Shown here: positions 1 through 36,777 of the stretch, piece by piece
Position numbering within the stretch: the first letter of the stretch is position 1
Layout of the letters: each line of letters starts with the position of its first letter
Translations under genes and position numbers: made by a program
Notes under the pieces: model-generated
The model's input: the letters and a program-made list of their open reading frames with translations, nothing else
Told to the model about the DNA's origin: nothing
The model's database searches: none
Assembly (NCBI GenBank): GCA_015069015.1
Contig: SVJK01000014.1
Location: 1-36,777 of the forward strand
Direction: 5' to 3'
DNA length: 36,777 nt
From: Oscillospiraceae bacterium
GTDB taxonomy: Bacteria > Bacillota > Clostridia > UMGS1810

Positions 1-31
1 GTAACTTTGTATCAAAATTACGGTTCTTCTT

Positions 32-120
32 TGGCGGAGCGGGTGGGATTCGAACCCACGTCCCTCAGGGGGCATCATGATTTCGAGTCATGTCCGTTAT
101 GACCACTTCGATACCGCTCC
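32..120 (-). tRNA. tRNA-Ser (anticodon CGA)
   Basis: Read on the minus strand, this is a complete class II tRNA. The acceptor arms GGAGCGG and CCGCTCC pair and are followed by an encoded CCA. The anticodon arm is CATGA / TCATG with loop CTCGAAA, giving anticodon CGA (serine, codon UCG). The T arm GTGGG TTCGAAT CCCAC is canonical. A long variable arm (CCCC CTGA GGG) is the serine hallmark. It has its own promoter upstream. Confidence 0.96.
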
Positions 121-143
121 ATATATTAAATTCAACTTTTAAC

Positions 144-172
144 ATTATACTACTAAAAATCAGATTTGTAAA
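144..172 (-). promoter_or_regulatory. Sigma-A-type promoter of the tRNA-Ser gene
   Basis: On the minus strand TTTACA (-35, 167-172) and TATAAT (-10, 144-149) are separated by exactly 17 bases. Transcription would begin near position 137, shortly before the mature tRNA 5' end at 120. Confidence 0.7.
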
Positions 173-184
173 TATCTTTTATGT

Positions 185-231
185 AAAAAATACAAATCAG
201 ATGCCCACGTTTTTGCGGACATCTGATTTGT
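185..231 (-). terminator. Intrinsic terminator of the rubrerythrin gene
   Basis: The arms at 192-203 and 220-231 form a perfect 12-bp inverted repeat (CAAATCAGATG and its complement). Further wobble pairing continues inside the loop. On the minus strand the stem is followed by TATTTTTTA, a good U-tract. It sits 14 bases after the rubrerythrin stop codon and separates that gene from the tRNA gene. Confidence 0.85.
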
Positions 232-244
232 TTAAATTCCGCTA

Positions 245-784
245 TTAATAGTTTTCTGCTTTAATCTGGAAATATGCTTTGGGGTGTTCACAAACAGGAC
301 AAATTTCGGGAGCAGCTTTTCCTACAACAATATGTCCGCAGTTTGAACATTGCCATATCATATCGCCATCTCTTGAGAACACAATTCCGCCTTCAATATT
401 TGCAAGGAGTTTTCTGTATCTTTCTTCGTGTTCTTTTTCAATTTTTGCAACTTCTTCAAAAAGAAAAGCGATATGATCAAAACCTTCTTCTTTTGCCTCT
501 TCTGCCATTTTGGCATACATTTCTGTCCATTCATAGTTTTCGCCTGCTGCTGCATCCTTAAGATTTTCCTCGGTTCCGGGCATGCCGCCGTGGAGAAGTT
601 TGAACCAGATTTTTGCGTGTTCTTTTTCGTTGTTAGCGGTTTCTTCAAAAAGTTGTGCGATTTGCACATAACCGTCTTTTTTTGCCTTGCTTGCGTAATA
701 GGTATATTTGTTTCTTGCCTGGCTTTCACCTGCAAATGCAGCCATAAGATTTGCTTCTGTTCTTGTTCCTTTTAAATCTTTCAT
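245..784 (-). CDS. rbr: Rubrerythrin
   Basis: The 179-residue product is a classical rubrerythrin, a cytoplasmic diiron peroxidase that removes hydrogen peroxide in anaerobes using electrons from rubredoxin or NADH-linked reductases. The N-terminal ferritin-like four-helix domain (about residues 1-135) shows the diiron ligands in [21 protein letters not shown] and [14 protein letters not shown]. The C-terminal rubredoxin-like domain has two CxxC pairs (CSNC and CPVC) that would bind one iron. The AGGAGG ribosome site at 792-797 lies 7 bases from the ATG. Length and domain order are typical. The gene is monocistronic, between its own promoter and terminator. The reduced-oxygen lifestyle is inferred from the family. 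Confidence 0.96.
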
Positions 785-819
785 AAAAAAACCTCCTGAT
801 AATGGAAAAATTTATCTGT

Positions 820-848
820 ATTATATCATATTTCCTAAAATTTGTCCA
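820..848 (-). promoter_or_regulatory. Promoter of rubrerythrin
   Basis: On the minus strand TGGACA (843-848) and TATAAT (820-825) are spaced by 17 bases, with a TGA just before the -10 box (extended -10). The predicted start is about 30 bases upstream of the rbr start codon. I see no clear PerR-type palindrome. Confidence 0.65.
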
Positions 849-931
849 GCTAAATCTGCTTTTTTTATATAGAAAAAAGATAAACAATATGATATACTGT
901 AATATATAGTTTGCTACGGAAGATGATATTT

Positions 932-2470
932 ATGAAAAAAATTTTGAAAGCGTTGATAAGTAAAAAAGTTATGGGAATCTTGCTTCTCTTGTTGCAGGCA
1001 GGTATTTTTTACATGGGTTCGTATGCCTTGAAAGAATATTCGACATATATTTTTGGAAGTACCACCATTCTTGGTGCCGTAACCATAGTCAGCATAATTA
1101 ACCGAAGTACAGAACCCGGTTTTAAAATCGCTTGGATATGTCTTATTGCTGTTGTTCCTGTTTTTGGAGTCAGCCTTTATTTTTACGTTCGATCCGATGT
1201 CACGTCGGGACGTATAAAAACCGCATTGCGAAATATTCACGACACAACATCACATCTTAATGAAAATGATGATTATGAATTACATCGCCTGGAAAAAGAG
1301 GGTGATTTTGATTTCGGAACTTTGGTTTATCTCAAAAACAGTGCAGGTTATCTTCCGTATGCCAATACCGGAGCCACATATTTTCCCCTTGGTGATGATG
1401 CTTTCCCGGTGATGCTTGATGAGTTGAAAAAGGCAACAAGATTTATATTTATTGAGTTTTATATAATCAATGAAAAAAGTCGCATGTGGAATGAGATATA
1501 TCGGATTCTCAAAGAAAAAGTTCACGAGGGAGTAGAAGTCAGAGTCATGTATGATGCGATGGGATCTATGAGTACCGTGTCATCTGGATTCAGGCAAAGG
1601 CTCAGAAAACGAGGTATACAGTGTGTGGCATTTGCCCCAATAAAACCATTTTTGTCAACCTATCAGAATAACCGTAACCACAGAAAAATAATGGTAATTG
1701 ACGGAAAAACGGCATTTAGCGGTGGCATTAATCTTTCTGATGAGTATATAAACGAAGTAAAGCGATTCGGACATTGGAAAGACAATTCCATAATGCTGAA
1801 AGGTGATGCGGTAAAATCGTTCACATTAATGTTTTTGAGAATGTGGAATGTTATTGACGGCGGAAATGAGAACTATGAGAAATACACATCACGAAGGGAT
1901 TTTGAATATTCCAATTATGATGACGGACATTATGCACCGTTTGATGATAGTCCTTTCCGTGATGAAAGAGTAGGACGAAACATATATAAAGACATAATTA
2001 ACACATCACGTGACTATGTATATATTATGACTCCATATCTTGTGCTTGATGAGACTATGCTTGACTCTTTAAAATGTGCGGCAAAAAGGGGAGTGGATGT
2101 AAAAATACTTATGCCGCATATTCCTGATAAACGCTACGCATTTGCATTAGCCAGAACCTATTATCCGGAGCTTATTTCAGCAGGTGTTGAGATATATGAA
2201 TATACCCCCGGATTTGTTCACTCAAAGACAACCGTAAGCGATGATTTACGTGCTGTCATAGGCACCATAAACTATGACTACAGAAGTATGTACTTAAACT
2301 ATGAATGTGGTATATACATGTATGCCACATCAGCTGTTGAAGATATAAAATCTGATTTTAAAAATACTCTTAAGCTTTCAAAACAGTTCACAATACATGA
2401 CTATAAGCACAGTTCTCTTTTTTGGCGTTTTTTTGGCAAGGTTATGAGGGTTTTTGCTCCGCTTATGTAA
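932..2470 (+). CDS. cls: Cardiolipin synthase (phospholipase D family)
   Basis: This membrane enzyme condenses two phosphatidylglycerol molecules to cardiolipin and glycerol. The N-terminus carries two hydrophobic segments (about residues 10-35 and 45-70), which anchor the enzyme. Two phospholipase D motifs follow: NHRKIMVIDG with His250 and VHSKTTVSDD with His430. I chose the ATG at 932 because GGAAG at 918-922 lies 9 bases upstream; an in-frame TTG at 911 and an ATG at 923 would overlap that site. The product is 512 residues, close to the usual length of about 480-510. A TATACT box with an upstream TG at 890-898 may be its promoter, but no good -35 is visible. It stands alone, divergent from rbr. 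Confidence 0.93.
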   Translation: MKKILKALISKKVMGILLLLLQAGIFYMGSYALKEYSTYIFGSTTILGAVTIVSIINRSTEPGFKIAWICLIAVVPVFGVSLYFYVRSDVTSGRIKTALRNIHDTTSHLNENDDYELHRLEKEGDFDFGTLVYLKNSAGYLPYANTGATYFPLGDDAFPVMLDELKKATRFIFIEFYIINEKSRMWNEIYRILKEKVHEGVEVRVMYDAMGSMSTVSSGFRQRLRKRGIQCVAFAPIKPFLSTYQNNRNHRKIMVIDGKTAFSGGINLSDEYINEVKRFGHWKDNSIMLKGDAVKSFTLMFLRMWNVIDGGNENYEKYTSRRDFEYSNYDDGHYAPFDDSPFRDERVGRNIYKDIINTSRDYVYIMTPYLVLDETMLDSLKCAAKRGVDVKILMPHIPDKRYAFALARTYYPELISAGVEIYEYTPGFVHSKTTVSDDLRAVIGTINYDYRSMYLNYECGIYMYATSAVEDIKSDFKNTLKLSKQFTIHDYKHSSLFWRFFGKVMRVFAPLM

Positions 2471-2537
2471 GAAGATAAATATGAACAGGAAAAGAAGATT
2501 AGAGCATTGAATAATGAATTAAATTTTTTAAACTCTG

Positions 2538-2566
2538 TTGACTTTTTTTGCTAATCATTATATAAT
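2538..2566 (+). promoter_or_regulatory. Strong promoter of the glutamine synthetase transcript
   Basis: TTGACT (2538-2543) and TATAAT (2561-2566) have a 17-base spacer, nearly the ideal sigma-A promoter. Transcription would start near 2573, so the leader before the coding region is about 97 bases and includes a terminator-like hairpin. The rest of the 2471-2669 gap, before the promoter, shows nothing else I recognise. Confidence 0.8.
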
Positions 2567-2574
2567 ACCATTGA

Positions 2575-2622
2575 TGCGACTGCCCGGCACTGCGATTGGT
2601 TTAATCGCAGTGCTGTTTGTTT
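2575..2622 (+). promoter_or_regulatory. Promoter-proximal attenuator hairpin before glutamine synthetase
   Basis: A perfect 11-bp stem (2587-2597 with 2603-2613, GCACTGCGATT and its complement, loop GGTTT) is followed by TGTTTGTTT. This fits an intrinsic terminator placed between the promoter and the gene, about 55 bases before the ATG. A short alternative stem at 2575-2589 would show the hexaloop ACTGCC, and a second possible loop ACTGCG at 2589-2594 overlaps the terminator's left arm. Loops with A at position 1 and G at position 4 recall the RNA targets of ANTAR antiterminators. The terminator is seen directly; the antitermination reading is inference. It could instead be the end of an upstream transcript, but cls ends over 100 bases earlier and the promoter lies between. 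Confidence 0.6.
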
Positions 2623-2669
2623 AAAACTATCATTAGTTTATTGATATAAAATTAGGAGGAAATAATCCG

Positions 2670-4766
2670 ATGATTGATGTTACTGAAATCTTTGCCTGCG
2701 AAGTGTTTAACGACAGTGTTATGCGCTCGAAACTTCCAAAGGCAACATACAAAACTTTGAAAGAAACGGTGAACGACGGGAAGCCCTTGTCTCTTGAAAC
2801 CGCCAATGTTGTTGCAAGTGCAATGAAAGATTGGGCGTTGGAGAAAGGTGCAACCCATTTTACGCATTGGTTTCAGCCAATGACAGGTATAACCGCGGAA
2901 AAGCACGATAGCTTTATTTCGCCATCTGATGACGGAAGAATTATCATGGAATTTTCCGGAAAAGAACTTATAAAAGGTGAACCTGATGCATCATCATTTC
3001 CCTCAGGCGGTCTTCGTGAAACCTGTGAGGCAAGAGGATATACTGCGTGGGATCCCACGTCCTATGCTTTCGTAAAAGACGGAACTCTCTGCATTCCTAC
3101 TGCCTTTTGTTCTTATGGTGGAGAAGCTCTTGACAAAAAGACACCTCTTCTTCGCGCAATGGAAACAATAAACACACAGGCAATGCGTATTTTGAGACTT
3201 TTTGGTAACACAACCGCAAATCATGTATACACATCAGTAGGTCCGGAGCAGGAATATTTTCTTGTTGACAAAAATTTGCACGATCAAAGAAAAGACCTCA
3301 TATACACGGGCAGAACTCTTTTTGGAGCAAAACCTCCCAAAGGTCAGGAACTTGACGACCACTATTTCGGTGTTATAAAGCCAAGAGTTTCGGAATTTAT
3401 GAAAGAGCTTGACACAGAACTTTGGAAACTTGGCGTTCTTTCCAAAACAAAGCATAACGAAGCAGCTCCCGCTCAGCACGAGCTTGCGCCCATATTTACC
3501 ACAGGTAATATTGCAAGTGATCATAATCAGCTTGTTATGGAGCTTCTCAAAAAAATTGCTCACAAACATGACCTTGTTTGTCTTTTGCACGAAAAACCCT
3601 TTGCAGGTGTTAACGGTTCAGGTAAACACGATAACTGGTCACTCATAACTGATGACGGTGAAAATCTTTTGAATCCAGGAAAAACACCTCACGATAACCT
3701 TCAATTCCTTCTGTTTTTCTGCGCAGTCATAAAGGCTGTTGATGAATATCAGGATCTTTTGAGAATATCCATAGCAGGTGCCGGAAATGATCATCGTCTT
3801 GGTGCTCACGAAGCACCACCGGCAATAGTTTCTGTGTTTATCGGCGACCAGATGCAAGCTGTAATTGATGCACTTGAGGTTGATGGGGACTATACCGAAA
3901 AGAAAAGAGAAAAAATGCTCACCGGTGCTCATGTTGTTCCCGGATTCTCAAAAGACACAACCGATAGAAACAGAACTTCACCTTTTGCCTTTACCGGAAA
4001 TAAATTTGAATTCAGAATGGTAGGTTCGTCTCAGTCTGTTGCGGGACCAAACACTGTTCTAAACACTATAGTCGCAGAACAACTTCGTTGTTTTGCGAAT
4101 GAACTTGAAGGAGCAAAGGACTTTAAGAAGTGTGTCGTTGAGATTATTCAAAGAACAATTAGGAATCATAAGCGCATAGTATTCAACGGAAATAACTATA
4201 CGGAAGAATGGGTTAAAGAGGCTGAAAGACGCGGACTTTCAAATTATAAAAGCACGCCTGAAGCAATCCCCCATATACTTGATAAAAAGAATGTGGATGT
4301 GTTCACATCTCACGGTGTATATTCAGAGGCTGAACTTCGTTCAAGATATGAAATCTATTTGGAAAACTATGCAAAGACAATCAATATTGAAGCCCGAACA
4401 ATGTCAGATATGATAAGAAAAGATATTATTCCGTCTGTGAGTGAATATATCGGAATTCTTTCTGATACGGCGTTTTCAAGAAAAAGTATTCTTCCCGATA
4501 TAGACAGTATAGTGGAAATCGAACTTATAAAGACTCTTACCGAACTTAATTCGGGTCTGTATATGGCAGTAAAAGAACTCGATGAAGCTATAAAAGGAGC
4601 ATCAAAGTATAAAGATGACGTTGAAGAATATGCCAAGTATTACCGAAACACCGTTTTTGCGGCAATGAATAAAACAAGGGAATTTGCAGACAAACTTGAA
4701 GAAAATACAGCATCCGAATACTGGCCATATCCTACATATGGTGATCTTTTATTCAGCGTTGATTAA
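2670..4766 (+). CDS. glnN: Glutamine synthetase type III
   Basis: The enzyme makes glutamine from glutamate, ammonia and ATP in the cytoplasm. At 698 residues it has the large size of the GSIII class (GlnN), well above GSI or GSII (about 350-470). Family signatures are visible: an N-terminal GSIII region with FTHWFQPMTG (about residues 65-75), GPEQEYFLVD (metal-binding glutamate), NEAAPAQHELAPIF, and the catalytic core GVNGSGKHDNWSL. The C-terminal segment from about residue 570 is the helical GSIII extension. AGGAGGA at 2654-2660 precedes the ATG by 9 bases. The upstream attenuator suggests nitrogen-dependent control. The uppP gene follows after 20 bases and may be co-transcribed, although the functions are unrelated. 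Confidence 0.96.
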   Translation: MIDVTEIFACEVFNDSVMRSKLPKATYKTLKETVNDGKPLSLETANVVASAMKDWALEKGATHFTHWFQPMTGITAEKHDSFISPSDDGRIIMEFSGKELIKGEPDASSFPSGGLRETCEARGYTAWDPTSYAFVKDGTLCIPTAFCSYGGEALDKKTPLLRAMETINTQAMRILRLFGNTTANHVYTSVGPEQEYFLVDKNLHDQRKDLIYTGRTLFGAKPPKGQELDDHYFGVIKPRVSEFMKELDTELWKLGVLSKTKHNEAAPAQHELAPIFTTGNIASDHNQLVMELLKKIAHKHDLVCLLHEKPFAGVNGSGKHDNWSLITDDGENLLNPGKTPHDNLQFLLFFCAVIKAVDEYQDLLRISIAGAGNDHRLGAHEAPPAIVSVFIGDQMQAVIDALEVDGDYTEKKREKMLTGAHVVPGFSKDTTDRNRTSPFAFTGNKFEFRMVGSSQSVAGPNTVLNTIVAEQLRCFANELEGAKDFKKCVVEIIQRTIRNHKRIVFNGNNYTEEWVKEAERRGLSNYKSTPEAIPHILDKKNVDVFTSHGVYSEAELRSRYEIYLENYAKTINIEARTMSDMIRKDIIPSVSEYIGILSDTAFSRKSILPDIDSIVEIELIKTLTELNSGLYMAVKELDEAIKGASKYKDDVEEYAKYYRNTVFAAMNKTREFADKLEENTASEYWPYPTYGDLLFSVD

Positions 4767-4786
4767 TTATAAAGTGAGGTAAAGCA

Positions 4787-5614
4787 ATGGGTATTGTTCT
4801 TATAATCCAAAGCATAATTCTTGGTATAATAGAAGGTATAACTGAGTGGCTTCCCATAAGCAGTACAGGTCATATGATATTGGCAAATAGTTTTATGGGT
4901 ATAACAGAAAAGGATTTTTTTGAATCTCAGATTTTTCTCTATGTCATTCAGCTTGGCGCAATTTTGGCAATTGCCACAATATATTTTAAAAAACTCAATC
5001 CTTTTTCGCCTTCAAAAACAATTGAAGAGAAAAAAGACACTTGGCAAATGTGGTTTAAGGTTATAATTGCATGCATACCTGCGGCACTTCTCGGACTTTT
5101 GTTTAATGATGCAATGGACGCCATATCCACACCTGTTATTGTAAGTATAATGCTCATACTTTACGGTGTTTTGTTCCTTTTTGCAGAAAAAGGAAGCAAG
5201 GAAAGCAAAGTTTCCGAGATGAAAGATATGACCTATAAAACTGCACTTTTCATAGGACTTTTTCAGGTGCTTTCCCTTATTCCCGGCACTTCCCGTTCAG
5301 GTGCAACAATTCTCGGTGCAATTTTTCTTGGATGCAGTCGGTCTGTTGCGGCAGAGTTTTCATTCTTTCTTGCAATACCGGTTATGTTTGGTGTAAGTTT
5401 CCTTAAAATCATCACAAATGATTATATAATGACATCTCAGGAATGGACACTTCTGATTATTGCAATGGTAGTTGCCTATGTTGTGTCAATTGCCTGTGTA
5501 AAATTTCTCGTAAGTTATGTGCGCCGTCACGATTTTAAAGTGTTCGGATGGTATAGAATAGTGCTTGGAATAATAGTCCTCGCATATCACTTCATCCCGA
5601 TGATTGCAAAGTGA
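4787..5614 (+). CDS. uppP: Undecaprenyl-diphosphatase (UppP/BacA family)
   Basis: This integral membrane enzyme dephosphorylates undecaprenyl diphosphate, recycling the lipid carrier of peptidoglycan synthesis; overexpression of family members gives bacitracin tolerance. The 275-residue protein shows both family motifs: EGITEWLPISSTGHMI near residue 15 (catalytic Glu/Ser region) and LIPGTSRSGATI near residue 165. About eight hydrophobic segments are spread along the chain. The weak ribosome site GTGAGG lies about 7 bases before the ATG. Spacing of 20 bases from glnN suggests read-through from that promoter. I see no clear terminator after it. Confidence 0.95.
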   Translation: MGIVLIIQSIILGIIEGITEWLPISSTGHMILANSFMGITEKDFFESQIFLYVIQLGAILAIATIYFKKLNPFSPSKTIEEKKDTWQMWFKVIIACIPAALLGLLFNDAMDAISTPVIVSIMLILYGVLFLFAEKGSKESKVSEMKDMTYKTALFIGLFQVLSLIPGTSRSGATILGAIFLGCSRSVAAEFSFFLAIPVMFGVSFLKIITNDYIMTSQEWTLLIIAMVVAYVVSIACVKFLVSYVRRHDFKVFGWYRIVLGIIVLAYHFIPMIAK

Positions 5615-5663
5615 GACATATCATTTGTAGCAATATTGTGTTAATTTTAAGCAACATTCTTAA

Positions 5664-5692
5664 TTGTTTTTTATATGAATTTATTATATGAT
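5664..5692 (+). promoter_or_regulatory. Putative promoter of the TIM-barrel gene
   Basis: TTGTTT (5664-5669) and TATGAT (5687-5692) are spaced by 17 bases. They lie in the 161-base gap after uppP, giving a leader of about 75 bases before the ATG at 5776. I see no other element in the gap. Confidence 0.5.
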
Positions 5693-5775
5693 GGAACAAG
5701 AAAAGAAAGGTTCATTAAATTGGTTTCTTTTTTCAAAAATGATTAATTCTAAACTGTGCGAAAAGGAGATTTAAA

Positions 5776-6618
5776 ATGAAAATAGGAGTAAGTTCATATT
5801 CTTTTATAAAATATCTTTCAGACGGAAGAATGAATCTTAAAGATGTCATAAAAAAAGCAAGAGAGATAGGCTTTGATGCTATAGAATTTATTGGTTTTGA
5901 AGATGAAAACTTTTCTTTGGAATTTGCAAGAGAAATTAAAGATGAGGCAAAAAATAATAATATTGAAATATCAGCCTATGTGACAGGTGCAAATCTTTTG
6001 AAAGAAGGAGATGAACTTTCAGAGGAAATCAAAACAATAAAAAAACATATAGATATTGCTGAGACACTCGGCACAAAACTTTTCAGATATGATGTCGCAG
6101 GACAACTTCCACGGTTTGTATCTTTTGAAATGGCTCTTGAAAAGGTAGTAGATTCAATGAGAGAAATTGCAGACTATGCCAAAGAAAAAGGCATTATGAC
6201 AATGATAGAAAATCACGGCCGTGCTTTTCAGGATGCCTACAGAATGGAAAAAGTGTATAATAGGGTAAATCATGAAAACTTCAGCTTGCTTGTTGACATA
6301 GGTAATTTTGCCTGCGTTGATGAAGACAGTGTGAAAAGCGTTTCAAGGCTTGCAAATCTCGCATCTCACGTTCACGTTAAAGACTTTATTATAAAACCTT
6401 TTGAAATAGGGCAGAAAGAAGATGATTGCTTTGTTACAAGAGGTGGAAATCGTCTTTATGGAACAACACCCGGTGATGGGGATATAAAATCTGTTCAGTG
6501 TATTGAAATACTGAAAAAAGCGGGATATGACGGATATATCGACATTGAGTACGAAGGCTCACAGGATTGCATAGTTGCACTGGAAAAAGCACTCAAATAC
6601 ATAAAAACGGTTTGCTGA
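5776..6618 (+). CDS. Sugar phosphate isomerase/epimerase-like TIM-barrel protein
   Basis: The 280-residue protein belongs to the xylose isomerase-like TIM barrel superfamily (AP endonuclease 2 fold), which includes sugar isomerases, epimerases and inosose dehydratases. Likely metal ligands lie at the usual strand ends: glutamate in MIENHG (strand 5), aspartate in LLVDIGN, histidines in HVHVKDF, and the C-terminal glutamate in DIEYEGSQD. The start GVSSYSF is the usual first strand. The substrate cannot be deduced; no sugar transporter or kinase is adjacent. AAGGAG lies about 7 bases before the ATG. It appears to be a single-gene unit. Confidence 0.82.
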   Translation: MKIGVSSYSFIKYLSDGRMNLKDVIKKAREIGFDAIEFIGFEDENFSLEFAREIKDEAKNNNIEISAYVTGANLLKEGDELSEEIKTIKKHIDIAETLGTKLFRYDVAGQLPRFVSFEMALEKVVDSMREIADYAKEKGIMTMIENHGRAFQDAYRMEKVYNRVNHENFSLLVDIGNFACVDEDSVKSVSRLANLASHVHVKDFIIKPFEIGQKEDDCFVTRGGNRLYGTTPGDGDIKSVQCIEILKKAGYDGYIDIEYEGSQDCIVALEKALKYIKTVC

Positions 6619-6666
6619 TTAAACATATAGTAAACAGGATTTATCATAATAATTCACATATTTATC

Positions 6667-6698
6667 ACATAGCCGCCGGAAAAATCCGGCGGCTATGT
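6667..6698 (+). terminator. Strong GC-rich hairpin between the isomerase gene and the ABC operon
   Basis: A perfect 14-bp stem (6667-6680 with 6685-6698, containing GCCGCCGGA) closes an AAAA loop. No U-tract follows on either strand; the next bases are ATTGAC, the -35 region of the following promoter. It is much richer in GC than its surroundings. It probably stops or stabilises the 3' end of the upstream transcript, but it is not a textbook intrinsic terminator. Confidence 0.55.
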
Positions 6699-6699
6699 A

Positions 6700-6734
6700 T
6701 TGACTTTATCAGTTTAGTATGATAAAATACTAAA
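6700..6734 (+). promoter_or_regulatory. Promoter of the ABC transporter operon with an overlapping palindromic operator candidate
   Basis: TTGACT (6700-6705) and TAAAAT (6723-6728) are separated by 17 bases. A perfect inverted repeat, TTTAGTAT (6713-6720) and ATACTAAA (6727-6734) around a 6-base centre, covers the -10 box. This is where a repressor would block polymerase. The bound regulator is unknown; a sulfur- or amino-acid-responsive factor would fit but is a guess. The ribosome site AAGGAGAG lies at 6757-6764, 7 bases before the ATG. Confidence 0.7.
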
Positions 6735-6771
6735 AGCTTAATCTATATAATTTTTAAAGGAGAGAAACATT

Positions 6772-7587
6772 ATGAAAAAATTATTATGTATGGCATTGGC
6801 TCTTGTTATGATTCTATCATTTGCAGGATGTGAAAAGGCGAAACCTGCAGGAGATTACGCTAAATCTGTAGATAATGCGTTAATCGTTGCAGAAGCAGGT
6901 TCTGCAGGTGAAGAACTTGCAACAGGAAATGAATACTTCAAAAATGCGAAATTCACAGCAGTAGATTCCATGGCAAAAGCTCTTATGGAAGTAAAAGCAG
7001 GAACAGCAGATGTTGCTATTGTTGACTATGTAACATCAATCGGATCCATCGGCGAAGGTACAGAATTTGAAGACCTTGTTGTAGTTGAAGGAAAAGATTT
7101 TAACCCCGAAGAATATGGTGTTGCTTTCAGAAAAGGCAGTGACATCACACCTGAAGTGAACAAAATCATTGCAGAACTTATGGCTGACGGAACAATGGAT
7201 AAAATTGGTAAAGAATACAAACTTGATGAGCTCTTGATTAAAGATCCTATGCATGATGATGTGGAAGTATCAGCAGAAAGTGACCTTGAATATGTAAAGG
7301 AAAAAGGCGAACTCATTATTGGTATCACATATTTTGCTCCTATGAACTATGAAAAAGATGGAGAGCTCATAGGATTCGAAACCGAATTTGCAAAAGCTGT
7401 TTGTGAAAAACTCGGAGTTGAAGCAAAATTTGTTGAAATCAATTGGGATACAAAAGAAATTGAACTCAACTCAAAAACAATCGACTGTATCTGGAACGGT
7501 ATGACAATTACCCCCGAGAGAAAAGAAAATATGAGCATAACAGTACCTTATATGAATAATAAACAGGTTATGGTAGCAAAAGGCTGA
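6772..7587 (+). CDS. ABC transporter substrate-binding lipoprotein with circularly permuted SBP_bac_3 domain
   Basis: This is the extracytoplasmic binding lipoprotein of a polar amino-acid ABC importer (271 residues). A signal peptide ends in the lipobox SFAGC (lipidated Cys20). The two halves of the SBP_bac_3 domain are in reverse of the family order. Residues about 36-155 match what is normally the second half: the AEAGSAGE motif (40-47), AGTADVAIVD with Asp85, EEYGVAFRKGSD (113-124) and the terminal helix DGTMDKIGKEY (139-149). A linker (about 156-179) leads into what is normally the start of the mature protein: LIIGITYFAPMNYE (181-194), GFETEFAKAVCEKLG, and IWNGMTITPERKENMS with Arg250. 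The chain ends at QVMVAKG, where a normal homologue would enter lobe 2. Nothing seems lost. Permease and ATPase genes follow directly. The order is read directly; folding and ligand (cystine or another polar amino acid) are inferred. Confidence 0.85.
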   Translation: MKKLLCMALALVMILSFAGCEKAKPAGDYAKSVDNALIVAEAGSAGEELATGNEYFKNAKFTAVDSMAKALMEVKAGTADVAIVDYVTSIGSIGEGTEFEDLVVVEGKDFNPEEYGVAFRKGSDITPEVNKIIAELMADGTMDKIGKEYKLDELLIKDPMHDDVEVSAESDLEYVKEKGELIIGITYFAPMNYEKDGELIGFETEFAKAVCEKLGVEAKFVEINWDTKEIELNSKTIDCIWNGMTITPERKENMSITVPYMNNKQVMVAKG

Positions 7588-7615
7588 TAAATACTTTTTA
7601 GGAAGATGATTTTTT

Positions 7616-8263
7616 ATGTCAACCATTGAAACTATTGTATCCTCTCTGTTTGAGGGGTTTGCATATAATACAAAATTATTTATTTTAACATTAATAATTG
7701 CATTGCCTCTCGGATTGCTTATCACACTTGGGACAATGACAAAGATTACACCAATCAGATGGTTTATGAAAACCTTTGTGTGGATAATCAGAGGAACACC
7801 TTTGATGTTGCAGTTAATAGTTGTGTTTTACGCACCGGGATTGTTTTTTAATACGCCTATGAGGGACAGATTTGTTGCTGCTGCGATTGCATTTGTAATA
7901 AACTATGCCGCATATTTTTCGGAAATATACAGAGGTGGAATAGAGAGCATTTCAATTGGCCAATATGAAGCAGGTCAGGTGCTTGGAATGACAAAGGTTC
8001 AGGTTTTCTTCAAGGTTATACTTTTTCAAGTGATAAAGAGAATCGTTCCACCAATGGGGAATGAAATAATCACACTTGTCAAAGATACCTCTCTTGCAAA
8101 TGTAATAGGTGTTGCTGAAATAATAATGAGTGCGGAGCGATTTACAAAACAAGGTTTGATAAGTCCTTTGTTTGCAACTGGACTATATTTTCTGATTTTT
8201 GTAGGTGCATTGACATTGCTGTTGAACTATGTTGAAAAGAGATTCAATTACTACAGGGGATGA
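7616..8263 (+). CDS. Polar amino-acid ABC transporter permease (HisM/GlnP family)
   Basis: The 215-residue inner-membrane permease has about five transmembrane segments and would work as a homodimer, as only one permease gene is present. The coupling-helix EAA loop is visible as [22 protein letters not shown] (about residues 120-141), and [14 protein letters not shown] is the typical family sequence after it. RGTPLMLQL (about 60-68) is another family signature. It lies 28 bases after the binding-protein gene, with AGGAAG about 10 bases before its ATG. Unlike the binding protein, its order and length look entirely normal. Confidence 0.93.
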
Positions 8264-8273
8264 GGTGCAATCT

Positions 8274-9062
8274 ATGAAAATACTTGAAGTACATGATATA
8301 CATAAACATTTTGGTAAGACAAGAGTTTTGGAAGGTGTGGGATTTTCAATGGAAGAAGGAGAAGTTCTTTCTATCCTCGGTTCATCGGGAAGCGGTAAAA
8401 CCACACTTCTAAGATGTATAAATTTCCTTGAAAAAGCAGATGAAGGAAAGATTCTTGTTGATGGAAATGTGGTTTTTGATGCGTCAGATAAGGCAAAAAT
8501 GACCACATTACAGATCAGAAAAGCCCAACTCAATTTCGGAATGGTTTTCCAGTCTTTTAACCTTTTTCCTCAATACAATGTTTTGGAAAACGTAACACTT
8601 GCCCCAAAACTTCTGGCAAAGGAAAGACCTGATTGGAAAACTAATAAAAAGCATATAACGGAGCAGATAATTGAAGATGCAAAAAAAATTCTTGAAAGGG
8701 TAGGGCTTTCAGATAAACTCGAAAGCTATCCGTGCCAACTTTCAGGAGGACAGCAACAGAGGGTTTCCATTGCAAGGGCACTTGCACTAAAACCAAAGAT
8801 TCTTTTCTTTGATGAACCAACGTCTGCTCTCGATCCTGAACTTACAGGTGAAATTCTTAAAGTTATAAAAAGTCTTGCAAAAGAACACATCACAATGGTA
8901 ATTGTAACTCATGAAATTGGTTTTGCTAAAAATGTGTCAGACCGCATAATTTTTATGGATAATGGTGTAATTGCCGAAGAAGGAACACCTGATGAAGTTA
9001 TAAATCATCCAAAGAATGAAAGAACAAAAGCCTTTCTTAATCTTATAGGTCAAAAAGAATAA
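8274..9062 (+). CDS. Polar amino-acid ABC transporter ATP-binding protein
   Basis: This is the ATPase subunit of the importer. Motifs occur in order: Walker [10 protein letters not shown] (about residue 40), Q-loop [13 protein letters not shown], signature LSGGQQQR, Walker [15 protein letters not shown] and the switch histidine in IVTHEI. I place the start at 8274: GAGGTG at 8262-8267 lies 6 bases upstream and [14 protein letters not shown] is the usual family start. An in-frame ATG at 8229 would overlap the permease coding region by 35 bases. The product is 262 residues. Only 10 bases separate it from the permease stop, consistent with one operon. Confidence 0.95.
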
Positions 9063-9073
9063 ATATGTAATAT

Positions 9074-9121
9074 TAAAGAGGATGTAAATTAATTCTCACG
9101 AGTTAATTTACATCCTCTTTA
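9074..9121 (+). terminator. Terminator hairpin after the ABC operon
   Basis: A perfect 19-bp stem (9074-9092 with 9103-9121, containing GAGGATGTAAATTAA) surrounds a 10-base loop. It starts 12 bases after the ATPase stop codon. The trailing T-run is short because the stem itself ends in CTTTA. The core resembles the terminators at 27226 and 32409. Confidence 0.8.
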
Positions 9122-9138
9122 GCCGTTGGAGTGGTCAT

Positions 9139-9462
9139 ATGTATTATATTTATATTTTAAAATGCGAAGATGAATCTCTGTATTCCGGAATTACCACTGA
9201 TGTAAAAAGACGTTTTTCGGAGCATTTTTCCGGGAAATCGCTTTCTGCGAAATATACACGTTCAAGAAAAGCAAAATCAATAGAGGCGGTGTGGAGTTGC
9301 GAATCACGGTCTGATGCTTCAAAACTTGAATGGCGACTCAAAAAGCTAAATCATAAACAAAAAAAGGAACTCATAGAGAGTCCCTTAAAATTAGAAAATT
9401 TGATGGATGATGAATTTGAAACTCAAAACTACACCTATGAGTCGTCATTATTGATCATCTGA
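9139..9462 (+). CDS. GIY-YIG domain protein (UPF0213/YhbQ-like)
   Basis: This small protein of 107 residues carries a single-domain GIY-YIG fold. The motifs are [18 protein letters not shown] (residues 2-19, the GIY and YIG positions), the catalytic-type arginine in DVKRRFSEH and the glutamate in [12 protein letters not shown]. Stand-alone members of this family are annotated as putative endonucleases with unclear physiology. It starts 18 bases after the ABC operon terminator, with TGGAG before the ATG, and I see no convincing promoter of its own. Its 3' end overlaps the convergent HD gene by 15 bases. Confidence 0.9.
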
Positions 9463-10032
9463 CGGTTCAAGAAAATATGTAGCTTCCATATCCGCAGTTG
9501 AAAGAGCAAATGCAAGAGGGAACATTTCAAAAGCATTTCCTACATTGTTTTTATCTTCTGTTCCCGAAAAACCCATATGATATCTTATGGCAAAGGCTTC
9601 TTCTCTCGTAAGACGCATATACCCTGATATGATATATACGGATTTTTCACCGTGACCATACGGGAGTTTGTCATCATATGAATATGTAGGCACCTGACGC
9701 CACACTCCAGACGGATCTTTCACGTTTCTTGTTGACGGTTTGTATATGTTGATTTTACAGAGGTCATGAAGAAGGGCAACAATAGCAATCGATTCATCAG
9801 ATGCGGCGAGACCGTAGGTCTCTTTCACCCTTTCTCTTTCCATATAATCCTTCAAACATTCATATACGTTAAGGCTGTGCTGACAAAGACCACCTGCATA
9901 GCTGGAATGAAATCTCGCACTTGCGGGAGCAGTAAAAAAGTCACTGTTGTCTGAAAGATAGGCAAGAAGTTTGTCTGCTCCTTCTCTTTTAATGTAGCGG
10001 TTGTATATTTCAATAAATTTTTCTTTGCTCAT
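9448..10032 (-). CDS. HD domain phosphohydrolase-like protein
   Basis: The 194-residue protein has an HD-superfamily metal-dependent phosphohydrolase pattern: a first histidine in GLCQHSLNV (about residue 52), the HD pair in [14 protein letters not shown] (about residue 90), and later histidine or aspartate candidates in GHGEKS and STADMEA. Such domains hydrolyse nucleotides, cyclic dinucleotides or other phosphoesters; the substrate cannot be told from sequence. GAGGTG lies 5 bases before the ATG. A TATAAT on the minus strand (10050-10055) may be its -10 box, with no good -35. It converges on the GIY-YIG gene. Confidence 0.82.
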
Positions 10033-10090
10033 AAAATCACCTCGTGAAAATTATATCCTGCATTATTTGAAAAAATAATACAGTGCTGAT

Positions 10091-10121
10091 GTAAAATCTT
10101 CCCGTAAGGGGAGGATTTTTT
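10091..10121. terminator. Terminator-like hairpin in the gap between HD and metH genes
   Basis: An 11-bp stem with one G-T pair (10093-10103 with 10109-10119, AAAATCTTCCC and GGGAGGATTTT) has the loop GTAAG. On the plus strand it runs into six T residues. On the minus strand only four T residues follow. It could terminate the metH operon on the minus strand or belong to the adjoining repeat. Confidence 0.55.
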
Positions 10122-10250
10122 ACTGTATAGGAAATTACGCAGAATTTAGTTCGCGAGATAAGATGTATATCAAATTACGCTCGCGACTTGGGTGCAGGCT
10201 CAGCCTGCTTTTTTACTGTATAAGGAACTTCGTTTCTATGCAGTAAAAAA
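10116..10250. repeat. Repeat cluster with paired TTTTTTACTGTATA units and hairpins
   Basis: The motif TTTTTTACTGTATA followed by (A)GGAA occurs at 10116 and again at 10209, and in inverted form (CAGTAAAAAA) at 10241-10250. The AAATTACGC segment also occurs twice (10132, 10172), as does TCGCGA (10151, 10181). GCAGGC TCA GCCTGC followed by T6 (10194-10214) is a compact terminator-type hairpin. The unit at 10209-10250 folds into a long hairpin of about 19 pairs with one bulged A and the loop TTC. A degenerate copy lies after the mgsA terminator near 27266. No coding sequence is present. Confidence 0.65.
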
Positions 10251-10259
10251 CTTATTATA

Positions 10260-10390
10260 TTGCCGTGCAAATCTTTTTGAAAACAAAATTTGCTTTTCAA
10301 AAATGCATATGGCTTAAGAAAATCGGTATTGGTCCGTACCCCGTCGCCGGCGGTGCGACGATGATGCTTTTATTGTTTTGTGTTAATACA
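10260..10390. other. Gene-free stretch with nested inverted repeats and a GC-rich island
   Basis: TTTTTGAAAA (10274-10283) and TTTTCAAAAA (10294-10303) form a perfect 10-bp inverted repeat. GCAAAT (10267-10272) and ATTTGC (10288-10293) form an alternative one. Downstream, about 10333-10363 is strikingly GC-rich (CCGTACCCCGTCGCCGG) against an AT-rich background and can form CGTCGC/GCGACG. The open frame on the plus strand across it is too poor to be a gene. It lies just beyond the stop codon of the metH core and may be a dispersed repeat. Confidence 0.4.
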
Positions 10391-12793
10391 TCATATTTGG
10401 GAGTTTATATCCTCGGCATATCTTACCGCTTCCATTGCATCTTTGCAATACATATCTGCTCCCATACGGTCAGCATATTCTTTTGTTAAAACTGCACCGC
10501 CAACCATGATTTTAACGCCCGGGAGAAGCTTTTTTGCAAGTTTAACAGTTTCTTCCATTGCCGGAACTGTTGTTGTCATAAGTGCACTGAGTCCTATTAT
10601 TAGAGCCTTTTTCTTTTTTGCTTCTTCAATAATATCCATGGGCTCAACATCTTTTCCAAGGTCAGAAACATCAAAGCCGTAGTTTTCCAAAAGTGCTTTG
10701 ACAATGTTTTTTCCAATATCATGAATATCGCCTTTGACAGTTGCAATGACAACAGGGCACTTTTTTGTTTGTGTGTTCCCAAGTTCTGACATTTTTTCTT
10801 TTATAGCATCAAATGCTGATTTTGCGCTTTCCGCACTTATGAGAAGTTGAGGAAGAAAAACAGTTTTTTCCTCAAATCCTTTCCCGACGGCATCAAGGGC
10901 GGGGACGATTTGTGTGTTAATAACATCAAGGGGACTCATTGTTTTTAAAACTTCCTTTGAAAGATTGTATGCACTTTCTTTCAAACCTTTTATGATGGCA
11001 CCTTTTAGCCCTTCTTCATTTCCTGTCTGAATGCTGTTGGCATTTTTATCAAGTGATGAAGAAACGGTAATTCTTTTTGAAAAATCAATATATTCGCTAT
11101 AGTTTTCATCAAAACCGGAAAGGGCACAGTATGACTTGTAAACTTTCATCATTTCTGCTGAGTGAGGATTTATGATAGCGCCTGAAAGTCCTTTTGTAAG
11201 AGCCATAGCAAAAAATGTCGAATTAATAATCTCTCGTGCAGGAAGTCCAAAGGAGATATTTGATACTCCAAGACTTGTATTGATACCCATTTTTGTTATT
11301 CTTTCAAGGGAATCCAATGTAACCTTTGCAGCATTATGGTCTGTGCTTATTGTCATTGCAAGGGGATCAACAATAATATCTTTGCTTTCTATACCATATT
11401 CTTTGGCGGTTTCTACAATCTTTCGGGCAATTTCGCATCTGCCTTCCGGATTGTCAGGGATTCCTGATTCATCAAGTGTAAGAGCTACAACAAGACCTCC
11501 ATATTTTTTTATCAGAGGGAAAATGGCCTCCATGCATTCTTTTTTTCCGTTCACGGAATTGACCATTGGTTTTCCGTTGTAAAGACGCATTGCTCTTTCC
11601 ATTGCCACGGCGTCTGATGTGTCAATCTGCAAAGGAAGATCTGTTACGGACTGGAGAGAAAAAACCACCTTTGAAAGCATATCCGCTTCATCAATTTCAG
11701 GAAGTCCGACGTTAACATCAAGAACATGAGCGCCTTCCTCCTCTTGACCGAGACCTACTTTGAGAATATAATCTATATCATTGTTTCTGAGGGCTTCTTT
11801 AAACACTTTCTTTCCTGTCGGATTGATTCTTTCTCCGATAATCACACATTGTTTGCCAAAATTCACTGTATGCGTATATGACGAAATCACAGACAAATTC
11901 TTTTTTGTTACAGGCTTTGGAACAAAACCTGTAAGTCTTTTTGTAATCTCTTTTATGTATTCAGGGGTTGTACCGCAACATCCACCCACAACTGATGCCC
12001 CTGAATTGGCGATTCTTTCCATATATTCGCCAAATTGGGTTTTGTCTATGTCATAACTTGTTTTTCCGTCTTTGAATACAGGGAGTCCTGCATTTGGGTT
12101 TACGATAATTGGTGTTGAAGAAACCTTAATCAGTTTTTCAAGGATTGGTATCATATCCTGAGGACCGAAAGAACAATTCATTCCGATTGCATCAACTTTC
12201 AATCCCTCAAGTGTTGCACAAACTGCCTCAGGTGTTGCACCGGTCATAAGTTTTCCATTTTTATCATATGCATTTGTAACAAAGACCGGAAGAGTAGAAT
12301 TTTCTTTTGCTGCAAGAACTGCCGCCTTTGTCTCATAAAGGTCGTTCATTGTCTCAATCAGAATTAAATCTGCACCATATTTTTGACCGAGAACCACTGT
12401 TTTTGCAAAAACCGATACTGCATCTTCAAAATCAAAAGTTCCAAGAGGTTTTAATAGTTTTCCAAGAGGGCCAATGTCTAATGCAACAAAATGCAGTTTA
12501 TCCTGATTGCACATTTCTATTGCTTTTTTTGCATTAAAAACAGCGGATTTTATGATTTCTTCAAGTTCATCTTCGGAATACTTTAAAACATTCGCACCAA
12601 ATGTATTTGCTGTCAGAATATTTGTTCCGCTCATCAGATAATCAAGATGAATTTGTTGTATAACATCCGGCCTTTTCACGTTCCATCTTTCCGGAAGTAC
12701 AGAAGTATCAAGACCGCTTTTTTGGATAAGAGTCCCCATGCCTCCGTCAAAAAAGAGCATTTCTTTTCCTAAAACATCAAGTATATTAATCAT
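10391..12793 (-). CDS. metH: Cobalamin-dependent methionine synthase core (lacks the activation domain)
   Basis: The enzyme transfers a methyl group from 5-methyltetrahydrofolate through cobalamin to homocysteine, forming methionine. Domains in order: homocysteine-binding barrel (about residues 1-290; zinc cysteines in MNCSFGP and GGCCGTTP), folate-binding barrel (about 300-580; VIIGERINPTGKK, DVNVGLP), a cobalamin cap (about 590-670), and the Rossmann cobalamin domain with DIHDIGKN, whose His691 would be the lower cobalt ligand. The fourth, AdoMet-binding reactivation domain is absent and is encoded by the preceding gene. I place the start at 12793, where GAGGTGG lies about 6 bases upstream; this gives 800 residues. 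The coding region overlaps the upstream gene by 8 bases, so translation is probably coupled. Confidence 0.94.
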   Translation of the reverse strand: MINILDVLGKEMLFFDGGMGTLIQKSGLDTSVLPERWNVKRPDVIQQIHLDYLMSGTNILTANTFGANVLKYSEDELEEIIKSAVFNAKKAIEMCNQDKLHFVALDIGPLGKLLKPLGTFDFEDAVSVFAKTVVLGQKYGADLILIETMNDLYETKAAVLAAKENSTLPVFVTNAYDKNGKLMTGATPEAVCATLEGLKVDAIGMNCSFGPQDMIPILEKLIKVSSTPIIVNPNAGLPVFKDGKTSYDIDKTQFGEYMERIANSGASVVGGCCGTTPEYIKEITKRLTGFVPKPVTKKNLSVISSYTHTVNFGKQCVIIGERINPTGKKVFKEALRNNDIDYILKVGLGQEEEGAHVLDVNVGLPEIDEADMLSKVVFSLQSVTDLPLQIDTSDAVAMERAMRLYNGKPMVNSVNGKKECMEAIFPLIKKYGGLVVALTLDESGIPDNPEGRCEIARKIVETAKEYGIESKDIIVDPLAMTISTDHNAAKVTLDSLERITKMGINTSLGVSNISFGLPAREIINSTFFAMALTKGLSGAIINPHSAEMMKVYKSYCALSGFDENYSEYIDFSKRITVSSSLDKNANSIQTGNEEGLKGAIIKGLKESAYNLSKEVLKTMSPLDVINTQIVPALDAVGKGFEEKTVFLPQLLISAESAKSAFDAIKEKMSELGNTQTKKCPVVIATVKGDIHDIGKNIVKALLENYGFDVSDLGKDVEPMDIIEEAKKKKALIIGLSALMTTTVPAMEETVKLAKKLLPGVKIMVGGAVLTKEYADRMGADMYCKDAMEAVRYAEDINSQI

Positions 12794-13496
12794 TGGAAGC
12801 CACCTCTTTATTTTTTCTGAAACTGCAGTCAGTTTTTTCACAGTTTTCGCATTTTTCATTTTTGTTACATCTTTTTGATTTTGAAATTCCTATTACACCT
12901 GTTATGGATTTCGACGGTGTCAGCATCAATGAGTCTGTCAGGGACACACCGCACCTTTTCGTAGAATCTGTAGCCTTTATGAACATTGGTTGATTTTCCA
13001 ACTTGAAATCTCCATAACCGGGGCTGAACCTTGGCTTTAAATATTCGTTTGATTTTAAAAATTCTCTTTGGAGTTCTCCTGTGAAAATATCAGCATATTT
13101 CTCGATAACATCAGTGAAGATTGCGGAAATAATAAGAGATTCAAGAGGGGATGACGCCTTTCCTGATTGAATTGCCCTGTCAGCATCTGCACCGAGAGTG
13201 AGCGTAAACACGATAGCCTTGTCACAACCCAAAAGATTTTTTGAGAGATTTTCAGATTCGAAAATACTTTCGCCAATTTTAATTTTACCTTTATCAAAAT
13301 TTAAATTCTGTATAACAAAAGCACCCTTAGGCGAAGCCTTTGAAAGGGTGTTTTTAATGTTTGTTTCAATAAGTGTGATAATTTCCGGTGATGCTTCACC
13401 TTTTTGTCCCATATACCTCATAATCTCTTTTTTATCAGGTATAATACTCTCAATGGGCAAAAAATGAGAATATACAGTATTCAAATTCAAAGACAT
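12786..13496 (-). CDS. Methionine synthase activation subunit (stand-alone reactivation domain)
   Basis: This 236-residue protein corresponds to the reactivation domain of full-length MetH, which reductively methylates inactive cob(II)alamin using AdoMet and an electron donor. The diagnostic AdoMet-site segment appears as RFSPGYGDF (about residue 157), followed by LTPSKSITGVIG (about 193). The C-terminus carries a cysteine cluster (CNKNEKCENC then C), seen in clostridial stand-alone versions and possibly binding metal. It lies between a PurF-like gene (23 bases upstream) and the metH core it would serve (8-base overlap). The split arrangement is common in Clostridia. Confidence 0.9.
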   Translation of the reverse strand: MSLNLNTVYSHFLPIESIIPDKKEIMRYMGQKGEASPEIITLIETNIKNTLSKASPKGAFVIQNLNFDKGKIKIGESIFESENLSKNLLGCDKAIVFTLTLGADADRAIQSGKASSPLESLIISAIFTDVIEKYADIFTGELQREFLKSNEYLKPRFSPGYGDFKLENQPMFIKATDSTKRCGVSLTDSLMLTPSKSITGVIGISKSKRCNKNEKCENCEKTDCSFRKNKEVASND

Positions 13497-13519
13497 AACA
13501 ATTAATCCCTGCCTTTAAA

Positions 13520-14944
13520 TTACTCTTCTCCGCTCCAACAATATGTACACAGTTTGCATTTGTCAATGCCTATTGCCTCAACAATGCCTTCGACAGTCTG
13601 AAACTCGAGTGATTTGAAATGGAGTTTTTCACATATTGCTTCTCTTAATTTTTTTCCTCTTTCTGTTTTTGTATCACTGTACTCATCAAGATGTTTAAAA
13701 CCTTCTTCACCCTCGATTTCCATTATGATCTTTCTTGTAATGAGTTCCATTTCATTATTGCTTCTTGAGAAATTAAGGAACTTACAGTTATACATAATCG
13801 GAGGACATGCTGAACGCATATGAACCGATGCGGCGCCATTGTCATAGAGAAAATCAACTGTCTCCTTAAGTTGAGTTCCTCTTACGATTGAGTCGTCTAT
13901 AAATAAAAGATTTTTGTCTGCTATAAGGTCGTGAACTGCAATTTGCTTCATTTTTGCAATTTTATTGCGTTCATTCTGATGAGATGGTGTAAAACTTCTT
14001 GCCCAAGTGGGTGTATATTTTATAAATGGACGTGAAAAAGGCAATTTACTTTGATTTGAGTAACCAATGGCATGAGCGGTTCCCGAATCCGGAACTCCGC
14101 CAATGTGATCAACACCTACAGCATTGCCGAGTTCAGCATCGTTTCTTGCCATTATCTCACCGTTTTTGTTTCTCATAACCTCAACATTAACCCCTTCATA
14201 TGTGGACGTGGGGTAGCCATAGTATGACCATAAAAAGGCACATATTTTCATATCTTTTCCGGGAGGAGAAAGTTGAGTTATCTTGTCTGCTGTAATGTGA
14301 ACAATTTCACCGGGACCAAGCTCTTTTATTTGTTCATATCCGAGTTTATGAGCAGCAAATGATTCAAATGTCACGCAATATCCATCTTCACACTGACCAA
14401 TCAGCACAGGAAGTCTTCCGAGCCTGTCTCTTGCAGCAATAATGCTTCCATCGTTTTTGAGTATGAGAATTGATGCTGTTCCGTCAATGGAGTCCTGAGC
14501 AAATTTGATACCTTCTTCAAATGTTCCTTTTTGACTCATCAGCGCTGCTATAATTTCGGTACAGTTGATTTGTCCGCCGGTCATTGTACTGAAATGACCG
14601 TGTGTGAATGAAAGGTATTGATCAATGAGTTCATCATAATTATTGATTTTTCCGATAACACAAATTGCATATGTTCCAAGGCTCGACTTTATCATAAGAG
14701 GCTGGGGATCAAAATCACTGATGCAACCTATGGCACTGTGACCGCTCATTGCTTGGCACACATCATCAAATTTTGTTCTGAAAGGGGAGTTTTCAATACT
14801 GTGAATTTCCCTTTGCAGACCGATTTTTTCGTTATACGCAGCCATGCCGGCACGTCTTGTACCTAGATGTGAATGATAGTCAGTACCAAAAAACACATCC
14901 GATACTGCATCATGTTTGCAAACAACACCAAAAAAACCGCCCAT
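13520..14944 (-). CDS. Amidophosphoribosyltransferase-like protein lacking the glutaminase cysteine
   Basis: The 474-residue protein aligns with PurF over its whole length: an N-terminal Ntn glutaminase-like domain (about 1-240) and a C-terminal phosphoribosyltransferase domain with the PRPP loop LLFIDDSIVRGTQLKE (about 345-360). The start reads MGGFFGVV where active PurF has the nucleophilic cysteine (MCGIFG or a processed equivalent), and the oxyanion-hole segment normally HNGN reads VIGKIN. Glutaminase activity is therefore probably lost, while PRPP binding looks intact. The C-terminal CKLCTYCW and the internal cysteines in ACPPIMYNC resemble iron-sulfur ligands of Bacillus-type PurF. GGAGG lies 9 bases before the ATG and no in-frame cysteine start exists upstream. 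It heads the operon with the methionine synthase genes. It might use free ammonia, another amine or serve as a regulator. Confidence 0.8.
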   Translation of the reverse strand: MGGFFGVVCKHDAVSDVFFGTDYHSHLGTRRAGMAAYNEKIGLQREIHSIENSPFRTKFDDVCQAMSGHSAIGCISDFDPQPLMIKSSLGTYAICVIGKINNYDELIDQYLSFTHGHFSTMTGGQINCTEIIAALMSQKGTFEEGIKFAQDSIDGTASILILKNDGSIIAARDRLGRLPVLIGQCEDGYCVTFESFAAHKLGYEQIKELGPGEIVHITADKITQLSPPGKDMKICAFLWSYYGYPTSTYEGVNVEVMRNKNGEIMARNDAELGNAVGVDHIGGVPDSGTAHAIGYSNQSKLPFSRPFIKYTPTWARSFTPSHQNERNKIAKMKQIAVHDLIADKNLLFIDDSIVRGTQLKETVDFLYDNGAASVHMRSACPPIMYNCKFLNFSRSNNEMELITRKIIMEIEGEEGFKHLDEYSDTKTERGKKLREAICEKLHFKSLEFQTVEGIVEAIGIDKCKLCTYCWSGEE

Positions 14945-14991
14945 AATATATAACCTCCGTAATTTGAATGTTACCTAAAATCGTACAGCTC

Positions 14992-15020
14992 ATTATATCA
15001 CGAAACGATATGATAGTCAA
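14992..15020 (-). promoter_or_regulatory. Promoter of the purF-like/metH operon
   Basis: On the minus strand TTGACT (15015-15020) and TATAAT (14992-14997) are spaced by 17 bases, with TG one base before the -10. The transcript would start near 14986, leaving a leader of only about 40 bases. That is too short for a SAM or cobalamin riboswitch. Confidence 0.78.
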
Positions 15021-15067
15021 CAAACAAAGTGAAAATAATGAATAAAATTTCACGTATGATTCATGTA

Positions 15068-15838
15068 TTACATATTCTTTTTCATATGTCCAATAGCACT
15101 TTTTTCAAGTCTGGAAACCTGTGCCTGGCTTATGCCAAGTTCTTTTGCCACTTCTATTTGAGTTCTTCCCTTGAAAAATCTCAGATTAATAATGTGTTTT
15201 TCCCTGTCGCCGAGTTTTTTCATTGCTTCTCGTAATGATATCTCTTCAAGCCAGTTTTCATCGAGGCTTTTTTCATCGCTCAACTGGTCCATAACAAAGA
15301 TTGCGTCTGCTCCGTCGTTGTATACAGGTTCAAACAATGAAACCGGCTCCTGAATTGCATCTAATGCAAAAACAATATCTTCCTTTTCCATGCCAAGTTC
15401 TTTTGCTATTTCGTCAATGGTGGGCTCTGTTTCATTTTTTGCCATAAGCCTTTCTTTTGCTCCTAATGCTTTATATGCTGTGTCCCTCAAAGACCTGCTG
15501 ACCCTTATGGAATTGTTATCTCTCAGATATCTTCTTATCTCTCCGATAATCATAGGAACGGCATATGTGGAAAATTTTACATTTTGGGAAAGGTCGAAAT
15601 TATCCACGGATTTCATAAGGCCAATACAACCCACCTGAAAAAGATCATCAGCATTTTCTCCTCTTGATGAAAACTTTTGTATAACTGAAAGAACAAGCCT
15701 TAAATTACCGTTTATAAACTCATCTCTTGCACTTTTGTCACCTTTTTTTATTCTTTCAAACAAAGCAAGTTTTTCGTCGTTGGTGAGTACCGGAAGTTTG
15801 GATGTGTTTACTCCGCATATTTCAACTTTGTTAATCAT
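15068..15838 (-). CDS. sigG: RNA polymerase sporulation sigma factor SigG
   Basis: The product (256 residues) is the late forespore sigma factor. It starts with the distinctive KVEICGVNTSKLPVL seen in SigG, continues with region 2 (NGNLRLVLSVIQKF, DLFQVGCIGLMKS, KFSTYAVPMIIGEIRR, YLRDNNSIRVSRSLRD), region 3 (about 120-180, including VSLFEPVYNDG), and ends with region 4 (DREKHIINLRFF, helix-turn-helix AKELGISQAQVSRLEKSA). Sequence agreement with Bacillus SigG as I recall it is high. The GGAGG ribosome site lies 7 bases before the ATG but is buried in a leader hairpin. It sits downstream of two sugar-metabolism-like genes rather than the spoIIG operon. Its presence marks the organism as an endospore former or recent descendant. 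Confidence 0.96.
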   Translation of the reverse strand: MINKVEICGVNTSKLPVLTNDEKLALFERIKKGDKSARDEFINGNLRLVLSVIQKFSSRGENADDLFQVGCIGLMKSVDNFDLSQNVKFSTYAVPMIIGEIRRYLRDNNSIRVSRSLRDTAYKALGAKERLMAKNETEPTIDEIAKELGMEKEDIVFALDAIQEPVSLFEPVYNDGADAIFVMDQLSDEKSLDENWLEEISLREAMKKLGDREKHIINLRFFKGRTQIEVAKELGISQAQVSRLEKSAIGHMKKNM

Positions 15839-15843
15839 AAAAA

Positions 15844-15906
15844 AACCTCCGAGAGAAATTATTGTTAATACAATAAAATCTTTCCCGAAGGTTAATTTTT
15901 ATATAC
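15844..15906 (-). promoter_or_regulatory. sigG leader: SD-sequestering hairpin and sigma-F-like promoter
   Basis: On the minus strand 15883-15893 (AACCTTCGGGA) can pair with 15844-15854 (TCTCGGAGGTT), 11 pairs including two G-T, with an inner TTATTG/CAATAA stem. The right arm contains the GGAGG of sigG. GTATA (15902-15906), a 15-base spacer and GGGAAAGATT (15877-15886) resemble a sigma-F/G promoter. If used, transcription would start after the left arm, freeing the ribosome site. Read-through RNA from the upstream genes would carry the whole hairpin. Confidence 0.5.
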
Positions 15907-15930
15907 TGTCATTTGTTGTTAAAAAATGAA

Positions 15931-17013
15931 TTAAATATATTTTTCAACAATTTTTTTCATCTCGTCAAGTTTTGAGAAAATGTCCTGACAAAGTTTGAGA
16001 TGGTTCTTTGCTCTCACAAGGTTCTGATCAGGATAGTGAATTTTGAAGTAAGTATCTCCGTCAAGATAGTCGGTGAGGAATCTTATTCCGCATTCATATG
16101 TGAGAACCAGAGCGCTGAGGGGCAAAAGTTCAATTTCTTTTTTTGTGATTGTGTCTTTGAGTTCTCCGATAAATCCTTTTGTATAACTTTCAAAATATTC
16201 AAGACTGAACCAGACTTTATCAAGGTCTGCTTCATCTTCAACTGCAGTAGATGCACCAAAACGGAGAGAATCACCGAAATCGCAAAGAAGAGAACCGGGC
16301 ATAACTGTGTCAAGGTCAATAACACAAAGACATTTTTCTGTGTCTTTATCAAAAAGAACATTGTTGAGTTTTGTGTCGTTGTGAGTTACTCTGTAAGGGA
16401 TTTCACCGGAATCGAGACAATCCTGAATAGAATTGCAAATCTCGGCATATTTCATATATCCGTCATATATGTCTTTTACTTCATTTTTTCTTCCTGCAGT
16501 GTCTTTTTCATATGCATTAATGAGATTCTGAGTTCTTTTTGGTGTGTGATGAAAATCGGGAATTGTCTCATAAAGAGTTGATGCATCAAAATCTGAAAGC
16601 ATATTCTGAAACTGTCCGAATGCTCTTGCAGATTCTTCAAACTGCTCCGGATTCTCAGGCAGATTCAGAGAAAGGGTATTGTCAACAAATTTATACATTC
16701 TATAGCATTTACCATCAGAAGACCTGTAATAAAGTTTTCCGTCAGTAGTTTTTATAATGTTAAGGGTTTCTCTGTCAGGGTTTCCGCCTTTTTTTATTAT
16801 TGCGTTTCTCAGATGTTTTGTAACCGACGAAATATTGTGCATAAGTTCATCGGGATTTTTGAAAATTGATGTGTTGATTCTCTGGAGAATGTACTTGGGT
16901 GTGGAATCTGCAATGTATGTATCATTAATATGTCCGTCGCCGTAAGGATCAACTTCAAATTCAATAGCGAAAGCACTCATAACTTCCGCAAAAGATAAAC
17001 TATCAGATGCCAT
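15931..17013 (-). CDS. Phosphotransferase of the aminoglycoside phosphotransferase fold, NahK-like sugar 1-kinase
   Basis: The 360-residue protein has the APH/choline kinase fold. The catalytic segment THNDTKLNNVLFD (about residue 214; Brenner-type Asp and Asn) is followed by the metal-binding IDLDTVMPGSLLCDFGD (about 234-250). The N-terminal part (GDGHINDTYI and YILQRIN) resembles N-acetylhexosamine 1-kinase (NahK/LnpB), which phosphorylates GlcNAc or GalNAc at C1. Translation overlaps the upstream nucleotidyltransferase gene by 11 bases, and GGAAGAAGG precedes the ATG. Pairing with a nucleotidyltransferase suggests sugar-1-phosphate formation followed by nucleotide-sugar synthesis. Specificity is inferred, not shown; other small-molecule kinases share this fold. 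Confidence 0.8.
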   Translation of the reverse strand: MASDSLSFAEVMSAFAIEFEVDPYGDGHINDTYIADSTPKYILQRINTSIFKNPDELMHNISSVTKHLRNAIIKKGGNPDRETLNIIKTTDGKLYYRSSDGKCYRMYKFVDNTLSLNLPENPEQFEESARAFGQFQNMLSDFDASTLYETIPDFHHTPKRTQNLINAYEKDTAGRKNEVKDIYDGYMKYAEICNSIQDCLDSGEIPYRVTHNDTKLNNVLFDKDTEKCLCVIDLDTVMPGSLLCDFGDSLRFGASTAVEDEADLDKVWFSLEYFESYTKGFIGELKDTITKKEIELLPLSALVLTYECGIRFLTDYLDGDTYFKIHYPDQNLVRAKNHLKLCQDIFSKLDEMKKIVEKYI

Positions 17014-17848
17014 CGTAATAACCTTCTTCCATAAGTTTTAATAATGCTTCTCTCACAGTGGGAGTGTCTTCTTTATATGTAACGCCATACCATTTGTCAT
17101 CAGAAATATATGCATCAACCCTCTGACCTTGTTTCTGAATAAGATCATCCACAACAAATGGCAGGAAAAACTCTTCTTTCTGAGGATTTGAAAGATTTTT
17201 CAGAAAATCTGAAAAACGCTTTTCAAGTTCATTGAATATTTCAGGTTTGAATCCCCACATATTCATAGAAACAACTGTATCCATAGGTATTCCGCAGTTT
17301 TTGTCAAGAGCAGTATGTTCAGTTACAGATTTTAAAACGTTTCCGTCAAGTTCACAAATTCCTCTTGAAACTGTACCGTTGTCGGTAAGAGTGTTTCCGA
17401 GTCTGAAACCTGCCATGCAGATTTCACTTCCTGAAACAAGAGCATTGTGAATGAGTTCAAATGATTTTCTTCCATAAAAATCATCAGCGTTAATTGCTGC
17501 AAAAGGTGATTTTACTTTGTCCTTTGCGCATAAAACTGCATGGCCTGTACCCCAGGGCTTGACACGCCCGTCAGGAATCACAAAACCTTCCGGAAGCATT
17601 GAATCAATTTGCTGAAAAACATATTCTGTGTCAATCATTTTTTCTATTCTTTTTCCTGCAGCTTCTCTGAAATCATGTTCAATTTCCTTTTTAATGATGA
17701 AAACAGCTTTGTTAAATCCTGCTTTTATTGCATCATATACGGAAAAATCAAGAATAATTTCGCCATTTTTTCCCATGGGTGCAATTTGCTTTAATCCGCC
17801 AAATCTTGAACCCATTCCGGCAGCCATAACCAAAAGTGTCGTATCCAT
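17003..17848 (-). CDS. Sugar-1-phosphate nucleotidyltransferase-like protein
   Basis: The 281-residue protein begins with LLVMAAGMGSRFGGLKQI, the nucleotide-binding loop of NTP_transferase enzymes that join a nucleoside triphosphate to a sugar 1-phosphate. Further family elements are WGTGHAVLCAKD (about residue 100) and AAINADDFYG (about 118-127), which contains the metal-binding aspartates. VVSMNMWGFKPEIF (about 197) is the product-side loop. The base and sugar are not determinable by eye. It heads a two-gene unit with the NahK-like kinase and is divergent from an AraC regulator. Confidence 0.82.
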   Translation of the reverse strand: MDTTLLVMAAGMGSRFGGLKQIAPMGKNGEIILDFSVYDAIKAGFNKAVFIIKKEIEHDFREAAGKRIEKMIDTEYVFQQIDSMLPEGFVIPDGRVKPWGTGHAVLCAKDKVKSPFAAINADDFYGRKSFELIHNALVSGSEICMAGFRLGNTLTDNGTVSRGICELDGNVLKSVTEHTALDKNCGIPMDTVVSMNMWGFKPEIFNELEKRFSDFLKNLSNPQKEEFFLPFVVDDLIQKQGQRVDAYISDDKWYGVTYKEDTPTVREALLKLMEEGYYDGI

Positions 17849-17883
17849 ATTTAAACATCTCCTGTTTTATAAATGGTATTCCG

Positions 17884-17923
17884 CATATAAGCACACGGCT
17901 TTATACTTCCGTGTGCTTATATG
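17884..17923 (-). promoter_or_regulatory. 15-bp hairpin in the leader of the nucleotidyltransferase gene
   Basis: 17884-17898 (CATATAAGCACACGG) is a perfect inverted repeat of 17909-17923 around a 10-base loop. No T-run follows on the minus strand, so a simple terminator is unlikely. It lies about 35 bases before the nucleotidyltransferase start and directly abuts the -35 box of the plus-strand promoter. It may be an RNA leader structure or a regulator binding site. Confidence 0.5.
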
Positions 17924-17979
17924 TTGACATATCCAAAATTATATAATATTATTATAGTATATTAGGTAGCGTATGTATA
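17924..17979. promoter_or_regulatory. Overlapping opposed promoters for araC-like (+) and nucleotidyltransferase (-) genes
   Basis: Plus strand: TTGACA (17924-17929), 17 bases, TATTAT (17947-17952). Minus strand: TATACA (17974-17979), 17 bases, TATAAT (17951-17956). The two -10 boxes overlap by 2 bases, so polymerase could occupy only one at a time. The plus promoter is the stronger match and the minus one is weaker. Confidence 0.5.
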
Positions 17980-18025
17980 TATAAAAAAAGATACAAAATC
18001 TTTCAATTCGGATACAGGTGATATT

Positions 18026-18877
18026 ATGTTTGTAGGTTGTGATATACCCAAAAATGTGTGTGTTGATAAACTTTACACTTTCTTTAAAACCTCATTTAAA
18101 AACAATTATTCTTTTGTCGGAGAAAGCCATGATTTCTGGGAAATGGTTTTTGTATGTGACGGTACTGTCGGAATAACAGCCGGTAGTGATGTCTATGTTC
18201 TTGAGAGAGGTCAGGCGGTAATACATGAACCAAACGAGTTTCACAGAATATGGTCAGAATTTGACACAAATCCAACAGTAATTGTCATTTCATTCTCGGC
18301 ATCCTTATTTCCAAAAGTACAATCAAGAATAATGAATGTTGATTCTCAACAACTTAAAACCATTGATAGTCTTTACAGGAAAGCAGAGGAATGTTTCAAA
18401 AAAAACGACGTATTTATATCTGACATAAAAGACGGATGCGAATATGATGCAGGACACTTTATTGCAGTTTTTGAACTCTTCATCATTGAACTGATGGGCA
18501 AACAATCCCCGAGTGTTTCAAATAGTGTCAAAAGTGCAGAAATTTATTCTTCTGCTGTAAAATATATGGAAGAAAACCCGGGAGCAGGTCTTTGCATAGA
18601 AGATATTGCAAGAGAATGTTCCATAAGCGGAGCATATCTTAAAAAAATATTTATGAAATATTCAGGTTGCGGAGTGATACAGTATTATAACCGCTTGCGT
18701 GCAAGACTTGCCTGCGGATATCTTATAAACGGAAAGTCTGTAAAAGAAACTGCACTCATACTCGGGTTTGGAGATCAGAACTATTTCAGCACTTTTTTTA
18801 AGCGGGTGATGGGAATCAGTCCTTCAAAATACCGTAGCGATGCTGGAAGACAAACAAAGTATCCTGATGAATTTTAA
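18026..18877 (+). CDS. AraC family transcriptional regulator
   Basis: The 283-residue protein has an N-terminal cupin-type sensing domain (about 1-165), including SHDFWEMVFVCDG, VYVLERGQAVIHEPNEFHRI. The C-terminal AraC DNA-binding domain (about 178-278) has two helix-turn-helix units: IEDIARECSISGAYLKKIF and VKETALILGFGDQNYFSTFF, then GISPSKYR. Family members with this layout respond to sugars. Because it is divergent from the kinase/nucleotidyltransferase pair and shares its promoter region, it probably controls those genes; that is inference from context. Confidence 0.93.
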   Translation: MFVGCDIPKNVCVDKLYTFFKTSFKNNYSFVGESHDFWEMVFVCDGTVGITAGSDVYVLERGQAVIHEPNEFHRIWSEFDTNPTVIVISFSASLFPKVQSRIMNVDSQQLKTIDSLYRKAEECFKKNDVFISDIKDGCEYDAGHFIAVFELFIIELMGKQSPSVSNSVKSAEIYSSAVKYMEENPGAGLCIEDIARECSISGAYLKKIFMKYSGCGVIQYYNRLRARLACGYLINGKSVKETALILGFGDQNYFSTFFKRVMGISPSKYRSDAGRQTKYPDEF

Positions 18878-18886
18878 AATTAACCC

Positions 18887-18915
18887 TTTTCAAGACGACA
18901 ATTTTATAGTATAAT
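18887..18915 (+). promoter_or_regulatory. Putative promoter of the zapA-U32-dut-maf operon
   Basis: TATAAT at 18910-18915 has a weak -35 (TTTTCA, 18887-18892) at 17 bases. It lies between araC and zapA, giving a leader of about 47 bases. The -10 is good and the -35 matches only four of six positions. Confidence 0.45.
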
Positions 18916-18968
18916 ATAAGATGGTCTTGTATATATACTTGGTAAAATACGAAGAAAAGAGGATTACC

Positions 18969-19307
18969 ATGGATAAAAAAACAAAAGTCAATGTGAGAAT
19001 AATGGGAAATGAATATACCATAGTCGGAACAGAAAGCGAAGAATATATCAATAAGATTTGCTTCGCTGTTGATAAGAAAATGAAAGAGATTTCCCAGAAT
19101 CCTATTCTCAAACCCCATAAAGTTGCAGTGCTTACTGCGATAAATATGTGTGATGCATACTATAAAGCAAAATATATGAACGATCTCTCCGTTGCAGAAC
19201 TGAAAAAGACACGGGATGAACTAAGTGCTCTTAAATCAGAAATAAAAGCACTGGAAGAAGAAAACAGATTCCTTAAAGAGGAATTCAGAAAGAATGGCAC
19301 GAGATAA
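18969..19307 (+). CDS. zapA: Cell division protein ZapA
   Basis: The 112-residue protein is a small FtsZ-associated factor that promotes Z-ring bundling at midcell. The N-terminal part KVNVRIMGNEYTIVGTESEEYI is the typical ZapA globular start. The C-terminal third (about residues 75-110) is a charged coiled coil suited to dimerisation. I chose the ATG at 18969, preceded by AGAGG; an in-frame ATG at 18921 would add 16 residues not seen in the family. Its stop codon overlaps the next start as TAATG, implying translational coupling with the U32 gene. Confidence 0.9.
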   Translation: MDKKTKVNVRIMGNEYTIVGTESEEYINKICFAVDKKMKEISQNPILKPHKVAVLTAINMCDAYYKAKYMNDLSVAELKKTRDELSALKSEIKALEEENRFLKEEFRKNGTR

Positions 19308-21400
19308 TGAATAAAAAAATAGAAATTCTTGCTCCGGGAGGAAGTTTCAAATCATTGACATCAGCCATTGATTCCGGTGCTGATGCAGTATATTTTGGCG
19401 GTACACGTTTTGGAGCAAGAGCCAATGCTGCAAATCTCTCAAATGAAGAAATTGTACAGGCAGTAAAATACGCCTCTTTGAGAGGTGTTAAACTGTATGT
19501 TACCGTAAACACTCTTGCTGATGATTCTGAACTTGGACAAGTTTTTGAATTTCTGAGATTCTGTTACACATCCGGTGTTGATGGAGTGATTGTTCAGGAT
19601 TTGGGCATTGTAAATATGATACGGACCCATTTTCCGCTTTTTCGACTTCACGCAAGCACTCAGATGACTGTACACAATCTTGACGGTGTCTTGCAGGCAC
19701 AAAAAATGGGATTTGACAGAGTGGTGCTTTCGAGAGAACTTTCTTTTGAAGAAATAAAATATATAGCAGACAATTCAGAAATAGAACTTGAAGTGTTTGT
19801 TCACGGTGCCCTTTGCATGAGTTATTCAGGACAATGTCTTTTTTCAAGTTTTCTTGGCGGAAGAAGCGGAAATCGCGGACAATGTGCACAACCTTGCCGT
19901 CTTTCGTATACTCTTTTGGATGAAAACGAAAATCATGTTTCTGAAAAGGATAAATATCTTTTGAGTCTGAGGGATCTGTGCCTTGTTGATCATATTGAAA
20001 GCCTGAAAAAAGCAGGTGTAACCTCTTTGAAAATTGAGGGCAGAATGAAAAGTGAAGCCTATGTAAGTGCAGTTTGCGGAATATACAAAAAGTATTCAGA
20101 TGGCAGAGAGGTTCTCAGAGAAGATAAAGCACTTCTTGAAAATATTTTTTCAAGACAGGGATTCACAAAAGGGTATTATAATGCTGATTATGGAAGAGAT
20201 ATGCTCAGTTATTCGTCAAATCACGATAATATATACTCATCTGTAACAGAAGATGTAACAAATCGGGCACTCACTTTCGCACAGAGTGAATTCAAAATTT
20301 TTCTTGATGCAAAGTTCACAGCTTTTCTTGGAGAAAATGCCGTTTTTGAATGTGTATATAATGAAAAAATTTATACGTGTAAAAGTGATGAAATCGTAAC
20401 TGAAGCGGTAAATGCTCCTGTTAGCAAAGAAAGAATTTCAGATCAACTTTCAAAACTTGGTTCGACAGTGTTTGCATTTTCGGATTTGAGGGTTGATTCG
20501 GATGAAAATATATATATTTCAATAAAAGAAATAAACTCTATGAGGCGAAGAGTGACAGAAGAAATTGAAAGAGACATTTCTTCAAAAGGCAGAACTTATG
20601 ACGGGCAGAATTTTTCTCTTATAGTTCCCAAAAGAAAAGAAATTATCTCTCCCGTGTTTACAGCATCTGTTTTGACCGGAAAACAAGCACAGACTGCCTA
20701 TGATATCGGTTTTGAGAAAATATATATTCCTCTTGAAGTATATCTTGAAAATCCTGATTTGTACGATTCAGATAAAGACGTGTATTCAGTAAAACTTCCG
20801 CCTATAAATCATAAGAATCAAAAAAACGATTATTCTTTCATTAAAACAGACAGCGTTTGTATAACCAATCTTGGTCACCTTTTAAATAAGGATAATTTTT
20901 CGCATATTCATGCAGATTATCGTCTCAATGCATTCAATTCTCTTTCAATCCGGGAACTCATGAAATGGGGAGTAAAAAGCGTAACTTTGTCTCCTGAACT
21001 CACAATTTCGCAGATAAAGGAAATCGGAAAATCCATTAAAACAGAAATTGTAGTTTATGGAAGGATTTCCCTAATGACGGTGAGAAACTGTCTGATTAAA
21101 TCATCCAAGGGAAAATGCGGATGCAAAAAGGGAGAGATATACTATCTTAAAGACAGAAAGAATGCACATTTCCCGGTAATCGCATCAAAAGAAAGTTGCA
21201 CAAATGTAGTTTACAATTCAGTTCCGATAGTAATGTCCGACAGGATGCATGAATTATCTTCTTGCGGTGTGGATATGTACAGATTCGACTTTACAACAGA
21301 AACAGACGATGAAATGTATTGGGTAATGAAGATGTATGAGTCCTCACAAAAATCTAAAGAGGCATTTACAAGGGGACACTATTATAATCCCATAAAGTAA
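19307..21400 (+). CDS. U32 family protein with DUF3656-type extension (RlhA/TrhP-related)
   Basis: The 697-residue protein begins with IEILAPGGSFKSLTSAIDSGADAVYFGG-type sequence, the hallmark of the U32 family. The core (about 1-290) contains HASTQMTVHN, VFVHGALCMSYSGQC, GRSGNRGQCAQPCRLSY and SLKIEGRMKS. Long U32 proteins with a C-terminal extension resemble E. coli RlhA (YdcP), needed for 5-hydroxycytidine in 23S rRNA, and relate to TrhP, which hydroxylates tRNA wobble uridine; older annotations say collagenase-like peptidase. The cysteines in the core probably bind a cofactor, and KGKCGCKKG near the C-terminus is a further cysteine pair. It is coupled to zapA by a 1-base overlap. Confidence 0.88.
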   Translation: MNKKIEILAPGGSFKSLTSAIDSGADAVYFGGTRFGARANAANLSNEEIVQAVKYASLRGVKLYVTVNTLADDSELGQVFEFLRFCYTSGVDGVIVQDLGIVNMIRTHFPLFRLHASTQMTVHNLDGVLQAQKMGFDRVVLSRELSFEEIKYIADNSEIELEVFVHGALCMSYSGQCLFSSFLGGRSGNRGQCAQPCRLSYTLLDENENHVSEKDKYLLSLRDLCLVDHIESLKKAGVTSLKIEGRMKSEAYVSAVCGIYKKYSDGREVLREDKALLENIFSRQGFTKGYYNADYGRDMLSYSSNHDNIYSSVTEDVTNRALTFAQSEFKIFLDAKFTAFLGENAVFECVYNEKIYTCKSDEIVTEAVNAPVSKERISDQLSKLGSTVFAFSDLRVDSDENIYISIKEINSMRRRVTEEIERDISSKGRTYDGQNFSLIVPKRKEIISPVFTASVLTGKQAQTAYDIGFEKIYIPLEVYLENPDLYDSDKDVYSVKLPPINHKNQKNDYSFIKTDSVCITNLGHLLNKDNFSHIHADYRLNAFNSLSIRELMKWGVKSVTLSPELTISQIKEIGKSIKTEIVVYGRISLMTVRNCLIKSSKGKCGCKKGEIYYLKDRKNAHFPVIASKESCTNVVYNSVPIVMSDRMHELSSCGVDMYRFDFTTETDDEMYWVMKMYESSQKSKEAFTRGHYYNPIK

Positions 21401-21413
21401 GGAAGGTATAATA

Positions 21414-21869
21414 ATGGAAACAGCAAACATAAACATAAAATTTCTTGAAAATAATAAGGAAAAACAAATTCCTTTCTATGCAACAGACGGTTCTGCAGGA
21501 ATGGATATGAAGGCATGTCTTGAAAATGATGTAACTTTAAAACCATTAGAACGCGCTCTTATCCCCACCGGAATTGCCATTTCACTTCCGGGTCCGAAAT
21601 ACGGTGCGTTCCTTTTCGCACGCTCAGGTCTTGCATCAAAGCATGGCATAACATTGGCAAATTGCGTGGGAGTCGTTGACAGTGATTACACAGGTGAGAT
21701 AAAAGTCGCTCTGGTGAATCTCAGTAACGAAGAATATACAATAACAAATGGTGAAAGAATTGCCCAGATGGTAATAATGGAAGTTGCCAAAGCAAATTTC
21801 ACTGTGTGTGAAGAACTTGAAAAAACCGAAAGAGGTGACGGTGGATTTGGTTCTACCGGTTCATTTTAA
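21414..21869 (+). CDS. dut: Deoxyuridine 5'-triphosphate nucleotidohydrolase (dUTPase)
   Basis: The enzyme hydrolyses dUTP to dUMP and pyrophosphate, keeping uracil out of DNA. All five trimeric dUTPase motifs are present in 151 residues: DGSAGMDMKA (I), FARSGLASKHGI (II), GVVDSDYTGEIKV (III, catalytic Asp), ERIAQMVI (IV) and the C-terminal RGDGGFGSTG (V, glycine-rich flap). The gene follows the U32 gene by 13 bases and precedes maf by 12 bases, so it is within one operon. AAGGAAGG precedes the ATG. Confidence 0.97.
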   Translation: METANINIKFLENNKEKQIPFYATDGSAGMDMKACLENDVTLKPLERALIPTGIAISLPGPKYGAFLFARSGLASKHGITLANCVGVVDSDYTGEIKVALVNLSNEEYTITNGERIAQMVIMEVAKANFTVCEELEKTERGDGGFGSTGSF

Positions 21870-21881
21870 GAGGATAATATT

Positions 21882-22460
21882 ATGAATTTCGTACTTGCTT
21901 CAAAATCACCGCGCAGGAGCGCACTTTTAAAAGAAATCGGTCTTGAATTTGATGTGGTTGTAAGCAGTGTTGATGAGTCTTCGATACCAAAAGACCTTCC
22001 ACCCCATATTTATGTTCAGGAACTTGCAATGCTAAAATCCACACACGTTGCATCATCCTTGCCAAAAGGAACGCTTGTAATAGGTGCAGACACGGTTGTT
22101 GTGTCCGAAGATGAAATAATAGGGAAGCCGAAAGATTTTGACGATGCATTCAGGATGCTCTCATCATTTTCAGGCTCATCTCATAAAGTCGTTTCAGGAA
22201 TTTCCGTTACGTGTACTGATGATTTAAAAACAGTTTCTGATTTTTGTGAAACGAAAGTATGTTTTTCAGAAATGACCGATGAAGAAATTACCAACTATAT
22301 TAACAAATTTTCACCCTATGACAAAGCCGGAGCATATGGGATTCAGGAATATGCAGGAGTTTTTGTCGAGAAGATTGACGGAGATTTTTATAACGTTGTA
22401 GGACTTCCGATTTCAAAACTGTATCAGCTTTTGAAAAAGGAATTTGATGTAATAGTATAA
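21882..22460 (+). CDS. maf: Maf family nucleotide pyrophosphatase
   Basis: This 192-residue protein hydrolyses non-canonical or canonical nucleoside triphosphates; Bacillus Maf is linked to septum formation. The family signatures are LASKSPRRSALLKEIGL (residues 5-21), LVIGADTVVV (about 65-74), KPKDFDDAFRML and SPYDKAGAYGIQEYAG (about 145-160). Maf commonly precedes the mre genes, as here, but mreB, which often intervenes, is absent between 22460 and mreC at 22500. Confidence 0.95.
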   Translation: MNFVLASKSPRRSALLKEIGLEFDVVVSSVDESSIPKDLPPHIYVQELAMLKSTHVASSLPKGTLVIGADTVVVSEDEIIGKPKDFDDAFRMLSSFSGSSHKVVSGISVTCTDDLKTVSDFCETKVCFSEMTDEEITNYINKFSPYDKAGAYGIQEYAGVFVEKIDGDFYNVVGLPISKLYQLLKKEFDVIV

Positions 22461-22499
22461 AGGCATACGTTTTCATATGTAGATAAACGGGAGATAAAT

Positions 22500-23312
22500 A
22501 TGAATTTTTTCAGAGATCATAAAAATAAAATATTTCTTATTCTTGCCACAATAATTTTCGTCATTGTGATGATGTTTTCGGCGGCAGGAAAACCAAATGC
22601 CGGAATCGTCAGTGATACTGTTGGTGTCGTATTGAAACCGTTTCAGTCTGTTGGAACATATTTTGTGAATTGTTTCCGATACGGAAAGGATGCCGAGACC
22701 TTTGAAGCAGAAAATACCAGACTGAAGAAAGAATTGATAGCGGCAAATAAGAAAGCATCGGACTATGATGATCTGGCAAAGGAAAACGCAAAACTCAGAT
22801 CAATGCTCGAACTCAGGGAATCTTCAAAAGAGTTTGAATTGAAGGCGGCATCAGTCATTGGAACAGATACACAAAACTGGACTTCAGTTTTGAAACTTGA
22901 CAAAGGTTTGTCGGACGGTATAAAGAAAAATGATGCTGTTATAACAGAGTCGGGCCTTGTGGGATATGTAAGCAGTGTGGGAAGGGACTGGTCAAAAGTT
23001 GTAACGATAATTGATGTTACATCTTCTGTCGGGGCAAAAGTTGACAGAATCGATGAATACTGTGTTGTAAAAGGGGATGCAGATCTTTATTCAAAGGGCT
23101 TTTGCGCTATGAGCTATGTTACAACTCAGTCAAAGATTTCTGCCGGAGACATTCTCACCACATCCGGAGAGGGAGGAGTTTTTCCTGAAGGAATAATAAT
23201 AGGGAAAATCAATGATATCAGTTCAAATACAAATGGGCTATCTCTTGATGCAACTGTTGAACCTGCAGTTGATTTTTCTTCAGTCGGTGAGGTTTTTGTA
23301 ATAATCAACTGA
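22500..23312 (+). CDS. mreC: Rod shape-determining protein MreC
   Basis: MreC is the bitopic membrane scaffold of the elongasome. The 270-residue protein has a short cytoplasmic tail, one transmembrane segment (about residues 10-30), a coiled coil (about 60-105, rich in Glu/Lys heptads) and a beta-rich C-terminal domain with the family-like VGYVSSVGRDWSKVVTIID and SGEGGVFPEGIIIGKI. GGGAGA lies about 7 bases before the ATG. It begins a run with mreD and PBP2. The absence of an mreB gene immediately upstream is worth noting; it may lie elsewhere. Confidence 0.93.
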   Translation: MNFFRDHKNKIFLILATIIFVIVMMFSAAGKPNAGIVSDTVGVVLKPFQSVGTYFVNCFRYGKDAETFEAENTRLKKELIAANKKASDYDDLAKENAKLRSMLELRESSKEFELKAASVIGTDTQNWTSVLKLDKGLSDGIKKNDAVITESGLVGYVSSVGRDWSKVVTIIDVTSSVGAKVDRIDEYCVVKGDADLYSKGFCAMSYVTTQSKISAGDILTTSGEGGVFPEGIIIGKINDISSNTNGLSLDATVEPAVDFSSVGEVFVIIN

Positions 23313-23334
23313 CTGTGAAAGGCGGAATGAAAAC

Positions 23335-23826
23335 TTGAAAAAAACACTGATTATACTCACTGCATTTGTGATGTTTGTTTTCCAGACATCATTGGGTGAG
23401 TTGATAGATATATTTGGCATAGTACCAAATCTGATACTAATATTTGTAATAGCCTACAGCCTGGATACAACAGCTTTTGTTGCATCTTTAGTCGGATGTG
23501 TATGCGGCATTATGATTGATTTTTCAGACAACGGCATTTTGGGATTGGGCGCAATTGTCATGATGTATGTTGCTCTTGGGGCAAATGTTGTGTCAAAGAA
23601 GTTTTATTATGACAATAAATTTGTTGGACTTATAATTGTATTTATTTCAGGCTTGATATTTGAATCTTCAAGGTTTTTCATTATGAACTTGTTGTATTCG
23701 GGAACCCAAACCCCTTTAATTTTTTTCAGATATATTTTCCCTGAAGCAGTATACAATTCTGTTTTATCAGTTCCGATTATGTGGTGGGTTAATTATTTAA
23801 AAAATGAGTATATAAGAGGGATATGA
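23335..23826 (+). CDS. mreD: Rod shape-determining protein MreD
   Basis: The 163-residue polytopic membrane protein has about five hydrophobic segments and the MreD-type features of an N-terminal FQTSL and the internal GCVCGIMIDFSDNGILG. It bridges MreC and other elongasome parts. The start codon is TTG at 23335; the nearby ATG at 23327 is out of frame and stops after three codons. An AAGGCGG ribosome site lies at about 23319-23325. The stop codon is separated from the PBP2 start by no spacer. Confidence 0.87.
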   Translation: MKKTLIILTAFVMFVFQTSLGELIDIFGIVPNLILIFVIAYSLDTTAFVASLVGCVCGIMIDFSDNGILGLGAIVMMYVALGANVVSKKFYYDNKFVGLIIVFISGLIFESSRFFIMNLLYSGTQTPLIFFRYIFPEAVYNSVLSVPIMWWVNYLKNEYIRGI

Positions 23827-25893
23827 ATGATTTATAAACTCAAAGATAAATATTTCATTTTATCATTAATAGCCATAATACTTTTTTTTGTTTTGTTTGT
23901 CAGATTGTTTAAGCTCCAGATAGTTGATTCAAAAGTGTATCTTGCAAAATCAGAGTCCTATCTTTCAACAACAGAAAGAATACCTGCTCCAAGAGGTAAA
24001 ATACTGGACAGATACGGGCGACCCATTGTGTCAAACCGTCTTGGCTTTTCGGTTTCATTCATAAAGAAAAGTCTTTCTGATGATGAACTGAATGATTTAA
24101 TTGTAAATACGGTAACGCTTTTAAGAGCAAACGAAGATGAATATATTGACACATTTCCGGTTGCATTTGATGGCAACGGATATGTGTTTTCATATCGTGA
24201 CTACAAAGGGGACGAGCTTGATACAAAGGTGAGAAATACCAAGTTTGCCCTGTCGATTTCTGACAATCTCAATGCTGAAGAATGTATTGATGTGCTGATG
24301 GAAAAATTTAATGTTGACAAGCGTTACAGTAAGAGGGATATCAGAGACATTATTTCGGTGCGCTATGAGATGATTGTCAGAGATTTTTCAGATACAAATC
24401 CTTTCACATTTACTACTGATGCATCAATAAAATCCGTTTCTGCAATTGAAGAAAACAGGGAGATATATGATGGAATAGGCGTAAGTACATCTCCTGTCAG
24501 AGATTACATATATGGAAATATGGCGGCACACATCCTCGGAAGAGTAGGTATGATATACCGTGAGGAATATGATGCCTTGAAAGATAAAGGCTATAGCTAT
24601 AACTCAGTAATCGGGAAAGACGGTATTGAAAAAGTACTCGAACCCGACATCAGAGGTACAGACGGAAGTATCAGCATTTCAAGGATAGTAGGCGAAGAGT
24701 CAAAAGTGACTACGGTTGCTGCAATTCCCGGAAACGATGCTATGCTTACGATAGATATTGATCTTCAGAGGGTTGCGGAAAAATCTCTTATGGAGACAAT
24801 AGAATCCATCAAAGCAAACAGTTGGAAGCATTCAGACAACGCGGGAAGTGATGTTGGCGGAGGAGCGGTTGTTGTTCAGGATGTCAATACCGGGGAAATA
24901 CTTGCAATGGCAAGTTACCCCACCTATAATCCCGATACATTTTCAAATGATTATACCGAGCTCAGCAAAGATAAATCAAATCCTATTCTCAACCGTGCCA
25001 TAAGCGGAATATATCCTCCCGGATCTGTATTTAAAATGCTCACAACAATAGCCGGATTTGAAGAAGGTGTCATTGACGAAAATACCGTAATTGAAGATCA
25101 GGGTGTCTATGAGTATTATGACCAGAAATTTAATTGCTGGATATACACAGAAACTCAGACCACTCATGGTCCCATGGACGCCTCTAATGCTCTTAAAAAC
25201 TCCTGTAACTATTTCTACTATGAAGTTGGAAAAAGACTGGGTGTAAATAAACTTGTGGAATATGGCAAAAAAATGAATCTCGGAGAGAAAACAGGTATAG
25301 AAATTGATGGTGAAGTTGCGGGAGTACTTGCAAGCGAAGAATATAAAAATCTTAATTTTAATGAAGTGTGGTATCCCGGTGATACACTTCAGATGGCAAT
25401 CGGTCAGTCCTACAATCTGTTCACACCGTTACAACTGGTCAACTATACATCGACCATTGCCAATAGAGGTAAGATTATGCAACCTTATCTTACAATGTGC
25501 ATAAGAGATTCAAATACCGGTAAAATCGTAAAAGAGACAAATTCGGTAGTGAAGAACAAGATTGAAATGAGTGACGAAGCATACCGTGCAGTAACGACAG
25601 GTATGCGACTTGTAAGCTATGATGGTACTGCTTCAGCAATTTTTGGCGATTTTCCTGTGGAAACATGCAGTAAAACCGGTTCTTCACAGATAGACGGTGG
25701 AAGTGCCAATGGTGTGTTTGTAACATATGCCCCATATGATAATCCTCAGATTGCAATATCCATCGTGGTGGAAAGTGCAGGTTCTGGAAGTGTAACAGCT
25801 CCTATTGCGAAAGCTATCTATAGTGAATATTTTAAATTGACACCAAAAGAGACAAATGACAATTATATCAAAAATAACACGCTTATATCGTGA
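23827..25893 (+). CDS. mrdA: Penicillin-binding protein 2 (elongation-specific transpeptidase)
   Basis: This class B PBP makes peptidoglycan cross-links during elongation, working with the Mre proteins and RodA. Residues about 7-28 form the membrane anchor, followed by the dimerisation/pedestal domain starting RIPAPRGKILDRYGR (about 52-66). The transpeptidase motifs are all present: PPGSVFKM with nucleophile Ser400 and Lys403, SCN (459-461) and KTG (616-618). The length of 688 residues is normal. It lies immediately after mreD. I see no separate promoter within the mre run. Confidence 0.94.
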   Translation: MIYKLKDKYFILSLIAIILFFVLFVRLFKLQIVDSKVYLAKSESYLSTTERIPAPRGKILDRYGRPIVSNRLGFSVSFIKKSLSDDELNDLIVNTVTLLRANEDEYIDTFPVAFDGNGYVFSYRDYKGDELDTKVRNTKFALSISDNLNAEECIDVLMEKFNVDKRYSKRDIRDIISVRYEMIVRDFSDTNPFTFTTDASIKSVSAIEENREIYDGIGVSTSPVRDYIYGNMAAHILGRVGMIYREEYDALKDKGYSYNSVIGKDGIEKVLEPDIRGTDGSISISRIVGEESKVTTVAAIPGNDAMLTIDIDLQRVAEKSLMETIESIKANSWKHSDNAGSDVGGGAVVVQDVNTGEILAMASYPTYNPDTFSNDYTELSKDKSNPILNRAISGIYPPGSVFKMLTTIAGFEEGVIDENTVIEDQGVYEYYDQKFNCWIYTETQTTHGPMDASNALKNSCNYFYYEVGKRLGVNKLVEYGKKMNLGEKTGIEIDGEVAGVLASEEYKNLNFNEVWYPGDTLQMAIGQSYNLFTPLQLVNYTSTIANRGKIMQPYLTMCIRDSNTGKIVKETNSVVKNKIEMSDEAYRAVTTGMRLVSYDGTASAIFGDFPVETCSKTGSSQIDGGSANGVFVTYAPYDNPQIAISIVVESAGSGSVTAPIAKAIYSEYFKLTPKETNDNYIKNNTLIS

Positions 25894-25920
25894 AAACTTG
25901 ATAAAATTTTCGAATTGATA

Positions 25921-25949
25921 TAGACAAAAACAATTTAATGTGTTAAAAT
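25921..25949 (+). promoter_or_regulatory. Putative promoter of the MinD-like gene
   Basis: TAGACA (25921-25926) and TAAAAT (25944-25949) are spaced by 17 bases in the 74-base gap after PBP2. Start of transcription near 25956 would exclude the ATG at 25950 and supports the start at 25968. Confidence 0.5.
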
Positions 25950-25967
25950 ATGGAAGTGAAGTATATT

Positions 25968-26738
25968 ATGGCGAGGATTGTAACCGTGATATCCGGAAAA
26001 GGTGGAGCAGGGAAGACGACAGTTTCTGTTAACGTTGCCTGTTGCTTGAAAAAATACGGATATAAGGTTCTTATTTCAGACTGTAGCTTCGGAGTCAGGA
26101 ATGATTTGATTCCTTTGGGACTTACAAACAGCGGTTTGTATGATGTGTCTGATGTTATAAAAGGGGAAGTATCTTTCAAAGATGCTGTGATTTGCGGAAA
26201 TGGCATAAGACCGGATTTCCTATTATCTTCGGTACTGTCTTGCCCCGCTGAATTTGAACAAAGATATCGTGAAATGATAATGGATGTTTCCGGTAGCTAT
26301 GATTACATTTTCATAGATACTCCTTCGTCAACCGGTAGGGAATTTGAACTTTGCACGCAGATGGCTGACATTGTTCTGGCGGTTGCTGAGGAAGATTTCA
26401 TTTCGGTTTCCAACACGGCATTTTGTGTGAATCGAATTGACAAAAGTTGCAAGGAAGTATACTGCATAATAAATAAGGTGATATTTTCTGATAGTGAAGA
26501 TTCAGTCAGCGCTGAAGAAATTTCTGATGAAATCGGATGTCCCGTTATTGGCATAATTCGTGAAGATCAGTACATCAAAAAAAGTTTGACAGACGGTGAT
26601 CCGATTGTTGGATATGCCACCTATGGTGGACGGGAGCTTGAGAACATAGCAAAGAGAATTTGCAAACAGTATGTTTCGCCCGATGACCAGAGAATAGGCG
26701 AGCGCATATTTGACAAAAACCGTTTTATGAAAAAATAA
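25968..26738 (+). CDS. MinD-like ParA family ATPase
   Basis: The 256-residue protein has the deviant Walker A motif SGKGGAGKTT (residues 9-18) with the signature lysine, and a switch segment SFGVRN comparable with the MinD GLRN. The Walker B region reads YIFIDTPSSTG. MinD recruits MinC to prevent polar septation and is released by MinE or tethered by DivIVA. The end of the chain (RIGERIFDKNRF) could be an amphipathic membrane helix. I used the ATG at 25968; the ATG at 25950 has no good ribosome site. The gene lies in the usual place between PBP2 and mgsA, but the minC, minE and rodA genes often found here are missing, and the sequence is diverged, so I give no gene symbol. Confidence 0.82.
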   Translation: MARIVTVISGKGGAGKTTVSVNVACCLKKYGYKVLISDCSFGVRNDLIPLGLTNSGLYDVSDVIKGEVSFKDAVICGNGIRPDFLLSSVLSCPAEFEQRYREMIMDVSGSYDYIFIDTPSSTGREFELCTQMADIVLAVAEEDFISVSNTAFCVNRIDKSCKEVYCIINKVIFSDSEDSVSAEEISDEIGCPVIGIIREDQYIKKSLTDGDPIVGYATYGGRELENIAKRICKQYVSPDDQRIGERIFDKNRFMKK

Positions 26739-26756
26739 TTGAGGAGGGTTTTTAAT

Positions 26757-27173
26757 TTGAATATCGCATTAATAGCACATGACAAGAAGAAAGAGCTTAT
26801 GGTTCAGTTTTGTATAGCATATAAGGGAATCTTTGCTAAACATAACCTTGTGGCCACAGGAACAACCGGCGGTCTTATAATAGATGCAACCGGACTTGAA
26901 GTTCATAAGTTTTTATCAGGTATTCAGGGCGGAGACCAACAAATTGGTGCCAGAATTGCCTATAATGAAATAGATTTAGTGCTCTTTTTCAGAGACCCTC
27001 TCACAAATCAGTCTTTTGAGCCTGATGTGGAATCTCTTTTGAAACTTTGTGACATTCACAATGTTCCTATTGCAACTAACATAGCAACTGCAGAAGTTCT
27101 TGTAAGAGGTCTTGACAGAGGAGATATGGACTGGAGAGATATTATAAATCCAAAAAACCAGAAGAATATATAA
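26757..27173 (+). CDS. mgsA: Methylglyoxal synthase
   Basis: The enzyme converts dihydroxyacetone phosphate to methylglyoxal and phosphate, a bypass of lower glycolysis when phosphate is short. The family sequence is clear: [11 protein letters not shown] at the N-terminus, [11 protein letters not shown] (phosphate loop), [16 protein letters not shown] and [13 protein letters not shown] (catalytic Asp region), then [15 protein letters not shown] place the start at TTG 26757, with GGAGGG 8 bases upstream; an earlier in-frame TTG at 26739 precedes that ribosome site and is unlikely. The product has 138 residues. It follows the MinD-like gene closely and ends the mre-type operon. Confidence 0.94.
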
Positions 27174-27225
27174 AAGGTTAAGAAATATATAAATCTGCAT
27201 ATTATATGCATTAAATTTTCAAAAT

Positions 27226-27271
27226 AAAGGGAATGTAAATTAATCGGCAAATTAATTTACATTCCCTTTTT
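27226..27271 (+). terminator. Intrinsic terminator after mgsA
   Basis: A perfect 19-bp stem (27226-27244 with 27251-27269, AAAGGGAATGTAAATTAAT) with the loop CGGCAA runs directly into a T-run. It lies about 50 bases after the mgsA stop. Its stem core resembles those at 9074 and 32409. Confidence 0.88.
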
Positions 27272-27295
27272 ACTATATAGAAATATTGTTTCTAT
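27266..27295. repeat. Degenerate copy of the TTTTTACTGTATA hairpin repeat
   Basis: After the terminator, TTTTTACTATATAGAAA continues into TATTG and TTTCTAT; ATAGAAA (27277-27283) pairs with TTTCTAT (27289-27295). The order and spacing match the unit at 10209-10250 (TTTTTTACTGTATA, GGAAC, GTTTCTAT), with a few substitutions. The similarity is by eye. Confidence 0.45.
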
Positions 27296-27317
27296 TTTGT
27301 ATAAATATGCACACGGC

Positions 27318-27374
27318 AAAAAAAGCGAAATTGCTCTGCACTCACGCCACAGGTGGTGCTGCAAATCCGCTTTT
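27318..27374 (-). terminator. Terminator of the M18 aminopeptidase gene
   Basis: On the minus strand a long imperfect hairpin begins AAAAGCG, passes GCAAAT/ATTGC-type pairing and a CCAC/GTGG tip, and ends CGCTTTTTTT. The seven T residues (27318-27324 as A on the plus strand) form the U-tract. It lies just beyond the aminopeptidase stop codon. Confidence 0.7.
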
Positions 27375-27425
27375 CTTGTTATAGAAAACATTTGATAATG
27401 TATTGGATTAAGTCTACATTTTATG

Positions 27426-28787
27426 CTATTGTGCTGCGTAGAAAGCTTTATATGCCTTGTATGCCATATACACATCTGCTTTACTTGATATTTCATATGG
27501 TGCATGCATTGAAAGGAGAGGAACTCCGCAGTCAATGGTGTCAACATCAAGGTTTGCAATATACTGTGCAACTGTTCCGCCGCCACCCTGATCAACTTTT
27601 CCGAGTTCTGTCATCTGCCATGTGACATTTGCATCATTCAGGATTTTTCTCACCTTTGCAACAAACTCTGCACTTGCATCAGATGTTGAAGATTTTCCTC
27701 TTGCACCGGTAAATTTTGAAAATGCTACACCGCATCCGATGTATGCACTGTTAAGAGGTTCAGAAACACTTTTGTATGTGGGATCCATAGCACATGTAAC
27801 ATCAGAAGAAAGACACATGGAATTTGAAAATGCACATCTCAACATATAATCGTTGTACCGGTCTTTTTGTTTAGCAATAAGGAGAGCAACAAAGTTTTCA
27901 AAGAATTTTGACTTCATACCTGTATTTCCGACAGATCCGATTTCTTCCTTGTCTGCCAAAAAGCAAATACTTGTTTTTTCGGGAACATCAACTTCTGCAA
28001 TTGCTCTGTATGCAGTGAATGCGCAAACTCTGTCATCCTGTCCATAGCCTGCTATCATTGAAGAGTCGAATCCAAGACTTCTTGCATTGAAGTTTGGAAC
28101 AAGTTCAAGCTCTGCGCTTATAAGGTCTTCTTCGCCAATCTGATATTTTTCTTTTAATATATCAATAACAGTTTGTTTGTATTTATCTTTTTCGCAGTCT
28201 GAAGGGATTGAGCCTGCCACAACATTTAAATCTTCACCCGTAAATGCTTTAGCAAGAGATTTTTCCATCTGGTCTGACGCAAGGTGTGGGAGAAGGTCGG
28301 AAATTGTGAAGATTGGATCTGATTCTGCTTCGCCGATGTTAACGTCAATCACTGTTCCGTCTTCCAGAACCACAACACCGATTAACGAAAGGGGAATTGC
28401 ACACCACTGATATTTCTTGATTCCTCCGTAGTAATGGGTTTTGAGCATAGCAAGATTTGAGTCTTCATAAAGAGGAATCTGCTTAAGGTCAAGTCTTGGG
28501 CTGTCAATGTGTGCTGCCACAAGATTAAATCCTTTTTCAATATCGTCTTTTCCGACTACAGCAAGAACAATGTTTTTTCCTCTGTTAATCTTATACACTT
28601 TCATTCCCGGCTTGAGATTATTTATGCTGTCAATATCCTTGAATCCGGCATTCTCTGCAAGACGACGTGTATAATTCACGCAAAGTCTTTCAGTTTTTGA
28701 TTCGTTAAGGTATTTGATATATTCATCGCAAAATCTGAATACAATTTTTTTATCTTTAATGTTTTCCCATGCAATTTTATTTTCCAT
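27426..28787 (-). CDS. apeA: M18 family aminopeptidase
   Basis: This is a cytoplasmic dinuclear-zinc aminopeptidase of 453 residues, forming large tetrahedral dodecamers in known homologues. Metal-binding segments are recognised: VAAHIDSPRLDLKQ (about residue 90), YGQDDRVCAF (aspartate ligand), LADKEEIGS (catalytic and metal-binding glutamates), and the C-terminal LLSMHAPYEISSKADV (histidine ligand). The length and the order of motifs match the family. Its promoter is on the minus strand upstream, back-to-back with that of the esterase gene. I use apeA as the common symbol of clostridial members. Confidence 0.94.
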   Translation of the reverse strand: MENKIAWENIKDKKIVFRFCDEYIKYLNESKTERLCVNYTRRLAENAGFKDIDSINNLKPGMKVYKINRGKNIVLAVVGKDDIEKGFNLVAAHIDSPRLDLKQIPLYEDSNLAMLKTHYYGGIKKYQWCAIPLSLIGVVVLEDGTVIDVNIGEAESDPIFTISDLLPHLASDQMEKSLAKAFTGEDLNVVAGSIPSDCEKDKYKQTVIDILKEKYQIGEEDLISAELELVPNFNARSLGFDSSMIAGYGQDDRVCAFTAYRAIAEVDVPEKTSICFLADKEEIGSVGNTGMKSKFFENFVALLIAKQKDRYNDYMLRCAFSNSMCLSSDVTCAMDPTYKSVSEPLNSAYIGCGVAFSKFTGARGKSSTSDASAEFVAKVRKILNDANVTWQMTELGKVDQGGGGTVAQYIANLDVDTIDCGVPLLSMHAPYEISSKADVYMAYKAYKAFYAAQ

Positions 28788-28835
28788 AATGTATTACATT
28801 CCTTTCTGAATAAAAATCACAACCACGTTTAATAT

Positions 28836-28864
28836 ATTTTAATACAAAATGAGAAAAATTACAA
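28836..28864 (-). promoter_or_regulatory. Promoter of the aminopeptidase gene
   Basis: On the minus strand TTGTAA (28859-28864) and TAAAAT (28836-28841) are 17 bases apart. The leader would be about 40 bases, with an AAAGGAA-type ribosome site before the ATG. Confidence 0.6.
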
Positions 28865-28871
28865 GTATCTC

Positions 28872-28900
28872 TTGAATTTATTCTGTTTTTAATATATTAT
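28872..28900 (+). promoter_or_regulatory. Promoter of the esterase-transporter-DUF6062-ispA run
   Basis: TTGAAT (28872-28877) and TATTAT (28895-28900) are 17 bases apart. The -35 box is only 7 bases from the divergent aminopeptidase -35 box. AAGGAG lies about 8 bases before the ATG at 28948. Confidence 0.6.
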
Positions 28901-28947
28901 ATTCAAATAGGGGATAGATTCATTTTAAACATTAAGGAGAAAGACGG

Positions 28948-29754
28948 ATGATAAACAAAATAATTCATCTAAGGGATGATGATCCTGAAATTTTTCTTGA
29001 AATATTTATTCCGGATTCGCTCAAACGCACAAAAAAAGCTATGCTGGTAATTCCCGGAGGCGGATATGGAGGTATTTGTGATGACAGAGAGGGTGAGCCC
29101 ATTGCTCTTGCATTTTTGGCACAAGGGTTTGCAACCTTTGTACTTCATTACACAACAGGCAGAAAAAGGCCATATCCTGCGCAACTCATAGAAGCATCCC
29201 TGGCTATGAAACACATAAAAGACAATAGTGAAGAATATGGAATAGATCCTGAAAATATTTTTGTTACAGGATTTTCGGCAGGCGGACATTTGTCTGCGTG
29301 CCTTGGAACAATGTGGCATAGGGAAGAAATATATGAAAGCATTGATATGCCATTTGGTTACAATAAACCCAAAGGAATGATACTTTGTTATCCTGTGATA
29401 TCAGCAGATGAAAGAATCCGTAATTTCGGAAGTTTTCAAAATCTTTTGTGTGACGACAATCCTGACGAAAAACTTCTTGATTATGTCAGTGTTGAAAAAT
29501 GGGTTGATGATAAAAGTGTTCCGTGTTTTATTATGCACACATCAAATGATCAAATGGTAAATGTGGGAAATGCACTTTCAATGGCAAATGCATATGCAAA
29601 AAATGGAATGACCTTTGAACTCCACATCTATCCCGACGCACCTCACGGTGTTGCGCTTGGAAATGAAGTAACAGAATGTGGCAACAAAAAATGGAAGAAC
29701 GACTCGATTGCAAAATGGGTTGAAAATGCTGTTTTCTGGACAGAAAACTTATAA
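28948..29754 (+). CDS. Alpha/beta hydrolase (esterase, BD-FAE/acetyl esterase type)
   Basis: The 268-residue cytoplasmic hydrolase has the oxyanion segment IPGGGYGG (about 35-42), the nucleophile elbow GFSAGG (Ser110), a later aspartate in HTSNDQMV and the catalytic histidine in PDAPHGVAL. This layout matches carbohydrate-deacylating or bifunctional feruloyl/acetyl xylan esterases, but the short sequence and lack of a signal peptide suggest an intracellular substrate such as an acylated oligosaccharide. The substrate is not deducible. The AEC transporter gene follows after 17 bases, so they are probably co-transcribed. Confidence 0.85.
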   Translation: MINKIIHLRDDDPEIFLEIFIPDSLKRTKKAMLVIPGGGYGGICDDREGEPIALAFLAQGFATFVLHYTTGRKRPYPAQLIEASLAMKHIKDNSEEYGIDPENIFVTGFSAGGHLSACLGTMWHREEIYESIDMPFGYNKPKGMILCYPVISADERIRNFGSFQNLLCDDNPDEKLLDYVSVEKWVDDKSVPCFIMHTSNDQMVNVGNALSMANAYAKNGMTFELHIYPDAPHGVALGNEVTECGNKKWKNDSIAKWVENAVFWTENL

Positions 29755-29771
29755 AATAAAGGAGTTCTAAA

Positions 29772-30716
29772 ATGGATAGTCTTAAGTTGTCTTTTGAAGC
29801 CATTGTACCCATATTTATACTTATGCTCATAGGATATGTTATCAAATGTTTCAAACTTGCGGACAAAAAAAGCATGGATGTCCTGAATCGAATCGTGTTC
29901 AAGATATTTTTGCCTGTTCTTTTGTTTGATAATATTTACAATACAAATACCGGAAACATTTTTGACTGGAAACTCATAGTATTCACAACCGTGGGAGTTC
30001 TTGCAGTATTTGTCGTGGGCTATTTTGCGGTTATGCATCTTACCGACAAAAATTCGTCAAGGGGAGTTATCCTTCAAGGGTTTTTCCGCGGAAACTTTGC
30101 AATTTTAGGAATACCAATTGTGAATTACATATGCGGTGAAAATTCAGGTGCAACAGCGGCACTTATGGTTGCATATGTGATACCTGTATTCAATGTTCTT
30201 GCAGTAATTGCACTTGAAAGATTCAGAGATGAAAGCGAAAAAACAAGTCCTTTGAAAGTGCTTAAAGGAATTGTTTTAAATCCTCTCATCATAGGATGTA
30301 TAATCGGAACGGTATTTTTCGCATTTGGAATAAAACTTCCCAAAGTCATAGAAAAACCAATAGATGACATGGCATCTGCCGCAACACCTCTTGCCATAAT
30401 AAGCCTTGGTTTTGATTTTGATTTTTCACTGATAAAAGGCTATGCCAAAGAAAATATAATTGTATCTTTAGGCAGACTTGTCATAATCCCCCTTGTGATG
30501 ATGCCCCTTGCAGTATATTTTGGCTTTTCCGGTGAGGCTCTTGCGTGTCTGCTTGTTGTTTTTGGTTCACCTGTGGCTGTTTCATCCTTTGCAATGTCTC
30601 AGCAAATGGGCGGAGATGAAAAACTTTGCGCTCAGATTATTGTGCTTACATCTGCACTTTGCCTTCTGACACTTTTTGTGTGGATATATGTGCTAAGTTC
30701 TCTTGGACTTTTTTAA
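29772..30716 (+). CDS. AEC family transporter (auxin efflux carrier fold)
   Basis: The 314-residue membrane protein has about ten hydrophobic segments and the AEC features: an N-terminal FILMLIGYVIKCF, an internal QGFFRGNFAILGIPIV and the C-terminal repeat FGSPVAVSSFAMSQQMGGDEKLC. Characterised bacterial members transport malate, malonate or other carboxylates. The gene follows the esterase closely, so the transporter could export or import the esterase's product, but that is speculation. Confidence 0.92.
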   Translation: MDSLKLSFEAIVPIFILMLIGYVIKCFKLADKKSMDVLNRIVFKIFLPVLLFDNIYNTNTGNIFDWKLIVFTTVGVLAVFVVGYFAVMHLTDKNSSRGVILQGFFRGNFAILGIPIVNYICGENSGATAALMVAYVIPVFNVLAVIALERFRDESEKTSPLKVLKGIVLNPLIIGCIIGTVFFAFGIKLPKVIEKPIDDMASAATPLAIISLGFDFDFSLIKGYAKENIIVSLGRLVIIPLVMMPLAVYFGFSGEALACLLVVFGSPVAVSSFAMSQQMGGDEKLCAQIIVLTSALCLLTLFVWIYVLSSLGLF

Positions 30717-30746
30717 AACGCCAAAATGATTGGAGAAAACTGACGT

Positions 30747-31478
30747 ATGAAAGAGAAAATATATACCATACCCATCAACGAAGCCTTTGAAGGTGAAAGT
30801 TTTTGTCCTTTTTGTTCAATTCTTTCAAATCTTGAAAAAGAATCAATCACCTATACTGTAGGTCCTGCAATGATGGAGCCTGATTTCAGAATAATTACTA
30901 ACGAAAAGGGGTTTTGTAAAAGACACATAAGAGAACTTTGTTCAAAAAGCAAAGCCTTGCCTCTGTCTCTTGTTTTCAAAACCCATCTTGATTCGGTATC
31001 TGATATCTTTGAAAATGTGTGTAATGAAGATACAAAGAAACGTCAAAAAATAAAAGATAGACAAAAGTTCACCGAAGATATGAAAAAACTTAAAAATTCC
31101 TGCGCTGTATGTGATAGGGTTAATCACACATTTGAACGATATATTGAGACATTTGTATATATGCTGAAAAAAGAAGATGGATTTTTAGAAAAAGCTTTAA
31201 AAAGTGATGGATTCTGCATAGAGCATTTTTCCATGATTGCATCTTTTGCAAGAGACAATATGTCCGAGTCGGAACATGAAAAACTTTTTGTGCCTGTCAT
31301 AAAGATGCAGAAAGAACGAATTGATAAGTACAGACAATACATAAAGAATTTTTCTGACAGTTTTGATTATCGCAACATCGGTAAAGAAATTGATGCGCCA
31401 AAAGATGTATTATTGAAAGCAGGATTTTTGCAAAACGGTGTTTTCACACCAAAAGCCAAAGACCTTGAAGATATATAA
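30747..31478 (+). CDS. DUF6062-type protein with tandem CxxC/CxxH modules
   Basis: I recognise this as a clostridial protein of unknown function (DUF6062 type, from memory). Two modules of similar layout are visible: C20xxC23 with GFC57xxH60, then C119xxC122 with GFC157xxH160, so an internal duplication with about 100-residue spacing. Each could bind one zinc ion. Between and after are charged, helical segments (about 82-118 and 170-200). There is no signal peptide. It lies 30 bases after the AEC gene and 14 bases before the polyprenyl synthetase gene, so it is in the run. The role is unknown. Confidence 0.75.
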   Translation: MKEKIYTIPINEAFEGESFCPFCSILSNLEKESITYTVGPAMMEPDFRIITNEKGFCKRHIRELCSKSKALPLSLVFKTHLDSVSDIFENVCNEDTKKRQKIKDRQKFTEDMKKLKNSCAVCDRVNHTFERYIETFVYMLKKEDGFLEKALKSDGFCIEHFSMIASFARDNMSESEHEKLFVPVIKMQKERIDKYRQYIKNFSDSFDYRNIGKEIDAPKDVLLKAGFLQNGVFTPKAKDLEDI

Positions 31479-31492
31479 CAGGAGAGATTATT

Positions 31493-32377
31493 GTGGATTT
31501 TAAAAAAGAATTAAACCTTCGCACTGAAGAAATAAACAATATTTTAGATGAGTATATGCCAAAGACTGACGGAAAGCAGAAAACTGTTATTGATGCAATG
31601 AACTATAGTATCAGTGCAGGCGGAAAACGGCTTCGCCCCATGCTTATGAATGAAACTTTCAAACTTTTTGGCGGAGAGGGTGATGTAATAAAACCCTTTA
31701 TGGCTGCTATTGAAATGATTCATACATATTCGCTTGTTCATGATGATCTTCCCGCAATGGATAATGACGAATACAGACGTGGTAAAAAAACAACCCATGT
31801 GGTATATGGTGAAGCAATGGGTATACTTGCCGGGGACGCACTTCTTAATTATGCATTTGAAACGGCATCGTCTGCCTTTGACATTCTTTTTGAAAAGAAA
31901 GTTGCAAAGGCTCTAAAAATCCTTTCTGAAAAATCAGGAATATACGGAATGATTGGCGGTCAGGTTGTAGATATAGAATCTGAAGGAAAAAAGGTTGGCA
32001 CGGACACTTTGGAATTCGTACACGCCAATAAGACGGGGGCGCTCATTGTTGCATCTATGCAAATAGGAGCGGTACTTGCAGGTGCCGACAGAGACGATGA
32101 GAATAAAATCGTATCTATTGCATCTGACATTGGTTTTGCTTTTCAGATTCAGGATGATATTTTAGATATCACAAGTACAACAGAAACTCTTGGCAAGCCT
32201 GTCGGAAGCGATGAAAAGAACGAAAAAATAACATATGTATCCTTAAATGGAATTGATAAAGCAAAAAAAGAAGTTGCAACATTGTCTGAAAGAGCATTAA
32301 ATAAACTCTCCTCATTTGAAAACAAAAATGAATTTCTTGCAGAACTTATTAAAATGCTTATAAAAAGAGAAAAATAA
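31493..32377 (+). CDS. ispA: Polyprenyl synthetase (geranyl/farnesyl diphosphate synthase)
   Basis: The 294-residue enzyme condenses isopentenyl diphosphate with allylic diphosphates to give C10-C15 products for undecaprenyl and quinone lipids. The first aspartate-rich motif is VHDDLPAMDNDEYRRG (about 81-96) with two residues inserted between aspartates as in bacterial FPP synthases. The second is FQIQDDILD (about 218-226). The start GGKRLRPML (about 43-51) is typical. The start codon is GTG with AGGAGAG about 7 bases upstream. Product length is inferred from the family. Confidence 0.92.
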   Translation: MDFKKELNLRTEEINNILDEYMPKTDGKQKTVIDAMNYSISAGGKRLRPMLMNETFKLFGGEGDVIKPFMAAIEMIHTYSLVHDDLPAMDNDEYRRGKKTTHVVYGEAMGILAGDALLNYAFETASSAFDILFEKKVAKALKILSEKSGIYGMIGGQVVDIESEGKKVGTDTLEFVHANKTGALIVASMQIGAVLAGADRDDENKIVSIASDIGFAFQIQDDILDITSTTETLGKPVGSDEKNEKITYVSLNGIDKAKKEVATLSERALNKLSSFENKNEFLAELIKMLIKREK

Positions 32378-32408
32378 TCAAATGGGAGCGTTTTGTTGAT
32401 AGGCTGAA

Positions 32409-32453
32409 AAAAAGGATGTAAAATACAGACGGACTGTGTTTTACATCCTTTTT
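32409..32453. terminator. Bidirectional terminator between ispA and the small cysteine protein
   Basis: A 20-bp stem with one G-T pair (32409-32428 with 32434-32453, AAAAAGGATGTAAAATACAG) with the loop ACGGA has A-rich and T-rich edges, so it works in both directions for the convergent genes. Its core GGATGTAAA is shared with the terminators at 9074 and 27226. Confidence 0.85.
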
Positions 32454-32461
32454 AAGTTTAA

Positions 32462-32671
32462 TTAAAGTTCAAAATCTTCTTTTTTGAACTTGTCAAAAAG
32501 CATTTTTTTCTTTGGCTCATATTTGTATATATCATATTTAAACTTTTTGCATGTATCATCTTTTTCGGTTTTTTCATTTTTCAGCATACACATAAAAACA
32601 TTATTTTCAACATCATTATGACCGTACTGGCAGGATTTACAAAATCCGTATGAACTGCCTTTGATATGCAT
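32462..32671 (-). CDS. Small cysteine-rich protein of unknown function
   Basis: The 69-residue product starts MHIKGSSYGFCKSC. Four cysteines (C11, C14, C28, C41) suggest a single zinc-ribbon or similar site. The second half (KKFKYDIYKYEPKK) is lysine- and tyrosine-rich, as in small clostridial proteins with a DTCKKFKYD segment that I recall only in general terms. I place the start at 32671 because GAGGTGAG lies about 5 bases upstream; 16 in-frame residues further upstream have no ribosome site. There is no neighbour on the same strand. Function unknown. Confidence 0.7.
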   Translation of the reverse strand: MHIKGSSYGFCKSCQYGHNDVENNVFMCMLKNEKTEKDDTCKKFKYDIYKYEPKKKMLFDKFKKEDFEL

Positions 32672-32751
32672 TTTTCTCACCTCATTTGAAATTTTATCAC
32701 GAATTATATAAAAAGTCAAAACAATTAGTTATAAAATTGTGTAAAAAACAG

Positions 32752-32822
32752 TTGTAATTTTTCTAAAAAGAATATATAATAATGTATGTGTGTCATTATG
32801 GGTAAAAATGTGTCTTAATGAC
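32752..32822 (+). promoter_or_regulatory. Promoter and leader hairpin of the cysE-cysS-mrnC operon
   Basis: TTGTAA (32752-32757) and TATAAT (32775-32780) are spaced by 17 bases. In the leader, GTCATTA (32792-32798) and TAATGAC (32816-32822) form a 7-bp stem over a 17-base loop, ending a few bases before the TGGAGA ribosome site. The leader of about 50 bases is too short for a T-box. The hairpin may modulate translation or bind a regulator; this is a guess. Confidence 0.6.
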
Positions 32823-32839
32823 AGATTGGAGATTAGCAT

Positions 32840-33535
32840 ATGATTGCTTTATACATAATACTTGGAATTGTTTGCCTGTACTTTTTGGTTTTTACAATTT
32901 TTGCATCGGTAAACATATCAAATATAATGGGAAGAGACCCTGCGGCAAGAAATCCTTTGGAGATATATTTTCTTTATCCCGGTGTACATGCCGTGTCAAA
33001 TCACCGAATTGCTCACTTTTTTTATAAAATCAAACTTTTCTTTATCGCAAGATGCATATCACAGGTTTCAAGATTTTTCACGGGAATAGAAATCCATCCC
33101 GGTGCTCAGATAGGAAAGGGGCTTTTCATTGATCACGGTATGGGGGTTATCATAGGAGAAACAACCATAATAGGTGATAACTGTACCATATATCAGAATG
33201 TAACCCTTGGTGGAACAGGTAAGGACAAGGGGAAACGACATCCCACAATCGGTTCAAACGTAATGATAGGAAGTGGTGCGAAAGTTCTGGGGCCCTTCAC
33301 CGTTGGAGACAATTCAAAAATTGCAGCTAATGCGGTGGTGCTTTCAGAAGTTCCGCCAAATAGCACCTGTGTCGGTGTTCCGGCAAGAGTTGTAAGAATC
33401 AACAATAAAAAAGTCGGCGAAGAACTTGATCAGATTCACATTCCCGATCCTGTCAGTCAGGAACTTTGCAGAATGCAGATAAAGATTGAAGAATTAACAA
33501 AAAAGATAGAAAAACTGGAGGATAAGAAACAATGA
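32840..33535 (+). CDS. cysE: Serine O-acetyltransferase with an N-terminal hydrophobic helix
   Basis: The enzyme acetylates serine with acetyl-CoA, the first step of cysteine synthesis. The left-handed beta-helix is clear ([26 protein letters not shown] and following hexapeptide turns, about residues 78-180). [20 protein letters not shown] (about 34-53) is the normal SAT core start, and HRIAHFFY follows. Residues 1-27 are almost wholly hydrophobic ([20 protein letters not shown]), replacing the charged N-terminal helix usual in EpsC/CysE. The C-terminus ends with a short coiled coil (about 205-231). cysS follows with a 4-base overlap (ATGA), so cysteine production and its use in tRNA charging are linked. 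The ATG at 32840 has TGGAGA upstream. Confidence 0.92.
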
Positions 33536-34920
33536 AACTTTTCAATAGTATGTCAGGAAAAAAAGAAGAGTTTGTTCCCATTGAAGAGGGCAAAGTAAAA
33601 ATGTATTCCTGCGGACCCACCGTATATAACTATTTTCACATAGGAAATGCAAGACCTTTCATAATTTTTGATACTTTAAGAAGATATTTTGAATACAGGG
33701 GATATGAGGTAAGTTTTGTTCAGAATTTCACAGATATTGACGATAAAATGATAAAACGTGCCAATGAAGAGAATATAACAGTAAGAGAACTTGCTGACAG
33801 ATTCATTGACGAATATTTTAAAGATGCAAAAGGTCTTGGCATAAAAGAGGCAACAGTTCATCCCAGAGCAACGGAAAATATTGATTCCATAATTGAAATC
33901 ATAAAAAATCTTGAAGAAAAAGGCTATGCATATAACGTTGACGGAGATGTATATTTCAGCGTTAAAAAGTTTAAAGATTACGGAAAACTTTCGCATCAGC
34001 CTTTGGAGAATCTTGAACTTGGTGCAAGAATAGAAGTGGGAGACAAGAAAAGAGATCCCATGGACTTTGCAGTATGGAAGGCAAAAAAAGAGGGGGAACC
34101 CGCATGGGAAAGTCCTTGGGGAGAGGGAAGACCCGGATGGCATATTGAATGTAGTGCTATGGCAACAAGATTTTTGGGTGAAACCATAGATATTCACTCA
34201 GGCGGAAAAGATCTTATTTTCCCACATCACGAAAACGAGATTGCACAGAGTGAATGTGCTCATGGTAAGACGTTTGCGAACTACTGGCTTCACAACGGAT
34301 ATATTAACGTGAACAATCAGAAGATGAGCAAATCTCTCGGCAATTTCTTCACGGTAAGAGATGTTGTAAAAGAATTTGAATATATAGTAATCAGATTCTT
34401 TATGCTTTCTGCTCACTACCGCAATCCCATAAACTTCAGTCATGATCTTTTGATGCAGGCAAAATCCGGACTCGAAAGAATCAATACCTGTATAGACAAT
34501 CTTGTTTTTCTTTCAGAATCCGCACAAGGTGAAACATCTTGCGATGAAAACATACAGGCTCTTGACGGATTCAAAGATAATTTCATAACTGCTATGGATG
34601 ATGACATCAATACTGCAGATGCAATTTCAGTTATTTTTGATATTGTTAAGTATGCAAACACTAATTTTAATGAAAATACATCAAAGACAACTTTGGAATA
34701 TACAATCTCACTTTTAAAAGAACTTATGAATGTTCTGGGAATTTTAAAAGAAGATTCAAAAGATTTTCTTGATTCTGATATTGAAGCACTCATAGAAGAA
34801 AGAAACAACGCAAGAAAGAACAAAGATTTCAAACGTGCGGACGAAATCCGTGATATGCTGAAAGACGCCGGAATTATTCTTGAGGATACAAGAGGCGGAG
34901 TAAAATGGAAAAGAGCGTAA
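33532..34920 (+). CDS. cysS: Cysteinyl-tRNA synthetase
   Basis: The class I synthetase joins cysteine to tRNA-Cys. In its 462 residues are the HIGH-type motif YFHIGNARP with the preceding zinc cysteine in YSCGPTVYN (about 24-42), the WHIECSAM and [10 protein letters not shown] zinc-ligand segments (about 203-240) and the KMSKSLGNF loop (about 265-273). A C-terminal helical domain ends with [20 protein letters not shown], typical of the family. It overlaps cysE by 4 bases and is followed one base later by mrnC. Confidence 0.97.
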
Positions 34921-34921
34921 T

Positions 34922-35326
34922 ATGACAGAATTTGATATTTTAGTAGATGCAAATCAGGTTTCGCCCTTATCTCTTGCATATATAGGGGATGCTGTGTATG
35001 AACTATACATTCGTTCATACATTATGCACTCTGTTAATATGCCTGTTGCAAAACTTCATAAAGCAGCAACAAAGTTTGTAAGTGCAAAATCTCAGTCAAA
35101 GATTTATCATATGATAAAAGACAGTCTCACAGAAGAAGAAAATGCCGTTTTCAAAAGGGGCAGGAATGCACATTCATACACAAGTGCCAAGAATGCTGAT
35201 ATTGTTCAATATCGCATTGCAACAGGTCTTGAGGCACTAATTGGTTATCTCTATATAAAAAAAGACACAGAGCGTCTTGAACAAATAATTTCCATGTGCA
35301 TACACTGTGCAGAATCCGAAGAATAA
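34922..35326 (+). CDS. mrnC: Mini-ribonuclease III
   Basis: Mini-III trims the ends of 23S rRNA in Gram-positives. The 134-residue protein has only the RNase III catalytic domain and no double-stranded RNA-binding domain. The signature is PLSLAYIGDAVYELYIRSYI (about residues 15-34), with the catalytic glutamate and aspartate pattern completed later by TGLEALIGYLYI (about 101-112). It follows cysS after one base, as in Bacillus where cysE-cysS-mrnC are adjacent. Confidence 0.94.
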   Translation: MTEFDILVDANQVSPLSLAYIGDAVYELYIRSYIMHSVNMPVAKLHKAATKFVSAKSQSKIYHMIKDSLTEEENAVFKRGRNAHSYTSAKNADIVQYRIATGLEALIGYLYIKKDTERLEQIISMCIHCAESEE

Positions 35327-35366
35327 AAATTTGTAAAGGAACAAAGTATATTTCAGAGGTGACAAT

Positions 35367-36200
35367 ATGGAACTTTTGAAAAAATACTCTGCAATAATCT
35401 TTGGATGTATTACATCGGGAGCCGGAATAGGACTTTTTCTTTCACCGGCTAAAATTGCCGCAGGCGGGGCGTCGGGAATCGGTATATTGTTATATAATCT
35501 TTTTTCGCTTCCTGTTTCTGTTACAGTCATAAGCATTAATGCTCTGCTTGTTATAATAGGCTACAGATATCTTGAAAAATCCATTATTGTAAAAACAGTA
35601 GTATCAACTTTGTTTCTGTCAGTATTCATTGAAATATTTTCAAAGGTATCACTTGGATTTAATGATCCGATAATATCATGCACATACGGAGGAGTATTGG
35701 CAGGATTAGGATCGGGAATTGTTATAAATTCAGGTTCATCAACCGGTGGAAGTGATTTTGGCGCAGTGATTTTACACAGATTCATACCATTTGTCTCTGT
35801 GCCAAGGTTAATGCTTTTTATTGATCTTACGATAGCAATAGTATCCGGCGGGGCGTTTTCTGACATTTCTCTGATGCTGTATGCAGTGGCGGCACTTTTC
35901 ATTGCGTCAAAATCGGCAGAATTTGTTATTGAAGGTGTAAATTTTTCAAAACTTATATTTATAATAAGTGATAAAAACGATGAGATAGCAAAATATATTA
36001 TAGACAGGATTAACAGGGGAGTAACATCCTTTGAAGCAAAGGGTGAGTTTTCGGGAATGGAAAAGAAAGTTCTCATGTGTGCGCTTTCGCCCATTCAGTT
36101 TCCAAAACTCAAATCATATATTCACTCAAAAGATGAAAATGCATTTATAATTCTTTCCGATGCAAGAAATGTGTTCGGCGAGGGTTTTAATATGGAATAG
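35367..36200 (+). CDS. YitT family membrane protein
   Basis: The 277-residue protein has about five to six transmembrane segments (about 1-200, including the glycine-rich ASGIGILLYNLF and NSGSSTGGSDFGAVILHRF) and a cytoplasmic C-terminal DUF2179 domain (about 205-277). Its function is not firmly established in the family. The gene lies 40 bases after mrnC and 22 bases before the transketolase gene, and may be in the same run. No dedicated promoter is evident; AGAGGTG lies before its ATG. Confidence 0.88.
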   Translation: MELLKKYSAIIFGCITSGAGIGLFLSPAKIAAGGASGIGILLYNLFSLPVSVTVISINALLVIIGYRYLEKSIIVKTVVSTLFLSVFIEIFSKVSLGFNDPIISCTYGGVLAGLGSGIVINSGSSTGGSDFGAVILHRFIPFVSVPRLMLFIDLTIAIVSGGAFSDISLMLYAVAALFIASKSAEFVIEGVNFSKLIFIISDKNDEIAKYIIDRINRGVTSFEAKGEFSGMEKKVLMCALSPIQFPKLKSYIHSKDENAFIILSDARNVFGEGFNME

Positions 36201-36222
36201 AAAAACAGGGAGGAATAGGGTT

Positions 36223-36777
36223 ATGTTAACCAATACACAACTTGAACTTACAGCTTACAAAATCAGAAGACACGCCATTGATGGTGTGTATAGTGCTGCT
36301 TCGGGACATCCGGGCGGTTCACTCTCAATATCGGACATATTGTCTGTGTTGTATTTCGATGAAATGAATGTTGATCCTAAAGATCCTCAAAATCCTTCGA
36401 GAGACAGATTTGTCCTTTCAAAAGGTCACTGTGCTCCTGCACTCTACGGTGCACTTGCAGAAAAAGGATTTATTCCAAAAGAGGACATTAAAACTTTGAG
36501 GAAATCAGACAGTTACCTTCAGGGACATCCTGACATGAAATCAATTCCCGGAGTTGATATGTCAACAGGCTCTCTTGGTCAGGGCATATGTGCTGCAAAC
36601 GGAATGGCGCTTGCTGCAAAGCTTGACAATAAAGACTATAGAGTATACACAATTTTAGGAGACGGCGAACTTGAAGAAGGACAAGTATGGGAAGCGGCTA
36701 TGTTTGCATCCCACTATAAACTTGATAATCTCACTGCATTTGTAGACTTTAACGGACTTCAGATTGACGGAGACATA
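36223..36777 (+). CDS. Transketolase, N-terminal subunit (partial, cut by window end)
   Basis: The first 185 residues are present and open to the window edge. They match the thiamine diphosphate-binding half of transketolase: SAASGHPGGSLSISD, SKGHCAPALYGALAEKG, HPDMKSIPGVDMSTGSLGQG, and GDGELEEGQVWEAA, which holds the magnesium-diphosphate contact. Clostridia often split transketolase into N- and C-terminal subunits; the downstream half is outside the window, so I cannot distinguish a split from a single long gene. AGGGAGGAA lies about 8 bases before the ATG. The enzyme would act in the pentose phosphate pathway. Confidence 0.92.
   Translation, partial: MLTNTQLELTAYKIRRHAIDGVYSAASGHPGGSLSISDILSVLYFDEMNVDPKDPQNPSRDRFVLSKGHCAPALYGALAEKGFIPKEDIKTLRKSDSYLQGHPDMKSIPGVDMSTGSLGQGICAANGMALAAKLDNKDYRVYTILGDGELEEGQVWEAAMFASHYKLDNLTAFVDFNGLQIDGDI

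Follow-up and report, generated by a model that had tools for sequence, protein, structure and literature searches.

The window, i.e., the whole stretch of 36,777 nucleotides analysed here, comes from a gut bacterium and carries on its forward strand a binding-protein (SBP) gene followed by the genes for a permease and an ABC ATPase. The SBP gene lies at 6772..7587, its coordinates and ORF translation agreeing with the text of the original prediction, and a ribosome-binding-site-like AAGGAGAG is found in the sequence at 6758..6765, a few bases 5' of the ATG. Its product is a 271-aa SBP_bac_3 lipoprotein, and the translation, profile matches and AlphaFold2 model all point to a circularly permuted chain with a break at a site that we call CP1. 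The single permease gene (7616..8263) is identified by Pfam (BPD_transp_1), NCBIfam (HEQRo_perm_3TM) and a structure match, with 4yms as its nearest solved permease. The GlnQ/TcyN-like ATPase occupies 8274..9062, where homology begins at 8274 and the ORF opens at 8229. The Pfam and NCBIfam matches thus bear out the expectation of a normal permease and ATPase downstream. Elsewhere in the window (10391-13496, minus strand), a methionine synthase is divided between two ORFs: one encodes the catalytic and B12-binding part, and the other, immediately upstream, encodes the activation domain as a protein of its own.

Read from its N-terminus, the permuted protein begins with a lipoprotein signal peptide (6772..6831) that ends in the lipobox FAGC with Cys20, as seen in the sequence and in a pattern check on relatives. 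Lobe 2 minus its first strand follows (residues 27-111, 6850..7104; alignments, doubled profile and model) and includes the ligand-site Asp85 (7024-7026). The second interlobe (hinge) strand is assigned to residues 112-120 (7105..7131), based on a predicted strand there and homology to glutamine-binding protein. It leads into the C-terminal part of lobe 1 (residues 121-155, 7132..7236; alignments, doubled profile and model), which is the family's old C-terminus. A linker of about 15 residues (156-170, 7237..7281) then bridges the former C- and N-termini: the alignment places it here, no strand or helix is predicted for it, and it forms a block of lower pLDDT (83). A linker at about 156-179 had been proposed; it exists but spans approximately 156-170, since residues 171-178 (DLEYVKEK) are the former N-terminal helix. 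The N-terminal part of lobe 1 (residues 171-260, 7282..7551; Pfam and PDB matches, doubled profile) corresponds to the old mature N-terminus and contains the ligand-site Arg250 (7519-7521). The chain ends with residues 261-271 (7552..7584), in which the first interlobe (hinge) strand continues directly as the first strand of lobe 2; they form the new C-terminus, as indicated by a predicted strand at 261-270 and by mapping to glutamine-binding protein 85-96. Both Asp85 and Arg250 sit at conserved ligand-site columns of the family; in relatives, these residues hold the ligand's amino and carboxyl groups.

The usual order of this family is lobe 1 N-part, lobe 2, lobe 1 C-part, and the window protein departs from it: residues ~27-155 correspond to the C-terminal part of SBP_bac_3 and residues ~171-270 to the N-terminal part, with the domain complete. 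Searching the PDB with phmmer and searching NCBIfam both gave two partial matches in reversed model order (e.g., residues 43-147 align with AncQR 125-228, and residues 178-270 with AncQR 9-103). Pfam matched a single stretch, residues 182-270 against PF00497 positions 2-92 of 132 (E 7e-31), and its score of 107 bits is well above the membership cut-off of 26.4. Pfam therefore detects only half of such permuted proteins, which is a warning for annotation. We also built a doubled profile, in which the profile of 16 normal-order relatives is written twice (2 x 236 positions). Against it the window protein aligns in one piece, residues 23-270 to positions 101-336, at 351 bits, which is one full lap from core position 101 to 100 with no part lost and both domain halves present. 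Segments are thus swapped, the old ends are joined and new ends lie elsewhere, as in a natural circular permutation. As far as sequence comparison goes, the window protein is homologous to SBP_bac_3 yet non-collinear, i.e., a permuted variant, and the claims of natural circular permutation and of a complete domain are both upheld.

The original prediction treated this gene as a single oddity, but it belongs to one of three recurrent types that together number at least 51 permuted SBPs, the window gene included. Among the relatives, further proteins begin with the C-part but differ in the lengths that surround it. We ran a junction profile, covering the C-part of lobe 1, the linker and the N-part of lobe 1, which all three types have in common, on 391 genomes of the class. 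It told the two orders apart cleanly, returning 28 permuted places at 181 bits or more with near-whole cover, whereas normal proteins scored at most 180 bits with partial cover. A shorter junction profile added 13 more distant places, making 41 in 37 of the 391 genomes and 18 family codes, and a sample of the phylum added permuted proteins in families f97, f123 and f136. Mapped on the doubled profile, the breaks fall at core positions ~100 (CP1), ~134 (CP2) and ~174 (CP3), all within lobe 2. CP1 is found in the window, G100, G138, G223, G366, G230 and others, and CP2 (~132-140) in G310, G117, G060, G090 and G279. CP3 is found in G001, G004, G006, G007, G009, G010, G012, G014, G244, G184, G043, G075, G191, G160, G342, G376, G222 and others. 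Every mapped break is in lobe 2 (94-192) and none is in lobe 1, within a short-profile range that should reveal breaks from core position ~44 to 187 and would miss those outside it. The sequences are therefore suggestive of a bias of breaks to lobe 2.

Some loci needed individual judgement. L151 looked like CP2 because its contig ends inside the gene, mimicking that type, and it is in fact CP3; L050 and L053 are normal-order proteins. At L192:2462-3334, in a genome that looks like that of an isolate (G331, 3 contigs, 5.3 Mb), a CP1-like protein has its break ~13 residues deeper in lobe 2 (core ~113-118). In the window's own genus, g1 (G000, G001, G004, G005), the binding protein of one operon type takes three topologies: CP1 (window), CP3 (G001, G004) and normal (G005).

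For structure prediction of the window protein, AlphaFold2 was given an alignment of permuted relatives together with the matching halves of normal ones. The result is a confident two-lobed fold (pLDDT 93.3, pTM 0.86). A CP3 protein was also modelled (pLDDT 89.4, pTM 0.79), and its residues 97-270 superpose on AncCDT-1 14-196 (2.4 A, Z 16.7), as its sequence predicts. Foldseek matched the window model to its true relatives 3hv1, 4ohn and TmArgBP over only 82-89 residues (1.2-1.6 A), and such short matches are as expected when a sequential aligner meets what the model depicts as a permuted chain. Full-length matches were confined to distant proteins (OpuAC, HisG and others; 6-15% identity, Z 9-11, TM ~0.4-0.5). 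We read these as lobe-swapped alignments that arise via the pseudo-symmetry of the lobes. We likewise set aside PfVFT1 (5jkq), the top VIA hit (Z 11.5), as a precedent: model residues 121-263 match its chain 30-195 at 14% identity, and lobe pseudo-symmetry explains this equally well.

The model also bears on where the chain opens. The original prediction placed the break at the first interlobe crossover, leaving one hinge strand open and possibly changing the closing motion, and the break is indeed only ~10 residues beyond the first hinge strand. By alignment to the E. coli glutamine-binding protein, residue 260 corresponds to position 85 and residue 30 to position 104. The hinge strands of that protein are 85-89 and 181-185. 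The strand predicted at 261-270 is continuous and covers glutamine-binding protein positions 86-95, and a second continuous strand is predicted at 112-120, so the modelled fold has two interlobe strands and its chain crosses twice. Because the hinge strands map inside these continuous strands, both crossings look intact in the model, and the chain opens one strand beyond the hinge, in the loop after the first lobe-2 strand. The CP2 and CP3 breaks are well inside lobe 2, which also argues against a broken hinge, and we now consider that earlier placement very improbable. A different concern is that two SBP fragments were joined by metagenome misassembly or binning, given that most of the genomes are drafts, including that of the window with its 101 contigs and 86% completeness. 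However, a GTDB genome search found the same order across residues 1-270 in L026 (72% identity), L027 (70%), G100 (74%) and G138 (70%), and L026 and L027 are MAGs from different animals (water-buffalo colon and roe-deer cecum, respectively). In all four, the permuted gene precedes the same permease and ATPase. The same order also occurs in 90-100% complete genomes, interior to contigs, with one permuted case in a 919 kb contig of the 3-contig genome G331. Finding homologues of the same order in independent genomes excludes chance or misassembly, and we give an artefact practically no weight.

A real permutation could still have left a degenerate gene, a duplication product in decay that has lost its binding function. 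In favour of this, one permuted CP3 protein (G010:C12, L074) has an N-terminal transmembrane anchor in place of a lipobox, and the 4 kb read around its gene show no permease. Selection argues against decay as it does against misassembly: dN/dS between permuted pairs is 0.03-0.17, so the permuted genes are under strong purifying selection. Nearly all permuted proteins carry a lipobox or other N-terminal anchor, and most permuted genes whose flanks were read adjoin a permease and ATPase. The ligand-site Asp is conserved in nearly all rows and the Arg likewise, with exceptions mainly in one subclade. In the window, the operon is intact, the predicted fold is confident and complete, and the genome has no other SBP of the same subfamily. 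Normal-order relatives fill the same operon position elsewhere (L028, L029, G005, G183, G031). A degenerate gene is accordingly a poor fit, and the idea that the system is probably working gains from the retained ligand-site residues, intact operon, purifying selection and predicted fold. Two of these exceptions deserve mention in their own right. The L074 protein (L074:102-1106) has a hydrophilic N-terminal tail in addition to its transmembrane anchor, features that would perhaps suit a sensor rather than part of a transporter. In the subclade noted above, Val replaces the carboxylate-binding Arg in both permuted (L079, L081, L085, L086, L078, L122, L123) and normal-order (L087, L099, L124) proteins, and this substitution suggests a different kind of ligand.

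How often permutation occurred can be assessed from trees. We rotated sequences to normal order and built a tree of 109 proteins, 51 of them permuted. This order-corrected SBP tree requires 16 changes among four states, or 11 if changes on long-branch rows are not counted. In AU tests of the two commoner types on the set without long-branch rows, forcing CP3 into a single clade costs 281 log-likelihood units (p 1e-9) and forcing CP1 into one costs 345 (p 2e-6). The tree of the permease, a gene which is not permuted, concurs, with 11 changes and single clades rejected. The changes on the SBP tree, the AU rejection of single clades and the agreement of the permease tree together indicate repeated origins of permutation. 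Their precise number is less certain, as it depends on sampling and trees and may include horizontal transfers or reversions along with new origins. One could instead suppose one or a few ancient permutations that were spread by horizontal transfer and sometimes reverted. Transfers do occur, and the window operon itself lends this some credence as a mosaic. Its ATPase shares 84% identity with the one in the same-genus G001, whose SBP is CP3, but its SBP and permease are nearest to those of L026 and G100, and the ATPases of those two match the window's at only 54-56% identity. Furthermore, SBPs that are close relatives of one another carry CP1 under several family codes (window, G100, G138). 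However, three distinct break sites are incompatible with one shared event, single clades are rejected within CP1 and within CP3 on both SBP and permease, normal-order proteins interleave with strong support, and reversion would require a second permutation. We therefore think a few ancient events unlikely, though clearly more plausible than artefact or decay, and favour repeated permutation. The mosaic pattern extends beyond this comparison (window 7616-9062; L085, L086, L087, L026, L075): the window's ATPase is 79-84% identical to those of its genus, and its SBP and permease are nearest to those of other families (70-75%). From these identities, it seems that the SBP-permease pair has been exchanged.

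The closest precedent for natural permutation of an SBP comes from Treponema pallidum, whose glucose-binding lipoprotein TpMglB-2 (Tp0684) is a type I protein for which a 'Type Ic / Cluster Bc' has been proposed (PMC4990184). Glucose binding and conformational change were shown for it, it has relatives in Gram-positive gut bacteria, and its authors proposed tethering as a possible cause of the permutation (PMC4990184). Like the window protein, it is a permuted lipoprotein beside normal ABC partners with both new ends in one lobe. It differs in its type I (cluster B) sugar fold, N-lobe strand order (5-4-6-1-2-3), fourth hinge crossing and one break site, and its authors describe one sub-class. 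The family of the window protein, in contrast, is a type II (cluster F) polar amino-acid family in which permutation has many origins and uses three break sites, each in lobe 2, and retains two crossings, and the window protein falls outside 'Type Ic / Cluster Bc', matching instead the amino-acid family PF00497. In the open-access literature, we found no report of natural permutation in the type II amino-acid SBP family, only TpMglB-2 and engineered sensors. Within that literature, the recurrent permutation of this family is therefore new and the suggestion that it was possibly undescribed stands.

Other proteins share only some of these features. The normal-order SBP_bac_3 lipoproteins L028, L029, G005, G183 and G031 have ~35-76% identity to the halves, the same permease-ATPase neighbours, the Asp and mostly the Arg, but they have the usual lobe order and a lipid anchor on lobe 1. 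The solved proteins 3hv1 (S. thermophilus), 4ohn (S. pneumoniae, with His bound), TmArgBP and AncQR have homologous halves but collinear order, and the first three of these show 37-43% identity over 82-89 residues at 1.3-1.6 A. Among the matches listed, no solved chain runs across the permuted junction except the tandem-domain GlnPQ (6h30). Having two SBP domains per chain (SBD1-SBD2), GlnPQ has a C-part adjoining an N-part as in the permuted proteins, but both its domains are complete and in normal order, without trimming. Outside SBPs, a search from structures found four natural circular permutations of PDZ domains (PMC12667903), which likewise make one natural fold with several break sites; the fold is another one, and no SBP came up in a search of the paper's text.

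Taken together, we interpret the window protein as the functional binding protein of an ABC importer for polar amino acids, tethered to the membrane and carrying a Venus-flytrap domain that underwent circular permutation during evolution, a reading to which we assign a probability of about 0.88. The one structural consequence, constant among the permutations, would be a lipid anchor on lobe 2 rather than on lobe 1. A polar amino acid would bind in the cleft, the lobes would close as usual on hinges that are intact in the model, and the closed protein would dock on a dimer of the single neighbouring permease. NCBIfam equivalog models did not name the ligand: every score was under its cut-off, with cystine-type models best for SBP and permease. 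The operon thus does not qualify as a cystine importer of TcyJLN type by these models (SBP 98 bits vs. a cut-off of 312, permease 127 vs. 300, ATPase 287 vs. 406).

The permuted order may have been reached by in-frame tandem duplication of the binding domain, after which the first copy would lose its front and the second its back. Duplication had been named as the simplest route, and it remains the likely one given an illustrative intermediate in G746 (L150:2591-4138), a 516-aa lipoprotein with two complete SBP_bac_3 domains that are 81% identical over 226 residues and separated by a linker of a few residues. It illustrates the route only, as no permuted copy was found in the G746 genome. As for why permutation recurs, we consider tethering because all the mapped breaks shift the tether onto lobe 2 and TpMglB-2 is also a tethered lipoprotein. 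That anchoring by lobe 2 brings a benefit is a hypothesis, and neutral drift via easy duplication is an alternative cause of the recurrence. We hold only tentatively, at somewhat below an even chance, the broader proposal that permutation is recurrent and probably adaptive, having used three favoured lobe-2 loops ten or more separate times and on each occasion transferred the anchor to lobe 2 from lobe 1 without breaking either hinge.

Most known natural circular permutations are isolated cases, but here one domain has been broken at three sites, with ten or more changes inferred among relatives of normal order, all in the same operon setting. This provides matched pairs for testing the effects of permutation on folding, ligand closing and docking, and it makes possible a direct test of the idea that tethering drives permutation (PMC4990184). 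If the adaptive proposal is true, nature has with these lipoproteins run a replicated experiment on how a flytrap receptor responds to chain order and to the position of its tether. The permuted proteins are also ready-made scaffolds for biosensor design. The survey also turned up SBP_bac_3 domains in other unusual contexts: at the C-terminus of a 753 aa multi-pass membrane protein that by eye looks sodium:alanine-symporter-like (L157:550-2808, G418), and in a 515 aa SBP-permease fusion (L159:1210-2754, G147).
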